From: Enteractinococcus coprophilus
GTDB lineage: Bacteria; Actinomycetota; Actinomycetes; Actinomycetales; Micrococcaceae
NCBI RefSeq assembly: GCF_006716305.1
Contig: NZ_VFOU01000003.1
Span: 620,001 to 684,000 of the forward strand
Length of the DNA: 64,000 nucleotides
Direction: 5' to 3'
Shown: positions 1 to 64,000 of the stretch, piece by piece
How the letters are laid out: every line of letters begins with the position of its first letter
Numbering within the stretch: position 1 is the stretch's first letter
Notes under the pieces: model-generated
Database searches by the model: none
Seen by the model: the letters and a program-made list of their open reading frames with translations, nothing else
Told to the model about the DNA's origin: nothing
Position numbers and translations under genes: made by a program

Positions 1-929
1 GGTTCCCCGACCGGCCCGGTCTGGCAACTGGGCTTGCCATCATGGGCTTTGGTGGCGGTGCGCTGATCGCAAGCCCGATGTCCAGCTCCCTCATGGCGCT
101 GTTCGGGGGCGGCACCGAAACCGAAAACCTTGCCGCCGGCCTCGTCCCAACCTTCATCACACTGGCCATTAGCTATGCCTTTATTATTGCCGCCGGCGCC
201 TATGTCATCCGCCTGCCCCACCCGGACTGGAAACCAGAGGGCTGGGACCCCTCGACTGTCGATGCAGCCCCGATGCAGACCAAACTCAACGTCTCAGCGA
301 ACCAGGCGCTGAAAACCCCGCAGTTCTGGTTTTTGTGGATCATCCTGTTTACTAACGTCACCGCCGGTATTGGGATTTTGGAAAACGCTGCCCCGATGAT
401 CCAGGACTACTTCCCCGGCGTCACCGCCGCAGCAGCCGCCGGGTTCGTTGGCATCCTGTCGCTAGCCAACATGGCCGGTCGCTTCGTCTGGTCCACCACC
501 TCGGACTACATCGGCCGCAAGAACATCTACCTGGTCTACCTGGGCGTCGGTGTGCTGCTGTACCTTGTCCTGGCATTCTTTGGTGGCGGATCGTTGATCC
601 TGTTCATCCTCGCAGCGGTCTTCATCCTGTCGTTCTACGGCGGTGGCTTCTCCACCATTCCGGCCTATCTAAAAGACATGTTCGGCTACTACCAGGTCGG
701 CGCAATCCACGGTCGCCTCCTCACCGCCTGGGCGGCAGCCGGTATCGCCGGACCGCTAATCGTCAACAGCGTGGTCGAATCTCAGGCCAAGGCTGGTGCC
801 GCAGGCCCCGACCTGTACACGGTGTCCATGTTCATCATGGTCGGCCTACTGGCCGTCGGGTTGCTCGCGAACATTCTGATGCGCCCAGTCGCCGAAAAAC
901 ATACCATCGAATACGACCTGCACCACTAG
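1..929 (+). CDS. OFA-family MFS transporter, 3' part only
   Basis: The reading frame is open from the window edge (first whole codon at base 3) and continues into the protein, so the gene begins upstream. The ATG at 42 is internal, in a Gly-rich stretch (GFGGGAL). The visible 309 residues hold about seven or eight hydrophobic helices, with a central charged loop near KTPQFWFLW and the conserved TSDYIGRKN loop. These are typical of the oxalate/formate antiporter group of the major facilitator superfamily, which exchanges small monocarboxylates across the membrane. The substrate cannot be read from the sequence. The next gene, nine bases downstream, encodes the small companion often found with this group. 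Confidence 0.85.
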   Translation, partial: FPDRPGLATGLAIMGFGGGALIASPMSSSLMALFGGGTETENLAAGLVPTFITLAISYAFIIAAGAYVIRLPHPDWKPEGWDPSTVDAAPMQTKLNVSANQALKTPQFWFLWIILFTNVTAGIGILENAAPMIQDYFPGVTAAAAAGFVGILSLANMAGRFVWSTTSDYIGRKNIYLVYLGVGVLLYLVLAFFGGGSLILFILAAVFILSFYGGGFSTIPAYLKDMFGYYQVGAIHGRLLTAWAAAGIAGPLIVNSVVESQAKAGAAGPDLYTVSMFIMVGLLAVGLLANILMRPVAEKHTIEYDLHH

Positions 930-938
930 GAGTACACC

Positions 939-1094
939 ATGAGCAGCTCACAGCACTTTCTTGACACCGTCACCGACGAAGTCACCCAAACCTACCGAAC
1001 CATCGCCGTCATCCTGGCGTTGATCGTGATCATGGGCCTGGGCTACGGACTGGTCGACACCGCAATTAAAGCCGCCGCGTTATTCACCGAGTAG
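939..1094 (+). CDS. Small membrane protein, MFS transporter small subunit type
   Basis: This 51-residue ORF starts nine bases after the transporter stop, with AGGAG at 928-932. It has a polar N-terminus (MSSSQHFLDTVTDEV), one hydrophobic helix (about residues 21-43) and a short polar end, so it should be a single-pass membrane protein. OFA-type transporters in several actinobacteria and proteobacteria are followed by such a small protein, annotated as a small subunit of the transporter. Size, spacing and topology fit that role. Function here is inferred from context; there is no catalytic motif. Confidence 0.7.
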   Translation: MSSSQHFLDTVTDEVTQTYRTIAVILALIVIMGLGYGLVDTAIKAAALFTE

Positions 1095-1277
1095 ACAACG
1101 TCACCACTGGATAGACCGTGCCGTAGCCGCGCCTAAGAGCATCTTGAGCGGTCAGTCGATGCTAAGAACCTACGGCAAGAGCGTAAGCTGGCAGGTCAAC
1201 CTGTTTGGTCGGTGGTGGGGCTGACAGCTGCCCTTGATGATTTTGCCAAACGCGCAGGAAACCGCCTCCTGTGCTGA

Positions 1278-2639
1278 CTATGAGATTTCGGGCAGCACGG
1301 CTTGGGCGATCAAGAAGTAGATCACCAGGCCGGTGGCATCGACGAACGTGGTGATAAACGGGTTAGAAAACACGGCCGGATCGACTTTCACCAGTTTGGC
1401 AATCAGTGGCATGATGCCGCCGATGCTCGCGGCAACAGTGCAGACCGCCAGCAGGGTCAGGCCGATGACCAGGCCGACGTCGAAATCATAAAAGAACCCG
1501 GTAATGCCAAAACCCAGCATGCCCAGTGTGAGGCCCAATAAGAATCCGGTACGCACCTCTCGGGTGAGGACACGGAAAATATCACGCGGTTGCAGGTGAT
1601 CCAGTGCAATGGCACGCGTGACCGTTGTGGCCGCCTGGTTGCCGGTGTTACCACCGGTACCAATCAGCAGCGGTACAAAGAGTGCCAGCACCGTGACCTG
1701 TGCCAGCGCATCCTCGAAGATCTCCAGCACCTGCACGGTCAACGTGGCACCGACAGCTAAGACCAGCAACCAGACGATCCGGCTGCGGAATAACCGCATG
1801 ACCGGCGTGGCCAAATACGGGCGGCGGATCGGTTCGACACCACCCTGCCGCGAGACATCTTCGCTTTCTTCGTATTCTAGAATCCGCACGGCGTCATCCA
1901 GGGTGAAAATCCCAACCAGACGATGTTCGTGATCCACAATCGATACCGCAAAAGCGCCACGTCTGGCAGTGCGTCGGGCGACTTCTTCGGCGTCCTCGGT
2001 GGCCTCGGCGGTGTGCGTGGGTCGCATGAGTGCTTCGATTGTGGTTTCGTCGTCATGACTCATCAGGTGCCGCAGTCGCACTTCGCCAATGACTTTTCGC
2101 CCGTCGTCGACCACCGGCAGATAATAGATCGATTCCGCGCTGCCCAGATCATTGCGGACCCGCTGCATCGCCTCGGCTACGGTGAGCCAGGGGTATAACT
2201 GGATGAATCGCGGGCTCATACGCCGTCCGATGGCATCTTCCGGGTACCCCAGCAATGCTGCGGTTTCGTCGCGCTCCTCGACATCTAAACCCTGCATGAG
2301 CTTTGTGGCCACAGTTGCGGGCAGTTCATCAAGGAGCCAGACGCGATCATCCGGGTTTAGACCCAAGAAGATCTCGGCGGTGTCGTGTTCTTGTAGGGCA
2401 TTGAGCAGGTCACTTTGGGAGGCCGGCGATAAGGATTCGAAAACTTTCAACGCCAGGCCCTTATCCAGCAGACGGTAGACGATGGCGCGTCGTCGTTTGT
2501 TCAACCGTCCCAGCAGATAGGTCACCTCTGAAACTGACAAACCATTGAGTTGTTCGGCGACTTCGGCGAAATCTTCTTCCGAAGACTCCTTGGAAATGCG
2601 TGCAATCTCTTGATGCAACTGTTGGCCAGATCGGACCAT
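1278..2639 (-). CDS. mgtE: Magnesium transporter MgtE
   Basis: The 453-residue protein has full family length. Domain order is the MgtE N-terminal superhelical domain (about 30-130), a CBS pair (about 140-255) and a five-helix channel domain (about 280-450). The channel domain carries the signature GTGGNTGNQ and the final-helix motif DPAVFSNPF followed by TTFVDATGL, where the family's Mg2+-binding Asp lies. MgtE is a magnesium-gated channel in the cytoplasmic membrane; the N and CBS domains sense intracellular Mg2+ and close the pore. It is monocistronic here. A possible riboswitch leader was looked for upstream but not recognised. Confidence 0.95.
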   Translation of the reverse strand: MVRSGQQLHQEIARISKESSEEDFAEVAEQLNGLSVSEVTYLLGRLNKRRRAIVYRLLDKGLALKVFESLSPASQSDLLNALQEHDTAEIFLGLNPDDRVWLLDELPATVATKLMQGLDVEERDETAALLGYPEDAIGRRMSPRFIQLYPWLTVAEAMQRVRNDLGSAESIYYLPVVDDGRKVIGEVRLRHLMSHDDETTIEALMRPTHTAEATEDAEEVARRTARRGAFAVSIVDHEHRLVGIFTLDDAVRILEYEESEDVSRQGGVEPIRRPYLATPVMRLFRSRIVWLLVLAVGATLTVQVLEIFEDALAQVTVLALFVPLLIGTGGNTGNQAATTVTRAIALDHLQPRDIFRVLTREVRTGFLLGLTLGMLGFGITGFFYDFDVGLVIGLTLLAVCTVAASIGGIMPLIAKLVKVDPAVFSNPFITTFVDATGLVIYFLIAQAVLPEIS

Positions 2640-2808
2640 GGTGAGCCTCTTTCGTGTTCAAGCGCGGTTCACCGCGAGCCTGGGTCGCTGCGGTACCTGC
2701 TTTACGGTAGCAGTGTCGGCGGCATCTGAGATGCCTCCATGGTCGCGGGAGCCACGATAGTGTGAAACTAACCCGGTTGCCCCATCCGGAGTGTGCCGTG
2801 GTGCGCGC

Positions 2809-3564
2809 CTAGGTTGAGAGCATAAGAGTCGCCAGTGAAGCAATGACCATCGAGTTGAACGCGAAACTCACTAACGCGTGCCAGCGGACCGTGGTGCGGA
2901 CACGGCGGCCTTGTAATGTCGCATCGGCCGGGCCAAGCATCGTCGAGATGCCCAAAGCCAGCGAGAAATAGTCGCCCCAGACGGCATCTGTTGTCCCGGC
3001 AAATTGGATGGCCACACCGTCAGAATCTTGGGCTTGGACACGTGCATAGGCCAGTGTCTGGGTGACGACCACAGCCACCCAGTTACTGAACGAGACGAGC
3101 AAGGCGATTACTTTCATCATGAATTCGCCCCGAAAATCTGGGACCGTCATGACCACCACGGTAAAGACCAGCGCCAGCAAACACATTTGCAGTGAGATGG
3201 ACATGGTCCCGTCTGAACGGATGACAGCCGTGGAGAGTTTGCGTGGTTCACTAACACCACGCGAGGTGGTCCGCAGTTTCTCATGGAACGGTTCCGAGGC
3301 TAACCGGGAAAACCACCAGACCGTGACCACACAGTAGAACACCGTGTAGATGAACCAGTACACGCCTATGTAAATGAGTACAAATAGCGGATCGATGCCG
3401 TCGGAGGGCAACAGGCTGGGAAACCGATCGATAACCATCGTGTTGAGCGGGAAGCTCACCGGAAGGAAAACCAGTAATGAAAACAAGGCCACCAGGCTGA
3501 TGCGACCGTTATCCGAATCCATGGCCCGCTGCGCCCAGGTATGGATTGTGGTTCGCACGCTCAT
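2809..3564 (-). CDS. DUF1345 family membrane protein
   Basis: This 251-residue protein has about five hydrophobic segments: near 23-40, 58-85, 127-145, 150-170 and 230-250. The C-terminal part, with YFSLALGISTMLGPADA followed by RTTVRWHALVSFAFNSMV, matches the general pattern of DUF1345, a family of bacterial inner-membrane proteins without a proven function. It stands alone on the minus strand between mgtE and the flavin monooxygenase gene. The family is assigned from remembered conserved features; no role is claimed. Confidence 0.7.
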   Translation of the reverse strand: MSVRTTIHTWAQRAMDSDNGRISLVALFSLLVFLPVSFPLNTMVIDRFPSLLPSDGIDPLFVLIYIGVYWFIYTVFYCVVTVWWFSRLASEPFHEKLRTTSRGVSEPRKLSTAVIRSDGTMSISLQMCLLALVFTVVVMTVPDFRGEFMMKVIALLVSFSNWVAVVVTQTLAYARVQAQDSDGVAIQFAGTTDAVWGDYFSLALGISTMLGPADATLQGRRVRTTVRWHALVSFAFNSMVIASLATLMLST

Positions 3565-3640
3565 GCTGTCTACGATACTTACTTCCCCGGTGCCATCATG
3601 CTGTACGACGTCGCTGATGCGGCGGCGTCATAAACGCCAA

Positions 3641-3679
3641 GCGGTGCGGCACCCACAGGCTATGTGGGTGCCGCACCGC
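3641..3679 (-). terminator. Strong hairpin downstream of the monooxygenase gene
   Basis: A perfect 17-bp inverted repeat (3641-3657 with 3663-3679) and a 5-base loop lies 42 bases after the stop of the minus-strand monooxygenase gene. The T-tract that follows on the minus strand is weak (TTGGCGTTT), so termination may be imperfect. It may also serve as an mRNA end stabiliser. Confidence 0.6.
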
Positions 3680-3720
3680 GATGGCCTTCAGGCGCTGATA
3701 ACCATCAGGAAGCCAAGGGA

Positions 3721-5682
3721 TTAGTCTTCAACGTGGATGGCCAGGCTGGCGCGATCGGCGATTTCTAAATCGCTGATGTATTCGGCCGGGCCGGTTGGTG
3801 CTGGTTCGATCATGTTCCCGGCAAAGAATTCCACGAGCTCTTCGCGCGCATCCAGCGGCACAACACCGGCGACGTATTGATCAGGGCGCACGATGACGAT
3901 TGCGCCGTCTGTGCTGATGTCACGATCCCGGAAGATATCGCGGCCGTGACCGGCAGCAAAGATCTGGTTGATGTCGATCAGACCGTAGGGTACCTTGACC
4001 GGTTTGAACGCAGCAGGCACATCGTATGGTTCAACTTCGGTGTAATCCTGCTGGTAGACCACCTTGGTGTCAAAGATCGCATCGGTATCACCGTTGCCCG
4101 GGGTGTAGCGAACGCGTGGTGATGCTGGATCTTCTTGCCACCACTTGGCAAACTCAGCGGTTGGGGTGCCTTCCAATGCAGGAGCCGCCGAGTCGGCGAA
4201 AACGTAGACCCGCCAGCGGCCATCGGCCTCGTGGAAGTGGCCCAGGTGACGCCAGCGGTTATCCGAGCGACGGATGACTTCAGCAGATTTGAAGCGTTTG
4301 CCCACTGGGAACCCGGCCGCCAGCTCCTGGTGTTCGGTACCCATGGTGATCTGGTTTGTGGTGTATTCGGTCATAAACCCGGCAGGGAATTCGAACGTCT
4401 TGGTGTAGAACTCCTCGACCACTGTGGCATCATCGCCCTGGGTGGCCATAATGCTGGACCATTCCTTATCAAAATTGATCAGGTCGTGGGCGACCACTTC
4501 ACGTTCTTGGGCATAAGTGTGCAGCAGGCTGGCAGGAGCGCGCCCGTCTAAGACCATGCCGAGCTTCCACCCGAGGTTGAACCCGTCTTGCATGGACACG
4601 TTCATCCCCTGCCCGGCCTTTGCCGAGTGGGTGTGGCAGGCATCGCCCATAATAAAAGCGTGCGGGGTGCGCGAGTCGCGTTCGCCCTCTGGGACATCGT
4701 CAAAACCGGTGGCAACTCGGTGGGCAACCTCATAGACCGACCACCAGGCAACAGATTTCACGTCCAAGGTATAGGGGTGCAGCACCGCATTGGCGGTCGC
4801 GATAATGTCCTGGACCGGCGTCGAGCGGATGGTTTTGGCATTGGCATCGGTCACTTCGCCCAAATCAACATACATGCGCACCAGGTAACCACCCTCGCGC
4901 GGGATCAGCAGGATGTTGCCCTTGTCGTGCGATTGGATTGAGCACTTGAGCTGAATATCGGGGAAATCGGTGTTGGACATGACGTCAATGACGCCCCAGG
5001 CGTGCATCGAGGCGTCACCCTCCAGGCGGTGGCCCAGAGCTTTGCGAACGGTTGAACGAGCGCCGTCGCCGCCAACCAGGTACTTGGCTTTGACCGTGCG
5101 CTCTTGACCTTCGCGCTCACCGGCGACGTAGCGGATGGTTGCGGTGACCGGGTACTCAGCGTCCGGATCAATCTGCGCGGTCACAAATTCGACACCGTAG
5201 TCGGGGGTCGCTCGACCGGGTGCGCGTTCGGCGTCGCGCAAGAAGTAGTCCAAAATGCGCGACTGGTTCACGTAGATGTGGGGGAATTCGGAGATCCCGG
5301 TGGCATCATCGGGGCTGCGCGAGGAACGCACAATATTGGCAGGGTTTTCTGGATCTGGTGCCCAAAACGCCATTTCCACGTTGCGGTAAGACTCCTGAAT
5401 CACTTCTTCAGCGAAGCCAAAAGCCTGGAAAGTCTCAACCGAGCGGGCCTGAATACCGTCGGCCTGACCGACGGCCAGGCGCCCGGGACGTTTTTCAATT
5501 GCACGCACATTCACCGAGGGGAAACGCGATAGCTGTGCCAGCACGACGGCTGCGGCGGGCCCGGTACCCACAATGAGGACATCCATTTCGTCTGGAATCT
5601 CAGCCGAGCGGTCGATGCCGAACCCGGCGGCGGGTTTGATACGCGGGTCGTGTGAGTCATAACCCCGATAGTGAAACTGCAT
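3721..5682 (-). CDS. mobA: FAD-dependent 3-hydroxybenzoate 4-monooxygenase-like enzyme
   Basis: The 653 residues resemble the MobA/phenol 2-monooxygenase group (usual length about 640) over their full length. An N-terminal FAD Rossmann motif is seen at about 35-45 (VGTGPAA), followed by the typical GQADGIQARSVETFQAFGF region. The FAD motif VGGDGARSTVRKALG is present, as is the second FAD motif GDACHTHSAKAGQGMN near 355. A C-terminal thioredoxin-like domain contains VVRPDQYVAGVVPL. Such enzymes use NADPH and O2 to hydroxylate an aromatic ring; MobA turns 3-hydroxybenzoate into protocatechuate. The third Gly of the GxGxxG motif is Ala here. It is divergent from an IclR regulator, a usual arrangement for catabolic control. 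The substrate is an inference; other 3-hydroxyaryl acids are possible. Confidence 0.82.
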   Translation of the reverse strand: MQFHYRGYDSHDPRIKPAAGFGIDRSAEIPDEMDVLIVGTGPAAAVVLAQLSRFPSVNVRAIEKRPGRLAVGQADGIQARSVETFQAFGFAEEVIQESYRNVEMAFWAPDPENPANIVRSSRSPDDATGISEFPHIYVNQSRILDYFLRDAERAPGRATPDYGVEFVTAQIDPDAEYPVTATIRYVAGEREGQERTVKAKYLVGGDGARSTVRKALGHRLEGDASMHAWGVIDVMSNTDFPDIQLKCSIQSHDKGNILLIPREGGYLVRMYVDLGEVTDANAKTIRSTPVQDIIATANAVLHPYTLDVKSVAWWSVYEVAHRVATGFDDVPEGERDSRTPHAFIMGDACHTHSAKAGQGMNVSMQDGFNLGWKLGMVLDGRAPASLLHTYAQEREVVAHDLINFDKEWSSIMATQGDDATVVEEFYTKTFEFPAGFMTEYTTNQITMGTEHQELAAGFPVGKRFKSAEVIRRSDNRWRHLGHFHEADGRWRVYVFADSAAPALEGTPTAEFAKWWQEDPASPRVRYTPGNGDTDAIFDTKVVYQQDYTEVEPYDVPAAFKPVKVPYGLIDINQIFAAGHGRDIFRDRDISTDGAIVIVRPDQYVAGVVPLDAREELVEFFAGNMIEPAPTGPAEYISDLEIADRASLAIHVED

Positions 5683-5752
5683 GGAGCACCTTCCTTGTGA
5701 ACACTGGCGCGGCCTCTTGCCGCCCTAGACGGGCTTGCACCCAACCCCCAGA

Positions 5753-5785
5753 GTCTCTATAGTTGAGACACAATTCTATATATAG
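5753..5785. promoter_or_regulatory. Candidate operator between mobA and the IclR gene
   Basis: Two inverted repeats sit in the 157-base divergent gap. GTCTC-7-GAGAC is at 5753-5768, and the perfect 12-bp palindrome TCTATATATAGA is at 5774-5785. They lie where promoters of both genes would be and are plausible binding sites for the IclR-family product. Binding is inferred. Confidence 0.4.
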
Positions 5786-5839
5786 ATACAAGAATAACCC
5801 TGTGACGTCGAACGCGCAACATTTTTTGAGGATGACATC

Positions 5840-6511
5840 ATGACCAGCACTGCCAAACAGGCTACGGGTGGTTCCCAAACCCTGGCCCGCGGCCTGCACG
5901 CCCTGGCGCTAATCGGTGAATCGAATACCCCTTTAACGGTCCCAGAAGTTGCCGAACGCCTGGGCATTCACCGTTCGATGGCCTATCGGTTAGTGCGGAC
6001 CTTAGAAGACTTTGGTTTTGTTGAACGCGATCCCACCGGTCGTCTTGAAATTGGGGTGCGCATGGCCACCCTGACCCGCAGCATCGCCCGCGACCTACAG
6101 GCCGCTGCCAATCCAGAACTCGTCGCTTTAGCCAACGCGCTGGGTATGACCGCCTTTATTGTGGCCTACGACGGCGAAGAAGCCGTCACCCTGCTGGCGG
6201 TGGAACCTCAGCACACTGTCACCACGGTTGCCCAACGCCCAGGCAGCCGCCACCCGATTGATCACGGCGCCCCTGGCCGGGTGATCCAGTCCCAGCTAAA
6301 ACCCGAGGAATTCCCAGCCAAACGCTATGAATTCAGTCAGGATGAAGTCTTCACTGGGCTGTCTTCTGTGGCAGTGCCCCTGCGCACCGCCGACGAGCGC
6401 CCAGCGTCGCTAGCGATTTTGTATGTCATGAGTGAGCTTGCCGTCGACGACGTCGCGGACAAACTTCTCGAGTCAGCTCGCCGTATCGAAAGCTTACTGG
6501 CCACCCACTAG
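5840..6511 (+). CDS. IclR-family transcriptional regulator
   Basis: The 223-residue protein has an N-terminal winged helix-turn-helix (about 15-75, with LTVPEVAERLGIHRSMAYRL) and a C-terminal effector domain (about 80-220). This is the standard IclR layout, slightly shorter than the usual 250. The start is an ATG nine bases after GAGG. It is divergent from the mobA-like gene and probably controls it, and perhaps the nearby dehydrogenase, in response to an aromatic acid or intermediate. The effector is unknown. Confidence 0.88.
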   Translation: MTSTAKQATGGSQTLARGLHALALIGESNTPLTVPEVAERLGIHRSMAYRLVRTLEDFGFVERDPTGRLEIGVRMATLTRSIARDLQAAANPELVALANALGMTAFIVAYDGEEAVTLLAVEPQHTVTTVAQRPGSRHPIDHGAPGRVIQSQLKPEEFPAKRYEFSQDEVFTGLSSVAVPLRTADERPASLAILYVMSELAVDDVADKLLESARRIESLLATH

Positions 6512-6569
6512 GCATCAGACACAATTGCCAGCAGGTCGACTTGGGTCAGCGCACCATCGTGCCCTCCCC

Positions 6570-7199
6570 CTAGTGCTGACCCTGTCGCACCGCAACAAAG
6601 AGCGCATCAGCTTCGGCACACAGCGTCTGGCCGTGCAGCAACTGCGCGACAATGAATCGTTTGCGCCCCTCGATCGACTCAACGCGGGCGTGCAGCTCAA
6701 GACGCTGCTCTACCGGAGCAACATGACGATACTGCGTATTCAAATAGGCCGTACGGCATGGGATACCTTGCAGACCGGCGGCCATACGGCCCATCAAGGT
6801 GTCAAAAATCAGCGAGACCACCCCACCGTGCATCGCCTGGTTCATACCCATGGCAAACTGACCTGGGACAAAGTGGGCGTGCAGTGCGTCGTCGTCAAAA
6901 TGATCCACCACTAACGGCGGCAATAATGCCTGCGACTCCCCACTTCCGAAATCTCCGAGCGCATAGAGCCGTTCATGCTCGGGCACCGCGGAAGAGGCCA
7001 GCAGCTCGATGAGCTCAGCCAGTTTGGCCTGAATCTGACGCGCCTGCGCCGTCTCCGGATTGGCCGCTACCAAGGTGTCCTGAAACACCCCGACCTGAGC
7101 CATCATGTCCAGGTAAGCTGCCGCCTGCTCGGTGTGCGGAAACGGACGACGACGATGCTCGGTCATCTCAATGGCATCCATGCGCTGCGATGTGGTCAT
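6570..7199 (-). CDS. PaaI-type hotdog-fold thioesterase
   Basis: About 209 residues from the chosen start. The C-terminal half is a hotdog domain containing MHGGVVSLIFDTLMGRMAAG, the HGG...D pattern of PaaI-type acyl-CoA thioesterases, followed by TAYLNTQYRHVAPVEQRLEL. The N-terminal 85 residues are an extra region, as in several actinobacterial members. It probably hydrolyses an aryl- or acyl-CoA, which fits the surrounding aromatic metabolism genes. The start is uncertain: an ATG at 7229 would add ten residues. The ATG at 7199 follows TACCCT by six bases, as in leaderless transcripts, and neither start has a clear Shine-Dalgarno site. Confidence 0.78.
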   Translation of the reverse strand: MTTSQRMDAIEMTEHRRRPFPHTEQAAAYLDMMAQVGVFQDTLVAANPETAQARQIQAKLAELIELLASSAVPEHERLYALGDFGSGESQALLPPLVVDHFDDDALHAHFVPGQFAMGMNQAMHGGVVSLIFDTLMGRMAAGLQGIPCRTAYLNTQYRHVAPVEQRLELHARVESIEGRKRFIVAQLLHGQTLCAEADALFVAVRQGQH

Positions 7200-7251
7200 G
7201 GCACCAGGGTAACAAGCAATACCAGACATTGAGCTTGGATACAGATTTCGT

Positions 7252-7273
7252 CACTACGATATTGACCGTAGTG
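7252..7273. promoter_or_regulatory. Palindrome in the thioesterase/dehydrogenase gap
   Basis: A perfect 7-bp inverted repeat, CACTACG-8-CGTAGTG, extends imperfectly into TTTC/GAAA flanks. It sits between the divergent thioesterase and alcohol dehydrogenase genes and is a plausible regulator site controlling both. The cognate protein is unknown. Confidence 0.4.
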
Positions 7274-7335
7274 TCATGAAATCTTTCAAAAGATACCAAT
7301 TGATATCTGCACCGCTTCAGGATGAGGAGTCCAAC

Positions 7336-8451
7336 ATGAAAATTGATGCCTACGTCGTCGAACAAATCAATGCGCCATTTGTTCGTGAAACTTTAGAACT
7401 TGATGAACCGGGTCCTGGCGAAGTCCTCGTCAAAATCAAGGCTGTTGGCGTCTGCCACACCGACCTGAATACCCAATCCGGCGACATGCCCCTACCTTTA
7501 CCGGGAGTGTTTGGCCACGAAGGTGCCGGCATCGTCGAAAAGATCGGGGCGGGCGTCACAGAAGTCGAGGTTGGCGACCACGTCATTCTTGGCTGGGCCT
7601 ACTGCGGCACGTGTCGCAACTGCCGCCGCGGCCAACATCGCTACTGTGAGCGCACCGGCGAAGCACTCTTAGGCGGCCACCGTCTCATCGGACCAAAAGC
7701 CGGAGAGTCAGCCTACCGCCGGGAGGATGGCACCCCCATTTCAGGCCATTTCTTTGGTCAATCGTCCTTTGCGAATTACTCATTGACCTTTGCTTCGATG
7801 GTCGTCAAGGTGGACAAAGACATCCCCTTTGAACTGCTCGGCCCATTGGCTTGCGGTGTCACCACGGGTGCTGGCGCGGTGTTCAATGCGGCCAACCCGA
7901 AACCGGGCGACTCGATTGTTGTTTATGGAACAGGATCCGTCGGGTTGGCAGCGATTATGGCGGCCACGAACACTCCGGCCAATGAGATCATTGCTGTGGA
8001 TCTGCACGCCTCTCGCCTTGAGGTCGCCAAAGAGCTCGGTGCAACCCACGTCATCAATTCCAGCTCCACCGACGCGCCCGCCGAAATCCAGCGGATCCTA
8101 GGTCGCCCAGCGGATTTTGCGATCGATTGCACCGGTGTCATCGCGGTGATTGAAGAGGCCGCCGACATCGTTGGCATGCTCGGCACGCTCATCTTGGTTG
8201 GTGGGGCGCCTGCTGAAGCTCGCTTCTCCTTAGACCACCTGCGGACCCTGTGGGGCAAGCGGATAGTGGGCACTTTAGGTGGGTCTGGCAACTCCCAGGA
8301 CCTAATGCCAGCCCTGCTAGGTCTGTATAAGCAAGGACGCTTCCCCATCGATCGCCTGGTCACAACCTACGATTTCGCCGAGCTCGATACGGCCATTGCC
8401 GAGGCCACTTCCGGCTCTACAATTAAAGCCGTGCTCACGCTCAACGACTAA
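7336..8451 (+). CDS. Zinc-dependent aryl-alcohol dehydrogenase
   Basis: The true start is the ATG at 7336, preceded by GAGGAG at 7324-7329; an earlier in-frame ATG at 7276 lacks a ribosome site. The 371 residues form a complete class-III-type medium-chain dehydrogenase. Catalytic zinc ligands are C40, H61-E62 and C173; structural zinc ligands are C90, C93, C96 and C104. The nucleotide motif is GTGSVG at 198-203, with D222 at the end of beta-2 favouring NAD. The Gly-rich C-terminus resembles benzyl/aryl-alcohol dehydrogenases (XylB/AreB type), which oxidise aromatic alcohols to aldehydes. The exact substrate is inferred from this likeness and from the mobA-like neighbour. Confidence 0.85.
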   Translation: MKIDAYVVEQINAPFVRETLELDEPGPGEVLVKIKAVGVCHTDLNTQSGDMPLPLPGVFGHEGAGIVEKIGAGVTEVEVGDHVILGWAYCGTCRNCRRGQHRYCERTGEALLGGHRLIGPKAGESAYRREDGTPISGHFFGQSSFANYSLTFASMVVKVDKDIPFELLGPLACGVTTGAGAVFNAANPKPGDSIVVYGTGSVGLAAIMAATNTPANEIIAVDLHASRLEVAKELGATHVINSSSTDAPAEIQRILGRPADFAIDCTGVIAVIEEAADIVGMLGTLILVGGAPAEARFSLDHLRTLWGKRIVGTLGGSGNSQDLMPALLGLYKQGRFPIDRLVTTYDFAELDTAIAEATSGSTIKAVLTLND

Positions 8452-8687
8452 ACCATGAGCCCTCGAGAAGCGCTCGCGGTGCTTTACGACGGACGTGAAT
8501 AAGACGAAAGACCAGCTGCCGCCACACATTCAAGCTGTAGTTTCTTATATCTCTAACGCTCCTGCACGTCACAAGAAATTTATTTCTAATCTGAAACACT
8601 ATACGAACTCTTCGCCGCTCAGTAGGATAAACACCACGAGAGGTTTTCGCAGCCAAACAGGCTACTGTTAGTGCGATGATGTGAAAT

Positions 8688-10247
8688 ATGCAAGACGCAG
8701 ATAACGTTGTTCCTGATGAGAGCGAGCATGATCCCATAGACGGGCTCGCCCAGTTCGTCCAGCGAGTGGAACAAGCACTTGCTCAACAGGACTATGCCCT
8801 TGCAACATCCCTTATTGAAGGAAACTTCGCAGCGACTTGGTTTGGTTTTGCACGGGAGCGAGCCGCCGAAATTCTTGAACTCCTGGCATATAAAGTCGGG
8901 GACGCGGCACCCCTAACCAACGCTGCTTACAAGATTCTTGTGGCGTCGCATGCCGGGCACACAAACACCCAAGCCCTGCAGGCCACGTTCGATGAAAATG
9001 ACCCGAAGCAGATGTTTGCCGTGGCGATGTTTCGGATGAGCGATTACCGGATACACGGGATGACTGATCGAGCCCTTGAACAAGCAGATATGCTCGAGAA
9101 TTACCTGAGCAAAATGCATCCGACCCTCAACGCTCGGGATGGTTTACTTTCACAAACTCCGGTGCAGATCGGCATTACCGCTACCCTGGCCGGAGATTTT
9201 TCACGTGCTCTGACATCATTGATGCAGGCACAACTGCGGCCTGCTAACTCATATTTTGTTTTTTTAGAACGCGAAGCACTTGTACAATCGGCCTTGATTC
9301 ACGCCACATTTGGTAATGCTGCCACAGCAAGCGGTCTGTTGACTCGAGCTACACAGGTTCCACGCACCTCCAGCTGGGTGGAACAACGCATCGATGTCCA
9401 AGCAGATTTTGCTGACATTCTGTTGGATCAGGGCGCCGTCGAAGATGCCATCGACCGGTTTGAACTCATTAGCTTGCATGATGTAGGAGAGACGTGGCCA
9501 TTTTATGTCGTGGTCCTCCATCGTCTACTCGAAGCCGCTGGCTACCATGATGAGCTGGAACATCGTCTGGAGATGCTTGATTCGCTACCATTAGCGAGAA
9601 AAGACGGGGAAGGCTTCACCGGCAGCGTGCTTCCACTAAAACGTGCACTCGTAGCACTCAGTGTTGGGCGAGGATCTGAGGCGGTACGTCTCCTGGAGCG
9701 CGCTGATCATTCGCTGACTTATACGAAGCTTGTGCGCGCGGCAACCGATATTTATGTGGGGCGTTTGCATCATGCGCTGGAACAGATTAAGGGCTTGCAG
9801 AACGCAACGCGTGGCTTCCGGCTGTTGGAGCTTCGAAGACTTTCTGTGCTGGCAGCCGGCCACTATATGTTGGGCAATACTCAAGACAGTATCCGTGCAC
9901 TGGATCTCGCAGCTCATATGCCACGGGGGCTGAACGCGCATGAGAAGTTACTCTTTGGCCCCGAAATTCAAGAGTTTGCTGAAAAACATGTGCCATTGTG
10001 GCCGAATGAATCCAGCGGCAACGCGATCTTCTTACCACGGCTACCAAAACGCGGACACTCTCTAACCGACAGAGAAATTGAAATCCTAGAACACCTGACC
10101 TTGGGGCTCACCAGGACAGAGATTGCTGAGCAACTCTTCGTCAGCCTAAGCACAATCAAAACTCAGCTGCAATCGATCTACAGAAAACTTGGAGTATCTT
10201 CGGCAGCAGATGCGGTGATTGAGGGCGAACGTCGCGGCATCATCTGA
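8688..10247 (+). CDS. LuxR-type regulator with long helical N-terminus, copy 1
   Basis: The 519-residue protein has a C-terminal LuxR-type helix-turn-helix (about 455-519: LTDREIEILEHLTLG, then EIAEQLFVSLSTIKTQL). The first 440 residues read as a series of alpha-helical hairpins, probably TPR-like. They contain no Walker A motif, so this is not a standard LAL/MalT ATPase, and no receiver domain is visible. A second, roughly half-identical copy lies downstream (10822-12378). The start is the first ATG after an in-frame stop at 8682; no Shine-Dalgarno site is seen, so the mRNA may be leaderless. Target and signal are unknown. Confidence 0.85.
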   Translation: MQDADNVVPDESEHDPIDGLAQFVQRVEQALAQQDYALATSLIEGNFAATWFGFARERAAEILELLAYKVGDAAPLTNAAYKILVASHAGHTNTQALQATFDENDPKQMFAVAMFRMSDYRIHGMTDRALEQADMLENYLSKMHPTLNARDGLLSQTPVQIGITATLAGDFSRALTSLMQAQLRPANSYFVFLEREALVQSALIHATFGNAATASGLLTRATQVPRTSSWVEQRIDVQADFADILLDQGAVEDAIDRFELISLHDVGETWPFYVVVLHRLLEAAGYHDELEHRLEMLDSLPLARKDGEGFTGSVLPLKRALVALSVGRGSEAVRLLERADHSLTYTKLVRAATDIYVGRLHHALEQIKGLQNATRGFRLLELRRLSVLAAGHYMLGNTQDSIRALDLAAHMPRGLNAHEKLLFGPEIQEFAEKHVPLWPNESSGNAIFLPRLPKRGHSLTDREIEILEHLTLGLTRTEIAEQLFVSLSTIKTQLQSIYRKLGVSSAADAVIEGERRGII

Positions 10248-10291
10248 CTGACCAAGTCAGGCAAACAGTGCTCCCCACCGGCTTTTAATTG

Positions 10292-10365
10292 CGACCCTGA
10301 CGGGACTTGAACCCGCGACCTCCGCCGTGACAGGGCGGCGCGCTAACCAACTGCGCTACAGGGCC
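10292..10365 (-). tRNA. tRNA-Asp (GTC), copy 1
   Basis: The minus strand folds into a full cloverleaf. Its acceptor stem is GGCCCTG with CAGGGTC and its discriminator is G. The anticodon loop CTGTCAC gives anticodon GTC, and the T-loop is TTCAAGT. CCA is not encoded. It lies 39 bases after tRNA-Glu copy 1 and is identical to the copy at 12907-12980 by eye. Confidence 0.95.
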
Positions 10366-10404
10366 ATGAGAACCATGACAGCCCTCAAAGCCATTACTGA
10401 CTTG

Positions 10405-10477
10405 TACCCCCAACGGGATTCGAACCCGTGCCGCCGCCGTGAAAGGGCGGTGTCCTAGGCCACTAGACGATGGGGGC
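10405..10477 (-). tRNA. tRNA-Glu (TTC), copy 1
   Basis: The minus strand gives a 73-nt cloverleaf with acceptor GCCCCCA/TGGGGGT, anticodon loop CTTTCAC (anticodon TTC) and T-loop TTCGAAT. The discriminator is A. It is co-oriented with tRNA-Asp copy 1 and is repeated at 13020-13092. Confidence 0.95.
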
Positions 10478-10512
10478 CTGCCTAACTGCCGCTGGGCGGA
10501 GTTAGAACCACA

Positions 10513-10542
10513 ATCATAAAGGTAATAGATGCCAATAATCAA
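10513..10542 (-). promoter_or_regulatory. Predicted promoter of tRNA-Glu/Asp copy 1
   Basis: On the minus strand TTGATT (10537-10542) and TATGAT (10513-10518) are separated by 18 bases, about 36 bases before the tRNA-Glu 5' end. The second tRNA cluster has the same TATGAT and 18-base spacing, so this copy is probably transcribed. Bases 10543-10821 upstream contain no other feature that I can recognise. Confidence 0.5.
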
Positions 10543-10821
10543 ATCATGGCGATGAGTGTTCTTTCGCCGCTCCTAGGGCCACTATCTGTTAGTGCATCCA
10601 GTGTTGCATGAACTTCTCTAGGCTTCAGTGTGCACCGTCCAAAAAACCTTTCGGTGGACCTTCGTCTGGACGAGTGATGCAAGGTGAAGCAAATGTATGG
10701 GACTCTCAGCAATAACCCGACTTATGACCTTCGGGACACGCACCTACCACGACGTTAGCTACTCGCTAGTATTATCTTGAAGTATCTACACAATGAAGTA
10801 CGTGAAGAAGAGGGAGGCGTG

Positions 10822-12378
10822 GTGTCTGATTTGACACGACAAAACCCACATGCCAACACCTCTGCTGCTGATGCACTCGAACTTCTTGCGGATGAAATCG
10901 AGCTGAAGCTTGCTAACGAAGACTATGACGCAGCAACTGAAGCTATCAACCGGGACCTCGCCGCGTCCTGGTTTGCTCTACGTCCCTGGCGAGCTATCGA
11001 GATCATCCAACTCCTCGGATCAAAGTCCTCTTCGCCCCCGCCCTTGATGAAAGCAGCGCGCAAAGTGCTGGTTGAAGATACTCGAGGAACGATCAGCCCA
11101 TCTTCAGTATGGTCAGACATCACGATGAGCGACTCGCGTGAGATCTTTCTCTTATGTGTCTTGCGGGTAGCTGACCTTCGGCTCAAAGGTCGAACACGGG
11201 AGGCTTTGCAGCAGAGCCTCGAAATGGAAAAATATCTGGGCTTAATGCAACCGCTCCTTGATTCCTATCACGGATGGGCTCTCAATACTGCTGTACAAAT
11301 CGGGATTTCTGCGATGTTGGCCGGCGATTTCACGCTGGCTTTAACAAGTTTTACTCGGGCCCAAATGCATGTTCCCATCCCCAAGTATGCATTTCTCACT
11401 CGGGACGCTCTCGTGAAGTCTGCGCTCATTCACGCGTGTTTTGGGAACTCAATGACAGCCAGATCGCTGATACATCGCGCGGACAGTGTGCCGCGAACTT
11501 CTAGTTGGGTTGAAGCTCATATTGATGCGCACCGGGATTTCGCCGAAGTGCTTGTCACATTTGATACCTACGAGCAAGCTCTGGAACGCCTGGATTCAAT
11601 CAGCCTGCATGATATTGGCGACATGTGGCCATTTTATGTCCTTGCTGTGCACCGAATTTTGGAGGGCGGTGGCTATCACGACCAGCTAAAACACCGCCTC
11701 GAGATGTTCGATACCATGCCGCTGCTTCGCATCGATGGGGATGGGTTTCTCGGTAGCATTATCCCGTTAAAGCGCGCCACGATTGCTATGCAGGCTGGTC
11801 GGGGAACAGAGGCACAGGGATTCTTAGATCGCGCAGACCAGTCCCTGGCCTTCACCCGCCTGTTTCAGGCGGCGGCCAATATTCATGTAGGCCGAACTCA
11901 ACAAGCCATCCAACAAGTCTCGCGTCTGCGGGTCGATACCCGCGGCTTTCGCCTCATGGAAGTTCGCAGGTTAGCGATTCTGGCGGCTGCCCAATATCAG
12001 TCGGATGAGCACGAGGGATGCATAGCTACCCTCAAACGCGCTGCACAGATGCCACGAGGTTTAACACCGACCGAAGTTCAACTGTTTAGCACCGAAACCC
12101 GCGAAATAGCCACGAAGCACGTTCCGAACTGGCCCATCGATAATGACGGCCCCTCCGTATTTCTTACTGGTCTTCCCAAACCTGGGCTGGGCCTGACAGA
12201 TCGCGAAGTCGAGATCATCCAGTACCTTGCAGATGGTTATACCCGCGCAAAAATGGCAGAAGCGATGTTCATTTCAGTGAACACGCTCAAAACACACCTA
12301 AAATCGATCTATAAGAAGCTCGAAGTGTCTAGTGCCGAAGAAGCGGTCGTGGGAGCCCAGCGACGGGGCCTCCTCTAG
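10822..12378 (+). CDS. LuxR-type regulator with long helical N-terminus, copy 2
   Basis: With the GTG at 10822 the product is 518 residues, matching copy 1 (519). GGGAGG at 10812-10817 is the ribosome site; a TTG at 10777 is in frame but lacks one. The helix-turn-helix is C-terminal (LTDREVEIIQYLADGYTRA onward) and the N-terminal 440 residues are helical repeats without an ATP-binding motif. Conserved blocks shared with copy 1 include VPRTSSWVE, SLHDIG.MWPFYV, GYHDQLKHRLEMFD and PLKRA. The gene lies between the two tRNA-Asp/Glu pairs, so the regulator and tRNA pair were probably duplicated together. Regulatory targets are unknown. Confidence 0.85.
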   Translation: MSDLTRQNPHANTSAADALELLADEIELKLANEDYDAATEAINRDLAASWFALRPWRAIEIIQLLGSKSSSPPPLMKAARKVLVEDTRGTISPSSVWSDITMSDSREIFLLCVLRVADLRLKGRTREALQQSLEMEKYLGLMQPLLDSYHGWALNTAVQIGISAMLAGDFTLALTSFTRAQMHVPIPKYAFLTRDALVKSALIHACFGNSMTARSLIHRADSVPRTSSWVEAHIDAHRDFAEVLVTFDTYEQALERLDSISLHDIGDMWPFYVLAVHRILEGGGYHDQLKHRLEMFDTMPLLRIDGDGFLGSIIPLKRATIAMQAGRGTEAQGFLDRADQSLAFTRLFQAAANIHVGRTQQAIQQVSRLRVDTRGFRLMEVRRLAILAAAQYQSDEHEGCIATLKRAAQMPRGLTPTEVQLFSTETREIATKHVPNWPIDNDGPSVFLTGLPKPGLGLTDREVEIIQYLADGYTRAKMAEAMFISVNTLKTHLKSIYKKLEVSSAEEAVVGAQRRGLL

Positions 12379-12721
12379 TTCGATTCGGGCGTGAGCCATT
12401 GTGCTAGATGAGTCAGCATCCTCCGCGCTACGTCATGTGCAGCAGATCAGTCGAAAATACGGTGCAACCATGCCTGCCACGCAGCTGCTTCGACACCCCT
12501 GCTGCGTTGTTCATTGAAACATCTCATTTTTGGGACCATAGAGATAATTCCGTCGGTGTGCGGACGACGAAATGAGAAGGCTGCTCCTCAATGACCCGGG
12601 CTTGTCCCGATTCGGCATACGGATCTGGCGACCAACCGACCTGGCCTTCACGCGTCGCGACCGCTAACCAAACCTGCTCGGGAGCTATAGCTACACTAAA
12701 GGAAACACCGGGAAATGGCGT
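12379..12721. other. Intergenic region without recognised features
   Basis: This stretch lies between the second LuxR-type gene and the terminator of the tRNA cluster. The only ORF of note (starting at 12591) runs through the terminator into tRNA-Phe on the opposite strand and has no protein-like pattern. Nothing else is supported. Confidence 0.6.
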
Positions 12722-12768
12722 CAGAAAAATAAAAGAACCCCCGCGATGTAGAAGCTACGCGAGGGTTC
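12722..12768 (-). terminator. Terminator of the tRNA-Glu-Asp-Phe cluster
   Basis: On the minus strand a hairpin (GAACCC-t-CGCG with CGCG-g-GGGTTC, 12735-12768) is followed by a T-rich tract (12722-12734). This is a Rho-independent terminator just after tRNA-Phe. Confidence 0.85.
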
Positions 12769-12770
12769 AG

Positions 12771-12843
12771 TGGTCCCGACCGGCGTCGATCCGGTGACCT
12801 TTCGATTTTCAGTCGAACGCTCTACCAACTGAGCTACAGGACC
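12771..12843 (-). tRNA. tRNA-Phe (GAA)
   Basis: A 73-nt cloverleaf on the minus strand with acceptor GGTCCTG/CGGGACC and anticodon loop CTGAAAA (anticodon GAA). The D-arm sequence is AGCTCAGTTGGTAGAGC and the discriminator is A. It is the last gene of the Glu-Asp-Phe order common in actinobacteria. Confidence 0.95.
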
Positions 12844-12906
12844 AAAACTATTTTCAGTTTGTCTGGGAAAAAGAGCCCGTCCTCAGTGGACAGGCTCCTA
12901 TATCCG

Positions 12907-12980
12907 CGACCCTGACGGGACTTGAACCCGCGACCTCCGCCGTGACAGGGCGGCGCGCTAACCAACTGCGCTACAGGGCC
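12907..12980 (-). tRNA. tRNA-Asp (GTC), copy 2
   Basis: Same cloverleaf as 10292-10365, with anticodon GTC. It lies between tRNA-Glu copy 2 and tRNA-Phe. The spacer to tRNA-Glu differs from that of copy 1 at only about three positions in 39 bases. Confidence 0.95.
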
Positions 12981-13019
12981 ATGAGAACCATAACAATCCT
13001 CAAAGCCATTACTGACTTG

Positions 13020-13092
13020 TACCCCCAACGGGATTCGAACCCGTGCCGCCGCCGTGAAAGGGCGGTGTCCTAGGCCACTAGACGATGGGGGC
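13020..13092 (-). tRNA. tRNA-Glu (TTC), copy 2
   Basis: Same 73-nt cloverleaf as 10405-10477, with anticodon TTC. It is first in the Glu-Asp-Phe transcription unit on the minus strand. Confidence 0.95.
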
Positions 13093-13139
13093 CTGACGTT
13101 CGCGGAGTTTTGCACTCGCTTGTGCGATCGACCTAGATC

Positions 13140-13169
13140 ATCATAGGCCTAAACGTTTTTCAAAAGCAA
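13140..13169 (-). promoter_or_regulatory. Predicted promoter of the tRNA-Glu-Asp-Phe cluster
   Basis: The minus strand has TTGCTT (13164-13169) and TATGAT (13140-13145) with an 18-base spacer, about 47 bases ahead of tRNA-Glu copy 2. Nothing else is recognised in 13093-13398 apart from the Shine-Dalgarno site of the next gene. Confidence 0.5.
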
Positions 13170-13398
13170 ATCAGCAGGAACGCCAGCAGAATCAGCACCC
13201 TGAGAAAACCCGACTAGCTAGCACAGAAACCCCTGTGCACCTCAGCGCATCAGTCCTTCATAGGCGGACATACCAGCCTGTCAAAACCCATTATGAACGC
13301 CGACTGGGAGCCGACGGCTTCCGACGAACCGCGTACAGACAAATCTCAATTTCCAGTGATATTGTGAGATTCAGCACTCTTAGATAGTAGGAGACCTG

Positions 13399-14175
13399 AT
13401 GGACAAGCCTGTTATGCCGGAGCTTTCACTGCTAAGCAGCGACAGCGAAGACGACCCGCTTCACGCCCATACACCGACACGGATCGCCGCCGCACTGCGC
13501 GAACATATCTGCAAAGGGGCACTCAGCCCCGGCACGAAGCTATCTGAAGAGATGATTGCTGCGGAGTTTGAGGTTTCTCGCAACACGCTGCGCGAAGCAT
13601 TTACCGTGCTGGCAGGTGAAGATCTTGTCTATAAGGTTCCCAACCGTGGTGTCTTCGTTATCGACCCTGGGCCGCGCGATATTCGAGAGATTTACCAAAC
13701 CCGACGATTCCTGGAGCCTTCGGCCATCCTCTGGGGCAAGCTCACGCCGGAACTCAGCGAAACATTCAATCGTGTTGCCGACCGCACGCGACGTGGGATC
13801 GCACAAGAAGATTTCTCGGCCATAGTAGAGGCCGATCGAAGCTTCCACGTTGCCGTGGTTGCCCTGGCAGGCTCGGATACAATGTCGCAAGCATTGGAGC
13901 GTCTGCTAACTCGGCTGCGACTAGCTTTCCACAGCCTACGAATCAGCACCCCCATTCACGGTACTTTCGCACAGCAGAACCTGGCGATCATCACTCGTAT
14001 CCTGGCCGGCGAACGCATCGAAGCTTCACGTGGACTCCACCGCTACCTCGGCTTGGCTGAAAACATGATCATGCAGTATGTCACTGGTGCCGCGCAACCG
14101 GCGACCGACCGCAAACAGCCTGCAGATCCCCTCAACAATGGACGAGAGATCCACCCAAAACTCATCCAGGAATAA
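13399..14175 (+). CDS. GntR-family regulator, FCD type
   Basis: The 258-residue protein has an N-terminal winged helix (about 25-95, with PGTKLSEEMIAAEFEVSRNT) and a helical FCD ligand-binding domain (about 100-230). This is the usual layout of FadR-subfamily GntR repressors. The ATG follows a TAGGAG ribosome site by about six bases. It is monocistronic and ends at a very strong terminator. FCD regulators often bind organic acids; the ligand and targets cannot be read from context. The last 35 residues are polar and probably disordered. Confidence 0.88.
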   Translation: MDKPVMPELSLLSSDSEDDPLHAHTPTRIAAALREHICKGALSPGTKLSEEMIAAEFEVSRNTLREAFTVLAGEDLVYKVPNRGVFVIDPGPRDIREIYQTRRFLEPSAILWGKLTPELSETFNRVADRTRRGIAQEDFSAIVEADRSFHVAVVALAGSDTMSQALERLLTRLRLAFHSLRISTPIHGTFAQQNLAIITRILAGERIEASRGLHRYLGLAENMIMQYVTGAAQPATDRKQPADPLNNGREIHPKLIQE

Positions 14176-14194
14176 GCGTTACAAATAGGTCACG

Positions 14195-14232
14195 TGGCGT
14201 CTGAAACGATCTCGTTTCAGACGCCATTTTTT
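14195..14232 (+). terminator. Rho-independent terminator after the GntR gene
   Basis: A perfect 15-bp stem (14195-14209 with 14212-14226) is followed by six T residues (14227-14232), 19 bases after the stop codon. Confidence 0.92.
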
Positions 14233-14462
14233 GCATGTCAAGCACCAAACCCATTTTCTGTGAAACAAATTGAAAAATCGACGATTCCTCAAGGATCCTG
14301 ATGATTACAGGCGTGTCGCGATAATTACACCGTTGTGATTCATGTGTACCTACGTGCCAGGTGTTGCAGTTGTGACAACTGTGCGGATAAAGTCATGGCT
14401 TGTGGTCACGATGGTTATAACAAAACCATAAAACTGGACTAGCCACAGAATGAGGAAGAATC

Positions 14463-16037
14463 GTGAAATCACGAAGTGTGAAAGGGGCAGCCGCCGGCGT
14501 CGCCCTGGTTACGGTCGCAGCAATGTCTGCCACCGCAATGCCACAGATCTTCTCAGAATCCGACACAGTTTTCGCCAAATCGACTCACGAGCCAGAAGCT
14601 ACACTCACCGAGGTACCTGATCTTCCAGATAAGACGACGATCGCGAAGGCGAAGGAAAATCCTGATGCCCAAGCGAAGTTGCGCGAAGACCTAAAGAAGA
14701 TCCTCGACAAGAGCAACCAGCGTTTGGCCGATGCCGAAGGTGAGACGCTTTCTGCAAACGAAAAAGCTCGCGAACTTGGCGAGGCCGCAGCAGAAGCTCG
14801 TCGTGAAGCTGAGACAGCTGCTCAGCAAGCGCAACTTGCAGCCGAAGAACATGAACTCGCTCAGGAAGAAGCTGGGGAAGCCGTTGCGGACATGTATCGC
14901 AACGGAAGCTTGACGACTGAAGAGTTCCTGTTGGGCGACGAAGATGCGCTGGCACAGGACGCGACCGAACAGCAACTGGCCAATTCATTAGCCGGTGACG
15001 TCGGGACAGCTCAGCAGAACCAGAACGCAGCAAAGCACCTTGAAGGCGAAGCCACTAATAAGTCAGAGGCCGCCGAGGAAGCTGCGAAAAAGGCTCAAGA
15101 AAAGGCCGAGGAAGAAGAGCGTAAAAAGCGCGAAGAACAAGAGCGCTTGGAACGCCTGGAACAACAACGTCTAGAAGCTGCAGCTGAAGCCCAGAGACTT
15201 CGGGAGGAAACCGCTGCAGCTCTTGCCGCCAGCGGCTCTGATGAGACCGTAGATGATCTTGATAACGAAGTTCGCCAAGAGTACGCTGCGCAGAACAACG
15301 GTGGCGAGGTTCCAACCCCGTCGACATCAGCAACCAGCACTGAGCAAGCTCAGCAAGCACCGGTGACGCCGACCGAAGAACCGACCCCAGAGGCTTCGCC
15401 AACGCCGTCGTCGACACCAACGCAAACCGCAACGCAATCGTCGGCGCCAACTGCGACGTCGTCACCGACGCAACGTGCTGCACAAACACCTCCTGCCACT
15501 CAAACGCCGACAGCGACTCGTTCAGCTACGCCAACTCCGACACCTACACCTACTCCAACTCAGACGCGGACGTCGACACCTACGCCGACGCCGACGAAGA
15601 CTCAGGCACCAAAACCGAAGCCAGCACCACAACAGGTCACAGCTGCTTCGGCCGGTTCCAACATGTCGGCTGCGGTCAACTGGGCGGTCAATAAGACCAA
15701 TGAAGCCGGTACCTCGTACGTATGGGGCGGGAACGGGCCGAAAGGTTATGACTGCTCAGGTTTCACGTCTGCAGCATTCGCTCAGTCTGGGAAGTCGCTG
15801 CCACGCCAGTCGAAGGCACAGTATGGTGCTGCTAAGCAGTACGTTTCGTTGAATAACCTGCGTCCTGGTGACTTGGTGTTCTGGTCAAATAACGGCCAAC
15901 AATCCGGTGTTTACCACGTGGCGATCTACATCGGTAACGGCCAGATCGCCCACGCCCGTAACCCATCGACCGGTATCACGGTCACCGGGTTGCACTACTC
16001 GCCATACAACATGATGTCCGTTGGTGGCCGGTACTAA
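14463..16037 (+). CDS. Secreted NlpC/P60 peptidoglycan hydrolase with coiled coil
   Basis: The GTG at 14463, after GAGGAAG, opens a 524-residue protein. A signal peptide (about 1-28) is followed by a long Ala/Glu/Lys/Gln-rich coiled coil (about 60-270) and a Pro/Thr/Ser linker (about 280-385). The C-terminal NlpC/P60 domain (about 400-524) has catalytic C431 in YDCSGF, H485 in YHVAIYIG and H497 in IAHARNP. It should be an exported D,L-endopeptidase cutting peptide stems of peptidoglycan during cell separation, like RipA/Cgp-type proteins. The coiled coil may keep it autoinhibited or bind an FtsEX-type partner; this is inferred. A c-di-AMP riboswitch sometimes precedes such genes but was not recognised in 14233-14462. 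Confidence 0.92.
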   Translation: MKSRSVKGAAAGVALVTVAAMSATAMPQIFSESDTVFAKSTHEPEATLTEVPDLPDKTTIAKAKENPDAQAKLREDLKKILDKSNQRLADAEGETLSANEKARELGEAAAEARREAETAAQQAQLAAEEHELAQEEAGEAVADMYRNGSLTTEEFLLGDEDALAQDATEQQLANSLAGDVGTAQQNQNAAKHLEGEATNKSEAAEEAAKKAQEKAEEEERKKREEQERLERLEQQRLEAAAEAQRLREETAAALAASGSDETVDDLDNEVRQEYAAQNNGGEVPTPSTSATSTEQAQQAPVTPTEEPTPEASPTPSSTPTQTATQSSAPTATSSPTQRAAQTPPATQTPTATRSATPTPTPTPTPTQTRTSTPTPTPTKTQAPKPKPAPQQVTAASAGSNMSAAVNWAVNKTNEAGTSYVWGGNGPKGYDCSGFTSAAFAQSGKSLPRQSKAQYGAAKQYVSLNNLRPGDLVFWSNNGQQSGVYHVAIYIGNGQIAHARNPSTGITVTGLHYSPYNMMSVGGRY

Positions 16038-16115
16038 TTTCTAGGATCCTCGAAGGGTTCGGAGTCCGGGGAAGTTCTCCGGACCCTTGGAGGTAATAAT
16101 TCAATAGCACGACAA

Positions 16116-16153
16116 CTGAGGGCCTGCACACCGTTTGGTATGCAGGCCCTCAG
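16116..16153. terminator. Bidirectional hairpin between the NlpC/P60 and Usp genes
   Basis: A 13-bp perfect stem (16116-16128 with 16141-16153) lies between two convergent genes and can serve both. The T-tracts on either side are short. Confidence 0.7.
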
Positions 16154-16170
16154 TCTTTGTAGTCAAGGCG

Positions 16171-17187
16171 TTATTCTTGTGGGTCCTGGTTGATCATCGG
16201 CCCGAACTCGGGACGATCGTGCAGGCGCGGATCGTCGTGGTACGGCACGATCATGACGGGCCCACGGGCGTGGGCTGCAATGCCCTGCGATGTTGACCCC
16301 AGCAGCGCTCCGGTGAAGCCACCCAACCCGCGCGTCCCGACGACGGTGAGGCGGGCGGATTCGGATTCGGCGACGACCGCATCGACGGGCACCCCGTCGA
16401 TAACTTCAGCTTCAATATTTAGGTCCGGGAAGTGGGATTGCAGCCATTCCACACCGGCGTTGAGCTTGTCGCGCAGTTCATCAAACATCGCGCGTTCATC
16501 CACCGTGGAGGGCAACCACTCCACAGCTGAGGAAACCGGAGCCATCGCGGTGATGACCTTCAAGCGACACGATGGACTGCGGCGAACGGTTTCTTCGGCA
16601 GCGCGCAGCATGGCAACACGGCCTTGTTCGGAACCATCAGAGGCGACGACCACCGGCGTATCGGTGCTGGCGCGAGACGCTTCGGCACCGCGTGGTACCA
16701 GCACGACCGGGCACTTAGCGTGTGCTGGTAAGCCGCGAGATACCGAGCCGACCAACAGGCCCAAGAAGCCGCCGCGGCCACGCGGACCGGCGACCAGTAG
16801 TTCGGCGTCGTGAGAATAATCCACGAGCACCGTGCCGGGATCCCCGAGCTCAACGTTGCAGCGGATCTCAACGCCTTCGGTGTCGCCGAGTTCGGCTTTG
16901 GTAGCTTCGAGAATCTGTCGGCACGATTGAGCCAGCGCGGAGTCCTCGTGGCCTCCGGTGGCAGCATCCACCGCTACCGATGGGAAGATCGGCAGGGTGT
17001 AAGCCGAAACCATGGTCAGTGGTGCACTAATACGTTTGGCTTCGCGCAGCGCCCAGACGGCAGCTGCCAGTGACCGTTTGGAGCCGTCCACCCCGACGAC
17101 GACGCCGTGTTTTTTCTTGGTGGGGTTTACAGGCAGTTCCGTGTCTGCGTTCACCTTGTTGGCTGGGTCATGAAATTGTTCGGTCAT
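16171..17187 (-). CDS. Tandem-domain universal stress protein
   Basis: The 338 residues carry two UspA domains (about 27-165 and 172-320). Each ends with the ATP-binding pattern G-2x-G-9x-G-S/T: GPRGRGGFLGLLVGSVS in the first and GTRGLGGFTGALLGSTS in the second. The protein is therefore predicted to bind ATP in both halves. Such proteins are induced by starvation or hypoxia in actinobacteria. It is monocistronic, with no regulator site recognised. The ATG at 17187 follows GGAGGGAACCGCC. Confidence 0.9.
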   Translation of the reverse strand: MTEQFHDPANKVNADTELPVNPTKKKHGVVVGVDGSKRSLAAAVWALREAKRISAPLTMVSAYTLPIFPSVAVDAATGGHEDSALAQSCRQILEATKAELGDTEGVEIRCNVELGDPGTVLVDYSHDAELLVAGPRGRGGFLGLLVGSVSRGLPAHAKCPVVLVPRGAEASRASTDTPVVVASDGSEQGRVAMLRAAEETVRRSPSCRLKVITAMAPVSSAVEWLPSTVDERAMFDELRDKLNAGVEWLQSHFPDLNIEAEVIDGVPVDAVVAESESARLTVVGTRGLGGFTGALLGSTSQGIAAHARGPVMIVPYHDDPRLHDRPEFGPMINQDPQE

Positions 17188-17281
17188 GGCGGTTCCCTCC
17201 GTACGGTCATCTCGCTTCCACGGTTCGGATGCGAAGTTCCTGTTTCCATTCTAGCGCCGAAGTCGGGTGTGACTCAGCCCT

Positions 17282-18169
17282 CTAGGGTGTCTCGTGTTGT
17301 CGTAGCAGCGGTGTTAGCGACGGCGGCGTACCAGCGATGAAATTGGTGGTGGCCACACCAAACTTTGCTTGAGCCGGGAGTGGTTCGGCACGCAGAGCTG
17401 CGGTGAAGGCGTCCATGCCTCCCAGCTCAGGGATAGCTAACGGGGTGTGGGTGCCGACCATGACAATATTGCCGCGGCGGCGACCTTTAAACATGGTCGC
17501 ATCCGAGATCAGGGTGACGTGTTCAAATGCTTGTGCCAGAGCGGCCGCTTCTTCGCGTGCCGGGTGCAGATTCGGTGAACCACCATAGTTGATGATGTAG
17601 GCGCCCTGGGGACCGACGGCGCTGGCGGCTCGTTCGGCGGCTTCCAGTCCGGTCAGGTGCATCGGTGTGATGTGGTCACCGCGGGTCGTGCCAATGAAGA
17701 CGTCGCGGATGATGACGTCCCAGCTGTCGGGTCGGGTTTCGGCCAGCACCTGGCCGGCTTCAGCCACACGCATCTTGACGATTGGAGCGCGCGGAAGCCC
17801 AAAATTATTACGCGCCAGTTCGGTAAGTTTCGCGTCCATCTCGACCGTGGTGTGCCGCGAGTTCGGGTAGCGATCCGCACCCCAACGGGCCAGTGTCGCT
17901 CCGGCACCGCCTAAGTGCAAGAACCGCAGACGGGCTTCTTGTGGGTAGCGAAAACCTATCGCGATGGCGATCCAGCGCATGTACTCAAAGCCCAGCCGCT
18001 GCGGCTCATCCGGGATCATCTGGGAGGATTGCACACCGTTGAGTAACAATTCCCAGGCACCCGGGGTGAATGGGTCGGGCCGAATTTCCGCGGTGCCCGA
18101 ATCGATCTCATAGATCCCTGGTTCAATATTCACCGCAGACTGTTTCTGGTTGCGCTGCTGTTTCGTCAT
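17282..18169 (-). CDS. Spermidine synthase-like methyltransferase-fold protein
   Basis: From the ATG at 18169, which overlaps the upstream stop as ATGA, the protein is 295 residues. It has the spermidine synthase-like Rossmann fold: FLHLGGAGATLARW is the nucleotide loop, VEMD is the beta-2 acidic end, and DVIIRDVFIG is at the active-site strand. In true aminopropyltransferases that last motif is followed by other acidic residues; here it is RDVFIGTTRGDHIT, as in the actinobacterial spermidine synthase-like group. Polyamine synthesis is therefore doubtful. It is the last gene of a three-gene unit with overlapping stops and starts. Confidence 0.78.
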   Translation of the reverse strand: MTKQQRNQKQSAVNIEPGIYEIDSGTAEIRPDPFTPGAWELLLNGVQSSQMIPDEPQRLGFEYMRWIAIAIGFRYPQEARLRFLHLGGAGATLARWGADRYPNSRHTTVEMDAKLTELARNNFGLPRAPIVKMRVAEAGQVLAETRPDSWDVIIRDVFIGTTRGDHITPMHLTGLEAAERAASAVGPQGAYIINYGGSPNLHPAREEAAALAQAFEHVTLISDATMFKGRRRGNIVMVGTHTPLAIPELGGMDAFTAALRAEPLPAQAKFGVATTNFIAGTPPSLTPLLRQHETP

Positions 18170-18726
18170 GATCGCACCATAGCCTGACGCGCCACCCCGT
18201 GCCACGGTGCCACTGCCGGGTCGACCGGTTCTCCAAGGTCTGCAAACCCGGCAGCGCGCAAACTCTGGACCACCGCAGGCGCATGGCCAGAAACCCAGGT
18301 GAGCGCCGGAACGTCCCCGACCGCCTGGTCAACCAGGGCCTTGCCGATCGCGGCGGCAGCGTCGTCGGCCAGATAAAAATACCGGATCTCCCGGACGTCG
18401 CCCAGGCTATAGAGCTCGACGAACTCGGCGGTGTGCTCGCTGTATTTGGTGGTGGCCAGAATGGTTCCGATGATCCGGTCGCGCAGGTCCTCGGCGATCC
18501 AGATCTTGTCACCTTTGGCAATCCGCGATTGCCAAAACTTCACCTGTTCATCGGTTGTGGCCTCAGCCTGCGCGAAAAACCCCTCGTCTTTCAAGCGGCC
18601 GTACATTGCCCGCCAGGCGCGGTGCTTGAACTCCACCAGCGCCCGAGCATCAGCCGCCGCGGCATCACGCAGATAATACTGTGCGCCGGTTTCGGTGGTG
18701 GCTTTGCGGTTGAACGGCCAAATCAC
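18166..18726 (-). CDS. GNAT-family N-acetyltransferase
   Basis: The 186-residue product begins at a GTG (18726) that overlaps the previous stop as GTGA. The N-terminus (YYLRDAAAADARALVEFKHRAW) and the central IWIAEDLRDRIIGTILATT are typical of GNAT acetyltransferases, where the second segment forms beta-3/beta-4 at the acetyl-CoA site. The usual R/Q-x-x-G-x-A loop is not clear, so the fold is fairly sure but activity is not. Translational coupling to both neighbours suggests a shared task; the substrate is unknown. Confidence 0.72.
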   Translation of the reverse strand: MIWPFNRKATTETGAQYYLRDAAAADARALVEFKHRAWRAMYGRLKDEGFFAQAEATTDEQVKFWQSRIAKGDKIWIAEDLRDRIIGTILATTKYSEHTAEFVELYSLGDVREIRYFYLADDAAAAIGKALVDQAVGDVPALTWVSGHAPAVVQSLRAAGFADLGEPVDPAVAPWHGVARQAMVRS

Positions 18727-19076
18727 TGGGTGCGACCATCTAACAGGTCGTGCACACGGTCAATCTTGGCGTCGAGCTGACCGTCGGATTTGGCCGGGCG
18801 AATGTCGGCCTTCATGGTAATCGAGATGCGCGCGCCGTAGGGTTCCACGGCGTCGACACACCGCTTCAGTACGCCCATGACCTCATCCCAGTCACCTTCA
18901 ATCTCGGTGAACATCGACGACAACCGGTGCGGCAACCCTGAAGCGCGTACGACGTCGTAGGCGGCAGCCACCGCGCGGGCCACCGAGCCGGTCGCGGCGT
19001 CCTCGGGACTATTGGCGGCCGCGTGTTCGCCGAGAGTACCGATACCTGCTACAGAAATAGAAAAAGCGAGAATCAT
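18723..19076 (-). CDS. MTH1187-family thiamine-binding protein
   Basis: The ATG at 19076 gives 117 residues, near the family length of about 100. It starts MILAFSISVAGIG and has a ferredoxin-like pattern with YDVVRASGLPHRLSSMFTEI, typical of the MTH1187/YkoF-like family (formerly DUF77), whose members bind thiamine or a related ligand. A longer in-frame extension to 19253 has no family similarity and no ribosome site. It is the first gene of the unit with the acetyltransferase and spermidine synthase-like genes. A role in vitamin salvage is inference. Confidence 0.82.
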   Translation of the reverse strand: MILAFSISVAGIGTLGEHAAANSPEDAATGSVARAVAAAYDVVRASGLPHRLSSMFTEIEGDWDEVMGVLKRCVDAVEPYGARISITMKADIRPAKSDGQLDAKIDRVHDLLDGRTQ

Positions 19077-19401
19077 GTTTCCATCGTAACTGTATCCAGA
19101 GCCTCGCAGGCCGCTCTGAAAACCCGATGGTATTAATCTGCAGTGTGCGTGCCCTTGCGAAAATTCTGCGTGATTCTCTCCTGAAGCTGATAACGACCAG
19201 TGTGAGACTGTCGCACCATCTAAATGAAAGTATCTACGCAACGACCTACCCATTAGAACGCAAAAGACATGCTGATCGTCAGAAATACGAAAACCCGCCT
19301 ATTCGAGAGGAATAGGCGGGTTCTCGCTCGCTTTATATAGCGTTCGGATTGAAATAAACCAAACGAGATGCTCGGTAAAAAATTTTATAGAGATCGCATT
19401 C
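19077..19401. other. Intergenic region, mostly featureless
   Basis: The stretch is more AT-rich than its surroundings. Apart from the terminator hairpin at 19292-19322 and the expected promoter of the thiamine-binding operon near 19080-19150, no feature is supported. Confidence 0.5.
19292..19322 (-). terminator. Terminator of the RelA/SpoT-like gene
   Basis: A perfect 13-bp stem (19292-19304 with 19310-19322) is followed on the minus strand by TTTTCGTATTTCT. It lies 80 bases past the stop of the broken minus-strand RelA/SpoT gene. Confidence 0.8.
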
Positions 19402-20315
19402 TCATGCAGGCATTTGATCTAGATGCAGGGCGTTGTGCATAAGTCTCCGAGCGCGACCTGCGAAGTAGTTAGCGTGAGTGATTTTCACAGTCTCGAGAGA
19501 GTCTGAGCCGACTAACACGATATCGATCGCGTTATTATTTGCGTACGCTTTTTCCATTTCTGAGTATGCTTCAGTAGCTCGTTCAACGTCACGCCCAAAT
19601 TCCTGAGCGGCGATAAGCTCATCTTTGGCGTGATCAAAAACTAATAAGAAATGTTGAATAGCAGCGGACATTTTTATGAGGTTGTGAGGCAGAGGTGTAT
19701 TAGTCTCCCGAAACCAGTAAATGTCGGAGACAGCCCGGAGAAAATCAAACATTGGACCTTCTCCGTCTTGTTTAAAATTCATCCCCAACTCGTGGGAGAA
19801 GCCCTCTACTGTCTCCGCCCAAATGTGCATAGATTGTGTCCGGATCTGTACTTCAATTGGCAAATCGTTCGAGGAACGAACAACTAAGTGATGAGCCCTA
19901 TAACCGGACCCCGAGGTTTATCTACATAGTCATCGTGATGGATAACCCGTGACCCGAGTCGATCCACCACTGTATCAACCAACTGTTGAAGGCCAACAAG
20001 ATCAGAAACGACCGCGCGACAACCGCCGATATCTTGCATTCGATCTAAGCTCAAAGTAGTCTCGCGATTTTTTAGTTTGTCGATAATCGTCGACTTCTTC
20101 TTGAGCCGTTGAGTCACCTCTGCTTCAACGCGTGCATGCTCCGCATATCGGCGTATCGCCATGTTAGTCGTTCCGATCGGCCTACTAAACTGCGCTCGAT
20201 AACTTCGAATGACCTTTTCAACTACCCGTGCATCTTCGGCGCTACCTTCACCACGGTCGAGTCTTCGAACTTTGGTACCAACCTTCTTAACCTGTTTACG
20301 CGAAGGCATTTCCAA
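19402..20315 (-). pseudogene. RelA/SpoT-domain (p)ppGpp synthetase, frameshifted
   Basis: Two adjacent minus-strand frames encode the halves of one RelA/SpoT-domain protein of about 300 residues. The first (20315 or 20309 to 19884) has KKKSTIIDKLKNRE and DIGGCRAVV, then runs as DYVDKPRGPVIGLIT to a stop. If one base is lost in the reading near 19908, the frame continues GYRAHHLVV...SSNDLPIEVQIRTQSMHIWAE, the classic synthetase segment, and joins the second ORF. So a one-base deletion separates the ATP/GTP-binding parts. No canonical slippery heptamer is seen, so a true mutation (or sequencing error) is more likely than programmed frameshifting. Base composition is more AT-rich than that of its neighbours, suggesting acquisition. 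The start is TTG 20315 (spacing from GGGAG is good) or ATG 20309. Confidence 0.85.
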
Positions 20316-20438
20316 ATTTTAGCTCCCGCCAGTCGATACACCGCTTCAGAGCAAGGCTATAGCTTCCCATCGTAAACATGAACCAGGCACACGACTATAG
20401 TTGGTGAGGGTGCACCCACCCGTTGAGTTGAAAGGCAC

Positions 20439-22517
20439 GTGAGCATGGCCCAAGGTATTTACATCACCACGACGACGATGCGAGCCGGTAAAACCCTGGT
20501 CTCGATGGGACTGGCTGACGCGCTGAACCGGCACGCCGGCCGGGTCGGGTACTTCCGCCCGATCGTTCCCGGCGACGACGTGCACTCCGATTCGATGGTC
20601 CAGTTGATGCGCGAGACTTTTGAGCTGGATGCAACCGCAGCCACCGGCGGAGTCACCGACGCGTATGCCAGGGCGATGATTACCTCGGGCAAACAAGACG
20701 AGCTCTACGCCGAACTCGTGGTCGCCTATGAGACTGTGGCCGCTAATGTCAACGCGGTGGTCATTGAGGGCACTGACCTGCTCAATGGCGATACCGGGTT
20801 TGAACGAGAAATCGACACGGATCTTGCCCTGCACTTCAACGCGCCCGTGCTCGCCGTCGTCTCGGCTCAAGGGCTGACCGCCCAAGAAGCCTCCGAAGCC
20901 GTCGAGTTGACCCGGTCGAATCTGCGCGACGCCGGCTCCGAACTGCTGTCCATTGTGGTCAACCGCGCCGAACCCGCGCTGCTGGATGAAATGGCCACGA
21001 CCATCAAACCGGGAACTAACCAGCGCAAGGTGTACATCATCCCCGAGCTCGAGGAGCTGCGCCACCCAACCGTCGGGGAGGTCGCCTCGGCCCTGAGCCT
21101 GGACTGGGTCGCAGGCTCCGAGCAGCTGGACCGTGACGTGTCCGAGGTCAAGGCCGTCTCGATGGAGGGTGGTAACTTCTTACAAGTCCTCAACGACGGC
21201 GCACTGGTGATTGTTTCGGGGGATCGTTCCGATGCGATCCTGGCGACCCTGGCCGCTGCCCGCACCGCCGACTTCCCGGTCCCGGCCGGCATGATTTTAA
21301 CCAACGGGATCGAGCCCAATCCGATGATCCAGCGGCTGTACTCAGATGCGCCGTTCCCGGTGTTCGTGTCATTTTCGGATACCTTCACGATGGCTCGCGC
21401 GGTCGCCGCCGTCCCGTCGAGTCTCTCAGCTGCCCAACCTCGTAAGACCGCAGCGGTGTTGGGTGCTTGGAATAGCCACGTTGATGAAAACGAATTACTG
21501 TCGCGTATCGAATTGGCCCGGCCCACTGCGATGACCCCGGTGCGGTTTTTGCACCAGCTGACCGCGCGTGCCTCGGCAGACCGCAAACGCATTGTGCTGC
21601 CAGAGGGCCAGGACGAGCGGATCCTGCGCGCCGCCGAAATTCTGCGCCGTCGCGGCGTCTGTGATCTCACGATCCTGGGCGACATCGACGACATCCAGCA
21701 AACCGCCGCCAAGCTCGGTGTGGACCTGACGGGGATCGATCTGATCAACCCGGCCGAATCCCCTGACCGGGAGCCCTACGCCCAGGCCTATGCTGAAGCC
21801 CGCGCACACCGCGGTGTGAAAATCGATTTTGCGCGTGAGATGATGCTGGATCCGGCCTATTTTGGCACGATGATGGTCCAGCAGGGCCACGTCGATGGCA
21901 TGGTCTCGGGTGCCGTGAATACCACTGCGCACACGATCCGCCCGGCACTGGAGTTTGTGAAAACCAAACCCGGCACCAAAATCGTCTCCTCGGTGTTCTT
22001 CATGCTGCTGCCCGACCGTGCTCTGGTCTACGGGGACTGTGCGGTCAACACCGACCCGAATGCCGAACAGCTCGCCGATATCGCTGCCGCGTCAGCCGCC
22101 ACCGCAGCACAGTTCGGGGTTGAACCGCGCGTAGCCATGCTGTCGTATTCGACCGGTGATTCGGGCTCGGGTGAAGCCGTGGACAAGGTCCGCGAAGCGA
22201 CCCAGCTGGTCAAGGCCGCAAACCCGGAACTCAAAGTCGACGGCCCGTTGCAGTACGACGCAGCCGTTTCGGCTTCGGTCGCAGCCTCCAAGATGCCCGA
22301 CTCCGAGGTCGCCGGCAATGCCACCGTGTTCATCTTCCCGGACCTGAACACCGGCAACAACACGTATAAGGCCGTGCAACAGTCGGCCGGTGCGGTTGCC
22401 GTCGGACCGGTCTTACAGGGTCTGAATAAACCGGTCAACGACCTCTCGCGCGGCACTACGGTGGATGACATCGTCAACACCGTGGCCATCACCGCCATCC
22501 AAGCACAAGCCAACTAG
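20439..22517 (+). CDS. pta: Phosphate acetyltransferase
   Basis: The 692 residues match long-form Pta. There is an N-terminal P-loop-like/DRTGG regulatory region (about 1-350, beginning with IYITTTTMRAGKTLVSMGL) and a C-terminal catalytic domain (about 365-690) with RKRIVLPEGQDERILRAAEI and SYSTGDSGSG. It converts acetyl-CoA and phosphate to acetyl phosphate. The start is GTG 20439, five bases after GAAAGG, or ATG 20445, ten bases after. The next gene, ackA, is 24 bases downstream, so the two form the Pta-AckA acetate pathway for overflow or acetate uptake. Confidence 0.96.
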   Translation: MSMAQGIYITTTTMRAGKTLVSMGLADALNRHAGRVGYFRPIVPGDDVHSDSMVQLMRETFELDATAATGGVTDAYARAMITSGKQDELYAELVVAYETVAANVNAVVIEGTDLLNGDTGFEREIDTDLALHFNAPVLAVVSAQGLTAQEASEAVELTRSNLRDAGSELLSIVVNRAEPALLDEMATTIKPGTNQRKVYIIPELEELRHPTVGEVASALSLDWVAGSEQLDRDVSEVKAVSMEGGNFLQVLNDGALVIVSGDRSDAILATLAAARTADFPVPAGMILTNGIEPNPMIQRLYSDAPFPVFVSFSDTFTMARAVAAVPSSLSAAQPRKTAAVLGAWNSHVDENELLSRIELARPTAMTPVRFLHQLTARASADRKRIVLPEGQDERILRAAEILRRRGVCDLTILGDIDDIQQTAAKLGVDLTGIDLINPAESPDREPYAQAYAEARAHRGVKIDFAREMMLDPAYFGTMMVQQGHVDGMVSGAVNTTAHTIRPALEFVKTKPGTKIVSSVFFMLLPDRALVYGDCAVNTDPNAEQLADIAAASAATAAQFGVEPRVAMLSYSTGDSGSGEAVDKVREATQLVKAANPELKVDGPLQYDAAVSASVAASKMPDSEVAGNATVFIFPDLNTGNNTYKAVQQSAGAVAVGPVLQGLNKPVNDLSRGTTVDDIVNTVAITAIQAQAN

Positions 22518-22541
22518 CCCACGCACTCAAAGGAAGCCATC

Positions 22542-23723
22542 ATGCTCATTCTGGTGATCAACTCGGGTTCCTCCTCGCTGAAATACCAGTTGCGGGAACT
22601 CAACGACGACGGCACCGACGCCGCCGAGCCTATCCAGGCGTCCGGGCTCATTGAACGCATCGGGGTGCCCGGTGCCGAAATTGCCAACCACACCGAGGCG
22701 CTCGATATTGTGGCCAAGGAGCTTGATGAAGTGCTCAACGGGCGCACGATCGATGCGACCGGGCACCGCGTGGTCCACGGCGGTGAACGCTTCAAGGCAC
22801 CGGCGTTAGTGGATGCCGAAGTCATCCGAGCAATCGACCGGCTGGCACCGCTCGCTCCACTGCACAACCCGCCCGCGACTGAGGGCCTGCGCGCTCTGAG
22901 CACCAAATGGCCCGAGATGCCCCAGGTCGTCATCTTCGACACCTCGTTCCACCAGACGATGCCACCGCAGGCCTGGCGGTATGCGGTACCAAACTCGTGG
23001 TACACCGACTATGGCATCCGCCGCTACGGGTTCCACGGCACCAGCCACGATTTGGTCACCGGCAAAACCGCCGAGCTGCTGGGCGTGCCCCGCAAGGACT
23101 TCACCGGGATCATCCTGCACCTTGGCAACGGGGCATCAGCTACTGCAATCAAACACGGCAGATCCGTGGATACGTCAATGGGCTATACTCCCCTAGCCGG
23201 GTTAGTCATGGGAACTCGCTCGGGCGATGTTGACCCGTCAATCATCTCGCATTTAGGCACCTCGCACGGCTTTACTGCTCAAGCGATCGACCGTGTGCTC
23301 AACCACGAGTCTGGCCTCCTCGGGATGACCGGTCATGCCGATATGCGCCAAGTGTTAGAGTCTGCTGAGGCTGGGCAGCGCGAAGCTCAAGTGGCCCTCG
23401 AGGTGACCACCTATCGGTTGGCGAAATATATTGGTGGCTATCATGTTGCCATCGATGGTGCGCAAGCCATCACGTTTACCGCCGGGATCGGCGAGAATTC
23501 GGCACCCTTCCGGGCCCGAGTGTTAGATCGTCTTGGCGTGCTGGGCATCAAATACGATCCCGCGCTCAACGAGTCACCCTCCGATGACTCGCGATTGATC
23601 TCCACTACAGACTCAGCAATCGCCGTGGCCGTGGTGCCAACCGATGAGGAAATGGCCATCGCCCAGGAAACCTTCCACATGGTCAATAATGCCAACGCAT
23701 GGGGGCGAGGCGTCGGAGTCTAG
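22542..23723 (+). CDS. ackA: Acetate kinase
   Basis: The 393-residue protein is of normal length. It starts LILVINSGSSSLKYQL (phosphate-1 loop) and contains HRVVHGGERF with the catalytic Arg region. It also has APLHNPP, FDTSFHQTMP, RRYGFHGTSHD and the adenosine motif FTAGIGENS, all conserved in acetate kinases. It transfers phosphate between acetyl phosphate and ADP/ATP. The gene is co-transcribed with pta; AAAGGAAG precedes the ATG by about six bases. Confidence 0.97.
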   Translation: MLILVINSGSSSLKYQLRELNDDGTDAAEPIQASGLIERIGVPGAEIANHTEALDIVAKELDEVLNGRTIDATGHRVVHGGERFKAPALVDAEVIRAIDRLAPLAPLHNPPATEGLRALSTKWPEMPQVVIFDTSFHQTMPPQAWRYAVPNSWYTDYGIRRYGFHGTSHDLVTGKTAELLGVPRKDFTGIILHLGNGASATAIKHGRSVDTSMGYTPLAGLVMGTRSGDVDPSIISHLGTSHGFTAQAIDRVLNHESGLLGMTGHADMRQVLESAEAGQREAQVALEVTTYRLAKYIGGYHVAIDGAQAITFTAGIGENSAPFRARVLDRLGVLGIKYDPALNESPSDDSRLISTTDSAIAVAVVPTDEEMAIAQETFHMVNNANAWGRGVGV

Positions 23724-23751
23724 GCTCTTGCAACCGCGGAAGCGGTAGTCG

Positions 23752-24234
23752 TTAGCTACTCAACACTTGCGGGGAAAGCTGCTTAATTTGGGCTTGAGCC
23801 CAAGTCTGTTGCCGTTGAGTTTCTGGTTGGCACTGCGTGACGACTGACAACAGGTCAGATTGCTGCAAAGCCTTGGCGCCTTGTGAGAGCATCGTCCACT
23901 GCACGGCGATCCCGCTGGCTGTCATGTGGATTGTGCGTAAGTCCCATAACAACGCAAGTCCGGACGGATTATCGATACCCAACGACTCGCTGTGGGTGTG
24001 TTGTTCAGCGTGTTTGGATGCTCTGGCATCTGACGTCTCAGCTTGCAATGCTTCCCCATAATCTGTCGCAATCTCTGCAAGCTTCGCAATATGATTTCGC
24101 GACCATTGCGCCAGGTCCTTCGCGACGTGGTGAACCTCGGGCTCTGTCACATAGCGTGCAGATAGCTGCAGCAGGTCGTGGTATAAGTTCATTTCGGATC
24201 GATGTATTGACACTAATACCGGGCCGATCTTCAT
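23752..24234 (-). CDS. Helical protein coupled to the molybdopterin oxidoreductase
   Basis: This 160-residue protein has no signal or membrane segment. Its pattern is of four long amphipathic helices with a His-rich middle (HRSEMNLYHDLLQLS, HHVAKDLAQWSRNHIAKLAEI, AEQHTHSESLG), resembling ferritin-like or hemerythrin-like bundles, but no full metal-binding set can be claimed. Its ATG (24234) overlaps the stop of the oxidoreductase as ATGA, so the two are translationally coupled. Similar short proteins follow this oxidoreductase group in other actinobacteria, as I recall. It may be an assembly factor or partner; function is unknown. Confidence 0.65.
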   Translation of the reverse strand: MKIGPVLVSIHRSEMNLYHDLLQLSARYVTEPEVHHVAKDLAQWSRNHIAKLAEIATDYGEALQAETSDARASKHAEQHTHSESLGIDNPSGLALLWDLRTIHMTASGIAVQWTMLSQGAKALQQSDLLSVVTQCQPETQRQQTWAQAQIKQLSPQVLSS

Positions 24235-26603
24235 CTGGATCCCTCCTTCATCCCGGCTGGAACCGAGGTACCAGCAGCGGAGCTTACCCGTCGGATGGCA
24301 GCCGCTGCGGTTTTAAATATTGGTTGTTTCGATGCAGGGTCCCAGTCTGTCAGCGTCAGCTCGTTGGCTGCCCGACCCGGGCCATCTGGTGCGCTCCCGG
24401 TGGTATCCCAATACCCATAATGAAATGGCAAAAATATTACACCGGACCGGATATCGGTGATCCGGGCCTTCGCCTGGACCAGCCCGCGCGGTGTCGTAAT
24501 TTCTGTGAGGTCACCATCTTGAATGCCCGCCGACCTCGCATCGGCTGTGCTGAGTTCTACCCATACTTCCGGGGCCGCATGATTAAGCTCGGGAGCACGG
24601 CCTGTCTTGGTTCGGGTATGGAAATGATAAATCGTGCGCCCGGTGATCAATTGAAAGGGGTATTCCTCGCTCGGTAGTTCGTGGGGTGGAATGTACTCGG
24701 CAGCGCGTAGGATCGCTTTGGCGTCCGGGTTCATCGCCCGATATTCGGTCGCGGTCACGGGAGCGCCGGTCTCAAGATCTCGCCCGTAGGATTCGCAATA
24801 GTCAGGGTCACTAAAAAACGCGCCGTCTCGATATAACCGCTCGGTGCCGTCGGGGTTATCTTCCGTACATGGCCATTGGATCCCCGATCCCCTGCGGAGC
24901 TTGTCATAGGTGATCCCGGTGTAGTCACATGGGCGACCCCGAGAGCATGCTTTCCACGCTTCAAACGCACTTTCCGGGTCAGACCAGGAAATTAACGGTC
25001 CACCGTCTTTGTCTCGTAGGTCAAGCCGTCGAGCATAGTCGATGAAGATCTCGAGATCGGGTTTGGCCTCACCTGGTGGTTCAACGGCCTTGTCTGAGAT
25101 GTGCACCGTGCGATCCACGTTGGTGAAGGTGCCGGTCTTCTCGCCCCAGGTCGCGGCTGGTAACACCACATCTGCTAGCTGTGCGGTTTCGGTTAAGAAA
25201 ATATCCTGGACGATCAACTGAAGATCGTCCTTGGATAACAGCGCACGGATCCGAGCCAGTTCGGGCAACGAGACCGCCGGGTTCGTCCCGCTCACCCACA
25301 ACTGGCGGATCGAACCTTCTTCGACATAACGCATCATCTGCATCAGGTGCGTCGGCGCAGAATAGTGCGGGATGTCGTCCGGGTTGACGTTCCACACGCG
25401 AGCAAGGTCTGCGATATGGTCGGGGTTGTTCCAGTTCCGGAAGCCGGGGAGATCCCCGTCTGCACCGCATTCGCGAGTGTTCTGGGCGGTGGGCTGGCCA
25501 TTCATTTGAAATATGCCACACCCGGGCTTGCCCAGCATCCCGCGGACTAAGTTGAGGTTATTGACCTGCACGGCGGCCGCAGTGGCCTGATGCGACTGAT
25601 AGAACCCCTGCAAGACAGTCGATAACAGCCGTTGTGCGTGACCCAAGATTCGGGCTGCTTCCCGAATCTGTCCCACTGGAACATCACAGATTTCTGCGGC
25701 GCGTTCCGGCGGATACTCCTTCACGACCTTCGCCAGGTCATCAAAACCGATGACGTGTGCATCAATGTAGTCCCGGTCGATCCACCCATTGGTGATAATT
25801 TCGTGCAATAGTGCATTCATCAACGCAACATTCGTGCCCGGGCGCGGTGCCAGGTGCACCGTGGCATGGCGTGCCACCGGAGTGGGTCGAGGATCAACAC
25901 AGATGATCTGTGGCGGGTCATCACCAGCGAGTCGATCCAACATCCTCATCCACAAGACACTTTGCGTTTCGGCAACATTGTGCCCAAACAGCGCGATCAC
26001 ATCGGCATGATCAACATCGGTATATGATCCGGGTTGACCGTCGCTTGCGAAAGATTCCTTCAGAGCAGCTGCAGCGGTGGCCGTGCACAGCCGGGTGTTG
26101 CCATCCAGATGCTTGGTACCGATGCCGCCGTGGGCAATGGTTGCCAGGGTGTAGTACTCCTCAGCGAATAACTGGCCGGTCGTATGAAAGCCCACCGCGC
26201 TGGGACCCTGTTCCTCAAGTAACCGCCGGGTGGTATCGACAATCCGCGTCATGGCGGTTTCCCAGTCAGTTTCCACCAGGGTGCCGTTTTCACGAATCAA
26301 CGGGGTGGTCAACCGGTCTTTGGACTCATTGGCCTGCCACCCATATACATCTTTGGTATCGAGCCTGCCGTGGTTGACTCGGTCCACGGCCCGACCACGC
26401 ACTCCCACTATGCGTTCATCTTTGACGGCAATGTCTAAAGCGTCGCCGTTGGAATGCAGAATTGAAGCCGATTGGACCCATCGATCCACATCGTGTTCTG
26501 TTAATCCTTCAGCCAGGTGAGTATCGACCCGAACGGGCCAAGCTGTCCCAGCGGCATACGGGGTGCGCGCACCCCACACGTCTGTAATACGGTTATTGTT
26601 CAT
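24231..26603 (-). CDS. Molybdopterin oxidoreductase lacking FeS-cluster cysteines
   Basis: The 790-residue protein belongs to the assimilatory nitrate reductase/formate dehydrogenase-like group. The Mo-ligand Cys is C173 in GNTRLCTATA. The bis-MGD regions are present (LFGHNVAETQS, QMNGQPTAQNTRECGADGDLPG, VVLPAATWGEKTGTFTNVDR), as is the C-terminal domain with FHYGYWDTTG. Relatives start their first domain with CVLCSNGC, which holds a [4Fe-4S] cluster. Here the matching residues are S47, H50 and D54 (SASILHSNGDALD), and GRLGPKG is GRLDTKD. Codons TCA, CAT and GAC each differ from Cys codons by at least two bases, so a read error is unlikely. No flavin or 2Fe-2S domain is attached. It is coupled to a small helical protein. 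Substrate unknown. Confidence 0.88.
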   Translation of the reverse strand: MNNNRITDVWGARTPYAAGTAWPVRVDTHLAEGLTEHDVDRWVQSASILHSNGDALDIAVKDERIVGVRGRAVDRVNHGRLDTKDVYGWQANESKDRLTTPLIRENGTLVETDWETAMTRIVDTTRRLLEEQGPSAVGFHTTGQLFAEEYYTLATIAHGGIGTKHLDGNTRLCTATAAAALKESFASDGQPGSYTDVDHADVIALFGHNVAETQSVLWMRMLDRLAGDDPPQIICVDPRPTPVARHATVHLAPRPGTNVALMNALLHEIITNGWIDRDYIDAHVIGFDDLAKVVKEYPPERAAEICDVPVGQIREAARILGHAQRLLSTVLQGFYQSHQATAAAVQVNNLNLVRGMLGKPGCGIFQMNGQPTAQNTRECGADGDLPGFRNWNNPDHIADLARVWNVNPDDIPHYSAPTHLMQMMRYVEEGSIRQLWVSGTNPAVSLPELARIRALLSKDDLQLIVQDIFLTETAQLADVVLPAATWGEKTGTFTNVDRTVHISDKAVEPPGEAKPDLEIFIDYARRLDLRDKDGGPLISWSDPESAFEAWKACSRGRPCDYTGITYDKLRRGSGIQWPCTEDNPDGTERLYRDGAFFSDPDYCESYGRDLETGAPVTATEYRAMNPDAKAILRAAEYIPPHELPSEEYPFQLITGRTIYHFHTRTKTGRAPELNHAAPEVWVELSTADARSAGIQDGDLTEITTPRGLVQAKARITDIRSGVIFLPFHYGYWDTTGSAPDGPGRAANELTLTDWDPASKQPIFKTAAAAIRRVSSAAGTSVPAGMKEGSR

Positions 26604-26651
26604 CGTGATCCTTTTCCCGTCCTGGTCAGGTAACCGGTTGGTTGGTGAGAA

Positions 26652-27536
26652 TCAGCTAGCTTTCTTCTTTGAAGTCGAACGCTTCGAGTCGGACTTCTTC
26701 TCCGAGCTGGCCGACTTCTTGGATCCAGATTTCTTCGACTCTCGTGATTTGCTCACTGACTGTCGCAGGGCCTCCATCAGGTCCACAACTTCGCCGCCAG
26801 CATCGTCATCCTCGTCCTCATCGGGGAAGGTTTCTTCGAGATCGAGGGCGTCGCCGGCTTCGATCTTCGCATCGATCAGCTTGCGTAGTTCGACCTGATA
26901 GTCGTCTTCAAACTCTTCTGGCTCGAAATCCTGTGAATACGACTCCACCAGGGTGGCGGCCATTTCGAGTTCTTTCTTCCCAATTTTGGCCTTGGAGTTG
27001 ACCCCTTTGAAATCAACGTCGCGGATCTCATCGGCCCAGCGCAGGGTTTGGATCATGAGCATTTTGCCGCACGTGCGCAAGATCGCCAGCCGGGTACGGG
27101 TACGCAGCGTGATTTTGACGATCGCCGTCCGGTCGGTGTCGTCCAGGGTTTGGCGCAGCAGCAAATAGGCTTTGGGCGTCTTAGACGTGGGCTCGAGGAA
27201 ATAGGATTTCTCCAGCATGATCGAATCGATCTGATCAGACGGAACGAATTGCAGTACCTCAATGTCGTCGTCATCCTCGGCGGGCAACGCCTCGATATCG
27301 TCCTTGGTGATGATCACGCGGTGGTCGCCGTCGTCATAGGCCTTTTCGATTTCTGAGTACTCAACGACCTCACCGCATTCCTCGCATTTGCGCTGATACC
27401 GGATGCGGCCACCGTCTTTGTCATGCACCTGGTGCATGTCGACGTCGTGGCTCTCGGTTGCCGAGTACAACTTCACGGGCACGTTGACGAGTCCAAAGGC
27501 GATGGATCCAGACCAGATTGCTCTCATGGCCCCCAT
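26652..27536 (-). CDS. ku: Ku homodimer, non-homologous end joining
   Basis: The 294-residue protein begins MGAMRAIWSGSIAFGLVNVPVKLYSATE, the hallmark start of bacterial Ku. It contains RYQRKCEECGEVVEYSEIEKAYD, and ends in a Lys/Ser-rich tail (about 255-294) that is typical of actinobacterial Ku and promotes DNA binding. Ku rings slide onto double-strand ends and recruit LigD. It is divergent from ligD, with 106 bases between the starts. Start at 27536 is supported by AGGTAGG; ATG 27527 is also possible. Confidence 0.95.
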   Translation of the reverse strand: MGAMRAIWSGSIAFGLVNVPVKLYSATESHDVDMHQVHDKDGGRIRYQRKCEECGEVVEYSEIEKAYDDGDHRVIITKDDIEALPAEDDDDIEVLQFVPSDQIDSIMLEKSYFLEPTSKTPKAYLLLRQTLDDTDRTAIVKITLRTRTRLAILRTCGKMLMIQTLRWADEIRDVDFKGVNSKAKIGKKELEMAATLVESYSQDFEPEEFEDDYQVELRKLIDAKIEAGDALDLEETFPDEDEDDDAGGEVVDLMEALRQSVSKSRESKKSGSKKSASSEKKSDSKRSTSKKKAS

Positions 27537-27642
27537 TAAAACCTACCTATCGGGCCCTGGCTAGGGGTGGAAATCGCCATCGTCGCGGTCTAGGCGCAGC
27601 CGGGGTGGCTCCGGTAGCATGCACGCAACAGGAGGATTGTGC

Positions 27643-30159
27643 ATGTCCCGCGATGAACAGAAAGTCTCGATTGATGGCCATCGGTTGACCCTCACGAATC
27701 TCGAGAAAGTCTACTACCCGGAAACCGGTACGACCAAGGGTGAAGTCTTGGACTATTACGCCCGGATCGCGTCGATCTTTATTCGGCATGCGGCCGATCG
27801 GATTGCCACCCGCAAGCGCTGGGTTGACGGCGTCGGTACCCCTGAGCAACCCGGCAAAATGTTCTTCGAAAAGGATCTGCCGGAGCATGCGCCGTCGTGG
27901 CTTGCCACCCACGAGATTGAACACAGCACCGGCACCAAGCACTATCCGCTGGTCCAAGATCAAGCGACGCTAATGTATCTGGCCCAGCTGGGGTCGCTTG
28001 AGATTCATATCCCCCAGTGGCGTGTGCTGTCGAAGGGCGATCCCGGCACGATTACCTCGGATACCCGGTACCCTGACCGGATGGTGTTTGACCTCGACCC
28101 GGGCGAGGGCCGCGGACTGGCCGACTGTATCGAGGTGGCCCACATGGTGCGCGAGCTGCTCAACGGGATGGGCCTGGATGCTTACCCGTTGACTAGTGGG
28201 TCCAAGGGCGTGCACATGTACGCGCCGCTGGATGGTTCGGCGACTAGCCAGCAGGTCTCCGATGTCGCCAAAGAACTCGCGCGCAGCCTGGCGGCCGATC
28301 ATCCCGGGCTGATTGTCTCGAAGATGAAGAAAACGCTACGCAAGAATAAGGTATTCATCGACTGGTCGCAGAACTCGGCATCCAAAACCACGGTCGCACC
28401 GTATTCACTGCGCGGCAGATTCACCCCAACGGTCGCCGCTCCGAGAACCTGGGACGAGCTGGCTGACCCAGCGACTGTTGAACATCTGCGCTTCGAAGAG
28501 GTCCTGGAACGACTCGACGATCTTGGCGACCTGCTGGAACCCTTAGCGCAGAGCGCCGGAGCCGCAGATGCGGCGTCCATAACTGATGCCGATCCGGACG
28601 AAGCACCGCAGGATCGGCTAACCACCTACCGGTCGATGCGTGACCCAAAGAAAACGCCCGAACCGGTACCGGATCGTCACGGCACCACCGGCGACGAACG
28701 CATCTTCGTGATCCAAGAACATCACGCGCGCCGACTGCACTGGGATTTTCGTTTGGAACACGAAGGCGTCTTAGTGTCCTGGGCACTGCCCAAAGGTCCA
28801 CCGACCGATCCAGACCGCAACCATCTCGCCATCCAGACCGAAGATCACCCGATGGAATATGCCAGTTTCGAAGGCACCATCCCCAAGGGCGAATACGGTG
28901 GCGGTGAGGTCACCATCTGGGATTCGGGCACCTATGAACTAAAAAAATGGCGCGACGGCAAAGAAATCACCGCGGTGCTCCACGGGCAACCAGATGGCGG
29001 TCTCGGTGGGACCAAAGAGTTCGCACTGTTTAATACCGGCAGCCACGGCCCGAATGAGGATCCGGCCAGAAACTGGATGATCCACCTGAAGGAAAGCTCT
29101 GCCGACGACGCTGCACCCCGGTCAAAGAAAACCAAAACCCGCAAAACTCGCGACGACGAGGCTGAAGTCTCTGCAGATGGGCCTGTGGAACCGGCAGAGT
29201 ATGCACCGATGCTTGCCACCATCGGTGAGGTCAATGCCGTTGAGCAGGATGAACACGATTGGGCTTTCGAAATGAAATGGGACGGCATCCGTGCCATCGC
29301 CACCGTCCGTGCGCCCACTAACGCTACTCCCGGGTCGGTGGCACTGGTCAGTCGCAACGACATCGATATGACCAACACGTACCCAGAACTCGCGGAACTA
29401 GCAGAGTGTGTGGAGGTCGATTGTGTCGTCGATGGTGAAATCGTCGCCCTCGGCCCATCAGGGCGCCCCGAATTCGGCCGCCTTCAACAGCGGATGGGTC
29501 TGAAAAAGGCTCGGGATGTGGAAGAAGAACGCGCGAAGACCCCGGTGTATTTCATGGTTTTTGATGTATTGGAAGTTGACGGCGAATCACTGCTGCGCGA
29601 TTCTTATGACCAACGACGACAGCGCTTATTTGAGACCGTGTCGGAAGGTGAGCATATTTATGTTCCAGAAGCCTTCGATGGTTCTCTTGAGCACGCGATG
29701 AATTCCAGCAAGCAGCTGAAGCTTGAGGGGGTCATGGCGAAAAAGAAATCCAGCGTCTACCTTCCTGGGAAACGTACGAAGACATGGTTGAAACTCAAAC
29801 ACGCTACGACACGTGAAGTGCTGATCATTGGGTGGCGAACCGGCAATGGCGGTCGGGCAGGTACGCTCGGTTCGCTGTTAGTTGCCGCCCACGGTCCAGA
29901 AGGTTTGGTGTACATGGGTCGGGTCGGCACCGGATTCGACCAGGATCAGCTCGAGATGCTGCGCGAAAAGCTGGATGGTATTGCCCGGAAAACACCCCCG
30001 GCGGACGTCCCCGCTGAGCAGCGTAAAGATGCCAACTGGGTGACCCCCAAGCTCGTGGGCGATGTGGAATTCGGAGGCATCACCGAGGCCGGACGCCTAC
30101 GCCATCCGGTGTGGCGTGGACTTCGCGACGACATCGACCCCGAAGACGTCACGGTATAG
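27643..30159 (+). CDS. ligD: Multifunctional ATP-dependent DNA ligase D
   Basis: AGGAGG at 27630-27635 places the start at ATG 27643 (838 residues), not the ATG at 27619. Domain order is polymerase/primase (about 1-290; FDLDPGEG metal motif), phosphoesterase (about 330-480; HHARRLHWDFRLE and EYGGGEVTIWDSG) and ATP-dependent ligase (about 515-838; motif I EMKWDGIRA with nucleotidyl Lys K545, C-terminal KTWLKLKH). This Pol-PE-Lig order is that of mycobacteria. The protein fills, trims and seals double-strand breaks held by Ku, whose gene is divergent. The linkers between domains are acidic/Lys-rich. Confidence 0.96.
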   Translation: MSRDEQKVSIDGHRLTLTNLEKVYYPETGTTKGEVLDYYARIASIFIRHAADRIATRKRWVDGVGTPEQPGKMFFEKDLPEHAPSWLATHEIEHSTGTKHYPLVQDQATLMYLAQLGSLEIHIPQWRVLSKGDPGTITSDTRYPDRMVFDLDPGEGRGLADCIEVAHMVRELLNGMGLDAYPLTSGSKGVHMYAPLDGSATSQQVSDVAKELARSLAADHPGLIVSKMKKTLRKNKVFIDWSQNSASKTTVAPYSLRGRFTPTVAAPRTWDELADPATVEHLRFEEVLERLDDLGDLLEPLAQSAGAADAASITDADPDEAPQDRLTTYRSMRDPKKTPEPVPDRHGTTGDERIFVIQEHHARRLHWDFRLEHEGVLVSWALPKGPPTDPDRNHLAIQTEDHPMEYASFEGTIPKGEYGGGEVTIWDSGTYELKKWRDGKEITAVLHGQPDGGLGGTKEFALFNTGSHGPNEDPARNWMIHLKESSADDAAPRSKKTKTRKTRDDEAEVSADGPVEPAEYAPMLATIGEVNAVEQDEHDWAFEMKWDGIRAIATVRAPTNATPGSVALVSRNDIDMTNTYPELAELAECVEVDCVVDGEIVALGPSGRPEFGRLQQRMGLKKARDVEEERAKTPVYFMVFDVLEVDGESLLRDSYDQRRQRLFETVSEGEHIYVPEAFDGSLEHAMNSSKQLKLEGVMAKKKSSVYLPGKRTKTWLKLKHATTREVLIIGWRTGNGGRAGTLGSLLVAAHGPEGLVYMGRVGTGFDQDQLEMLREKLDGIARKTPPADVPAEQRKDANWVTPKLVGDVEFGGITEAGRLRHPVWRGLRDDIDPEDVTV

Positions 30160-30235
30160 CGATCCAGCTCAAGGTCTCTGGAGTTCGCTCTTGTGCTTGT
30201 CTCCTAGGCGAGTGCTGTCGGCCTGATTCTCGCGC

Positions 30236-31135
30236 TTAGCTATCCGAAGCCTTGGCTTCTTCGGATCGTGCCGCTTCGATTGCCGGGCGGTCTTGACCGC
30301 CTTTGATCTCTCGTGGCTTGCGCTCTCGTTTGGCGCTGAGTTCGGCGGAGAGGTCGGGGATCTGGTGCCACTGCGGCAGTTGCCCGAACGTTTCTTGCGT
30401 CTGTTCCACTACCTTGCGGGCAAGAGCACGGTTGGCGAAACCACCAATGCCAGCGCCGATGCCAAACGGCACGGCGCGTCCAAAGAAGCGTAAGGCTTCA
30501 CCGCGGAGCAGTGTTTTCATAAACCGGTTCGCCAGCGAGTTGAAGGCGCGTTCGGTGATCCCGGTGATCCCGGAGGCAATCCACGCGGTCGGCCCCAATG
30601 TCCCAAAACGTGTTCCAGGCTGAGAGTCTGCTGCTTGTTTGAGTAGCTCACGGCCTTCTTCGCCCAACAGGATCGTCATGACCAGGGCTTGGGAGTCTTT
30701 TGAATTCTTCGTGTTCATCCCGGCAAGTTCCGCAATCGCCTGTGCGTAGAGACCGGTTAATTCGAGAAAGCCAAGGGTGGCACCGAATGATGCGCCAAGA
30801 CTTGCGGCAGTCCCAATGCCCGGAACGGCTCCTACCCCACCGGCGGCCGCACCGGTGGTGGTCAGCGAGGCGATGTAGCGGCGCGATAAACGCTCAGCGA
30901 GTTCACCGGGGCTGTCGTCGGGGTACTTCTTGCTCATCCGACGCAATTCTGCGATGACCAGCGGACGCTGTACATTCATAGCGCCCAGGACCGCACGTCG
31001 AAACGCCGGCGTTGGCCGACCTTTCGAATCAACGGCTTTGCCCAACATCTTCTGGGCCTCCCGGGCGGTTTTGTCGCGTCGAGCGCCTTTGGCTTTGGTC
31101 TTTTTTGATTTTTGGATTTCGTTATCTTTCGGCAA
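30236..31135 (-). CDS. EcsC-family protein
   Basis: The 299-residue protein has a basic N-terminus and a Gly/Ala-rich hydrophobic centre (about 90-150, TTTGAAAGGVGAVPGIGTAA) typical of EcsC-domain proteins. A second hydrophobic hairpin is near 215-235 (FFGRAVPFGIGAGIGGFANR). EcsC-family members are membrane-associated and of unclear biochemical role. It ends in a Lys/Glu-rich tail. The gene lies two bases after an alpha/beta-hydrolase-like gene and appears co-transcribed with it. Confidence 0.72.
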   Translation of the reverse strand: MPKDNEIQKSKKTKAKGARRDKTAREAQKMLGKAVDSKGRPTPAFRRAVLGAMNVQRPLVIAELRRMSKKYPDDSPGELAERLSRRYIASLTTTGAAAGGVGAVPGIGTAASLGASFGATLGFLELTGLYAQAIAELAGMNTKNSKDSQALVMTILLGEEGRELLKQAADSQPGTRFGTLGPTAWIASGITGITERAFNSLANRFMKTLLRGEALRFFGRAVPFGIGAGIGGFANRALARKVVEQTQETFGQLPQWHQIPDLSAELSAKRERKPREIKGGQDRPAIEAARSEEAKASDS

Positions 31136-31137
31136 GA

Positions 31138-31755
31138 TCAGCTCACATTCTGAGTAAGAAACGGTGTGATGGCCGAGGTGGTTTTAGCTTCAACGAAACG
31201 GGTGTGGGTTGTCAACCACTGCGTAGCGAATTCCGCGGAGGGATGGTCAAACTCCTCCCCGAAAGTGATCCACAAAACACGCTTTGACTCGGCGTTTTCC
31301 TCCTGTCCTTCCAGCGCGGCCAGCATCGGGTTATCGATCACGTACCCGTTGAGTCCAACCACGCCGCTCAGTGCTTCCGGCCGCACTCGCAGCAGGGTAG
31401 TGGCCAAGGCGGCTCCTTGGCCGACGCCAATCGCTTGGATGCTGTCATAGGAGGTGGTGCCGTATTCGTCGTCGTCGATGGCGTCGAACACACGGTGAGC
31501 AGCGGAGAGGATCTCTGGGAAGTTTTGGTACTGATGGTCTTGACTGGTGAACCATTGGTGGCCGAAAGCGGCATTGAACCCGGCCTGCAAGGCGAGTCCC
31601 GTGGTGCCGGGCGGTAGGTGTGAGAAGTAGTGTTCGGCGACCGTTTCGGGGGTGGAGCCGGCGTCGTGGAAGATCAGCACCAGGTTGGTGGTGCGAAGGT
31701 GTTCGGGAAGGGACCAGATTGCTCGGTGACCGGTGGCAAGCGTTTCAGCGTACAT
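31138..31755 (-). CDS. Alpha/beta-hydrolase-fold protein lacking nucleophile Ser
   Basis: The 205 residues follow the carboxylesterase/phospholipase pattern: LVLIFHDAGSTPE (oxyanion loop), then SIQAIGVGQGAALATTLL (nucleophile elbow), and a C-terminal region with FDHPS and THTRF. The elbow should read G-x-S-x-G, for example GFSQG. Here it is G110-V-G112-Q-G114, encoded GGC GTC GGC CAA GGA, so the Ser is Gly. Hydrolase activity by the normal mechanism is therefore unlikely. It is followed by the EcsC gene two bases on, and preceded by the DUF456 gene 13 bases upstream, forming a probable operon. Confidence 0.7.
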   Translation of the reverse strand: MYAETLATGHRAIWSLPEHLRTTNLVLIFHDAGSTPETVAEHYFSHLPPGTTGLALQAGFNAAFGHQWFTSQDHQYQNFPEILSAAHRVFDAIDDDEYGTTSYDSIQAIGVGQGAALATTLLRVRPEALSGVVGLNGYVIDNPMLAALEGQEENAESKRVLWITFGEEFDHPSAEFATQWLTTHTRFVEAKTTSAITPFLTQNVS

Positions 31756-31768
31756 GCCCTTACTCTAG

Positions 31769-32266
31769 TCAAGCGCTGGTGAGAAAGTGGATGAGAACGC
31801 CCACACCGAAGATGGCGATGGCCATGATGATGCAGCCGAGCTCAACGAGCATGCCGATCCCCATGGCTTTGAGGGCTTCAAGCGAGGAGCGAAAAGCAGC
31901 CACGGGGTCGCGGCGTCGGTAGTATTCGGCGCCAAACAAGCCGAGGGCAAAGCCGATGAAGATCCCGAAGAAGGGGATGAGAAACAGCCCGACGATGGCC
32001 GAAGCGGTCGCGATGATTATCGGTGTATTTGGGATGCGTTCGCGTCGCATGGTCCGGCCCGTCAGGACCAGGGAGGCGCTCCAACCGACAAGTGCTAGGG
32101 CGGCTGCGATGACGCCGGTAGCCCAGGAGGCGGTGGATCCGATCCTCCAGGCCCAGGCGATCATGGTGATGATAGCGATCGGTGAGCCGGGCAGGACGGG
32201 AAAGATGAGACCGCCCAGGGCGACGAGCATCAACAGGGCGGCAAGGACTGTGACTATAACTTCCAC
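31769..32266 (-). CDS. DUF456 family membrane protein
   Basis: The 165-residue protein has four or five hydrophobic segments and the Gly-rich pattern of DUF456: GGLIFPVLPGSPI near the start, and PFFGIFIGFALGLFGAEYYRR near 100-120. No function is established for the family. It is followed closely by the alpha/beta-hydrolase-like and EcsC genes, and its start lies ten bases after the stop of the upstream exonuclease-fold gene. Confidence 0.75.
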   Translation of the reverse strand: MEVIVTVLAALLMLVALGGLIFPVLPGSPIAIITMIAWAWRIGSTASWATGVIAAALALVGWSASLVLTGRTMRRERIPNTPIIIATASAIVGLFLIPFFGIFIGFALGLFGAEYYRRRDPVAAFRSSLEALKAMGIGMLVELGCIIMAIAIFGVGVLIHFLTSA

Positions 32267-32275
32267 AGTGTCAGG

Positions 32276-33631
32276 TTACTCGCCGATGGCGATGTCTGCC
32301 CAAACCATGTGGTGAGTATTCTCGGGTGATTGCATACCGAAGGTGCTGCGATACACATCAGTGCGCTCGTTACCGGTTTCGAACACTCCAGCGTCCGTCA
32401 CCGTGAGGTCGGCACCCGGCAGCACATAGTCGGCGCGGTACGTCTGGCCGGCGTTATCTGGATCGGGTGCGGTGTGGTGTTCGGCGTCGGGATTATTTGG
32501 TAGCACGCCGCGACCCAGAACATTGGGCGGCAGGGTGTGTTCTTGCTGAGGATCGATAAGAGCGTCGGACTTTAGCAGCTCTGCGATGGTGTCTGATGTA
32601 CTTGGGCCGTTGTCTTCCGGGTCGGCTTTGAGTGAGCCGGCAATGACGAAGGCGGCGTCGTCCTCTAGCGGGCCACGGTCGCCCCGGTGATCCAAAATGT
32701 ACTCGGTGTCTGACTCAAGATAGTCTTGCCAGAACCGAATTTGATCGTTGTTGCGAGCCTGTCCGTGCGGGGAGGTGGAGACATCTGCGGCTGCTGAAGC
32801 AAGCACATGCAACGTTTCGCCCTCGACTGCCACGGGGATATCCCAGTGCGCTACAGATGATAGTGGCAAAATATTGCGTTCCAGGTCGGTGAGGTTTTTC
32901 GGAATGCTGTTATCGGGCATGCTCTCCCAGGGCATGGACGAAAAATCTCGAATCTTGTCAGCATCCAGCGGGTACATCGAGTACACGATCATGGATGACT
33001 GACCGGGGAACTCGCCGTAGCCTAAGGCATCACCGGGTCCACCAATCGTGCCGTCACGATCTAGGTCGGCGCCTGAGTCCACGCCGGCGTTGGTCTGATT
33101 GGCGTAGAGATAAGGGTAGGTGATGCCGGCAAATTCTTCACTGCCCACGGCGAGGTAGTTGGTGTTGAAAGCTTTTGCGATATTCTCGCCGGCGTCAGCA
33201 TCAATACCGGTCAGCACTAAGACGTCGGGGCGGACGGTTTGGATGATGCGCGCTACCTCGGTGGCGTCTTCGGCGCCGGGGGCTGACAGGTCCTCCAGGA
33301 GATCTCCGGCGGAATCACGCGTCAGAGCCGCGTTATAGGTCGCGACGCGCAGCGAGTCGGGCTGTGGGCTCTCCAGAACGGGCACGGCATCGGCCGGCAG
33401 GACCTCGCCGCCGGCTTCTTCGGCAGCAGGCTCTTCACCGATCATCTCGCGTGCACCATCGGCGGTCACATCTGCTTCAGGTCGCGGACAATATCCTAGG
33501 TCCGGTGCCGTGCCGGCCTCATCGGCTACCGCAGCCTGAATCGGAGACGCAAAACTCAGCGCGAGACATCCGGCCGCAGCCGCGATGAGCGCTGTTTTTT
33601 GCACTCGAAAAACAGAGCGGAAATTGTGCAT
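32276..33631 (-). CDS. Secreted EEP-fold protein with degenerate active site
   Basis: Starting at ATG 33631 the protein is 451 residues, with a signal peptide (about 1-34, cut near IQAAVA). It then matches actinobacterial secreted endonuclease/exonuclease/phosphatase proteins: LRVATYNAAL at 95-102, EVARIIQTVRPDVLVL at 126-140. In that group the next residues are NEFD, with the metal-binding Glu; here they are TGID (G142). The expected GDLN/GDQN is GSLK, the His-Pro-Thr-Pro-Pro segment is ASAAA, and the final SDH is NTHH. All expected catalytic residues appear lost, so this is probably a non-enzymatic secreted protein. A longer start at 33760 adds 43 residues without family likeness; no ribosome site decides. 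Confidence 0.75.
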   Translation of the reverse strand: MHNFRSVFRVQKTALIAAAAGCLALSFASPIQAAVADEAGTAPDLGYCPRPEADVTADGAREMIGEEPAAEEAGGEVLPADAVPVLESPQPDSLRVATYNAALTRDSAGDLLEDLSAPGAEDATEVARIIQTVRPDVLVLTGIDADAGENIAKAFNTNYLAVGSEEFAGITYPYLYANQTNAGVDSGADLDRDGTIGGPGDALGYGEFPGQSSMIVYSMYPLDADKIRDFSSMPWESMPDNSIPKNLTDLERNILPLSSVAHWDIPVAVEGETLHVLASAAADVSTSPHGQARNNDQIRFWQDYLESDTEYILDHRGDRGPLEDDAAFVIAGSLKADPEDNGPSTSDTIAELLKSDALIDPQQEHTLPPNVLGRGVLPNNPDAEHHTAPDPDNAGQTYRADYVLPGADLTVTDAGVFETGNERTDVYRSTFGMQSPENTHHMVWADIAIGE

Positions 33632-34038
33632 ATCGGCTAGCTTAGACGCCCAGTGAATGCGGGAAAAGTTGAGGTTAGGTTTGCGCAACTTACTTGAAAT
33701 CCTTAAATTTTCACATAAGCGCATGGGCATGCCGATCCTGGCGGTTACCCGGTGGTACAACCAAAAGTTGTGCTACACATTCTTGACCGGACTGTGATCA
33801 TTCTGTGATCAAAGCGGGTCGTTTCAGGCATTTATTTTGTCGCAACCCGACAGCTGACATGGCAACACGCTGTGACGCATGTCACCGTGTGCGGATGCGC
33901 GATTCCTGGGTACCTTTTGAGAAACTCCACTAAAATCCACCGCAAGCCACCGGGAAAGAGCTCCTCATAGAATTTCGTTGAACAAAACAATGTTTGAGAG
34001 CAACATCGAGAAGAACTCGGGACTGACCGGGGTATTCC
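33632..34038. other. Intergenic region, no gene recognised
   Basis: About 400 bases separate the EEP-fold gene from the end of the EamA transporter gene. A direct repeat, CTGTGATCA twice in 33787-33811, and an AT-rich tract near 33815-33840 may belong to the promoter of the EEP gene, which reads left. No ORF or RNA gene is supported. Confidence 0.45.
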
Positions 34039-34965
34039 TTACCCCGGCCCGCTTTCCCGTTCGTCGCGGGCTCGCACTTCATGCTGGTCCACTACTTCGC
34101 GGCTCAAGCGGGCTGCACTGACCGTCATGCCGATGGTTGCGCCGATGATGAGGAAGATTGCCACGCTGCGCAGTACCCCGAAGGTCTGCTCAAGGAGCAC
34201 CCACCCGATCAGTGCCGCAAACACCGGCTCGAGACTGAGCAGAATAGAAAACGCATTTCGTGGTAGGCGGCGTAGTGCTGCCATCTCAAAGGAGACCGGA
34301 ATGACGGTGGACAGCACAGCCATTGCCAGTGCTAGCCAGTAAATCTCGGGAGTGAGGGCCAAATCGACCATGCCACTAAACCCGACGGGTAGCAGCACGA
34401 GGGCGGCAACGATGGTTGCCACTGGCAGCCCCTCAAGGCCAGCGAGCTGTCGCCCTACCCTGGCGCTGAACAGAATATAAAACGCCCAGGACACCCCGGA
34501 CAAGGCGGCAAACAGGATGCCCAGCAGATCAAAGGTCACGTCTGCTGCAAGAGATTCGACCCCTAATACCACCAGCCCGAGTCCCGCCAGGCCGATCCAG
34601 ATGAGGTCGCGCCGATTTGTAGATAAGAACACCGCCAGCGCTAAGGGGCCAACGAACTCAATGGCAACGGCCACACCGAGCGGGATGCGCTCGACTGCGG
34701 CATAGAAGAACCCGTTGAGTCCGGCAAGGGTAATGCCAAAAAGTACGACGTCGCGCCAGGCGGTTTTCGTCCAGCGCCACGGGGTTGGGCGGGCCAGCAG
34801 CATGAGAAAAACGGAGGCGAGGATGAGGCGTACCGCGGTGACGCCCCAGGCTCCGCCGATGGGAAACAGTTGGGTGGCGACGGCCGCTCCAAGCGGCAGC
34901 GCGAAGGTCGCAGCCATCACCAAGACCACACCGGTTATTGATATCCCGCGGGTGCGACCTCCCAA
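34039..34965 (-). CDS. EamA/DMT-family transporter
   Basis: The 308-residue protein has ten predicted hydrophobic helices arranged as two EamA repeats (about 15-140 and 150-285). The second repeat carries the typical end-of-helix pattern RLPRNAFSILLSLEPVFAALIGW. Drug/metabolite transporters of this kind (RhtA-like) usually export amino acids or metabolites. It is monocistronic, 29 bases after the pdxS stop in the same direction, so it may be read through from pdxS. Substrate unknown. Confidence 0.9.
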   Translation of the reverse strand: MGGRTRGISITGVVLVMAATFALPLGAAVATQLFPIGGAWGVTAVRLILASVFLMLLARPTPWRWTKTAWRDVVLFGITLAGLNGFFYAAVERIPLGVAVAIEFVGPLALAVFLSTNRRDLIWIGLAGLGLVVLGVESLAADVTFDLLGILFAALSGVSWAFYILFSARVGRQLAGLEGLPVATIVAALVLLPVGFSGMVDLALTPEIYWLALAMAVLSTVIPVSFEMAALRRLPRNAFSILLSLEPVFAALIGWVLLEQTFGVLRSVAIFLIIGATIGMTVSAARLSREVVDQHEVRARDERESGPG

Positions 34966-34994
34966 CGTGTTCCTCCTTGGCAGCTAGCGGCGCA

Positions 34995-35873
34995 TTACCA
35001 TCCGCGTTCTGCCAGACGGTGTGGTGCCGGAATTTCGGATACATTCAAACCCACCATCGCATCACCAATGCCGCGAGAGGCGTCGGCGATTGCTTTGGGG
35101 TCGTTGTAATTCTGGACGGCGCTCACGATGGCCTTGGCGCGCGCAGTGGGGTTGTCGGAGTGGAAAATACCAGAGCCAACGAATACGCCATCAGCACCCA
35201 TTTGCATCATCATGGCCGCATCGGCTGGGGTTGCGATCCCACCGGCGGTAAACAGCCCAACAGGTAGTTTACCGTCTTTAGCAATCTGCTTCACCAGCTC
35301 ATAGGGCGCCTGCAACTCTTTAGCAGCCACAAACAGTTCGTTTTCGTCCAGGGACGTCAGCGCCGCGATCTCTGCGTTCAGGGTGCGAATGTGTTTCATA
35401 GCTTCCGAGACGTCACCGGTGCCGGCCTCACCCTTGGACCGGATCATTGCCGCACCTTCGGTGATGCGACGCAGCGCCTCGCCCAGGTGTGTTGCGCCAC
35501 AAACAAAGGGGGTTTCGAAGTCCCACTTATTGACGTGGTGCACGTAGTCCGCCGGGGAGAGCACCTCAGATTCATCAATGAAGTCGACACCTAGGACTTC
35601 GAGAATCTGCGCTTCGACGAAGTGTCCGATACGGACCTTGGCCATGACGGGAATGTCGACGGCTTCGATAATAGATTCGATCAACTCTGGGGCTGAGGTG
35701 CGAGCGATGCCGCCTTCCGCGCGGATGTCAGCGGGCACTCGTTCCAGCGCCATGACGGCAATCGCGCCGGCTTCCTCGGCGATCCGGGCTTGTTCTGGGG
35801 TGACCACGTCCATGATCACTCCCCCACGGAATTGATCGGTCAGTCCTGTCTTTACGGTGGCTTGCGAGCTCAT
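34995..35873 (-). CDS. pdxS: Pyridoxal 5'-phosphate synthase subunit PdxS
   Basis: The ATG at 35873 follows AAAGGATG and gives 292 residues, the family length. An upstream in-frame extension would run through the operator and is not coding. The (beta/alpha)8 barrel has all landmarks: [50 protein letters not shown] (Schiff-base Lys), [36 protein letters not shown]. PdxS condenses ribose 5-phosphate, glyceraldehyde 3-phosphate and ammonia to PLP. Its glutaminase partner PdxT, usually next door, is not in the window. A large palindrome (35887-35922) covers the promoter. Confidence 0.95.
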
Positions 35874-35886
35874 AGCATCCTTTCGT

Positions 35887-35922
35887 CTTTGGCCTAGGCC
35901 ATAATTTTGACCTAGGCCAAAG
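35887..35922. promoter_or_regulatory. Large palindromic operator upstream of pdxS
   Basis: A perfect 12-bp inverted repeat, CTTTGGCCTAGG (35887-35898) and CCTAGGCCAAAG (35911-35922), has a 12-base spacer. Each arm also contains the self-complementary CCTAGG. It lies 14 bases before the pdxS ATG, over the likely promoter. In other actinobacteria pdxST is controlled by the MocR-type activator PdxR; no such gene is seen here, so the binding protein is unknown. Confidence 0.65.
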
Positions 35923-36002
35923 ATTAGCTTAACTTTGACAGCGGATCTTCGACGTTGCGAAATACAACCTCGCGCGCACAAACTTGCTGGGATTATGAAG
36001 CT

Positions 36003-36737
36003 ATGCACAAGGAGTCGCTGGCCCACACATCACCGCTGGATTACCGCCGAGAGATCCGTACCGGGCTGAAACTTGGTCTCGGCCCCGGGCTCGGGCTCTT
36101 TCCGATGGGTGTCGCCCTGGGACTATTGGCTGTCCAATCGGGCCTACCCGGCTGGGGCGTCCCTGCCTTGTCGACGTTCGGATATGCCGGGTCGCTTGAA
36201 TTTTTGATGATCGACCTGCTGATGACCGGCACCGGACTGCTCACGATCGCTGTCACCACGTTTTTCGTCAACTTCCGCCACGTGTTCTACGCGTTTTCTT
36301 TTCCGCTGCACGTGGTGAAAAATCCGATCGCGAAGTTTTACTCAATGCACGCGCTGATCGACGAAGCCTACGCCGTCACGGCCGCAAACCCGACCGGCTG
36401 GACCGCACCGCGATTGCTAGCCATGCAAATCTCCATGCAGGTCTACTGGGTCGGCGGTGGCATCGTCGGGGTGCTCGTCGCCTGGACCATCCCCGGCACC
36501 ATCGAAGGTTTGGATTTTGCCCTGCTTGCCCTGTTCATTACGCTCACGCTCGATGCCGTGCGCACGCGCGAACAGCTCCCCTCCCTGATTATCGCAGTCA
36601 TCGCGGTATTTGCAGCCGCACTCATCGCACCTGAGCAGATCATCTTCGCTGGCATGATCATCTTCATGGCGCTACTGACCATCCGGTATTTCACCGCAAA
36701 ACGAAAGGGCGGGCTCTATGATCCTGCTGGCAACTAA
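36003..36737 (+). CDS. azlC: AzlC-type branched-chain amino acid exporter, large subunit
   Basis: The ATG at 36003 gives 244 residues; a TTG at 35955 is in frame but has no support. There are about six or seven membrane helices. The conserved AzlC signature is seen: [42 protein letters not shown] and [14 protein letters not shown]. With AzlD it exports branched-chain amino acids. The reading frame overlaps azlD by 20 bases, so the subunits are translationally coupled. The Shine-Dalgarno site is poor. Confidence 0.9.
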
Positions 36738-37077
36738 CACCCCGGCCCCACCCGCCACGTGGTACATCATCGCCGCCGTCGCGATCATGTTCACCGTGAC
36801 ATTCACGCTGCGCGCCCTGCCGTTTGCGATCCTTGCTAACCTGCGCGGCTCGAAGTTCGTCAACATCATGGCTTTATGGATGCCCGCCGGGATTCTTGGT
36901 CTCTTGGCCATGGTGATTTTCTACTCCACCGCGACCGACCCCGCCACTGACTTATGGAAATTACTCGTCGCCGTCGCCGTCACCATCGCCTCGCACTTAC
37001 TCTTAGGACGACGGACGCTCGTCTCAATCGGGCTCGGCACCGTGACCTACGTGATATTAGTAAATTTCATTGGCTAA
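36718..37077 (+). CDS. azlD: AzlD-type branched-chain amino acid exporter, small subunit
   Basis: This 119-residue protein has four hydrophobic helices and the AzlD-typical TFTLRALPFAIL near 30-41, followed by MALWMPAGILGLLAMVIFY. It starts inside the end of azlC (ATG 36718) and forms the two-component exporter with it. In several bacteria the pair is controlled by an Lrp-type regulator, but none is next to it here. Confidence 0.9.
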   Translation: MILLATNTPAPPATWYIIAAVAIMFTVTFTLRALPFAILANLRGSKFVNIMALWMPAGILGLLAMVIFYSTATDPATDLWKLLVAVAVTIASHLLLGRRTLVSIGLGTVTYVILVNFIG

Positions 37078-37149
37078 ATGTTGCCACACTAACTTCGAAG
37101 CCACCGGGTTATAGCTACACTTGGCAAGAGCCTCACCGGAAGGACTTCG

Positions 37150-38373
37150 ATGCGCAATATCACCCCGTGGCTGTTGGCCGTACCGTCCTTATTCTTCATG
37201 GCTTGGGGTGGGAACCACTTCACGCCGCTGCTGCCGCTCTACGGCGAAGTCGCCGACCTGATCCCGTGGCAGACCAACATGCTGCTGGGCACCTATGTCT
37301 TCGGGCTGATCCCCGGTCTGCTGGCCGCCGCGGCCTTGTCAGATGTGTACGGGCGGAAACCGATCACACTGGCCGGGCTGATCTCCTCGGCGGTAGGCAA
37401 CATGCTCATTCTCCTGGGGCCAATCTCACTGTCGATGCTCTACACCGGCCGGTTCTTTGCCGGTCTTGCCGTGGGCATCGGCATGTCCGTGGGAACTTCC
37501 TGGATCAAAGAGCTTTCCTCCCCCGCCTGGGATCCCAACGCCACCGTTGGCGCCGGCGCTCGGCGGCCGTCACTGACCATGACACTGGGCTTCGGCGTGG
37601 GGGCCGCGGTCACCGGTATCCTCGCACAGTGGGCGCCGAATCCCACCGTCATACCATTTATCTTCACGGTCACGCTCTTGGTACTGACTATCATCCCGAC
37701 GGCGCTTGCACCCGAAACAGTTGGCCCGAAAGCACCGCAACTGCCACCCCAGGCTTCCTGGGTGGGCCAATTGCGCACACCCAGCGCCGGTCACCCAGAT
37801 TTCCTGATCAAGGTCGCAACTGCGGCTCCGTGGGTGTTCGGTGCCGGGGGTGTCGCCTATGGTTTATTGCCACAGATTATGTCCGATGCGACCGGGGATC
37901 TCACGACGCTTTATGCCACCACCCTGGCGGTACTCACATTGGGCATCGGTGCCTTCGTTCAACCGTTTGCTCAGAAACTCGACCGCAGACTCGACGGGCG
38001 CGGCCTGCCGCTGGGTTTAGCGCTCGTCGTCATCGGGTTAGGCACCGCGTCGCTGGCAGCACTGTATTCAGGGCCAGTCATCGGCATCATTGCAGCCGCC
38101 GTGCTCGGCCTGGGGTACGGTACGGTGCTAGTCACCGGGTTAACTCGCGTCCAGCAAATTGCTCCGCCACGTGATCTTGCCGGCCTGACCGGGATCTTCT
38201 ACGCTCTCACCTATGTGGGGTTTCTGTTCCCCACCGTGATCGCCGCACTGCTGCCGGTCATGCCCTACAGCACCACGCTGCTGGTCTTTGCTGGATTGGC
38301 AGTGATTTCCACGATCATCGCGTTCGGTCGCATTCGTCGGGTGCGTGGCTCGTGGTATAAAGGTCGCGACTAG
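37150..38373 (+). CDS. MFS transporter
   Basis: The 407-residue protein has 12 predicted helices and the motif-A loop LSDVYGRKPITLAG between helices 2 and 3. It also has a central loop near 195-215 (PETVGPKAPQLPPQASW). The overall pattern is of a drug-efflux-type major facilitator of the DHA1 kind. GAAGGACTTCG precedes the ATG. The substrate cannot be predicted. The following SDR gene is 37 bases downstream in the same direction and may be co-transcribed. Confidence 0.88.
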   Translation: MRNITPWLLAVPSLFFMAWGGNHFTPLLPLYGEVADLIPWQTNMLLGTYVFGLIPGLLAAAALSDVYGRKPITLAGLISSAVGNMLILLGPISLSMLYTGRFFAGLAVGIGMSVGTSWIKELSSPAWDPNATVGAGARRPSLTMTLGFGVGAAVTGILAQWAPNPTVIPFIFTVTLLVLTIIPTALAPETVGPKAPQLPPQASWVGQLRTPSAGHPDFLIKVATAAPWVFGAGGVAYGLLPQIMSDATGDLTTLYATTLAVLTLGIGAFVQPFAQKLDRRLDGRGLPLGLALVVIGLGTASLAALYSGPVIGIIAAAVLGLGYGTVLVTGLTRVQQIAPPRDLAGLTGIFYALTYVGFLFPTVIAALLPVMPYSTTLLVFAGLAVISTIIAFGRIRRVRGSWYKGRD

Positions 38374-38410
38374 CCCGTTAGACGGATAACACCGAAGGAA
38401 ATGAGTACCC

Positions 38411-39169
38411 ATGGCGCAGTTTTCAGATCGAACAGCACTCGTCACCGGCGCAGGCTCGGGCATTGGTGAAGCCGTAGCGAAACAGCTCGCGGCAGCAGGC
38501 GCCAACGTCGTCGTCTCCGATATTGACCTTGATGCGGCCAAACGCGTGGCCTCCGAGATTGAACAAGCCGGTGCCAATGCTTCAGCGTTCAAGGCTGATA
38601 CAGCGTCGAAGGAAGATAATAAAGCGGCTGTTGACCACGCAGTTGAGACCTATGGTGGCCTGCACCTGGCCGTCAACAACGCAGGCATTGGTGGCAAGGC
38701 TGCACCGGTAGGCGAACTTGATCTCGACGATTGGGATCGCGTGATCAGCATTAACCTCAACGGCGTGCTCTACGGTATGCGGTACCAGATCCCAGCGATG
38801 CTGGAGGCCGGCGCTGACAAAAGCGCGATCGTGAACATTTCCTCGATTCACGGGTCGGTTGCTGCTCCGAACAACGCCGCGTACACCGCAGCCAAACACG
38901 GTCTGGTTGGTCTAACCAAGAATGCTGCTGCCGAGTACGGTCCGCAGAACCTGCGTATCAACGCTGTTGGTCCGGGGTACATTCGCACGCCGTTGCTCGA
39001 AAAGTCACTGGATGATGCGACCATGACCGTCTTGGCAGAAAAGCACACCCTGCACCGTCTGGGGACCTCTGAGGAAGTCGCCAACTTGGTGCTCTTCCTA
39101 CTGAGCGACCAAGCATCGTTCATCACCGGCTCGTACCACCTGGTTGATGGCGGCTACACCGCGATCTAA
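38411..39169 (+). CDS. Short-chain dehydrogenase/reductase
   Basis: The 252-residue classical SDR has the coenzyme motif TGAGSGIG at 12-19 and D37 at the end of beta-2 (favouring NAD). The NNAG motif is present, as are the catalytic residues Ser in NISSIHGS and Tyr/Lys in YTAAKHG. The ending FITGSYHLVDGGYTAI is normal for the family. AAGGAAATG precedes the start. It resembles 3-oxoacyl-ACP reductase/glucose dehydrogenase-like SDRs; the substrate is unknown. A terminator follows at 39199. Confidence 0.93.
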   Translation: MAQFSDRTALVTGAGSGIGEAVAKQLAAAGANVVVSDIDLDAAKRVASEIEQAGANASAFKADTASKEDNKAAVDHAVETYGGLHLAVNNAGIGGKAAPVGELDLDDWDRVISINLNGVLYGMRYQIPAMLEAGADKSAIVNISSIHGSVAAPNNAAYTAAKHGLVGLTKNAAAEYGPQNLRINAVGPGYIRTPLLEKSLDDATMTVLAEKHTLHRLGTSEEVANLVLFLLSDQASFITGSYHLVDGGYTAI

Positions 39170-39198
39170 GGAGTTCTAACGAATAAAGCATGAGATAG

Positions 39199-39236
39199 CT
39201 CACGGAACAGTTCGCTGAAACGTTCCGCGAGTTTTT
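39199..39236 (+). terminator. Rho-independent terminator after the SDR gene
   Basis: A 10-bp stem with one mismatch (39199-39208 with 39222-39231) is followed directly by five T residues. It is 29 bases past the stop codon. Confidence 0.85.
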
Positions 39237-39254
39237 GTGTGCATGCAGGCGGTG

Positions 39255-40061
39255 TTATTCATTGACGTGGACTTTAAAGCTACGAATAACGTTAAGCAGT
39301 TGTTCATACTCTTCAGTCTCTACGAGCGCCTGCATCGCTTCCAAACCTTCTAACCCAGTGAGTTTTTCTGCGCCGTTCTGGTTGATGGTCCCGGCTGCGA
39401 TGGTGATGACCTCTTCCCACCACTGGCCCGCCGTTGATACTGAATATGGTGTAATGAAGGCCGACATACCACCACCTATCTCCTCAGGCTCACCGAGCTC
39501 GGCTTTCGAGACATATGGTGCGACTACCAAGAGGTATTGTTCATCATCAAAACGTCCATCGAACATCCCAAAGTGCGGCCGCCCTTGGACTGAAGGATTT
39601 TCGCCGATGACCGCGCGTAGCCATATAGGCTCGCTTCCTTCGCCGACGTAGCCAATGTCGAGCGGTTCAGCATGGAGTAGCTCGACCTCATTTGGGTCAA
39701 TTGCAGCGACATCAGGCCATGGAACGTTCGTAAATACATCGACTGCTACCGTCTCATCCAGATTGGTGATGGTCGCTTGGTGGGCGGTATAGCCATTGAA
39801 CTCCGGGGCTGATCCGTCAGCCATGATGGTCTCCGTCATATCTTGAATGTCAGCGTTCCACGACTCTGGGATTTCGATGGTGAGATGACCATCGGTGAGT
39901 TCAACACTGGTTTTTGAATCGGTAGTCTCCGTCGGCGCGGCGGATGTGGTCTCCTTTGGCTTAGGTGAAGTCGCCTGGGGCGCTGAGCATCCGGCCGCTG
40001 CCACAGCAAACGCCAATCCAGAAACAACGACACAATACCCTACGCCCTTCGATCTTTGCAT
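39255..40061 (-). CDS. Predicted lipoprotein of unknown function
   Basis: From ATG 40061 the product is 268 residues. A signal peptide with a hydrophobic core ends in AVAAAGC, a lipobox placing the lipidated Cys at about 25. It is followed by a Thr/Ser/Lys-rich spacer and a soluble domain from about 55 (ELTDGHLTIEIPESW). The domain resembles the PsbP/lipoprotein-type alpha-beta domains often seen in actinobacteria, but this is a weak likeness. GTG 40070 is an alternative start. It should be anchored on the outer face of the membrane. Confidence 0.7.
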   Translation of the reverse strand: MQRSKGVGYCVVVSGLAFAVAAAGCSAPQATSPKPKETTSAAPTETTDSKTSVELTDGHLTIEIPESWNADIQDMTETIMADGSAPEFNGYTAHQATITNLDETVAVDVFTNVPWPDVAAIDPNEVELLHAEPLDIGYVGEGSEPIWLRAVIGENPSVQGRPHFGMFDGRFDDEQYLLVVAPYVSKAELGEPEEIGGGMSAFITPYSVSTAGQWWEEVITIAAGTINQNGAEKLTGLEGLEAMQALVETEEYEQLLNVIRSFKVHVNE

Positions 40062-40116
40062 GGATACCACACTAGGAAATGGTGGCGTCCGTGGCGAGAG
40101 TTCATTCTCCGCTCAG

Positions 40117-40776
40117 CTAGCCTTCTGCCCGCAGGATGACGCGGTTACCGTCGGCATCTGCCAGTTCCCACCGATCGGTAGCATTGGCATCGCTGAGCAA
40201 CCGACCGCCTGCGTCGACGGCTGCCTGCCGGCGCTCTTTGACCAACGATGCTGGCACGTACACCTCGAAGTGCACGTTACCCGGTGCTGGGATGGCGTCG
40301 TCATCGCTGCCCGAAATTCTGGAGAGTTCCTGGAATCGGATCGGCGGCAGGACGTCAGAACGGTCGACCAGCAGATGCTCGTCGCCCTTGGCGGCTTTGA
40401 AATCGAAGATGGCTTTCCAGAACGGTTTGATCGCCTCGACGTTGGCGCTGACCAGCACGACTGCAGCGCGCGTGATCTTTTCGGGCTGGCGCTTGAGCCC
40501 CATTTCCTCGATCAACACGTTCACCGCGGTGGCAAACTTCAAATCACGGTCGGTCAGTCCGCCGACGTCGTGGCTGACCACGCGCATCCGAATCGTGTTG
40601 TAGCGGATATCGAAATCGGGGTGGTGGTTCTGGGCTTCGGCCAGATTGGTGAAGCGGTTGACGAATTCGATGGCTTGCACAAAATCTTTGGCGCGTACGC
40701 TGATCTCCAATCGGCCGTCAACGACGGTCCAATCGGACAGCTGCTCTTGGGCTTGGGATGAGGTCACGTTGGTCAT
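40117..40776 (-). CDS. Pterin-4a-carbinolamine dehydratase fused to a VOC domain
   Basis: AGGAGG before ATG 40776 fixes the start (219 residues). Residues 1-95 are a pterin carbinolamine dehydratase domain, with catalytic His residues in AEAQNHHPDFDI followed by YNTIRMRVVSHDVGGLTDRD. Residues about 103-219 form a glyoxalase/VOC-like domain (VVLVSANVEAIKPFWKAI, HFEVYVPASLV, DADGNRVIL). Domain fusions of this kind occur in actinobacteria. The first domain would recycle 4a-hydroxytetrahydropterin; the role of the second is unknown. No aromatic amino-acid hydroxylase is in the window, so the pterin substrate may differ. Confidence 0.85.
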   Translation of the reverse strand: MTNVTSSQAQEQLSDWTVVDGRLEISVRAKDFVQAIEFVNRFTNLAEAQNHHPDFDIRYNTIRMRVVSHDVGGLTDRDLKFATAVNVLIEEMGLKRQPEKITRAAVVLVSANVEAIKPFWKAIFDFKAAKGDEHLLVDRSDVLPPIRFQELSRISGSDDDAIPAPGNVHFEVYVPASLVKERRQAAVDAGGRLLSDANATDRWELADADGNRVILRAEG

Positions 40777-40868
40777 GGTAGGCCTCCTGACGGCGTGGAC
40801 ACCGGGTCGCATTTCACCTCAAGTCTGGCAGCTGGGTGTATCAGTGTCGAGGGTTGTTGAATACACAA

Positions 40869-40902
40869 ACCGGCCTCTTCCACGTGAGCAGAAGAGGCCG
40901 GT
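40869..40902 (-). terminator. Hairpin downstream of the LAQTG surface-protein gene
   Basis: A perfect 12-bp stem (40869-40880 with 40891-40902) and a 10-base loop lies 33 bases past the stop of the minus-strand gene. The T-tract on that strand is modest (GTTTGTGTATT). Confidence 0.7.
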
Positions 40903-40934
40903 CTGGATTTGAACTAGTCGTTACCGTCTATGGG

Positions 40935-43346
40935 TTATGCGGTGCGACCGAAGAGGCGTTTGCGGTTGGCAAATGCCAGCAGTGCACCTCCAGCTAGCAG
41001 CAGTCCACCGGCAAGCATGCCAAACTGGATGCCGTTAGCCCCAGTCTGGGCCAGGCCGCTTGCGCCGTTGAGATCAACTGGGCCGGTTGAGCCGCGATCG
41101 TCATCGGAGCCGCCGGTACCACCGGTGGAGTCGTCGCCGTCGACGACGGTGAAGGATCCACTCAGAGTCTGAGCCTCACCGTCCTCGTCAACGTAGGTGA
41201 CAACGGTGTTGTATTCACCCAGGTAGACGGACGGATTAGCGACGTCATATCCGTAGATCACGAATGAGGCGACACCGTCTTCTTCGACAGGGGCGGTGCT
41301 TTCGAAGTCGCTGACGTATTCCGGACCGGTCACGGCATAGGAAATCTCAGTACCTGGTTCCAAACCCTGCACGGTGTGTGCAACGCCTGCACCGTCTTCT
41401 GGATCACCGATGAAGTCATCCAGTTCGATGCGTTCAGGATCGATTGTCAGAGACGGATCAACCACCTGGTCACTTGCATCCAGAACGGTGTATTCAACCG
41501 ACGCTGTCCGTTCGGTAGTCAGGTCAGTGACGGTAAGCGTCTGAACACCGGTGTCAGCGTCATCAGCTATCGGCAGGTCAGTGTCGATCTCGCCGTCATC
41601 ATCGGCGGTCAGGGTCTCGGTTGGGTTCCACTCGATCTCGACGTTGCCTTCAGGAGTGAGGTTCCAGATCTCAACATCTAGCGATTCGCCCTGGTATACC
41701 TCATCGGATTCCAGTTCGATTTCGATGTCTTCTGTGATTTCGTCAACCACGCGGAAGTGTACCGGACCCAGCTCCTGGGGCTCGCCGGCTTCATCTTTAT
41801 AGACTACCGTGACAGAGTAACGGCCAAGGTAGACGGATGGATCGCTGGCCTTCTCGTCACCGTAAACTGAGAACCGAGCGGTGCCATCAGCATCTGTGGT
41901 TTCGGTTGCTTCAAGATCCGCTACCGGACCCGAAGCGGTGGCCATGTAGGTGAAGTCCGTGTTTGGTTCCAGTCCTTCAACGAGGAAGCCAACGCCGGAT
42001 TCACCGTCATCGCTACCAACAAACTCATCCAGTGTGATCTGAGTGCGATCTGCGGTCAGAGTTGGCTCGACATCTTCGGCTGCTTCAGCAACCGTGTATT
42101 CAGCGGTACCGACTGTCCCTGTTTCGTCATCTGTCACCGTGACAGTTTTCTCGCTTGGCTGAGCATTTTCTGGGATAGTGATTTCAGCTCCGTACTCACC
42201 ATCCGAGGTGGACTCAACGATCTGAGCTTCCACCCCTTCGAGGCCGAAGTCCACGGTCACATCGCTATTAGGAGTGGCGTTATTGCCAGTGACGTGCAAC
42301 GTTCCACCTTGTGGAATGGAGCCGTCGTCATTTGCATCTGGTGAATGTACGCTCACCTGTGGGTTTTCACTCGTAACGTCGAAGCTGCCTTCGGCAAGCT
42401 GGACTTCGCTTCCTGACTCAGTCACGATCACGCTGTAGGCTCCGACGTAGATGTCGCGGAGATCCTCAGCGCCCTGGATACTGTATGTCGCGACGCCATC
42501 ACCGCCAGCAGTCGCCGTACCGCTGAGTTCGTCAATCGGGTTGTACCGATTGCTGACTGCCACGTCCACGACTTGGTTTGGCTCAAGTTCTCGGATGGTC
42601 AGGGTCACGCCGTTGTCGCGGAACTCTTCCTCTGACAGGGTCTCAGGGTTGATGTCCATCGTCACATCAGTGATGTTGAACGTCTCAACCTCGTAGCGGC
42701 CTGTGTCAACATCGGTCGCGGTGACATGATACAGACCAGGGGCTCCCTCGACTGACATCACGTCATCGAGTACGCCCTCGTCATCTGCGAACGTATCGTA
42801 GTTGATAGGGGTGGCATCGGGGTCGTCGGAGGTGACTATCTTGACGTCGATATCCCCACCTGGGGTGAAGCCTGAGCCGGAGAGATCTATCTGTGTTCCG
42901 GAGGGGCCGGAGCGCGGACTAACGGCGAACCTGAGCTCTCCCAATTCCGCGTCATCTGGCTCGGTGTTGTCTTCTCCGCCGTCGCCATCATCGCCATCAT
43001 CCTGCTGAGTCTGAAAGCGGGATTGCGTCTCTGGCGATGGCTCGGCACTGGTTTCCGAGCTGGTTGGTTCTTCGGTCACCGGCTCGGTTGGTTCGACTTC
43101 TTCCCCAAGATCGCCAGTTTCAGCGCTACCGCTGTCTTTGACACTGGTTTCGTCATCCGGGGCTGTAGGAGTCTCGGATGAGTCCTGTGAGCTGGCTTCA
43201 GGCTTAACCGTAGCGATGGCCGGCGTTGCTTCTTCATCTGCCAGTGCGGCGGGAACGACCACCGCAAATGAGCTGAAGGCTAGGGCAGAACCTGCGAGCA
43301 CAGCTGCCGCCAACCGCCCTTTCTTCTTTATTGATTCTTCCGCCAT
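40935..43346 (-). CDS. Sortase-anchored surface protein with Ig-like repeats
   Basis: ATG 43346, after GAAGGGAAG, gives 803 residues. A signal peptide (about 1-38, cut after AALA) is followed by an acidic Ser/Thr/Pro-rich region (about 40-150). Repeated beta-rich domains follow (about 155-745), with recurring VGxYSVxV and VxYTV strands and D-x-D-rich loops. The C-terminus has the sorting signal LAQTG near 765, a hydrophobic helix and the basic tail NRKRLFGRTA. LAxTG is typical of class E sortase substrates in high-GC actinobacteria. The protein is highly acidic and should be attached to the cell wall; adhesion is a guess. No sortase gene is in the window. Confidence 0.88.
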   Translation of the reverse strand: MAEESIKKKGRLAAAVLAGSALAFSSFAVVVPAALADEEATPAIATVKPEASSQDSSETPTAPDDETSVKDSGSAETGDLGEEVEPTEPVTEEPTSSETSAEPSPETQSRFQTQQDDGDDGDGGEDNTEPDDAELGELRFAVSPRSGPSGTQIDLSGSGFTPGGDIDVKIVTSDDPDATPINYDTFADDEGVLDDVMSVEGAPGLYHVTATDVDTGRYEVETFNITDVTMDINPETLSEEEFRDNGVTLTIRELEPNQVVDVAVSNRYNPIDELSGTATAGGDGVATYSIQGAEDLRDIYVGAYSVIVTESGSEVQLAEGSFDVTSENPQVSVHSPDANDDGSIPQGGTLHVTGNNATPNSDVTVDFGLEGVEAQIVESTSDGEYGAEITIPENAQPSEKTVTVTDDETGTVGTAEYTVAEAAEDVEPTLTADRTQITLDEFVGSDDGESGVGFLVEGLEPNTDFTYMATASGPVADLEATETTDADGTARFSVYGDEKASDPSVYLGRYSVTVVYKDEAGEPQELGPVHFRVVDEITEDIEIELESDEVYQGESLDVEIWNLTPEGNVEIEWNPTETLTADDDGEIDTDLPIADDADTGVQTLTVTDLTTERTASVEYTVLDASDQVVDPSLTIDPERIELDDFIGDPEDGAGVAHTVQGLEPGTEISYAVTGPEYVSDFESTAPVEEDGVASFVIYGYDVANPSVYLGEYNTVVTYVDEDGEAQTLSGSFTVVDGDDSTGGTGGSDDDRGSTGPVDLNGASGLAQTGANGIQFGMLAGGLLLAGGALLAFANRKRLFGRTA

Positions 43347-43692
43347 GCGGAGTCTTCCCTTCGAGTAGTGAGAGCTCCGTTTAACGCAGCGCATTGCATC
43401 ACGCCAAACGAATGAAATCCATCATGAGATCACAAAGACATGTGAACCCGAGCACAGGCTAACAGTCGTCGACCCTGCTCGCCAGCATTCATTTGCCCTT
43501 TCAATTGAAGGTATACCCTCTGACTGCGCAGGATTTCGGGACAAACTGAATCTACGCTAGCGCCTTTCCGCAGAACACAAACGCCAACTGGACAGTCGTC
43601 GCGGAAAATCCCCGTGAGTTCATCCTTACTAGTGGGATCAGAATTCCATGCGCAAACTGGTCAACAACATGCCGGTTCATTAGACTGCGGGC
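43347..43692. other. Intergenic region before the attenuator leader
   Basis: The region holds the promoter side of the surface-protein gene (leftward). For the rightward leader it has a possible promoter: TGGTCA at 43658-43663 and TAGACT at 43681-43686 with a 17-base spacer, ending about six bases before the leader ATG. No ORF is supported. Confidence 0.4.
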
Positions 43693-43722
43693 ATGGCATT
43701 ACAACAAGTTCTCTACCTCTAA
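43693..43722 (+). CDS. Leader peptide of a ribosome-mediated attenuator
   Basis: ATG 43693 opens a nine-residue ORF, MALQQVLYL, ending at TAA 43720-43722. It lies about six bases after a possible -10 site, so it may be translated from a leaderless 5' end. It is followed by alternative stems ahead of the ABC-F remnant. Short peptides that stall ribosomes in the presence of antibiotics commonly control ABC-F and erm genes. This one is inferred from position and folding only. Confidence 0.5.
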   Translation: MALQQVLYL

Positions 43723-43835
43723 CAGCGACTGGTTTTCGCGCTCGAAAACATTCTGATTCGAGTTCGCGTCGACACACCCATTCCTGACCGATCTGGTCGC
43801 TGTTCATTTTCCGTGCCCTTTTGCACGGGACTTTT
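43723..43835 (+). promoter_or_regulatory. Attenuator-like alternative stem-loops
   Basis: CAGCGAC (43723-43729), right after the leader stop, pairs with GTCGCTG (43796-43802). GTTTTCG (43732-43738) pairs with CGAAAAC (43743-43749). CCGTGC (43811-43816) pairs with GCACGG (43823-43828), followed by CTTTTC, which is terminator-like. This nested set resembles antibiotic-sensing leaders of resistance genes. Confidence 0.55.
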
Positions 43836-43847
43836 CTAGGACTTCTT

Positions 43848-44384
43848 ATGCCTTTCGAATCTAACCATCTGGCGCATTCTGGCGCCCAAATTACCCTCCA
43901 CGCCGTCGATGTGACACTTGGTGGCAACCCTATTCTGCACGACGTCCATCTCACGGTGACGCCATCGTCCCGAATCAGCATTATCGGTGAAAATGGTCGT
44001 GGCAAAACGACCCTGCTGCACGTTCTTGCCGGCAGGCTGACCCGGATGCAGTGCCGCGGTAGTGTCTGCGGATAACGTGAGTGTGGCCGATCGATTGACG
44101 TCGAAGGTTTCGCTCAAACTGTCAGGTGATGATCGTCTGGTCGTGACCGGTCCAAATGGGGCGGGCAACTTAACGCTCTTGCAGGTTCGGGCCAACCAGT
44201 TAGCACCAACAACCGGTAGTGTTCAGCATCACGCTTCGGCACGGGTTGCCCTGCTGGAATAGGAGTCTGAATTGCCACCGCGGCCGCGGTCATCATGGCG
44301 ACCCATGATCGGCAACTGCTGCGGGATACCGATCATTGGCCTGCTTTGGCGCTGGAGAACACTGCGGTGACCACCACTTCGTAG
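43848..44384 (+). pseudogene. Degraded ABC-F ATPase (ribosome-protection type)
   Basis: ATG 43848, after CTAGGA, opens 75 residues of an ABC-F N-terminus (ITLHAVDVTLGGNPILHDV, Walker A GENGRGKTT) that stop at 44075. A second frame (from about 44062) carries the second Walker A, degenerate as GPNGAGNLT (Lys to Asn), ending at 44262. A third frame from about 44290 has MATHDRQLLRDTDHW, the usual end of an ABC-F second domain, and stops at 44384. Intact ABC-F proteins have about 530-550 residues, so most of both ATPase domains, including signature and Walker B motifs, is gone. At least two deletions or frameshifts are needed. The upstream attenuator is largely intact. The gene is non-functional. 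Confidence 0.85.
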
Positions 44385-44402
44385 TGCCGACCCTCGGCAA
44401 CT

Positions 44403-44440
44403 CGAAACCCCTTATATCATCGATAATATAACGGGTTTCG
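44403..44440. terminator. Hairpin at the end of the SatD operon
   Basis: CGAAACCC (44403-44410) pairs with GGGTTTCG (44433-44440), and an inner TTATAT/ATATAA pairing extends the stem. It lies two bases beyond the stop of the minus-strand membrane gene and also beyond the ABC-F remnant. Confidence 0.65.
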
Positions 44441-44442
44441 CG

Positions 44443-45174
44443 CTAGAGGAGGATGCTTGCTAGGAGTGCCGCGCCGCCCGCCAGCCCCCAGCTGGCAAGA
44501 CTACCCACGAGGAATTCTTCGGCTTTCGTTCCGGCTTGGACTGGGTCGTCACGCTTTGCATCAGCGGAGATTTCGGGAAAACGAACTATTCCTTTGGCGG
44601 CCATGAGTGCTGCAACCACGTGGTAGGCGCCAACCACGGCAAGCACCATAATGAAGATGCGCTCCAGCGGGCCAATGACCCGCCCACCTTTCAGACGGCT
44701 CCCCGGGACCGCGCCGGCTGCTTGTCCGTCAGCACCAAGCTCTCGACCTGAAAGCAGCAGGATTGCGCGGGTGAGACGGTTGCCAGTTTGCGTCAGCAAT
44801 ATCGCTAGTGCAAGCCACATCAGCCCGGCCGGAACGGCGGCACTGAGCAGCGCGATATCCAACCAGGTAAAGCCTGCGAGAATGACCACGAGACCAACTG
44901 CTGACCAGGCAAAGAGTTCAGGCACAGATCGTGCTTGGCCGCTCTGCTCGACGGGACCGTTCATCCGTTCGGCAATGAAATACCAGGCGGCCGCGACAAA
45001 GGCAGCCACAGCTCCGACCCACCCCTCGGGCCGAATCCAGAAGGCAGCGGCAACGGTGACCGCGACCCACCACACCAGTTGGACATAGCGCACGGTCTGG
45101 ACCGGCAAGCGGGCTTGGGCCAAGCCGATCAGATCGGTGACACCAACTGCCAAAATAGTCATCACAACTAGCAT
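44443..45174 (-). CDS. Membrane protein encoded after satD
   Basis: The ATG at 45174 overlaps the satD stop (TGATG), giving 243 residues. There are about six hydrophobic segments (near 2-20, 30-48, 52-70, 85-102, 105-125, 180-200) and a cytoplasmic Arg/Gly-rich loop. Small multi-helix membrane proteins like this follow SatD-type genes in other Gram-positives (DUF3307-like partners), but I do not recognise the family with certainty. Translational coupling suggests a joint function with SatD. Confidence 0.65.
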   Translation of the reverse strand: MLVVMTILAVGVTDLIGLAQARLPVQTVRYVQLVWWVAVTVAAAFWIRPEGWVGAVAAFVAAAWYFIAERMNGPVEQSGQARSVPELFAWSAVGLVVILAGFTWLDIALLSAAVPAGLMWLALAILLTQTGNRLTRAILLLSGRELGADGQAAGAVPGSRLKGGRVIGPLERIFIMVLAVVGAYHVVAALMAAKGIVRFPEISADAKRDDPVQAGTKAEEFLVGSLASWGLAGGAALLASILL

Positions 45175-45824
45175 CAAGACTCCTCTTTCGCAGCACTGTC
45201 ACCTTGCACTGTTTCCAGGGTGGCGTCTGCGTCCAATAATGCCATGGCACCCGACCGGTGAAGGGCTTGAGACACTGCGGCCTGCGAGATCCGCTCGGCG
45301 CGCGCGGCGTCTTGCTGTGTCGCACCGGCCAGCAGTGCCGCAAATAATCTGCGCTCACGAGCTTTCATACGCGCCACAATGTGATCGCGGAATAATAATT
45401 GCGCGGTGATCGCAGCGGTCAATTCCGGGTCGTCTGCCATAAATCCGGTGAGCACTTCGTCTCGACGCTGCTGGAGTTCTTCGATAGTTTCGATTGCTTG
45501 GCGAGCATTGAACCAGGCCGTGCCATCCTGGATGGGTCCGACTTCACCTTCTTCGACAGTGTTGATCTGGCCAACGCCGATACCAAATCGCAGACGCAGA
45601 CCCCCGGGCAGCAGTGCCTGGACCCGTACAGCAATGCGTAGCGCGTCCTGCCATGTCGCAGCAATAAGTTGAAACTCGTCCCCCACCGTGGCCCATGCCG
45701 GACGAACGGCAGGTACTGCAGCTTCAGCACCTGAGAAAGCTTCGAGGATAGCCCGCTGGGCGGCTGCACGATCTTTCAGATCACGAGAGCCAACAATGTC
45801 TGCAATAATTCCAACGGCCTGCAT
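45174..45824 (-). CDS. SatD-family protein
   Basis: ATG 45824, close after GGAGGGG, gives 216 residues; GTG 45827 is also possible. The N-terminus (AVGIIADIVGSRDLKDR) followed by WATVGDEFQLIA and LRFGIGVGQI matches SatD, a family named for an acid-tolerance locus in streptococci. The fold resembles nucleotidyl-cyclase-like domains in those motifs. The C-terminal 60 residues (RMKARERRLFAALLAGATQQ, then ISQAAVSQALHRSG) look like a helix-turn-helix, so it may bind DNA. A palindrome just upstream could be its site. It is coupled to the membrane gene. Confidence 0.8.
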   Translation of the reverse strand: MQAVGIIADIVGSRDLKDRAAAQRAILEAFSGAEAAVPAVRPAWATVGDEFQLIAATWQDALRIAVRVQALLPGGLRLRFGIGVGQINTVEEGEVGPIQDGTAWFNARQAIETIEELQQRRDEVLTGFMADDPELTAAITAQLLFRDHIVARMKARERRLFAALLAGATQQDAARAERISQAAVSQALHRSGAMALLDADATLETVQGDSAAKEES

Positions 45825-45842
45825 CACCCCTCCACAATAACA

Positions 45843-45864
45843 CTTATAAGATCATGAATATAAG
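45843..45864. promoter_or_regulatory. Palindrome upstream of satD
   Basis: CTTATA (45843-45848) and TATAAG (45859-45864) form an inverted repeat with a 10-base spacer, 19 bases before the satD ATG. A related TTATAT/ATATAA motif sits in the hairpin at the operon end. It may be an autoregulatory site, given the HTH-like end of SatD. Confidence 0.4.
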
Positions 45865-45882
45865 CGTTTCTATCACGAAGCT

Positions 45883-47340
45883 CTAGCCCGTCATAGGTAA
45901 GAAGATCACGGCCACAATCCCCCACAGCGTCAGGCTCAACAGCACGATCGGTAAGAGCACTTTCACCAATGCCCCACGAGAGAGTGTTGGTTTTGGTGTC
46001 GTACTGCGCTGATATACCTCAGCCATGCGATAGGCCAGTTCGATGCGTGCCGGTCCGGCGATAATGGCCCAACCGGCAGCGGAGTTCTGCATGCCCATGG
46101 TCCAGAGTGGTGACACACCTAGCCCTTGAGCGGCGGCTACTTGGGTGGCACCAAACATTGCGTTTGCACCGGTGCCAGATGCGGTGATATAGCCCGAGAG
46201 ACCAGCAACGAATGGCAACAAGAAGAGATACACCGGACCCAGATCGACCAGACTGCCAGCAATGACGTCTGCTAGTCCCCCGCCGGCAATGATCACGCCG
46301 AGCAGGATGTATAACGCTGTGGGCATCGCAGCGTTCCACCACATATGCAGTGAAGCCTTCGGTAAAGCACGCATGCTATCGGCATCGACGGGCAAAAACG
46401 TGAGGGAGACGAGCGCACCAGTTGTTGACCACAAGGCAGGGGAAGCGAGCACTTCACCAAGCACTCCGAGGTCGTAGGCCCGATAGATTAGCTGGCCGGT
46501 GATCGTACCAATCATCAAGATCAGGTATGGGATCAATGACCGGCCGGGACCAGGGGTCAGACGGCCACGTCTGATATACAGCAGCCAAAGAACTGACATC
46601 ATCAGCGTTGAGACCGCACCAGCTACCGGCGTGCCCAGCAACAGGTTTGCAATCATCGTTAACGCCCAAAGCAGGAGACCGGAGCCCGCGCCGACCCCCG
46701 CCCAGGCAAAGCGTTGGCCCCAGGAGAGTTTCTGATCGGTCAGGCCATTACCCGCAACAATCGACACCGCAACACCGGAGACGACGAACGGGATAAGGTT
46801 CATCAATCCCGAAACCAACCCCATGTCCGTCAAGGAAGCGCCAGCGACTTCGGCAGCGACTAGCGTTCCTGGACCCATTGAACCCCAAGGGCCGATCATG
46901 AGTCCTAAAAGCGTCAGGAGTGCTGCCCGATAGGGTGTAAAACCTAGCGAGAGCAGCAACGGCAGACCAATCAGCACAGAAACACCAAAGCCGGTGACCG
47001 TTTCGAGAAACGGTACGACTCCGTGCGCCATTAGCAAGGCGGCGGCAATGGTGGGACCGCCCGCAGACAACCAATTGGCTAGCTTGCGTTGTGCTCCGGT
47101 TCGGTCCATGACACCCGATAACAGCACACCACCACCGATGATGGCCAGCACCTTTATGAGGGTCCAGAAGTTGTCATTCCAAGCAGTGATGAGGTCATCA
47201 GCGGGTGCTTTGAAATACCACAGGGCGACGGCGGCCGCACTGAATGTGCCGAGCAGCGGCGGCACCGTACCGGAGATGCGAGGAATAGCTAATAACCCGA
47301 GGGTGAACAGCACGGGCACGATGGCCATGAACAATCCCAC
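45883..47340 (-). CDS. L-lactate permease family transporter
   Basis: The protein has 485 residues from GTG 47340 or 481 from ATG 47328; neither start has an excellent ribosome site (AGGGGG is ten bases before the GTG). There are about 13 helices. LldP/GlcA landmarks are present: VVPFLETVTGFGVSVLIGLPLL, MIGPWGSMGPGT, and the C-terminal AGLSGYITASGTGANAMFGATQ. Family members import lactate or glycolate with protons. It is shorter than LldP of E. coli (about 550), mainly in loops. There is no lactate dehydrogenase nearby; substrate inferred. Confidence 0.85.
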   Translation of the reverse strand: MGLFMAIVPVLFTLGLLAIPRISGTVPPLLGTFSAAAVALWYFKAPADDLITAWNDNFWTLIKVLAIIGGGVLLSGVMDRTGAQRKLANWLSAGGPTIAAALLMAHGVVPFLETVTGFGVSVLIGLPLLLSLGFTPYRAALLTLLGLMIGPWGSMGPGTLVAAEVAGASLTDMGLVSGLMNLIPFVVSGVAVSIVAGNGLTDQKLSWGQRFAWAGVGAGSGLLLWALTMIANLLLGTPVAGAVSTLMMSVLWLLYIRRGRLTPGPGRSLIPYLILMIGTITGQLIYRAYDLGVLGEVLASPALWSTTGALVSLTFLPVDADSMRALPKASLHMWWNAAMPTALYILLGVIIAGGGLADVIAGSLVDLGPVYLFLLPFVAGLSGYITASGTGANAMFGATQVAAAQGLGVSPLWTMGMQNSAAGWAIIAGPARIELAYRMAEVYQRSTTPKPTLSRGALVKVLLPIVLLSLTLWGIVAVIFLPMTG

Positions 47341-47588
47341 TTACCCGCTGCCCCCTCAACACTTCAGATCACAATCTCCTAGCATAGCTACCTTGTCACT
47401 GGTGATCGGGACAATCAGACATCTAGAGACGCGAGTTGTAAACCACGCGCCAGGAATGGGTTTGTCAAAGGTCTGATGCGTGACGCTCAGTTTTTCTGCA
47501 CTCCTATCAAAGGCTTGCTGGGTATGGTCATGGCGACTTCAGAGCCACATGGTTACGCGCATGATTATTACCAGGTTTAAAAAGCGGG

Positions 47589-49442
47589 TTAATCTGCGTT
47601 GCTCAGCAGTTCGGTGAGGTGTTGGACGGCAGTCGACAATCCCAGCACAACAGGTCTGTGCAGTGTTTTTGGCACATGCAGCCGACCATCGCGAATTTGC
47701 ACCAATCCCATATCCCGCAAATACCGCAAGCTTCTGCAGTACGAGACATTCGTGATGCGAACTCCGATATCTACGTCGGGATCGGGTTCACTCAGCGGAA
47801 TGTCGGCACCCGACATGGCACTGGTGAGATGATTAATAACTAACGCGGTCGCAGGGACTTCATAGTGTGTTCGTTCAAAATGATGCAAAAGTACATTGGC
47901 AATCCATAAACCAACGACTAACTCAGCATTCTCTACGGCCAAGTCTTCCCTGAAAAATTCTGTAGCGCCGGGCCCTTGCCTGACCCGGGAGGCGGTCAAT
48001 TCGATAATCTCCAGTACCTCAAGTGCTGTCCACCAGGACACCAATTCCGGAACCTCTAGCGCGGATTGAACGCTATAGGTTTTCATGCGATCTGGCAGGT
48101 GCGGCAAGTCGGCATTCGGTGCTGTTGACGAGCTGGCCATGAGGTCTTCGAAAGCCGTTGGCTCATAATGCAGTTCCGGCTTCGTAGCAGCGCCGACCGC
48201 CTGGACACCGATCATACCGGCAAGCCGTTGGATATCAGTTCGTCGAGGCACCTGGTTTGCAGTCACGGGCTGCGAGGTGTTCAACCACTGGCCTAGCTCA
48301 TGCAGTCCGGCGACGATTGGCAGCTGGCGGATAGCGGCAGCCCGATCAGCCAGGGGCGCCATATCTGCGGCATCAATGATCTGCCGAAACTGTTCAGCCA
48401 GCGGATCCTCGCCAACCTCTGTTTCAAATGTTTCCAATACTTCAAGCCACGGTGCGGGATCGTCCGAATCTTCGACCCGGAACGCGACATAGTTTGAGAT
48501 GGCATGCATACTTTCCATGACGTTCTGGTAGTCGAGCGAAAATTGGATGGAGGCCAACCAGGGATGGATAGCACTTGGATCATCTGGGTCCAAGCCAGCT
48601 TCTAGAGCCTGCATCACGAGGTCAATAAAAAGCTCGTATATTTCGTCGACGTCCTCATCGTCGTATTGGTCACTCAACCAGAACTGGAATTCCTCATACT
48701 GCTCTTCTTGAGCAATCCGCTGCTCCACTTCTGGTCTGAGTGGAATGCTATCTATGTGTTCTTTTGAAAGTGGCTTACCCGGCAAAAGCTCTGGGAGCAC
48801 CTCATTGACTGCGATCTGCCGAACAGCAGCAATAGCTGCGATAGAAACATAGATCAAGTATGCTCCGGCGCGCGCGAGCTCCAGTCCGCCATGATTTGCA
48901 AGGAGGTTGCCATATGAGCGAACTGCGCGGCCTTTATGAGCTAATACCTGAAGATCCTCAGCAGCCGACCGAGTAGCTGGCGGACCAAACGTTAACTTAG
49001 CGCTTCGGAGGATATTTTCAAGCGAGGGATCCGTGTACCATTTGTCGAGCGTTTCCAGTGCAACGCCGGTGAGGTGGCCAATACTAGGCCGCATGTGAGT
49101 CGGCTCCTGGCCAATCGAAGCGAAAATTTTCTGTAGTTGCTCTGCAGTGCCACTGTCGAGGGCGTATACGATGCTGGACAGCGTCAAAAGTGTCACGGCC
49201 TCTTGGTCACCCACCGGGGTGATCTGTTCTAGGTTATGACGTTCGACGGCACGAGCCATCGCGGCATCGAGTTCTTCAACCTCAACGTCGTCGAGGTTCT
49301 CTAGATCGATACCGTCTGCTGCAAGCAATGGTGCGATCTCTTGCATGACTTGGTCTGCCATATCGGGCTGCCGTGCACTCCCAGCGACTGGTGGAAGTCC
49401 GAAGGATTCTGGATCTTCAAATGGCATTTTCTGCTCGCTCAT
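47589..49442 (-). CDS. Large acidic protein of unknown family
   Basis: The 617-residue protein has no signal peptide or clear membrane span and is rich in Asp, Glu, Leu and Ala. The N-terminal 75 residues are strongly acidic (DDVEVEELDAAMARAVERH). The middle is helical, with an acidic stretch near 250-275 (FWLSDQYDDEDVDEIYEL). The end (about 555-605: TNVSYCRSLRYLRDMGLVQIRDGRLHVP) looks like a winged helix. I recognise no known domain. It is alone on the minus strand with long gaps on both sides. There is no Shine-Dalgarno site before ATG 49442; a terminator-like hairpin ends 15 bases before it. Confidence 0.75.
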   Translation of the reverse strand: MSEQKMPFEDPESFGLPPVAGSARQPDMADQVMQEIAPLLAADGIDLENLDDVEVEELDAAMARAVERHNLEQITPVGDQEAVTLLTLSSIVYALDSGTAEQLQKIFASIGQEPTHMRPSIGHLTGVALETLDKWYTDPSLENILRSAKLTFGPPATRSAAEDLQVLAHKGRAVRSYGNLLANHGGLELARAGAYLIYVSIAAIAAVRQIAVNEVLPELLPGKPLSKEHIDSIPLRPEVEQRIAQEEQYEEFQFWLSDQYDDEDVDEIYELFIDLVMQALEAGLDPDDPSAIHPWLASIQFSLDYQNVMESMHAISNYVAFRVEDSDDPAPWLEVLETFETEVGEDPLAEQFRQIIDAADMAPLADRAAAIRQLPIVAGLHELGQWLNTSQPVTANQVPRRTDIQRLAGMIGVQAVGAATKPELHYEPTAFEDLMASSSTAPNADLPHLPDRMKTYSVQSALEVPELVSWWTALEVLEIIELTASRVRQGPGATEFFREDLAVENAELVVGLWIANVLLHHFERTHYEVPATALVINHLTSAMSGADIPLSEPDPDVDIGVRITNVSYCRSLRYLRDMGLVQIRDGRLHVPKTLHRPVVLGLSTAVQHLTELLSNAD

Positions 49443-49449
49443 GCCACAA

Positions 49450-49490
49450 AAATAGCAGCCGACAGTGCCTTAGCAATAGCCACTGTCGGC
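49450..49490 (-). terminator. Terminator after the 81-residue ORF
   Basis: On the minus strand GCCGACAGTG pairs perfectly with CACTGTCGGC (49458-49467 with 49481-49490) and is followed by TGCTATTTTTG. It ends the small upstream gene but sits right before the start of the 617-residue protein, so it could also act as a leader structure for that gene. Confidence 0.7.
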
Positions 49491-49503
49491 GTCCTGTGGA
49501 TAT

Positions 49504-49749
49504 CTAAAACGGGAGCGGCTCGTAATCTGGGGTGACGATCAGAAGCCCAACAACGCGGCGTTGTTCATCGATTGCAACCCGCCCCATCATTTCGCCAGCT
49601 TCGTGCCGGATCCTCGTCACACCGATAACAGTGCCCAACATGTTCGTAGCTTCATCAATGCGGTCACCGCCTGGCACTACGACATGAGTGTCCCCGTATG
49701 ACTCCTTGGCTCGTTCGATTTCTTTATATGCTTCCCGGCTAGGGTCCAT
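49504..49749 (-). CDS. Small protein of unknown function
   Basis: The 81 residues have no signal or membrane segment. The pattern MDPSREAYKEIERAKESYG followed by beta-type stretches (THVVVPGGDRIDEAT, GTVIGVTRI, RRVVGLLIV) suggests a small alpha/beta protein. I do not recognise a family. The size, ATG start, following terminator and normal codon use make it likely to be real. No ribosome site is clear. Confidence 0.5.
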   Translation of the reverse strand: MDPSREAYKEIERAKESYGDTHVVVPGGDRIDEATNMLGTVIGVTRIRHEAGEMMGRVAIDEQRRVVGLLIVTPDYEPLPF

Positions 49750-49959
49750 AAAGCTGGTAAACCAACGGCTGACGACCCTGTCAGCCTAAAAATGGCGCCG
49801 CGTGGCAATACTAGGAATGAGCCCAAAAGAGCGGGTGCCAAGTCTGACCTCATCATCCGCCAGCTCAGCTGGACGCCGCCGGGCCGAAAGTATCGGACGA
49901 AGGCCTGGGAGCGTTTGAAGGCACACTTATTTGTTCACCAATTGTGGCGCAGTCAGGAC

Positions 49960-49993
49960 AATAGCCATGGCCTCACTGGAGGTCATGGCTATT
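49960..49993. repeat. Inverted repeat between the small ORF and the DUF6480 gene
   Basis: Thirteen-base arms, identical in complement except one G-T pair, lie at 49960-49972 and 49981-49993, ending 29 bases downstream of the DUF6480 stop. There is no T-tract. It may be a terminator or mRNA-stabilising hairpin. Bases 49750-49959 hold nothing else that I can support. Confidence 0.5.
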
Positions 49994-50022
49994 GCGGATG
50001 AAACTAGAGGGACGCTACTGCA

Positions 50023-50292
50023 CTAATCCCACAGGCCGATGGCATAGGCGACGAATATTAGCGCCAAAAGAGCCACCAGCACGATCATCACAACCAACAT
50101 GGTTTTCGAACGTGGTGGCCGTGCTTCCGGTGCGTGAGGGGGCGTTGAGGTCGCTGATTGCGAGTCCGGTGGGGTATGCCCTGGTTTGACTCCGCCACCG
50201 GCTTCTAGGTCGGCATCGCCGGTGACGCCCGGATCGATATTGGGATTCCTGGCTTCGTGATCTTCTGGACGTCCCGATTGTTGGTTCGACAC
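50023..50292 (-). CDS. DUF6480-like small membrane protein
   Basis: GTG 50292, eight bases after GGAGGTG, gives 89 residues. The first 60 are polar and Pro/Gly-rich (DADLEAGGGVKPGHTPPDSQS), then comes one membrane helix (about 65-87) ending IFVAYAIGLWD. The motif E-x-GGGV-x-PG-x-TPP followed by a helix matches DUF6480, a small actinobacterial membrane protein of unknown role. Confidence 0.72.
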   Translation of the reverse strand: MSNQQSGRPEDHEARNPNIDPGVTGDADLEAGGGVKPGHTPPDSQSATSTPPHAPEARPPRSKTMLVVMIVLVALLALIFVAYAIGLWD

Positions 50293-50500
50293 TGTGATTC
50301 ACCTCCGGTGGGCCTGCACGGGTTTCCCCTGGCAGGCTTTATTAGGTCTGTATTCAGCGTAAAGGCGGCTGCGAGCGCTGACAAGGTTGAAACTATAACT
50401 GAAGCACCGATCGCTTTTGCTATGACAGCAAAAGGACCAGTAAGCATCGGATGACACCTACTAGCCCTTTGCACTGTTATCTCGGATAACGCCCGAGCAA

Positions 50501-50764
50501 CTAATATTTCTCTTTACCCGTGGCAATCTTTCGAATGCGGATGATCGCAAAGATGATCAGCGCGGCGGCGAGAACGAAAAGTACGTAGCCTACCGCATCA
50601 GGTTGGGCTGACACGGTAATAAACCGGACACCTATACCAATGAGCAAGACGGCCCCCACCAGGCTGACTGGCACCATGAAAAACCCCATGCGGGTGGGTG
50701 TTTTCCCATGTTCAGGGTCTGGCCGCTGGGGCTGTTGGTCCGGAACTTTATTTTGAGGATTCAT
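50501..50764 (-). CDS. Small two-helix membrane protein
   Basis: AAAGGAG before ATG 50764 gives 87 residues; a longer frame from 50860 lacks support. The polar N-terminus (about 1-25, Pro/Gln-rich) is followed by two hydrophobic helices (about 27-48 and 57-76) and a Lys-rich tail (RIRKIATGKEKY). The topology suggests an inner-membrane protein with both ends in the cytoplasm. I do not recognise the family. Confidence 0.68.
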   Translation of the reverse strand: MNPQNKVPDQQPQRPDPEHGKTPTRMGFFMVPVSLVGAVLLIGIGVRFITVSAQPDAVGYVLFVLAAALIIFAIIRIRKIATGKEKY

Positions 50765-50868
50765 CACGACTCCTTTCACCCTTCCTTTGAGGAAGCTATA
50801 ACGCCACGCTAGTGGCTCCGCAGAACTGGCGAAAGGTCTTCTCTCCGCAAGAAAACTCATAAGTTCAC

Positions 50869-50929
50869 TGGAAAAGCCTGAAAATCAGCTTCACCGTCGG
50901 GATTTTTCCATAATGTCAAGGCTTTTCCA
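50869..50929. repeat. Spaced inverted repeat upstream of the fatty-acid transporter
   Basis: TGGAAAAGCCT (50869-50879) and AGGCTTTTCCA (50919-50929) are perfect 11-bp arms 39 bases apart. They lie between the divergent two-helix protein and the transporter and could be twin half-sites for a regulator or a looped hairpin. Confidence 0.4.
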
Positions 50930-51105
50930 ATGATTCAACAAACCATCCGAGCGTGGCGCGCCCACCTGCCCATTCTTGAGACCAATGTCATCATCTGGCG
51001 CTTCACCGCCGCGTGGGGTGTACGCTTTTTCGCCAAGTCAGACTGTCGTAGCATCCAAAGCACGGAGTGTGCATCTGGTACGCCCTTGAACTTGAGGAGT
51101 CTGAC

Positions 51106-52500
51106 ATGTCATCCCCCGATTCACGTTCCAGCACTGAGACTATTCAGCGGAAGGAGGGTACGCCCATTTCTCGGGCGATGCGACCGCTGAACAACCTCGT
51201 CGAGCGGTTCATCCCGTCGGCGTTAGTTTTCTCGATTCTGCTGACCTTCGTCGTCGTGATCCTGGCGCTCATCCTGACCGACACTGCTCCGGGCGATTTG
51301 GTGTTGCACTGGGGTGACGGGCTGGCTGGTCTTTTAGACTTCATCACGCAGATGGCTCTGATCTTGTTATTCGGGCACATGTTGGCCAATACCGGTCCGG
51401 TCCGACGCGGTCTGGCATTTCTGGGCGGTGTTCCGCGCACCGAGTTGGCTGCATACGTTTTCGTGTTTCTGGTTGCTGCGCTGGCGAGCCTCATCACCTG
51501 GGGGCTAGGGCTCGTCGTGGGGGCGTTATTAGCCCGAGAAGTTGCATACCAAGGTGACCAACGCGGGTTGAAGCTCCACTTCCCCATGCTCGTGGCATCT
51601 GGCTTTGCCGGTTTCGTTGTCTGGCACATGGGTTACTCGGCATCGGGACCACTCACTGCGGCCACACCCGACTCGTTCCTAGCCGAATCCTTGGGCGGCG
51701 AGACCGTTCCCATCAGCCAGACGGTGTTCTCCGGCTGGAACATGATCGCAGCGGTGGTCACTATTTTGGTGGTTGGGTTATCGCTGTATCTTATTGCGCC
51801 ACGCAAGGGTGACAAGATCACCCAATTGACGGTCGATATTCGACAACAAGCAGACGACGGCCAAGAAGAAGTAGTCACCCCCGCTGACCGGTTGGATGCA
51901 AGTCGCATCGTGACCCTGCTCCTGGGCTTGATGCTCGTGGTCTATCTCGTGCTGCACTTCGCCCAGGGCGGCACGCTCACCCTGGATACCGTTAACTGGT
52001 CGTTCCTTGCACTGATTTTGTTGTTAGTGCGCAACCCGTTCGAACTGATCGCGCTGACCAAGAATGCCGCTGCAAATGTTGGCGAGATCTTATTGCAGTT
52101 CCCGCTCTATGCAGGAATTCTTGGACTGATGGTCGGTTCCGGTCTGATTCAGGTCTTCTCAGATGCCTTCGTCTCGATCTCGAATCCCACGACTTTTGGA
52201 CTCTTGGCCTTCTTATCTGCCGGCCTGGTGAACTTCTTCGTACCTTCCGGTGGTGGACAGTTCGCGGTTCAAGGACCAATCATGCTGTCAGCCGGTGCCG
52301 AATTAGGGGTCGCGCCAGAAATTACCATCATGGCCGTAGCGTACGGGGACCAGTGGACCAATATGATTCAGCCGTTCTGGGCCATCCCGCTGCTGGCCAT
52401 TGCCGGGTTGAAGATGCGCGACATCCTGGGATATACCACCATCGTGCTGCTTGCCTCCGGGGTGGTCTTCGGCGCGACCCTGCTCATCGTGTCACTCTAG
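51106..52500 (+). CDS. Short-chain fatty acid transporter (AtoE/TIGR00366 type)
   Basis: GAGGAG just before ATG 51106 fixes the start (464 residues); the frame from 51067 has no support. About 12 helices are seen, with the family patterns NNLVERFIPSALVFSILLTF at the start, TWGLGLVVGALLAREV, and NFFVPSGGGQFAVQGPIML plus DQWTNMIQPFWAIPLL near the end. Members take up butyrate or other short-chain acids. There are no thiolase or CoA-transferase genes beside it. It converges with the dehydroquinase gene, seven bases away. Confidence 0.9.
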   Translation: MSSPDSRSSTETIQRKEGTPISRAMRPLNNLVERFIPSALVFSILLTFVVVILALILTDTAPGDLVLHWGDGLAGLLDFITQMALILLFGHMLANTGPVRRGLAFLGGVPRTELAAYVFVFLVAALASLITWGLGLVVGALLAREVAYQGDQRGLKLHFPMLVASGFAGFVVWHMGYSASGPLTAATPDSFLAESLGGETVPISQTVFSGWNMIAAVVTILVVGLSLYLIAPRKGDKITQLTVDIRQQADDGQEEVVTPADRLDASRIVTLLLGLMLVVYLVLHFAQGGTLTLDTVNWSFLALILLLVRNPFELIALTKNAAANVGEILLQFPLYAGILGLMVGSGLIQVFSDAFVSISNPTTFGLLAFLSAGLVNFFVPSGGGQFAVQGPIMLSAGAELGVAPEITIMAVAYGDQWTNMIQPFWAIPLLAIAGLKMRDILGYTTIVLLASGVVFGATLLIVSL

Positions 52501-52507
52501 GCCACCA

Positions 52508-52960
52508 TCACTGTTCGGCGCGGTGCGCCAGCGCCTGCATGCCCAACTCATAACCATAGGAGCCAAGGCCCACGATCACTCCGGCGGCAACCGGCGACAA
52601 ATAGGAATGATGACGGAAGGCTTCTCGGGCATGGACATTAGAAATGTGCACTTCGATGGTGGGAACGAAGGCGCCGGAGATCGCATCGGCCAGGGCAACT
52701 GAAGTGTGGGTATAGGCACCAGCGTTCAGGACGACACCAACGCTGGTGTCGTCGGCCACTTGGGCGCCGGCTTCGTGGATCCAGTCGACGAGCTCGCCCT
52801 CGTGGTTGCTCTGGCGAAATACCAGTTCCAGTCCGAGCTCGTCGGCGACCTGTTGACAGGTCGATTCAATATCCGCCAGGGTCTGCGTGCCATAGGTTGC
52901 CGGGTCGCGCAGGCCGAGCAGGTTGAGATTGGGACCATTGAGGACGTAGATAGTTTTCAT
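52508..52960 (-). CDS. qsuC: Type II 3-dehydroquinate dehydratase
   Basis: ATG 52960, following AAGGAA, gives 150 residues, the usual size. Motifs: LNGPNLNLLGLRDPATYG (with the catalytic Tyr/Arg loop), FRQSNHEGELVDWIHEA, NAGAYTHTSVAL and EVHISNVHAREAFRHHSYL with the catalytic His. The enzyme dehydrates 3-dehydroquinate to 3-dehydroshikimate. The position with a regulator, transporter, dehydrogenase and dehydroshikimate dehydratase suggests the catabolic enzyme QsuC rather than the biosynthetic AroQ. Confidence 0.92.
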   Translation of the reverse strand: MKTIYVLNGPNLNLLGLRDPATYGTQTLADIESTCQQVADELGLELVFRQSNHEGELVDWIHEAGAQVADDTSVGVVLNAGAYTHTSVALADAISGAFVPTIEVHISNVHAREAFRHHSYLSPVAAGVIVGLGSYGYELGMQALAHRAEQ

Positions 52961-52990
52961 AAGATTCCTTATCATCTCAACGCGACTCAT

Positions 52991-53758
52991 CTAGCCGCGT
53001 GGCTGGATCGTGGTCAGGGCGATCGCCAACTGATAGGCAGCGACATCGAGCGCTTCGCGATGTTGCACTAAACCGGTTTTGGTCGCACGGAATAACGGTG
53101 CGGCAATGACAACGGCCCCGAGCACCTTACCATCGGAGCCAACCACCGGGGTCCCGATAGCGTTCATCCCGAGGTCGACTTCTTCTGACTGATAGAGGTA
53201 TCCGACTTCGCGTCCGTGCGCAATTTGTCTTTGCAGCGCGGCAGCATCGGAGACGGTGTGTGCTGTACGAGGCGCAAACGTGAGCTGTTCAATGAGCTCA
53301 TCTGCCTCGTGTGGCGGTAAGCCAGCCAAGATGGCTTTGCCCATCGCAGAAACATGCAAAGGTAGCCGGTCCCCCGGATCCGTGGTCTGGCGGAACTCCG
53401 GACCATCCACCGTATGAACCGTGACGGTGTCGAGTCCGTCGCGGACAGCGAACAGGCATGACTCGTTGGTCGTTTCTGACAATCGCTGCAGCACCGGCAG
53501 AATCGTGCCGTCGTAACCGCGTACCGACGCGACTTTCGAGCTGAGCTCAAAAATCACCAGCCCTGGCCGATACTGTTTCGTTGCGGCATCAAACTCTGCA
53601 AAGCCACTGGCAACTAGCGAATTCAGCAACCGGTAGGCGGTAGAAAAGGGCAACCCTGAGTCTTTTGCAAACACGGCGGCGGGCGCCCCCGATGGATACT
53701 GGCCCATCAGGCGCAGTAAGTCCAGTCCCTTCGCCAGGGTGGAACTTCCGGAACTCAT
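52991..53758 (-). CDS. IclR-family regulator of the quinate/shikimate cluster
   Basis: The 255-residue protein has a typical winged helix (about 7-68: SSTLAKGLDLLRLMGQYPSG, then KDSGLPFSTAYRLLNSLVAS) and an IclR effector domain (about 75-250). It sits between the dehydratase gene (same direction, 30 bases on) and the divergent transporter gene and should control the cluster. In corynebacteria a LysR-type QsuR does this job; here the regulator type differs. The ligand may be an intermediate such as shikimate or dehydroshikimate; that is inferred. Confidence 0.88.
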   Translation of the reverse strand: MSSGSSTLAKGLDLLRLMGQYPSGAPAAVFAKDSGLPFSTAYRLLNSLVASGFAEFDAATKQYRPGLVIFELSSKVASVRGYDGTILPVLQRLSETTNESCLFAVRDGLDTVTVHTVDGPEFRQTTDPGDRLPLHVSAMGKAILAGLPPHEADELIEQLTFAPRTAHTVSDAAALQRQIAHGREVGYLYQSEEVDLGMNAIGTPVVGSDGKVLGAVVIAAPLFRATKTGLVQHREALDVAAYQLAIALTTIQPRG

Positions 53759-53873
53759 CGCTGCTCCTTTACTTGGCGACCCCGCTCACAATAAGTCAGC
53801 GGCCGTTCACGTGTCGCTTGACACGCTGGTGTGTGGTGGCTCATTGTTAACTAGTTATCAATATTCAACAACA

Positions 53874-53892
53874 ATTGCCACATAATGGCAAT
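53874..53892. promoter_or_regulatory. Operator candidate before the quinate/shikimate transporter
   Basis: ATTGCCA (53874-53880) and TGGCAAT (53886-53892) form a perfect 7-bp inverted repeat with a 5-base spacer. A second, looser ATTGTT...AACAAT pair lies upstream in the same gap. It overlaps the region just ahead of the transporter start, suiting repression by the IclR protein. Confidence 0.5.
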
Positions 53893-53916
53893 GCGATGAG
53901 AAGGTCGGGTGATCTT

Positions 53917-55293
53917 ATGTCTGCCGCAGCAGCTAAGGTCCAGGCAGCCGGTGAAGCTCAGCTACCAGAGCGCACACCCAAACGCGCTGCGTTAGCAAGC
54001 TGGGTTGGCTCAGCTTTGGAGTACTACGATTTCGCAGTCTATGGAACCGCCGCAGCGTTAGTACTCAATACGTTGTTCTTCCCCGAAGAGACCTCCCCGG
54101 GGGTTGCCGTCTTACTGGCGATGGGGACCGTAGGTGTCGCGTATATCGTGCGGCCGTTTGGTGCCTTAATCATGGGTCCGCTCGCCGACCGGCTGGGACG
54201 TCGTTTCGTGCTGATGCTGACCCTATTCATGATGGGTGGTGCAACGTTTGCCATTGGGTTCTTACCCACCTACGAGGACGTTGGATTCCTGGCCCCCGCA
54301 CTATTGGTCTTGTGTCGCATCATTCAGGGCCTATCGGCTTCCGGCGAGCAAGCCTCTGCGATCTCTGTGTCGCTCGAACACTCTGATGACGACCGCCGCG
54401 CACTGACTTCCTCATGGACCTTGCACGGCACTCAGGCCGGCACTTTATTAGCCACCGGCATTTTCATCCCCCTGACCGCGTTTCTCAACGACGAACAGCT
54501 GTACTCTTGGGGCTGGCGCATCCCGTTTTGGATCTCAGCCGTTGTGGTTGTTGTGGCATGGTTGATCCGTCGCCACCTGGAGGAACCACCATCGTTTGAA
54601 GCCCGCCGCCGTGAAACCGTGGCTTTGACCCCGTTGAAGCAGACCCTCCGGTTCCACTGGCGCGCCGTATTACGTGTCACCGCGTGTGCATTGATCAACA
54701 CGATCAATATTTACATCACCGTATGGGCCATTTCGTTTGCGACCAACGGCCACGGCCTGGATCGTTCCACGATGCTATGGGTTCCGGTATTAGCAAACCT
54801 CCTAGCCCTCGTAGCCATTCCGCTTGCCGGCAACTTGGCCGACCGGATCGGACGCAAGAAAGTGTTCATCACCGGGGCCCTGGGTTCTGCGGTCTTTGTC
54901 TACCCCTACCTGTACTTCATCGCCCAAGGCAATGTGGTCGCCCTGTTTATCTGTGGCGTACTGATGTCCGGAGCAATGTATTCTGCCGCCAATGCAGTTT
55001 GGCCTTCGTTCTATGCCGAGCAGTTCCCCACCCGGGTCCGCGCTACCGGCCTTGCCCTGGGCACCCAGCTTGGATTCGCGCTATCCGGGGGGCTTGTCCC
55101 GGTGGTTGCGACCCTGCTTGCCGGTGACGAGCAGACCAACTGGTTCCCACCAGCCGTCTTCGCCACCGTCATCTGCGTGGTCGTGGCGCTGACCGCGATG
55201 ACCGCCAAGGAAACCTATGCTGCGACCCTGGACGAAGTCGATGACATGCACACCACCGATGCAGAACGTGCCGCGTTAGCAGGACACCGATGA
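53917..55293 (+). CDS. MHS-family MFS transporter, likely shikimate/quinate uptake
   Basis: ATG 53917 gives 458 residues; ATG 53896 is also possible. It has 12 helices and the metabolite:H+ symporter signatures: SWVGSALEYYDFAVYGTAAAL, the loop GPLADRLGRRFVLM, RIIQGLSASGEQASAI, and NLADRIGRKKVF. ShiA and related symporters have the same pattern. It is upstream of, and overlaps by 4 bases (ATGA), the dehydrogenase gene, so it should import quinate, shikimate or a related acid for the pathway. Confidence 0.88.
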   Translation: MSAAAAKVQAAGEAQLPERTPKRAALASWVGSALEYYDFAVYGTAAALVLNTLFFPEETSPGVAVLLAMGTVGVAYIVRPFGALIMGPLADRLGRRFVLMLTLFMMGGATFAIGFLPTYEDVGFLAPALLVLCRIIQGLSASGEQASAISVSLEHSDDDRRALTSSWTLHGTQAGTLLATGIFIPLTAFLNDEQLYSWGWRIPFWISAVVVVVAWLIRRHLEEPPSFEARRRETVALTPLKQTLRFHWRAVLRVTACALINTINIYITVWAISFATNGHGLDRSTMLWVPVLANLLALVAIPLAGNLADRIGRKKVFITGALGSAVFVYPYLYFIAQGNVVALFICGVLMSGAMYSAANAVWPSFYAEQFPTRVRATGLALGTQLGFALSGGLVPVVATLLAGDEQTNWFPPAVFATVICVVVALTAMTAKETYAATLDEVDDMHTTDAERAALAGHR

Positions 55294-56186
55294 GCACCCC
55301 CAGCTACCTCATGGGCCTAATCGGTGAAGGCGTGCGCCCCTCACTGACCCCACCCATGCACGAACGCGAGGCCACCGCCCAGCAGCTTCGATTTGTTTAC
55401 CGGCCGATTGATCTCACAGAACTCAATCTGCCTGCAACCGCGGTCGGTGACCTCCTGCAGGCCGGCATCGCGCTGGGCTTCAACGCTTTCAATATCACCC
55501 ACCCGTGCAAACAGCTGGTGCTGAAGTATTTGGACCACGTTGATCCGGCCGCACAGCGGCTGGGCGCCTGCAACACGGTGCTCATCGACGACGGCAAACT
55601 CATCGGCTATAACACCGACCGATCCGGATTCGCTTCGGCATTAGCACTCGAGCTACCCGACGCCGACCTGACCGACGTCGTCCTGTTGGGCGCCGGCGGT
55701 GCAGGCGCAGCAGTAGCCGATGCACTCGTGGGGGCAGGTACCAAACGCCTGTCGATTATTGATCCGCAACCTGAACGAGCCCAGATCTTGGCAGACCAGG
55801 TCCAGCACGCACAGCCGGTGGGCTCAGCGCTGGAGATTCAGGTCGGTTCTCCAGCCGATGCAACCCGGTGGATCCCGCAGGCCACCGGGCTGGTCAATGC
55901 CAGCCCGGTCGGCATGTTCTCCCATCCGGGACTACCCGTGGACGTGGATTTGCTCGATGCGGGTATGTGGGTCGCCGATATCGTGTACCGCCCAGCGGTC
56001 ACTGAACTTATCGCACACGCCAGTGCGCTGGGCTGTGCGGTGATGCCCGGCAAAGCGATGGCCGTGGGCCAAGCGGCCGATACGTTCCAGCTCGTCACCG
56101 GCATGGTACCTGACCGTCAGCGCATGTACGCTCATCTCAACGAACTGGTGGCATCCGAAGACCACCGCCTCAGGGAGAATGCATGA
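55290..56186 (+). CDS. qsuD: Shikimate/quinate dehydrogenase
   Basis: The 298-residue protein starts at ATG 55290, overlapping the transporter stop. The N-terminal substrate domain has GEGVRPSLTPPMHEREA and NITHPCKQ (catalytic Lys), followed by LGACNTVL and NTDRSGF (catalytic Asp). The Rossmann loop is LLGAGGAGAAVADAL, and KAMAVGQAADTFQLVTG is near the end. It oxidises quinate or shikimate, or reduces dehydroshikimate. The setting suggests a catabolic enzyme (QsuD-like). It is coupled at its end to the dehydroshikimate dehydratase gene by ATGA. Confidence 0.88.
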   Translation: MSTPSYLMGLIGEGVRPSLTPPMHEREATAQQLRFVYRPIDLTELNLPATAVGDLLQAGIALGFNAFNITHPCKQLVLKYLDHVDPAAQRLGACNTVLIDDGKLIGYNTDRSGFASALALELPDADLTDVVLLGAGGAGAAVADALVGAGTKRLSIIDPQPERAQILADQVQHAQPVGSALEIQVGSPADATRWIPQATGLVNASPVGMFSHPGLPVDVDLLDAGMWVADIVYRPAVTELIAHASALGCAVMPGKAMAVGQAADTFQLVTGMVPDRQRMYAHLNELVASEDHRLRENA

Positions 56187-58021
56187 AAACGTCGATTGCC
56201 ACAGTGTGTCTGGCCGGCACACTGGAAGAGAAAATGCAGGCCTGCGCCAGAGCCGGATTCGACGGGATCGAGATCTTTGAACAAGACCTCGTCGTCTCGC
56301 CGTCTTCACCGGCCGAAATCAAGGCGTTGGCTGAGCGACTCAACCTCAGCCTGGACCTCTACCAACCATTCCGGGACCTGGAGGGCGTGACCGAGGAAGT
56401 ATTCCAGGATAACTTGCGCCGGTTGGAAGCCACATTCCAACTGATGCAACAGTTGGGCATGGATCTGATCTTGGTCCCGTCCAACGTGGCCACCGCGACT
56501 GTGGACGACGACGCCGTCGTGGCCGAACAATTACACCGTGCTGCGGAACTGGCCGCCCGCTACGACATGCGCATCGCCTATGAAGCCTTAGCCTGGGGCA
56601 CCTATGTCAACACGTACTGGCACAGCTGGGAACTGGTGCAATCTGCCAATCACCCAAACCTCGGGGTGTGTCTTGACTCGTTTCATATCCTGTCGAAAAA
56701 CGACGATCCCTCCCTGATCCCAGAGATACCTGGCGAGAAGATCTTTTTCGTCCAACTCGCCGATGCCCCAGAGCTGGGTATGGATTTACTGCCGTGGTCG
56801 CGCCACCACCGGGTATTCCCCGGCGAGGGCAGCTTCGCGATGTTCGAGTTCATGGCCTACCTCACCCAGACCGGCTACCAAGGCCCGCTGTCGCTGGAGA
56901 TCTTCAACGACGTGTTCCGCGAGACCGACCCGGATATCACCGCCGTCGACGGACTGCGCTCGTTACGCTGGATCCAGCAGGGTGCCCGCGGTCTGCTGGC
57001 CAAGGAGCACCCATTCCGGCAGATCCTGACACCCATGCCCAAGGTCGACCCCATTGAAGTCATTGATCATATCGAAATCAGTACCGATGTGCCCGACCGC
57101 TGCGGGGCACTGCTGGGCTCATTGGGTTTCACCTTCGTGGGTCAACACCGCAGAAAAACCGCCCAGCTGTTTGTCTGCGGGGACGTCAAAGTCGTGCTGA
57201 CCCCCAATCGAGCCGAGGGCACCTTCATCACCTCGGTGGCCGTCCAGGTCGCCAACAGCGCCGATGCGTTGGCACGTGCAGAAGCCCTCGGCGCGACCCC
57301 GGTGTCGCGTCCGGTCACCGCCGATGAAGCTCGGCTCAAAGGCGTGCTGGGTCCCGGCGGTATGCAGGTGTTCTTCATTGACGATGCCGCGGCCGCCTGG
57401 CCCGAAGAATTCGGCTATGACGCCACGAACCAAGACAACACCTCGAGTCACGTGCGGTTGGATCATCTCAATGTGCCAGAGGCCCGCGACCATTTCGGGG
57501 CCTCGGTGCTGTTCACCCGCGCGTTACTGCGCTTGGAGCCACTGCCGAGCCAAGATGTGGCTTCCCCGCGCGGACTCGTCCACTCTCAAGTCCTCCAATC
57601 CCCCGACGCCGGGATCCGGTGGGTGTTCAACCAGGTCCCACCGACCTACACCAACCGCACCGGTGAACCCGTACGCTACCCCGGGCACATTGCCCTGGCC
57701 GTCGAGGATATCGAAACCCGGGCTCAAGCCGCGATCGACGCCGGCCTGGTCGTCTTGCCCATCGCGAGCAATTACTATGCCGACCTACACGCTCGGTTCG
57801 GCATTGACCACGAGACTCTGCAGCGCTGGCAGTCCCTAGGCATCCTGTATGACCGCAATGCCGAGGGCGAGTTCCTCCACGTGTATTCCGAGACCATCGG
57901 TGGATTATTCATCGAACTGGTTCAACGCATCGGCGACTACCAGGATTACGGTCCCGGCAACGCCGCGGTGCGTCTGGCGGCTCAAGACCACTACGAGCAG
58001 CACCACCGCACGAAGCGGTAG
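56183..58021 (+). CDS. qsuB: 3-Dehydroshikimate dehydratase with HPPD-like domain
   Basis: This 612-residue protein has the two-domain layout of QsuB. An N-terminal sugar-isomerase TIM barrel (about 1-285) is followed by a C-terminal VOC/4-hydroxyphenylpyruvate dioxygenase-like region (about 292-600). In the barrel E134 (IAYEALAWG), D165, H168 (LDSFHI), Q191 and E239 (LSLEIFND) sit where the family binds its divalent metal. The second region has VIDHIEIST, HVRLDHLNV and YPGHIALAVEDI. The enzyme turns 3-dehydroshikimate into protocatechuate. Its ATG overlaps the previous stop. No protocatechuate dioxygenase is in the window. Confidence 0.93.
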   Translation: MKTSIATVCLAGTLEEKMQACARAGFDGIEIFEQDLVVSPSSPAEIKALAERLNLSLDLYQPFRDLEGVTEEVFQDNLRRLEATFQLMQQLGMDLILVPSNVATATVDDDAVVAEQLHRAAELAARYDMRIAYEALAWGTYVNTYWHSWELVQSANHPNLGVCLDSFHILSKNDDPSLIPEIPGEKIFFVQLADAPELGMDLLPWSRHHRVFPGEGSFAMFEFMAYLTQTGYQGPLSLEIFNDVFRETDPDITAVDGLRSLRWIQQGARGLLAKEHPFRQILTPMPKVDPIEVIDHIEISTDVPDRCGALLGSLGFTFVGQHRRKTAQLFVCGDVKVVLTPNRAEGTFITSVAVQVANSADALARAEALGATPVSRPVTADEARLKGVLGPGGMQVFFIDDAAAAWPEEFGYDATNQDNTSSHVRLDHLNVPEARDHFGASVLFTRALLRLEPLPSQDVASPRGLVHSQVLQSPDAGIRWVFNQVPPTYTNRTGEPVRYPGHIALAVEDIETRAQAAIDAGLVVLPIASNYYADLHARFGIDHETLQRWQSLGILYDRNAEGEFLHVYSETIGGLFIELVQRIGDYQDYGPGNAAVRLAAQDHYEQHHRTKR

Positions 58022-58023
58022 GC

Positions 58024-58806
58024 CTAGTCGGCGACTGGCACGACCATCGGGGTGCCAGAACACGGATCCACCCCGATCATCGAGTCCAGCCCAAACACGT
58101 CAGACACCAGGCTTGACGTCAGGGTGGTATCTGAGCGGCCATGGGCGACAATCGCGCCGTCGCGCATCACCACCAGATCATCGGCATATCGAGCTGCCTG
58201 GTTGAGATCGTGCAGCACGGCGACGACGGTGCGGCCCTGGTTGCTGATGTTTCGGCACAGCCGCAGCACGTCGACCTGGTGAGCGATGTCGAGAAACGAC
58301 GTCGGCTCATCCAACAGAACGTAGTCGGTTTGTTGGGCCAGGACCATCGCAAGCCAAGCGCGCTGGCGTTGGCCACCCGACAACGCGGCAACCGGCATAT
58401 CGGCCAGCTCGGTTAACCCGGTATCGTTCAGTGCTTGATCAATGGCTGGCGTATCTTGCGGGGACCACTGCCGCAACGCCCCGTGGTATGGATACCGGCC
58501 CCGAGCCACCAGACCACGTACGGTCACTCCCTCGGGCACCGTTGGATGCTGAGGCAGCAGCGCGACTCGCTGGGCGAGGCGGCGCGGGCGATAGGCCTGA
58601 ACATGTTTACCATCGAGTGTGACCATGCCGGGCTCAGTGGCCAGCACTCGTGCCAGGGACTTCACCAGGGTTGATTTACCGCAGCCATTTGGTCCAACGA
58701 TCGCGGTAAACCGGCCCTGCGGGACGTCAAAGTCCAAGTCGTGAATGACCGGTGTTGCACCGTAGCCAACTGTCAGACCTCTTGCGGCCAGTAAGTTATA
58801 TGTCAT
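58024..58806 (-). CDS. Iron-siderophore ABC transporter, ATP-binding protein
   Basis: From ATG 58806 the protein is 260 residues. It has Walker A GPNGCGKST, Q-loop LLPQHPTVPEG, signature LSGGQRQRAW, Walker B YVLLDEPTSFLD and switch His in VAVLHDLNQ, all intact. This is the FecE/FhuC-type ATPase that powers siderophore import. It is the last gene of a four-gene uptake operon, one base after the permease stop. An earlier in-frame start (58899) lies in the permease gene and is not supported. Confidence 0.95.
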   Translation of the reverse strand: MTYNLLAARGLTVGYGATPVIHDLDFDVPQGRFTAIVGPNGCGKSTLVKSLARVLATEPGMVTLDGKHVQAYRPRRLAQRVALLPQHPTVPEGVTVRGLVARGRYPYHGALRQWSPQDTPAIDQALNDTGLTELADMPVAALSGGQRQRAWLAMVLAQQTDYVLLDEPTSFLDIAHQVDVLRLCRNISNQGRTVVAVLHDLNQAARYADDLVVMRDGAIVAHGRSDTTLTSSLVSDVFGLDSMIGVDPCSGTPMVVPVAD

Positions 58807-58807
58807 G

Positions 58808-59845
58808 TCAGGCGTGTCCTTTCCGAAATTCACGAAGCAATAAATAGCCCAGAAAGATGCCGCCAAAGCCCGCGGTGATAATACCGACCGGCAGGCCATC
58901 TAGTACGGGCAGCTGTTGGACGCTCAGATCCGCCAGCACCAGTAGCACTGCCCCGACCAGGGCACTGGTGACCAGGTTAGGCCCGGTGCTTCGGGTGAGC
59001 ATGCGTGCGGCGTGTGGGCTCATCAGGGCGATGAAGGCGATCGGACCGGCAACCGCCACGGCCATGGCAGCCAGCATCAGCGATGCCACGATGGCCCAGG
59101 TGCGCGTCGTCGTGGCTTTCCCGCCCAGCGAGGTGGCCAATTCATCACCCAGTTCCATTAATTGCAGCCGCGGGTTCAGCACGATCAGCAGTGGCAGTGC
59201 GATAAGCAACGCCAAGCAGATGAGCCCGGCGTGGCCTAGATCGCGGGCATTGAGACTGCCGACCAGGTAGGCGGCTAGCCGACTGGCTTCATCACGCAAG
59301 GTCGCGGTCACCACGAATTGGGTAATAGCGGTAGCCATCGCGGCCACGGCAATACCGGCAAGAATCACTCGCGAGGGTGAGGTGAATCCGCTGCCAGTGG
59401 CGATTGCGACCAGTCCGATGGCCACTCCGGCTCCTGCCAGTGCGCCGATGGGGGTGGGCAGTCCGGTGGGAAACAAGGAGACCACCGCAACGCCTGCACC
59501 GGCGCCCGCAGCCAGACCGAGAACGTCGGGGCTGCCCAGTGGGTTGCGCGTGACCGTTTGAAACAGTGCACCAGATAAACCAAAGGCTGCTCCGGCTAGG
59601 ATAGCGACCAGCAATCGCGGGCCGCGCAGGTTTTCTAACACGAACGTCGCGGTTGGGCTGGATTCGCCGCCGAACAGCGCGATAATATCGCCCATTCCAA
59701 TGCCCAGTTTGCCTGCGACGAGCGTGACGATGCCCAACACCAGGATCAGGGCGGCCAGTATAGTCCACAGCACCACGTGGCGACGCTGATACAGCACGGC
59801 GATGGTCTCACCGATGGTGAAAACTTTTGTTTGCTGCTGGGTCAT
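58808..59845 (-). CDS. Iron-siderophore ABC transporter permease
   Basis: The 345-residue FecCD-type permease has about nine to ten helices and the motifs RGPRLLVAILAGAAFGLSGAL, TRNPLGSPDVLGLAAGAG and GPIAFIALMSPHAARML. It starts by overlapping the stop of the other permease (ATGA) and is followed by the ATPase gene. The N-terminal 30 residues are cytoplasmic, with KVFTIGETIAVLYQRRHV. It should form a heterodimer with the product of 59842-60822 in the membrane. Confidence 0.93.
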   Translation of the reverse strand: MTQQQTKVFTIGETIAVLYQRRHVVLWTILAALILVLGIVTLVAGKLGIGMGDIIALFGGESSPTATFVLENLRGPRLLVAILAGAAFGLSGALFQTVTRNPLGSPDVLGLAAGAGAGVAVVSLFPTGLPTPIGALAGAGVAIGLVAIATGSGFTSPSRVILAGIAVAAMATAITQFVVTATLRDEASRLAAYLVGSLNARDLGHAGLICLALLIALPLLIVLNPRLQLMELGDELATSLGGKATTTRTWAIVASLMLAAMAVAVAGPIAFIALMSPHAARMLTRSTGPNLVTSALVGAVLLVLADLSVQQLPVLDGLPVGIITAGFGGIFLGYLLLREFRKGHA

Positions 59846-60822
59846 GTCGTCACCGCCCCGCGACGGACGGCCATCAAGAGAAACGGTGCGCCAATAAATG
59901 CGGTGACAATACCGACCATGAGTTCCTGAGGTCGGATAATAACCCGGGCAAGGACGTCGGCGGCAACCAGTGCCAGCGCCCCACCAAGGAGCGCAGCCGG
60001 TACGCGCCAGCGGAAGTCTTCGCCCATCAGTGCGAAGATAATATGTGGCACGGCTAATCCGATAAAGCTGATCGGTCCTGCGATAGCGGTGGCTACGGCG
60101 GCCAACAGGGCCGCGGCGATAATGCCGATCAACCGGGTAGCACCCACCCGAAACCCCAAGGAGATGGCGGTTTCTTCTCCCAGTGCCAGGGCATTCATGC
60201 CGCGGGCGATCAGGAGCGCGAGGCAGAAACCGATGACCAACGGCACCAGGACTTGACCCAATCGCGAGAGCTCGACACCGGCTAGGGACCCGACCATCCA
60301 GAATCGATAGGAGTCAAAAACCTGCGGCAGGGTCAGTACCATCGCATTAATGTAGGCATACAATACGGCGGTCACCACTGCACCGGCCAGAATCAACGGC
60401 ACGATGCCGCGAGCACTGGAGCGACCACCCAGCACTAAGACGACGGCCACCGCGATGATCGCGCCAAGCATCGCAAAACCCATGGTGCCGGTGGCACTCA
60501 GTGCCCCGAATAGTGCGGTGCCGGTGACCACACTGGCCGAGGCACCCACCCCGATGCCCAGAATACCGGGTTCACCCAGCGGGTTGCGAGTAATGCCCTG
60601 AATCAAGGTCCCCGACACCGCAAGGGCTGCACCCACGATGGCACCCAGCACGGTGCGCGGGATGCGCGACGCCACAACGTTGGCCAGATGAGGTTCGCCG
60701 TCGCCGGTCAGCACGTCTACAACGTCGGCGACCCCGTTGGGGCGGCTGCCCAGAAACAGGCTGAGGATGCAGGTGGCACCCAGCAGCACCGTCAGGGCAG
60801 CCATGATCAGTGGTCGACGCAT
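59842..60822 (-). CDS. Iron-siderophore ABC transporter permease
   Basis: ATG 60822, eight bases after the stop of the binding-protein gene, gives 326 residues; ATG 60861 inside that gene is also open but less likely. FecCD motifs are RIPRTVLGAIVGAALAVSGT, TRNPLGEPGILGIGVGAS and GPISFIGLAVPHIIF. It contains about nine helices. Gene order (binding protein, permease, permease, ATPase) and overlaps show one operon. Confidence 0.92.
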   Translation of the reverse strand: MRRPLIMAALTVLLGATCILSLFLGSRPNGVADVVDVLTGDGEPHLANVVASRIPRTVLGAIVGAALAVSGTLIQGITRNPLGEPGILGIGVGASASVVTGTALFGALSATGTMGFAMLGAIIAVAVVLVLGGRSSARGIVPLILAGAVVTAVLYAYINAMVLTLPQVFDSYRFWMVGSLAGVELSRLGQVLVPLVIGFCLALLIARGMNALALGEETAISLGFRVGATRLIGIIAAALLAAVATAIAGPISFIGLAVPHIIFALMGEDFRWRVPAALLGGALALVAADVLARVIIRPQELMVGIVTAFIGAPFLLMAVRRGAVTT

Positions 60823-60829
60823 CGGGGCG

Positions 60830-61870
60830 TTATTCTTGTTCCACGTTGGCGACGGCTTCATCGATCAGCGGCTTATAGCGTTCCAGTGACCAGGGCACAG
60901 TCAGCGGGGTGATCATGGATGAGGCGGTGACCAGGGATTGGTCTTCGGCTGCCACGATGGCCCCTTGTTCGATGGCCGGGATCGCGGCATACAGGGGTTG
61001 GGCTTCGATTTCCTCACGGCTGGCCTGGTCCATGTAGAACGTGAAGATCAGGTCCGAGTCATTGAGCTTATCGGCATTCTCTAACCCAATCAGTGCCGAC
61101 TGGGTGCCGGGTTCATCAAAGTCGGCGCGCAATTCTTCGACGACCGGATCAGGTGTCAGGCCCAGGGCCGAGACCATGGCTACGCGGTGTTCCTCGGGAT
61201 AGAACACACCCAGGGTTCCCGGGCCGGTGTTGTAAATATAGGAAAAGGTGAGGCCCTCATATTCGGGAACGGTGGCTTCAGCCAGTTGGGTTTCCAGATC
61301 CTCAATCAGGTCGGCGGCCTCTTCAGACTGGCCCATGGCTTGACCGATGAGTTCAATCTGTTGATCCCATTCAATGGTCCAGGGCTGTTCGGGATAGGCC
61401 ACGGTTGGCGCGATATCGGCTAGCAGGTCATATTGTTCCTGGGTCAGACCCGACCACGGTGCCAGGATCAAATCGGGTTCAAGCTCCACCACGGCTTCGA
61501 TATCCAGTTCGGTGCCACCGGTAAACAGTTCGGGTAGTTCGTCGCCGCGTTCGGTGACTTCTTCGTGGATCCACGGCAGATACCCGGTGTCATCGGCACC
61601 CCAGGGATACTCTTCCATCCCGACCGGCGTGGTGCCCAGTGCGATGGCCGTTTCGGTGGACCCCTGCCCTAAGGTCACGATGCGTTCGGGTGGCGTGTCG
61701 ATGGTTGCCGACCCCAGCGCGCTGTCAATGGTGATCGGCTCCCAGTCGCCATCGGCGGATTGTTCCTGACCACTGTTAGAACACCCGCTGACAGCCAGTG
61801 CGGTGGCCACACCGATGGCAGCGATGGCAATCCAGCGCTTTGGCGCTGGGGTCGTTGAACGAGGTGACAT
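60830..61870 (-). CDS. Iron-siderophore ABC transporter binding lipoprotein
   Basis: The 346-residue protein begins with a signal peptide and lipobox (LAVSGC, lipidated Cys near 30), then a FepB/FecB-like periplasmic-binding domain (about 40-345). It has IDSALGSATIDTPPERIVTLGQGSTETAIAL split by a loop, ELEPDLILAPWSGLTQEQYD and a C-terminal helix. In Gram-positives it is tethered to the outer face of the membrane, where it captures ferric siderophores for the permeases encoded next. It is the first gene of the operon; a good IdeR box was not found directly before it. Confidence 0.93.
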   Translation of the reverse strand: MSPRSTTPAPKRWIAIAAIGVATALAVSGCSNSGQEQSADGDWEPITIDSALGSATIDTPPERIVTLGQGSTETAIALGTTPVGMEEYPWGADDTGYLPWIHEEVTERGDELPELFTGGTELDIEAVVELEPDLILAPWSGLTQEQYDLLADIAPTVAYPEQPWTIEWDQQIELIGQAMGQSEEAADLIEDLETQLAEATVPEYEGLTFSYIYNTGPGTLGVFYPEEHRVAMVSALGLTPDPVVEELRADFDEPGTQSALIGLENADKLNDSDLIFTFYMDQASREEIEAQPLYAAIPAIEQGAIVAAEDQSLVTASSMITPLTVPWSLERYKPLIDEAVANVEQE

Positions 61871-61933
61871 GATGCTCCTTGATGTTGTGAAAGTCTAAGG
61901 TGTGAGGTGATTTTTACTTAGCCGCGCATTTTC

Positions 61934-62839
61934 TTAACCACGCATGGCCACGCCGTGGCGCCAGTAGCCCATGAACGCGACCTGAGATCGTTCAACGCCG
62001 ACGTCGTTGACTAAGAAGCGGCGCAGTTTTTTAATCACACCGGATTCGCCGGCGATCCAGTAGTAGGTCCCGGTGTGGGGTGCTGGGTTTTCGGCGACTT
62101 CTTCCCCAGATGCCGAAAAGACGGGGGTTTCCCACAGCAGCTCGTCTTGATCGTCCTGTACCTCTTGGATGTGCCAGCCCAGCGCTTTGGCTAGCGGTTC
62201 TCCGAGGTTTTCGTTGTTGCGGCAGAGCCACTGGACTTGGATTGCTGTGTCGATGGGCAGTTGATCTTGAGCTGACGGGACTTCAATGTAGGCACACACG
62301 TTGGCACTGGTGCCATGTTCGTTGAGGTCTTCCAGAATCCGGGCGATGGCCGGGGCAGCTGATTCGTCGCCGAGCAGGATGATGTCTTGGGCTCCCCCGG
62401 GATGAAACTCGATGCCCGATGGCGCTTGACCCTGGTGCGGTGCTACCAGCAAGAGTTCATCGCCGGCCGTGGCGTTGGCGGCCCAGGCTGCCGCCGGTCC
62501 CGTCTCGCCGTCAGCAATGCCATGCAGCACAAAATCCACGGTCAGATACGTGGCACCGTCGGCGCGGACGAGGTGACGAATCGAATAGGTGCGCATCGTG
62601 CCGCGCTCGGCATCCGGTAACGCCAACCAGCGTTGGTACCAGTCGGCGCCTTCGACGATGCCGGGCAAGTGCCCGGCATCGTTGGGCAGGATGATCTTAA
62701 TGCGCTGGTCATAAAACGGGCCCACAGCTGCTAACTCGTTGAGTTGCCCACCGGTAAATACGATGCGTTGAAATGTCGGCGATAGCTGGCGCACCGAGTG
62801 CACGATCCCGCGAACCGGGCCGTGGAGGATGTGGGTCAT
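61934..62839 (-). CDS. Siderophore-interacting flavoprotein reductase
   Basis: GAGGAG before ATG 62839 gives 301 residues. The FAD-binding domain (about 12-150) has RTYSIRHL, the flavin-binding R-x-Y-S/T motif; the C-terminal NAD(P)-binding SIP domain (about 155-300) has IILLGDESAAPAIARIL and TYYWIAGESGVIKKLRRFL. Such proteins (ViuB/SIP) reduce ferric siderophores in the cytoplasm to release iron. It is 63 bases upstream of the uptake operon in the same direction and is preceded by an IdeR box, so it is probably iron-repressed. Confidence 0.94.
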   Translation of the reverse strand: MTHILHGPVRGIVHSVRQLSPTFQRIVFTGGQLNELAAVGPFYDQRIKIILPNDAGHLPGIVEGADWYQRWLALPDAERGTMRTYSIRHLVRADGATYLTVDFVLHGIADGETGPAAAWAANATAGDELLLVAPHQGQAPSGIEFHPGGAQDIILLGDESAAPAIARILEDLNEHGTSANVCAYIEVPSAQDQLPIDTAIQVQWLCRNNENLGEPLAKALGWHIQEVQDDQDELLWETPVFSASGEEVAENPAPHTGTYYWIAGESGVIKKLRRFLVNDVGVERSQVAFMGYWRHGVAMRG

Positions 62840-62916
62840 GGGACTCCTCGAAAGATGATAGGGGGCGTATTGTGCAGGAACCCGCCACAGCAATACAGCA
62901 CACCCTGCGAAAAGAA

Positions 62917-62935
62917 TAAGGTAAGGCTACCCTAA
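62917..62935. promoter_or_regulatory. DtxR/IdeR-type iron box
   Basis: The 19-base site TAAGGTAAGGCTACCCTAA matches the DtxR/IdeR consensus at 16 of 19 positions and is a near palindrome. It lies between the siderophore-interacting gene (leftward) and the MFS gene (rightward), so iron-loaded DtxR/IdeR could repress both. Confidence 0.8.
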
Positions 62936-62975
62936 AATACACGCTCTTGCGATTCCACTGTTACACTGGCACGTT

Positions 62976-64000
62976 GTGCAAAAACCTACATTTTCTGCCG
63001 CCCTGCGGCGTCGTCAACTACCCAGGCAAACCCAGATCAGTGAACGGCGTCGGCTGATCGTCATGCTGGCGATGTCGCTGGGAGCCTTCGGTATCGGCAC
63101 CACCGAGTTCGTCTCGATGGGTTTATTGCATATGATCGCCGAAGACTTTCAGATCACCGAAGACACCGCAGGCGTGATCATCACCAGTTACGCGCTGGGT
63201 GTGGTGGTCGGGGCACCACTGATCACCGCGCTGACCGGCCGGGTGCCGCGGCGGCGGCTCTTACTGTTGCTGATGGCAGCCTTCACGGTTGGCAATGGTT
63301 TGTCGGTCTTCGCTACGAACTACGAGACCCTCTTGGTGGCCCGATTTATCGCCGGCTTGCCGCACGGCGCGTACTTCTCGGTGGCGGGTCTCGCAGCAGC
63401 CTCGATGGCACCGGTGGCCCAGCGTGGTCGCGCCGTTGCATTTATTACCATGGGACTCTCGGTGGCAACAGTCATCGGCGTGCCCGCAGCTCAGGCACTG
63501 GGTGCCGCCTTGGGCTGGCCTGCTGCCTATGGCCTGGTTGCGACCATTGGCCTGGCAACCGTGGTGTTGTTGTGGTTTTTGATGCCGCATATGACACGGA
63601 TGCGGCCTACGAATCCGCGCACCGAGCTGGGCGCTCTGAAACGCTCTCAAGTCTGGTTGACCCTAGCGATGGGCACCGTGGGGTTCGGTGGCATGTTCGC
63701 GGTGTATACGTATATTTCCTGGACTATGACCGATCGCGCGGGGCTAGATGCTTCCTGGCTGTGGCTGGTGTTGATGGTCTATGGGATCGGGTCGGTTGGC
63801 GGCACCTGGTTTGGTGGGTGGCTCTCCGACCGCAATCTGGAATTGGGTATCCTGTTTGCGCTGATCATGATCGCCGTTGTATTGACCGCATTCTATTTCA
63901 CCTCGACCCACCCGGTGCTCGGGGTCATCAACTTTGGGCTGGTCGGGTTCTTTGGTTCGAGTCTGACGCCAAGTCTGCAGATTCGACTCATGGATGTCGC
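62976..64000 (+). CDS. DHA1-family MFS efflux transporter, 5' part
   Basis: The frame opens at GTG 62976 and runs past the window edge, giving about 340 visible residues. A basic N-terminus (RRRQLPRQTQISERRRL) precedes the first helix, with MLAMSLGAFGIGTTEFVSMG, a conserved start of DHA1 drug-efflux proteins. The motif-A loop is replaced by LTGRVPRRRLLL, with GLPHGAYFSVAG in helix 4-5. Helices 1-10 are present; the rest is outside. The iron box upstream suggests iron-repressed expression, so siderophore export is possible but unproved. The start codon is uncertain (no clear ribosome site). Confidence 0.82.
   Translation, partial: MQKPTFSAALRRRQLPRQTQISERRRLIVMLAMSLGAFGIGTTEFVSMGLLHMIAEDFQITEDTAGVIITSYALGVVVGAPLITALTGRVPRRRLLLLLMAAFTVGNGLSVFATNYETLLVARFIAGLPHGAYFSVAGLAAASMAPVAQRGRAVAFITMGLSVATVIGVPAAQALGAALGWPAAYGLVATIGLATVVLLWFLMPHMTRMRPTNPRTELGALKRSQVWLTLAMGTVGFGGMFAVYTYISWTMTDRAGLDASWLWLVLMVYGIGSVGGTWFGGWLSDRNLELGILFALIMIAVVLTAFYFTSTHPVLGVINFGLVGFFGSSLTPSLQIRLMDV

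Follow-up and report, generated by a model that had tools for sequence, protein, structure and literature searches.

The closest described relatives of the enzyme analyzed here are the assimilatory and periplasmic nitrate reductases (NasC, NasA and NapA) and the formate dehydrogenase alpha subunit, which gave the best profile and fold matches. They share a Cys as Mo ligand with the present enzyme but, unlike it, have a four-Cys cluster site. In formate dehydrogenase alpha, the Mo-ligating Cys or Sec is followed by His. Arsenite oxidase AioA and iodate reductase IdrA have a [3Fe-4S] site with three Cys, and TorA and BisC are cluster-free reductases of the MopB superfamily. DorA is also described as a MopB enzyme that functions without the N-terminal Fe-S cluster (PMC10100899).

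The window, i.e., the whole stretch of 64,000 nucleotides from Enteractinococcus coprophilus that was analyzed, contains a 790-aa open reading frame on the minus strand without internal stops. Its product has PF00384 (E 5.9e-60) and PF01568 (E 5.1e-28) above the Pfam cut-off, which places it in the MopB/DMSO-reductase superfamily. A second, smaller gene adjoins it; its product, predicted to have a ferritin-like fold, is a partner that the first-pass annotation missed. The two genes are:

24231 to 26603, minus strand: MopB molybdo-enzyme with none of the four cluster Cys (0-Cys), catalytic subunit, 790 aa (ORF, Pfam, alignment and tree)
23752 to 24234, minus strand: partner gene, 160 aa, predicted small subunit with a four-helix ferritin-like fold (ORF, model and Foldseek)

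The first-pass annotation had reported that the [4Fe-4S] cysteines were replaced by S47, H50 and D54 while the Mo-ligand Cys was intact. The loss of the cluster ligands is borne out, as no Cys stands at any of the four ligand positions and the Fe4S4 domain PF04879 scores 14.0 bits, below the 22.7-bit cut-off; four relatives with three cluster Cys (3-Cys) score 35-49 bits. The replaced set needs revision: H50 and D54 are conserved, S47 varies (S/T/A), and D85 belongs to the conserved residues. The fourth ligand position, D82, and the K84-D85 pair were absent from that annotation. The residues concerned are:

26463 to 26465, minus strand: S47 (TCA), former ligand position 1, S/T/A in the family
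26454 to 26456, minus strand: H50 (CAT), former ligand position 2, in 119/119 0-Cys rows
26442 to 26444, minus strand: D54 (GAC), former ligand position 3, in 119/119 0-Cys rows
26358 to 26360, minus strand: D82 (GAT), former ligand position 4 (alignment and codon check)
26349 to 26354, minus strand: K84-D85 (alignment and codon check)
26085 to 26087, minus strand: C173 (TGC), the Mo ligand as judged by homology, within the motif DGNTRLCTAT

The codons of S47, H50, D54 and D82 are each two changes away from the nearest Cys codon. A sequencing error, which had already been considered improbable, is excluded because the best 80 of 583 relatives all read H..D at these places. A Cys set in another position was looked for in close homologues, and none was found; the replacement is common to them in a 149-row alignment. 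C173 holds as the Mo ligand: it aligns with a Cys in the 4-Cys outgroups, it is invariant together with its neighbours in 53 aligned sequences, and its motif is found in most 3-Cys sisters shown. The window protein also has no fused redox domain, as first proposed.

The enzyme does not reach the NCBIfam equivalog cut-offs for NasC (422 of 1100 bits), NapA (319 of 904) or NasA (375 of 1000). Residue 174 is Thr and not the Met that follows the Mo Cys in NapA and the seven 4-Cys outgroups shown. The formate dehydrogenase alpha cut-off is likewise missed (476.7 of 666 bits), and Thr174 replaces the expected His. The cut-offs for bisC_fam (119.8 of 1017 bits) and torA (64.9 of 1465) are missed as well, with Cys173 rather than Ser as Mo ligand. 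DorA, like TorA and BisC, resembles the 0-Cys enzyme in being cluster-free, but its Mo is ligated by Ser and it belongs to a different branch. The cluster loss described here is independent of the DorA-type loss.

The 149-row alignment holds 119 0-Cys, 22 three-Cys and two four-Cys rows, in addition to six rows with incomplete letters that were excluded from the counts. K84 and D85 are, like H50 and D54, present in 119/119 0-Cys rows, and H/D and Cys never occur together in a complete row. Lys84 is retained across 0-, 3- and 4-Cys rows, while D85 stands where the 3-Cys group has Gly. At position 82, the 0-Cys family has either Gly or Asp, the 3-Cys sisters have Gly, and both 4-Cys rows have Cys. 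When 58 0-Cys rows were compared with 21 3-Cys rows, 239 positions were at least 95% conserved in both groups, and only 50, 54 and 85 differed. The pocket is thus rewritten while the remaining conserved core, including the Mo-ligand motif and the other active-site loops, is kept.

In our quickly built tree, whose outgroup branches are long, the 0-Cys clade is nested once inside a 3-Cys lineage comprising Deinococcus, Hymenobacter, Halomonas and actinobacteria (Curtobacterium and Micrococcaceae among them). The 0-Cys rows form one side of a branch with SH-aLRT 97 within the 3-Cys rows, and the 4-Cys rows fall outside. Cluster loss in the 0-Cys clade therefore has a single origin in this tree. 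Since the nearest group that still bears cluster Cys has Gly in place of the fourth, the 0-Cys replacement looks like the second of two steps. The 3-Cys sisters, often annotated as nitrate reductase, are about 57-64% identical to the 0-Cys enzyme (41% for one diverged Staphylococcus row) and share its active-site motifs and, in most loci, the partner gene. Unlike the 0-Cys enzyme, they retain CxxCxxxC and KG. No characterized member of the 3-Cys lineage was found in the literature searched. By analogy with AioA/IdrA, the 3-Cys sisters may carry a [3Fe-4S] cluster; AioA and IdrA resemble this intermediate in their cluster site, but they have no protein Mo ligand, are distant in sequence and are not cluster-free.

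The partner gene lies downstream of the enzyme gene, and its ATG overlaps the enzyme stop codon (ATGA). The two genes adjoin in 105/107 loci and overlap by 4 nt in 91/100 called pairs. They are fused in Halomonas KO116 and form a single open frame in Rhodococcus rhodochrous BX2. The partner was not found in three 3-Cys loci, two searched by tblastn and profile (L110 and L133) and one by tblastn (L259). The enzyme and its partner probably form a complex. The partner model (pLDDT 88.8) is a four-helix bundle with a long link joining helices 2 and 3, as in ferritin, Dps and mini-bacterioferritin. The 50 Foldseek matches listed were all ferritin, Dps-type or bacterioferritin, with a best E of 6.3e-3; none of the 982 matches had E below 0.001, so the ferritin likeness is at fold level only. 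The partner differs from these proteins in having no Pfam match, no significant PDB sequence match and no conserved ExxH, the diiron ligand motif of the ferritin superfamily. E14, H48 and D98 are conserved, and residue 28 is His in 130/137 0-Cys partners and Tyr in the window. Partner Cys45 was considered as a stand-in for the fourth Cys that the 3-Cys group lacks at its cluster site. This was rejected, as position 45 is Ser in 4/20 distinct 3-Cys partners (two Deinococcus, Hymenobacter and Halomonas) and Cys in 13/137 0-Cys partners, including the window partner.

The 0-Cys gene is probably switched on by the general stress sigma factor SigF in mycobacteria and several relatives. A SigF-type promoter motif was found upstream of the mycobacterial 0-Cys genes in 28/30 loci examined, and SigF-type boxes precede 23/80 0-Cys genes compared with 23/794 other genes in those loci. 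They are found at 0/12 Streptomycetaceae and 1/21 Geodermatophilaceae genes, and a loose box is seen in 1/21 3-Cys loci. Upstream of the window gene there is one weak loose match but no strict box (GTTT-n-GGGTA). Stress control outside M. smegmatis is proposed from promoter motifs. The anatomy of M. smegmatis "narB" (MSMEG_2837-2838) matches the enzyme and partner pair, and it is likely a member of the family. These genes were published as SigF-dependent; they are reported to be lowered in a sigF mutant and to have a GTTT-N16-GGGTA box 42 nt upstream (PMC4694148). The same box lies 43 and 44 nt upstream in two of our genomes (G610 and G878). MSMEG_6816, described as a 720-aa protein 24.4% similar to NarB, was set aside as the M. 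smegmatis member because it is GlnR-controlled, whereas GlnR-type boxes are not enriched at 0-Cys genes (3/80 compared with 23/794).

Our preferred reading, to which we assign a probability of about 0.62, is a two-gene cytosolic Cys-ligated Mo enzyme that lost its cluster in two steps, rebuilt the pocket and is stress-induced at least in mycobacteria. The window gene would encode the catalytic subunit, belonging to the Nap/Nas/Fdh branch of the MopB superfamily and presumably containing bis-MGD. Loss of the proximal [4Fe-4S] cluster would have started with the fourth Cys, the state of the 3-Cys sisters, and the ancestor of the 0-Cys clade would have lost the other three. The emptied pocket would then have been rebuilt around Lys84, which was retained, by the invariant His50, Asp54 and Asp85. 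Since the conserved Mo-site residues are unchanged, the 0-Cys enzyme most likely keeps the reaction of its sisters and is a working enzyme rather than a relic. If this is a redox reaction, electrons have to arrive at the Mo-pterin without help from the proximal cluster; a soluble donor may supply them directly, as in DorA-type enzymes that lack the cluster, or they may pass via the ferritin-like-fold subunit. Loss of an oxygen-sensitive cluster would suit the SigF stress setting, and oxygen tolerance may be the rationale for it.

Alternatively, the Mo site could pass an oxygen atom (or water) from one substrate to another in a non-redox or self-contained reaction. Such transfer needs no electron relay, so the cluster could go without penalty, which fits active-site residues that stayed unchanged although the proximal one-electron relay was lost. 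Hydroxyl-transferring MopB enzymes, PgtL and RhL, are on record (PMC10100899). Nor was a conserved redox gene, or any conserved third gene, seen besides the partner: no neighbour cluster covers more than 13/80 loci, in a clustering of raw ORFs (excluding those overlapping the two genes) that small genes could escape. Pfam gave mixed families. The 148 neighbours scanned in 39 of the 80 0-Cys loci included DUF326 (7), MFS, short-chain dehydrogenase, Na/H exchanger and DUF5709 (5 each); 112 neighbours from 17 3-Cys loci included catalase, HPP and MFS (3 each). However, HPP-family and formate/nitrite transporter genes adjoin several 3-Cys relatives (also in Gloeothece), which fits oxyanion reduction, and Lys84, adjoining the former cluster site, remains invariant. 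We regard oxygen transfer as unlikely.

A mononuclear Fe, Zn or Mn bound by H50, D54 and D85, serving in place of the cluster as a relay or as a structural plug, is rather unlikely. His/Asp/Asp is a usual metal ligand set, and precisely these three positions became fixed together, but a hydrogen-bond network would give an identical pattern. The AlphaFold2 model of the enzyme has pLDDT below 50 at residues 49-51, which also speaks against this reading (mean pLDDT was 58 to 78 in five enzyme models). The fuller version, in which such a metal is combined with entry of electrons or oxidant via the ferritin-fold subunit in actinobacteria under general stress, is distinctly unlikely; if true, it would be a new electron-entry design for molybdo-enzymes.

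That the protein is an ordinary nitrate reductase (NarB), as annotated, taking electrons without a cluster, appears quite improbable. Periplasmic nitrate reductase is the closest solved fold, and several relatives are so named in plasmid records. On the other hand, Thr follows the Mo Cys where 7/7 4-Cys outgroups shown and the aligned NapA chains have Met, and HTRTKT stands where 5/7 outgroups have HTMT. For the probable M. smegmatis member, the narB deletion is reported to have no nitrate phenotype, although narB transcript was not detected in the media used (PMC7816997). Finally, although several MopB proteins are reported without Mo cofactor (PMC10100899), a MopB-fold scaffold or pseudo-enzyme in which Mo is no longer bound or used is very improbable given the invariant Cys173 region common to the 3-Cys sisters and the 70-78% identity across actinobacterial families among the relatives listed.

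MopB enzymes without the cluster, for example DorA, have been described from the Ser-ligated branch, while the present family is widespread and Cys-ligated. With a possible intermediate stage preserved, and with three pocket residues changed in an otherwise untouched doubly conserved core, the family is a natural experiment on the role of the proximal cluster. A narB deletion strain of M. smegmatis has already been published (PMC7816997). Our results suggest another function for some genes annotated as nitrate reductase, mycobacterial narB probably among them, and point to a reaction yet to be found, which in mycobacteria would lie within the SigF stress response.

Our computational analysis shows that the MopB/DMSO-reductase-superfamily molybdo-enzyme of the window has lost its Fe-S cluster in a conserved way, that it is co-encoded with a small partner protein with a predicted helical-bundle fold, and that a promoter motif accompanies part of the family. 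The genes at this locus are:

24231-26603, minus strand, enzyme ORF, 790 aa, with the Mo-pterin domains PF00384 and PF01568 (Pfam)
23752-24234, minus strand, partner gene (160 aa) directly downstream, its start overlapping the enzyme stop as ATGA
26652-27536, minus strand like the enzyme gene and 48 nt upstream of it, Ku (PF02735)
27619-30159, plus strand, LigD, diverging from Ku, with primase-polymerase, phosphoesterase and ligase domains
30236-31135, minus strand, ORF of 299 aa with no Pfam hit at E 1e-5

Ku and LigD are a non-homologous end-joining pair adjoining the Mo operon in the window.

Positions 47, 50, 54 and 82, which hold the Fe-S Cys in relatives, are S, H, D and D in the window protein. 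The first-pass annotation had reported the replacement at 47, 50 and 54, and we find it in 80/80 of the best relatives among 583 related stretches in the genome collection. Its two further points also hold, as the nearest Cys codon is two changes away at each of these positions (and at 82), and the Mo-ligand Cys173, its role assigned by homology, is present. For the Fe4S4 domain of Pfam (cut-off 22.7 bits), the window protein reaches 14.0 bits and two further proteins without cluster Cys (0-Cys type) reach 17.6 and 17.1, against 35-49 bits in four relatives that keep three (3-Cys type). Since inspection of the N-terminus revealed no Tat-type signal, the enzyme should be cytosolic. Among solved folds, Desulfovibrio desulfuricans NapA comes nearest (E 3e-55) to the enzyme's structure model (mean pLDDT 77.6, built from 53 sequences). 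The genome also carries an FdhD gene at another place.

In a 149-row alignment, 119 rows are 0-Cys, 22 three-Cys and two four-Cys, and six have incomplete letters. H50, D54, K84 and D85 are present in 119/119 0-Cys rows, with S/T/A at position 47 and G/D at 82, while the 22 three-Cys rows have Gly82 and KG. Within the window's family, 26/149 genomes match at 1e-100, 12 with the 0-Cys type (75-100% identity) and 14 with the 3-Cys type (58-64%). Across the phylum sample 47/396 genomes match at this threshold; 28 carry 0-/3-Cys-type genes, as typed by motifs read in retrieved loci, and the remainder only more distant enzymes. Occurrence is patchy, with the gene in 0/7 other sampled genomes of the genus. 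Named 0-Cys records are all actinobacterial except one titled 'UNVERIFIED_ORG: Bacillus sp.' (L028), other phyla being covered only through the best 80 of the 583 relatives and plasmid records. Among plasmid records, those of Deinococcus, Hymenobacter, Halomonas and Curtobacterium have 3-Cys relatives, and one of Gloeothece has a partial relative that lacks the Cys region. A Vreelandella sulfidaeris plasmid copy (L195, 7000-9664) matches as four pieces, is annotated as several short ORFs and looks broken. A very diverged 3-Cys relative on a Staphylococcus saprophyticus plasmid (L173, 5983-8409; 41% identical) has Gly at the fourth position, and no partner match was found in its locus.

A quick maximum-likelihood tree was built from 94 rows: 58 0-Cys (window included, about half of those collected), 22 3-Cys and 14 4-Cys, with L173 and L138 flagged by the program as long outgroup branches. 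One branch (SH-aLRT 97) sets off all 0-Cys rows within the 3-Cys rows, and the 4-Cys rows lie outside. This nesting suggests loss in two steps, apparently of the fourth Cys first and of the other three later. When 58 0-Cys rows were compared with 21 3-Cys rows (L173 excluded), 236 of 239 positions at least 95% conserved in both were identical; the three differences (0-Cys/3-Cys) were 50 (H/C), 54 (D/C) and 85 (D/G). At 90%, 295 positions added only position 9.

The partner adjoins the enzyme on the same strand in 105/107 family loci (window counted); of the other two, L110 lacks it and L109 is truncated by a contig end. Enzyme and partner genes overlap by 4 nt in 91/100 pairs called across 108 loci, are fused in Halomonas sp. 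KO116, and lie within one open frame in Rhodococcus rhodochrous BX2. In the phylum sample, 25/27 partner-bearing genomes also have a 0-/3-Cys enzyme, the remaining two being incomplete (82 and 77%), and 25/28 enzyme genomes have the partner; in two of the three lacking it the enzyme copy stops at a contig end. No partner was found at two 3-Cys loci, L133 (by profile) and L259 (by tblastn). The partner had no hit in Pfam or NCBIfam and nothing significant among PDB sequences (best E 0.3). Its AlphaFold2 model is a four-helix bundle (pLDDT 88.8). Foldseek's top 50 matches to it consist of ferritins, bacterioferritins and proteins of the Dps type, the best at E 6.3e-3, with 0/982 under E 0.001. 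Strongly conserved residues include E14, H48, D98, W113, Q118, C135 and K151, and a conserved ExxH diiron motif is absent from the partner family.

SigF-type boxes (GKTT-n13-18-GGGWA, within 250 nt upstream) precede 23/80 0-Cys genes versus 23/794 other predicted genes at the same loci (Fisher p 9e-14, optimistic as the loci are related). With a loose pattern and 150 nt, the box was found in Mycobacteriaceae (8/9), Nocardiaceae (3/4), Micrococcaceae (5/10), Kribbellaceae (2/2), Geodermatophilaceae (1/21) and Streptomycetaceae (0/12), and at 1/21 3-Cys loci. The window enzyme gene has no strict box upstream and one weak loose match. Strong matches occur in 63 mycobacterial genomes, and 30 loci read from these have the box in 28/30 and HSNGD in 30/30. 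Both types, 3-Cys and 0-Cys, are present in one mycobacterial genome, G650 (L258, L260); a partner match lies downstream of either copy, and the box at the 0-Cys copy only. In M. smegmatis, the pair MSMEG_2837 ('Nitrate reductase NarB') and MSMEG_2838 ('Conserved hypothetical protein'), which we infer to be a 0-Cys system, is listed as down in a sigF mutant (log2 4.43/3.16 and 3.91/3.09), with GTTT-N16-GGGTA 42 nt upstream (PMC4694148, in part); an N16 box lies 43 and 44 nt upstream in two mycobacterial 0-Cys loci. The narB passages of a deletion study describe nitrate assimilation and nitrate reduction as unaffected and the transcript as undetected in its media (PMC7816997); MSMEG_2837 transcripts are reported from other media in an excerpt of PMC4881515.

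Several MopB members without the N-terminal cluster are described in parts of PMC10100899; DorA is the one named, and TorA and BisC are assigned to the same Ser-ligated group. The 0-Cys family differs in that its cluster was lost in the Cys-ligated branch, and our searches of open-licence full texts found no published case there that combines a conserved replacement with a partner of ferritin fold.

HPP-family genes adjoin 3-Cys-type relatives (L177 8631-14117, L193 6983-11296, L171 5989-10742, L172 6001-9126), some also beside a formate/nitrite transporter, FdhD, or an annotated NTP transferase and molybdopterin-binding protein. These neighbours hint at an oxyanion substrate.

A metal may be bound at H50/D54/D85, the three positions that differ at 95%; pLDDT is below 50 at residues 49-51, so the enzyme model is uninformative about such a site. 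The 0-Cys reaction may also be one needing no electron relay. Active-site loops are alike in the 0-Cys and 3-Cys groups and unlike 4-Cys outgroups: Thr follows the Mo-ligand Cys where 7/7 outgroups shown have Met, and HTRTKT stands where 5/7 have HTMT. In the reading we propose, the enzyme would bind Mo-bisMGD and run the same reaction as its 3-Cys sisters, with electrons entering directly or through the partner. Being without an oxygen-sensitive cluster would then be an advantage under stress.
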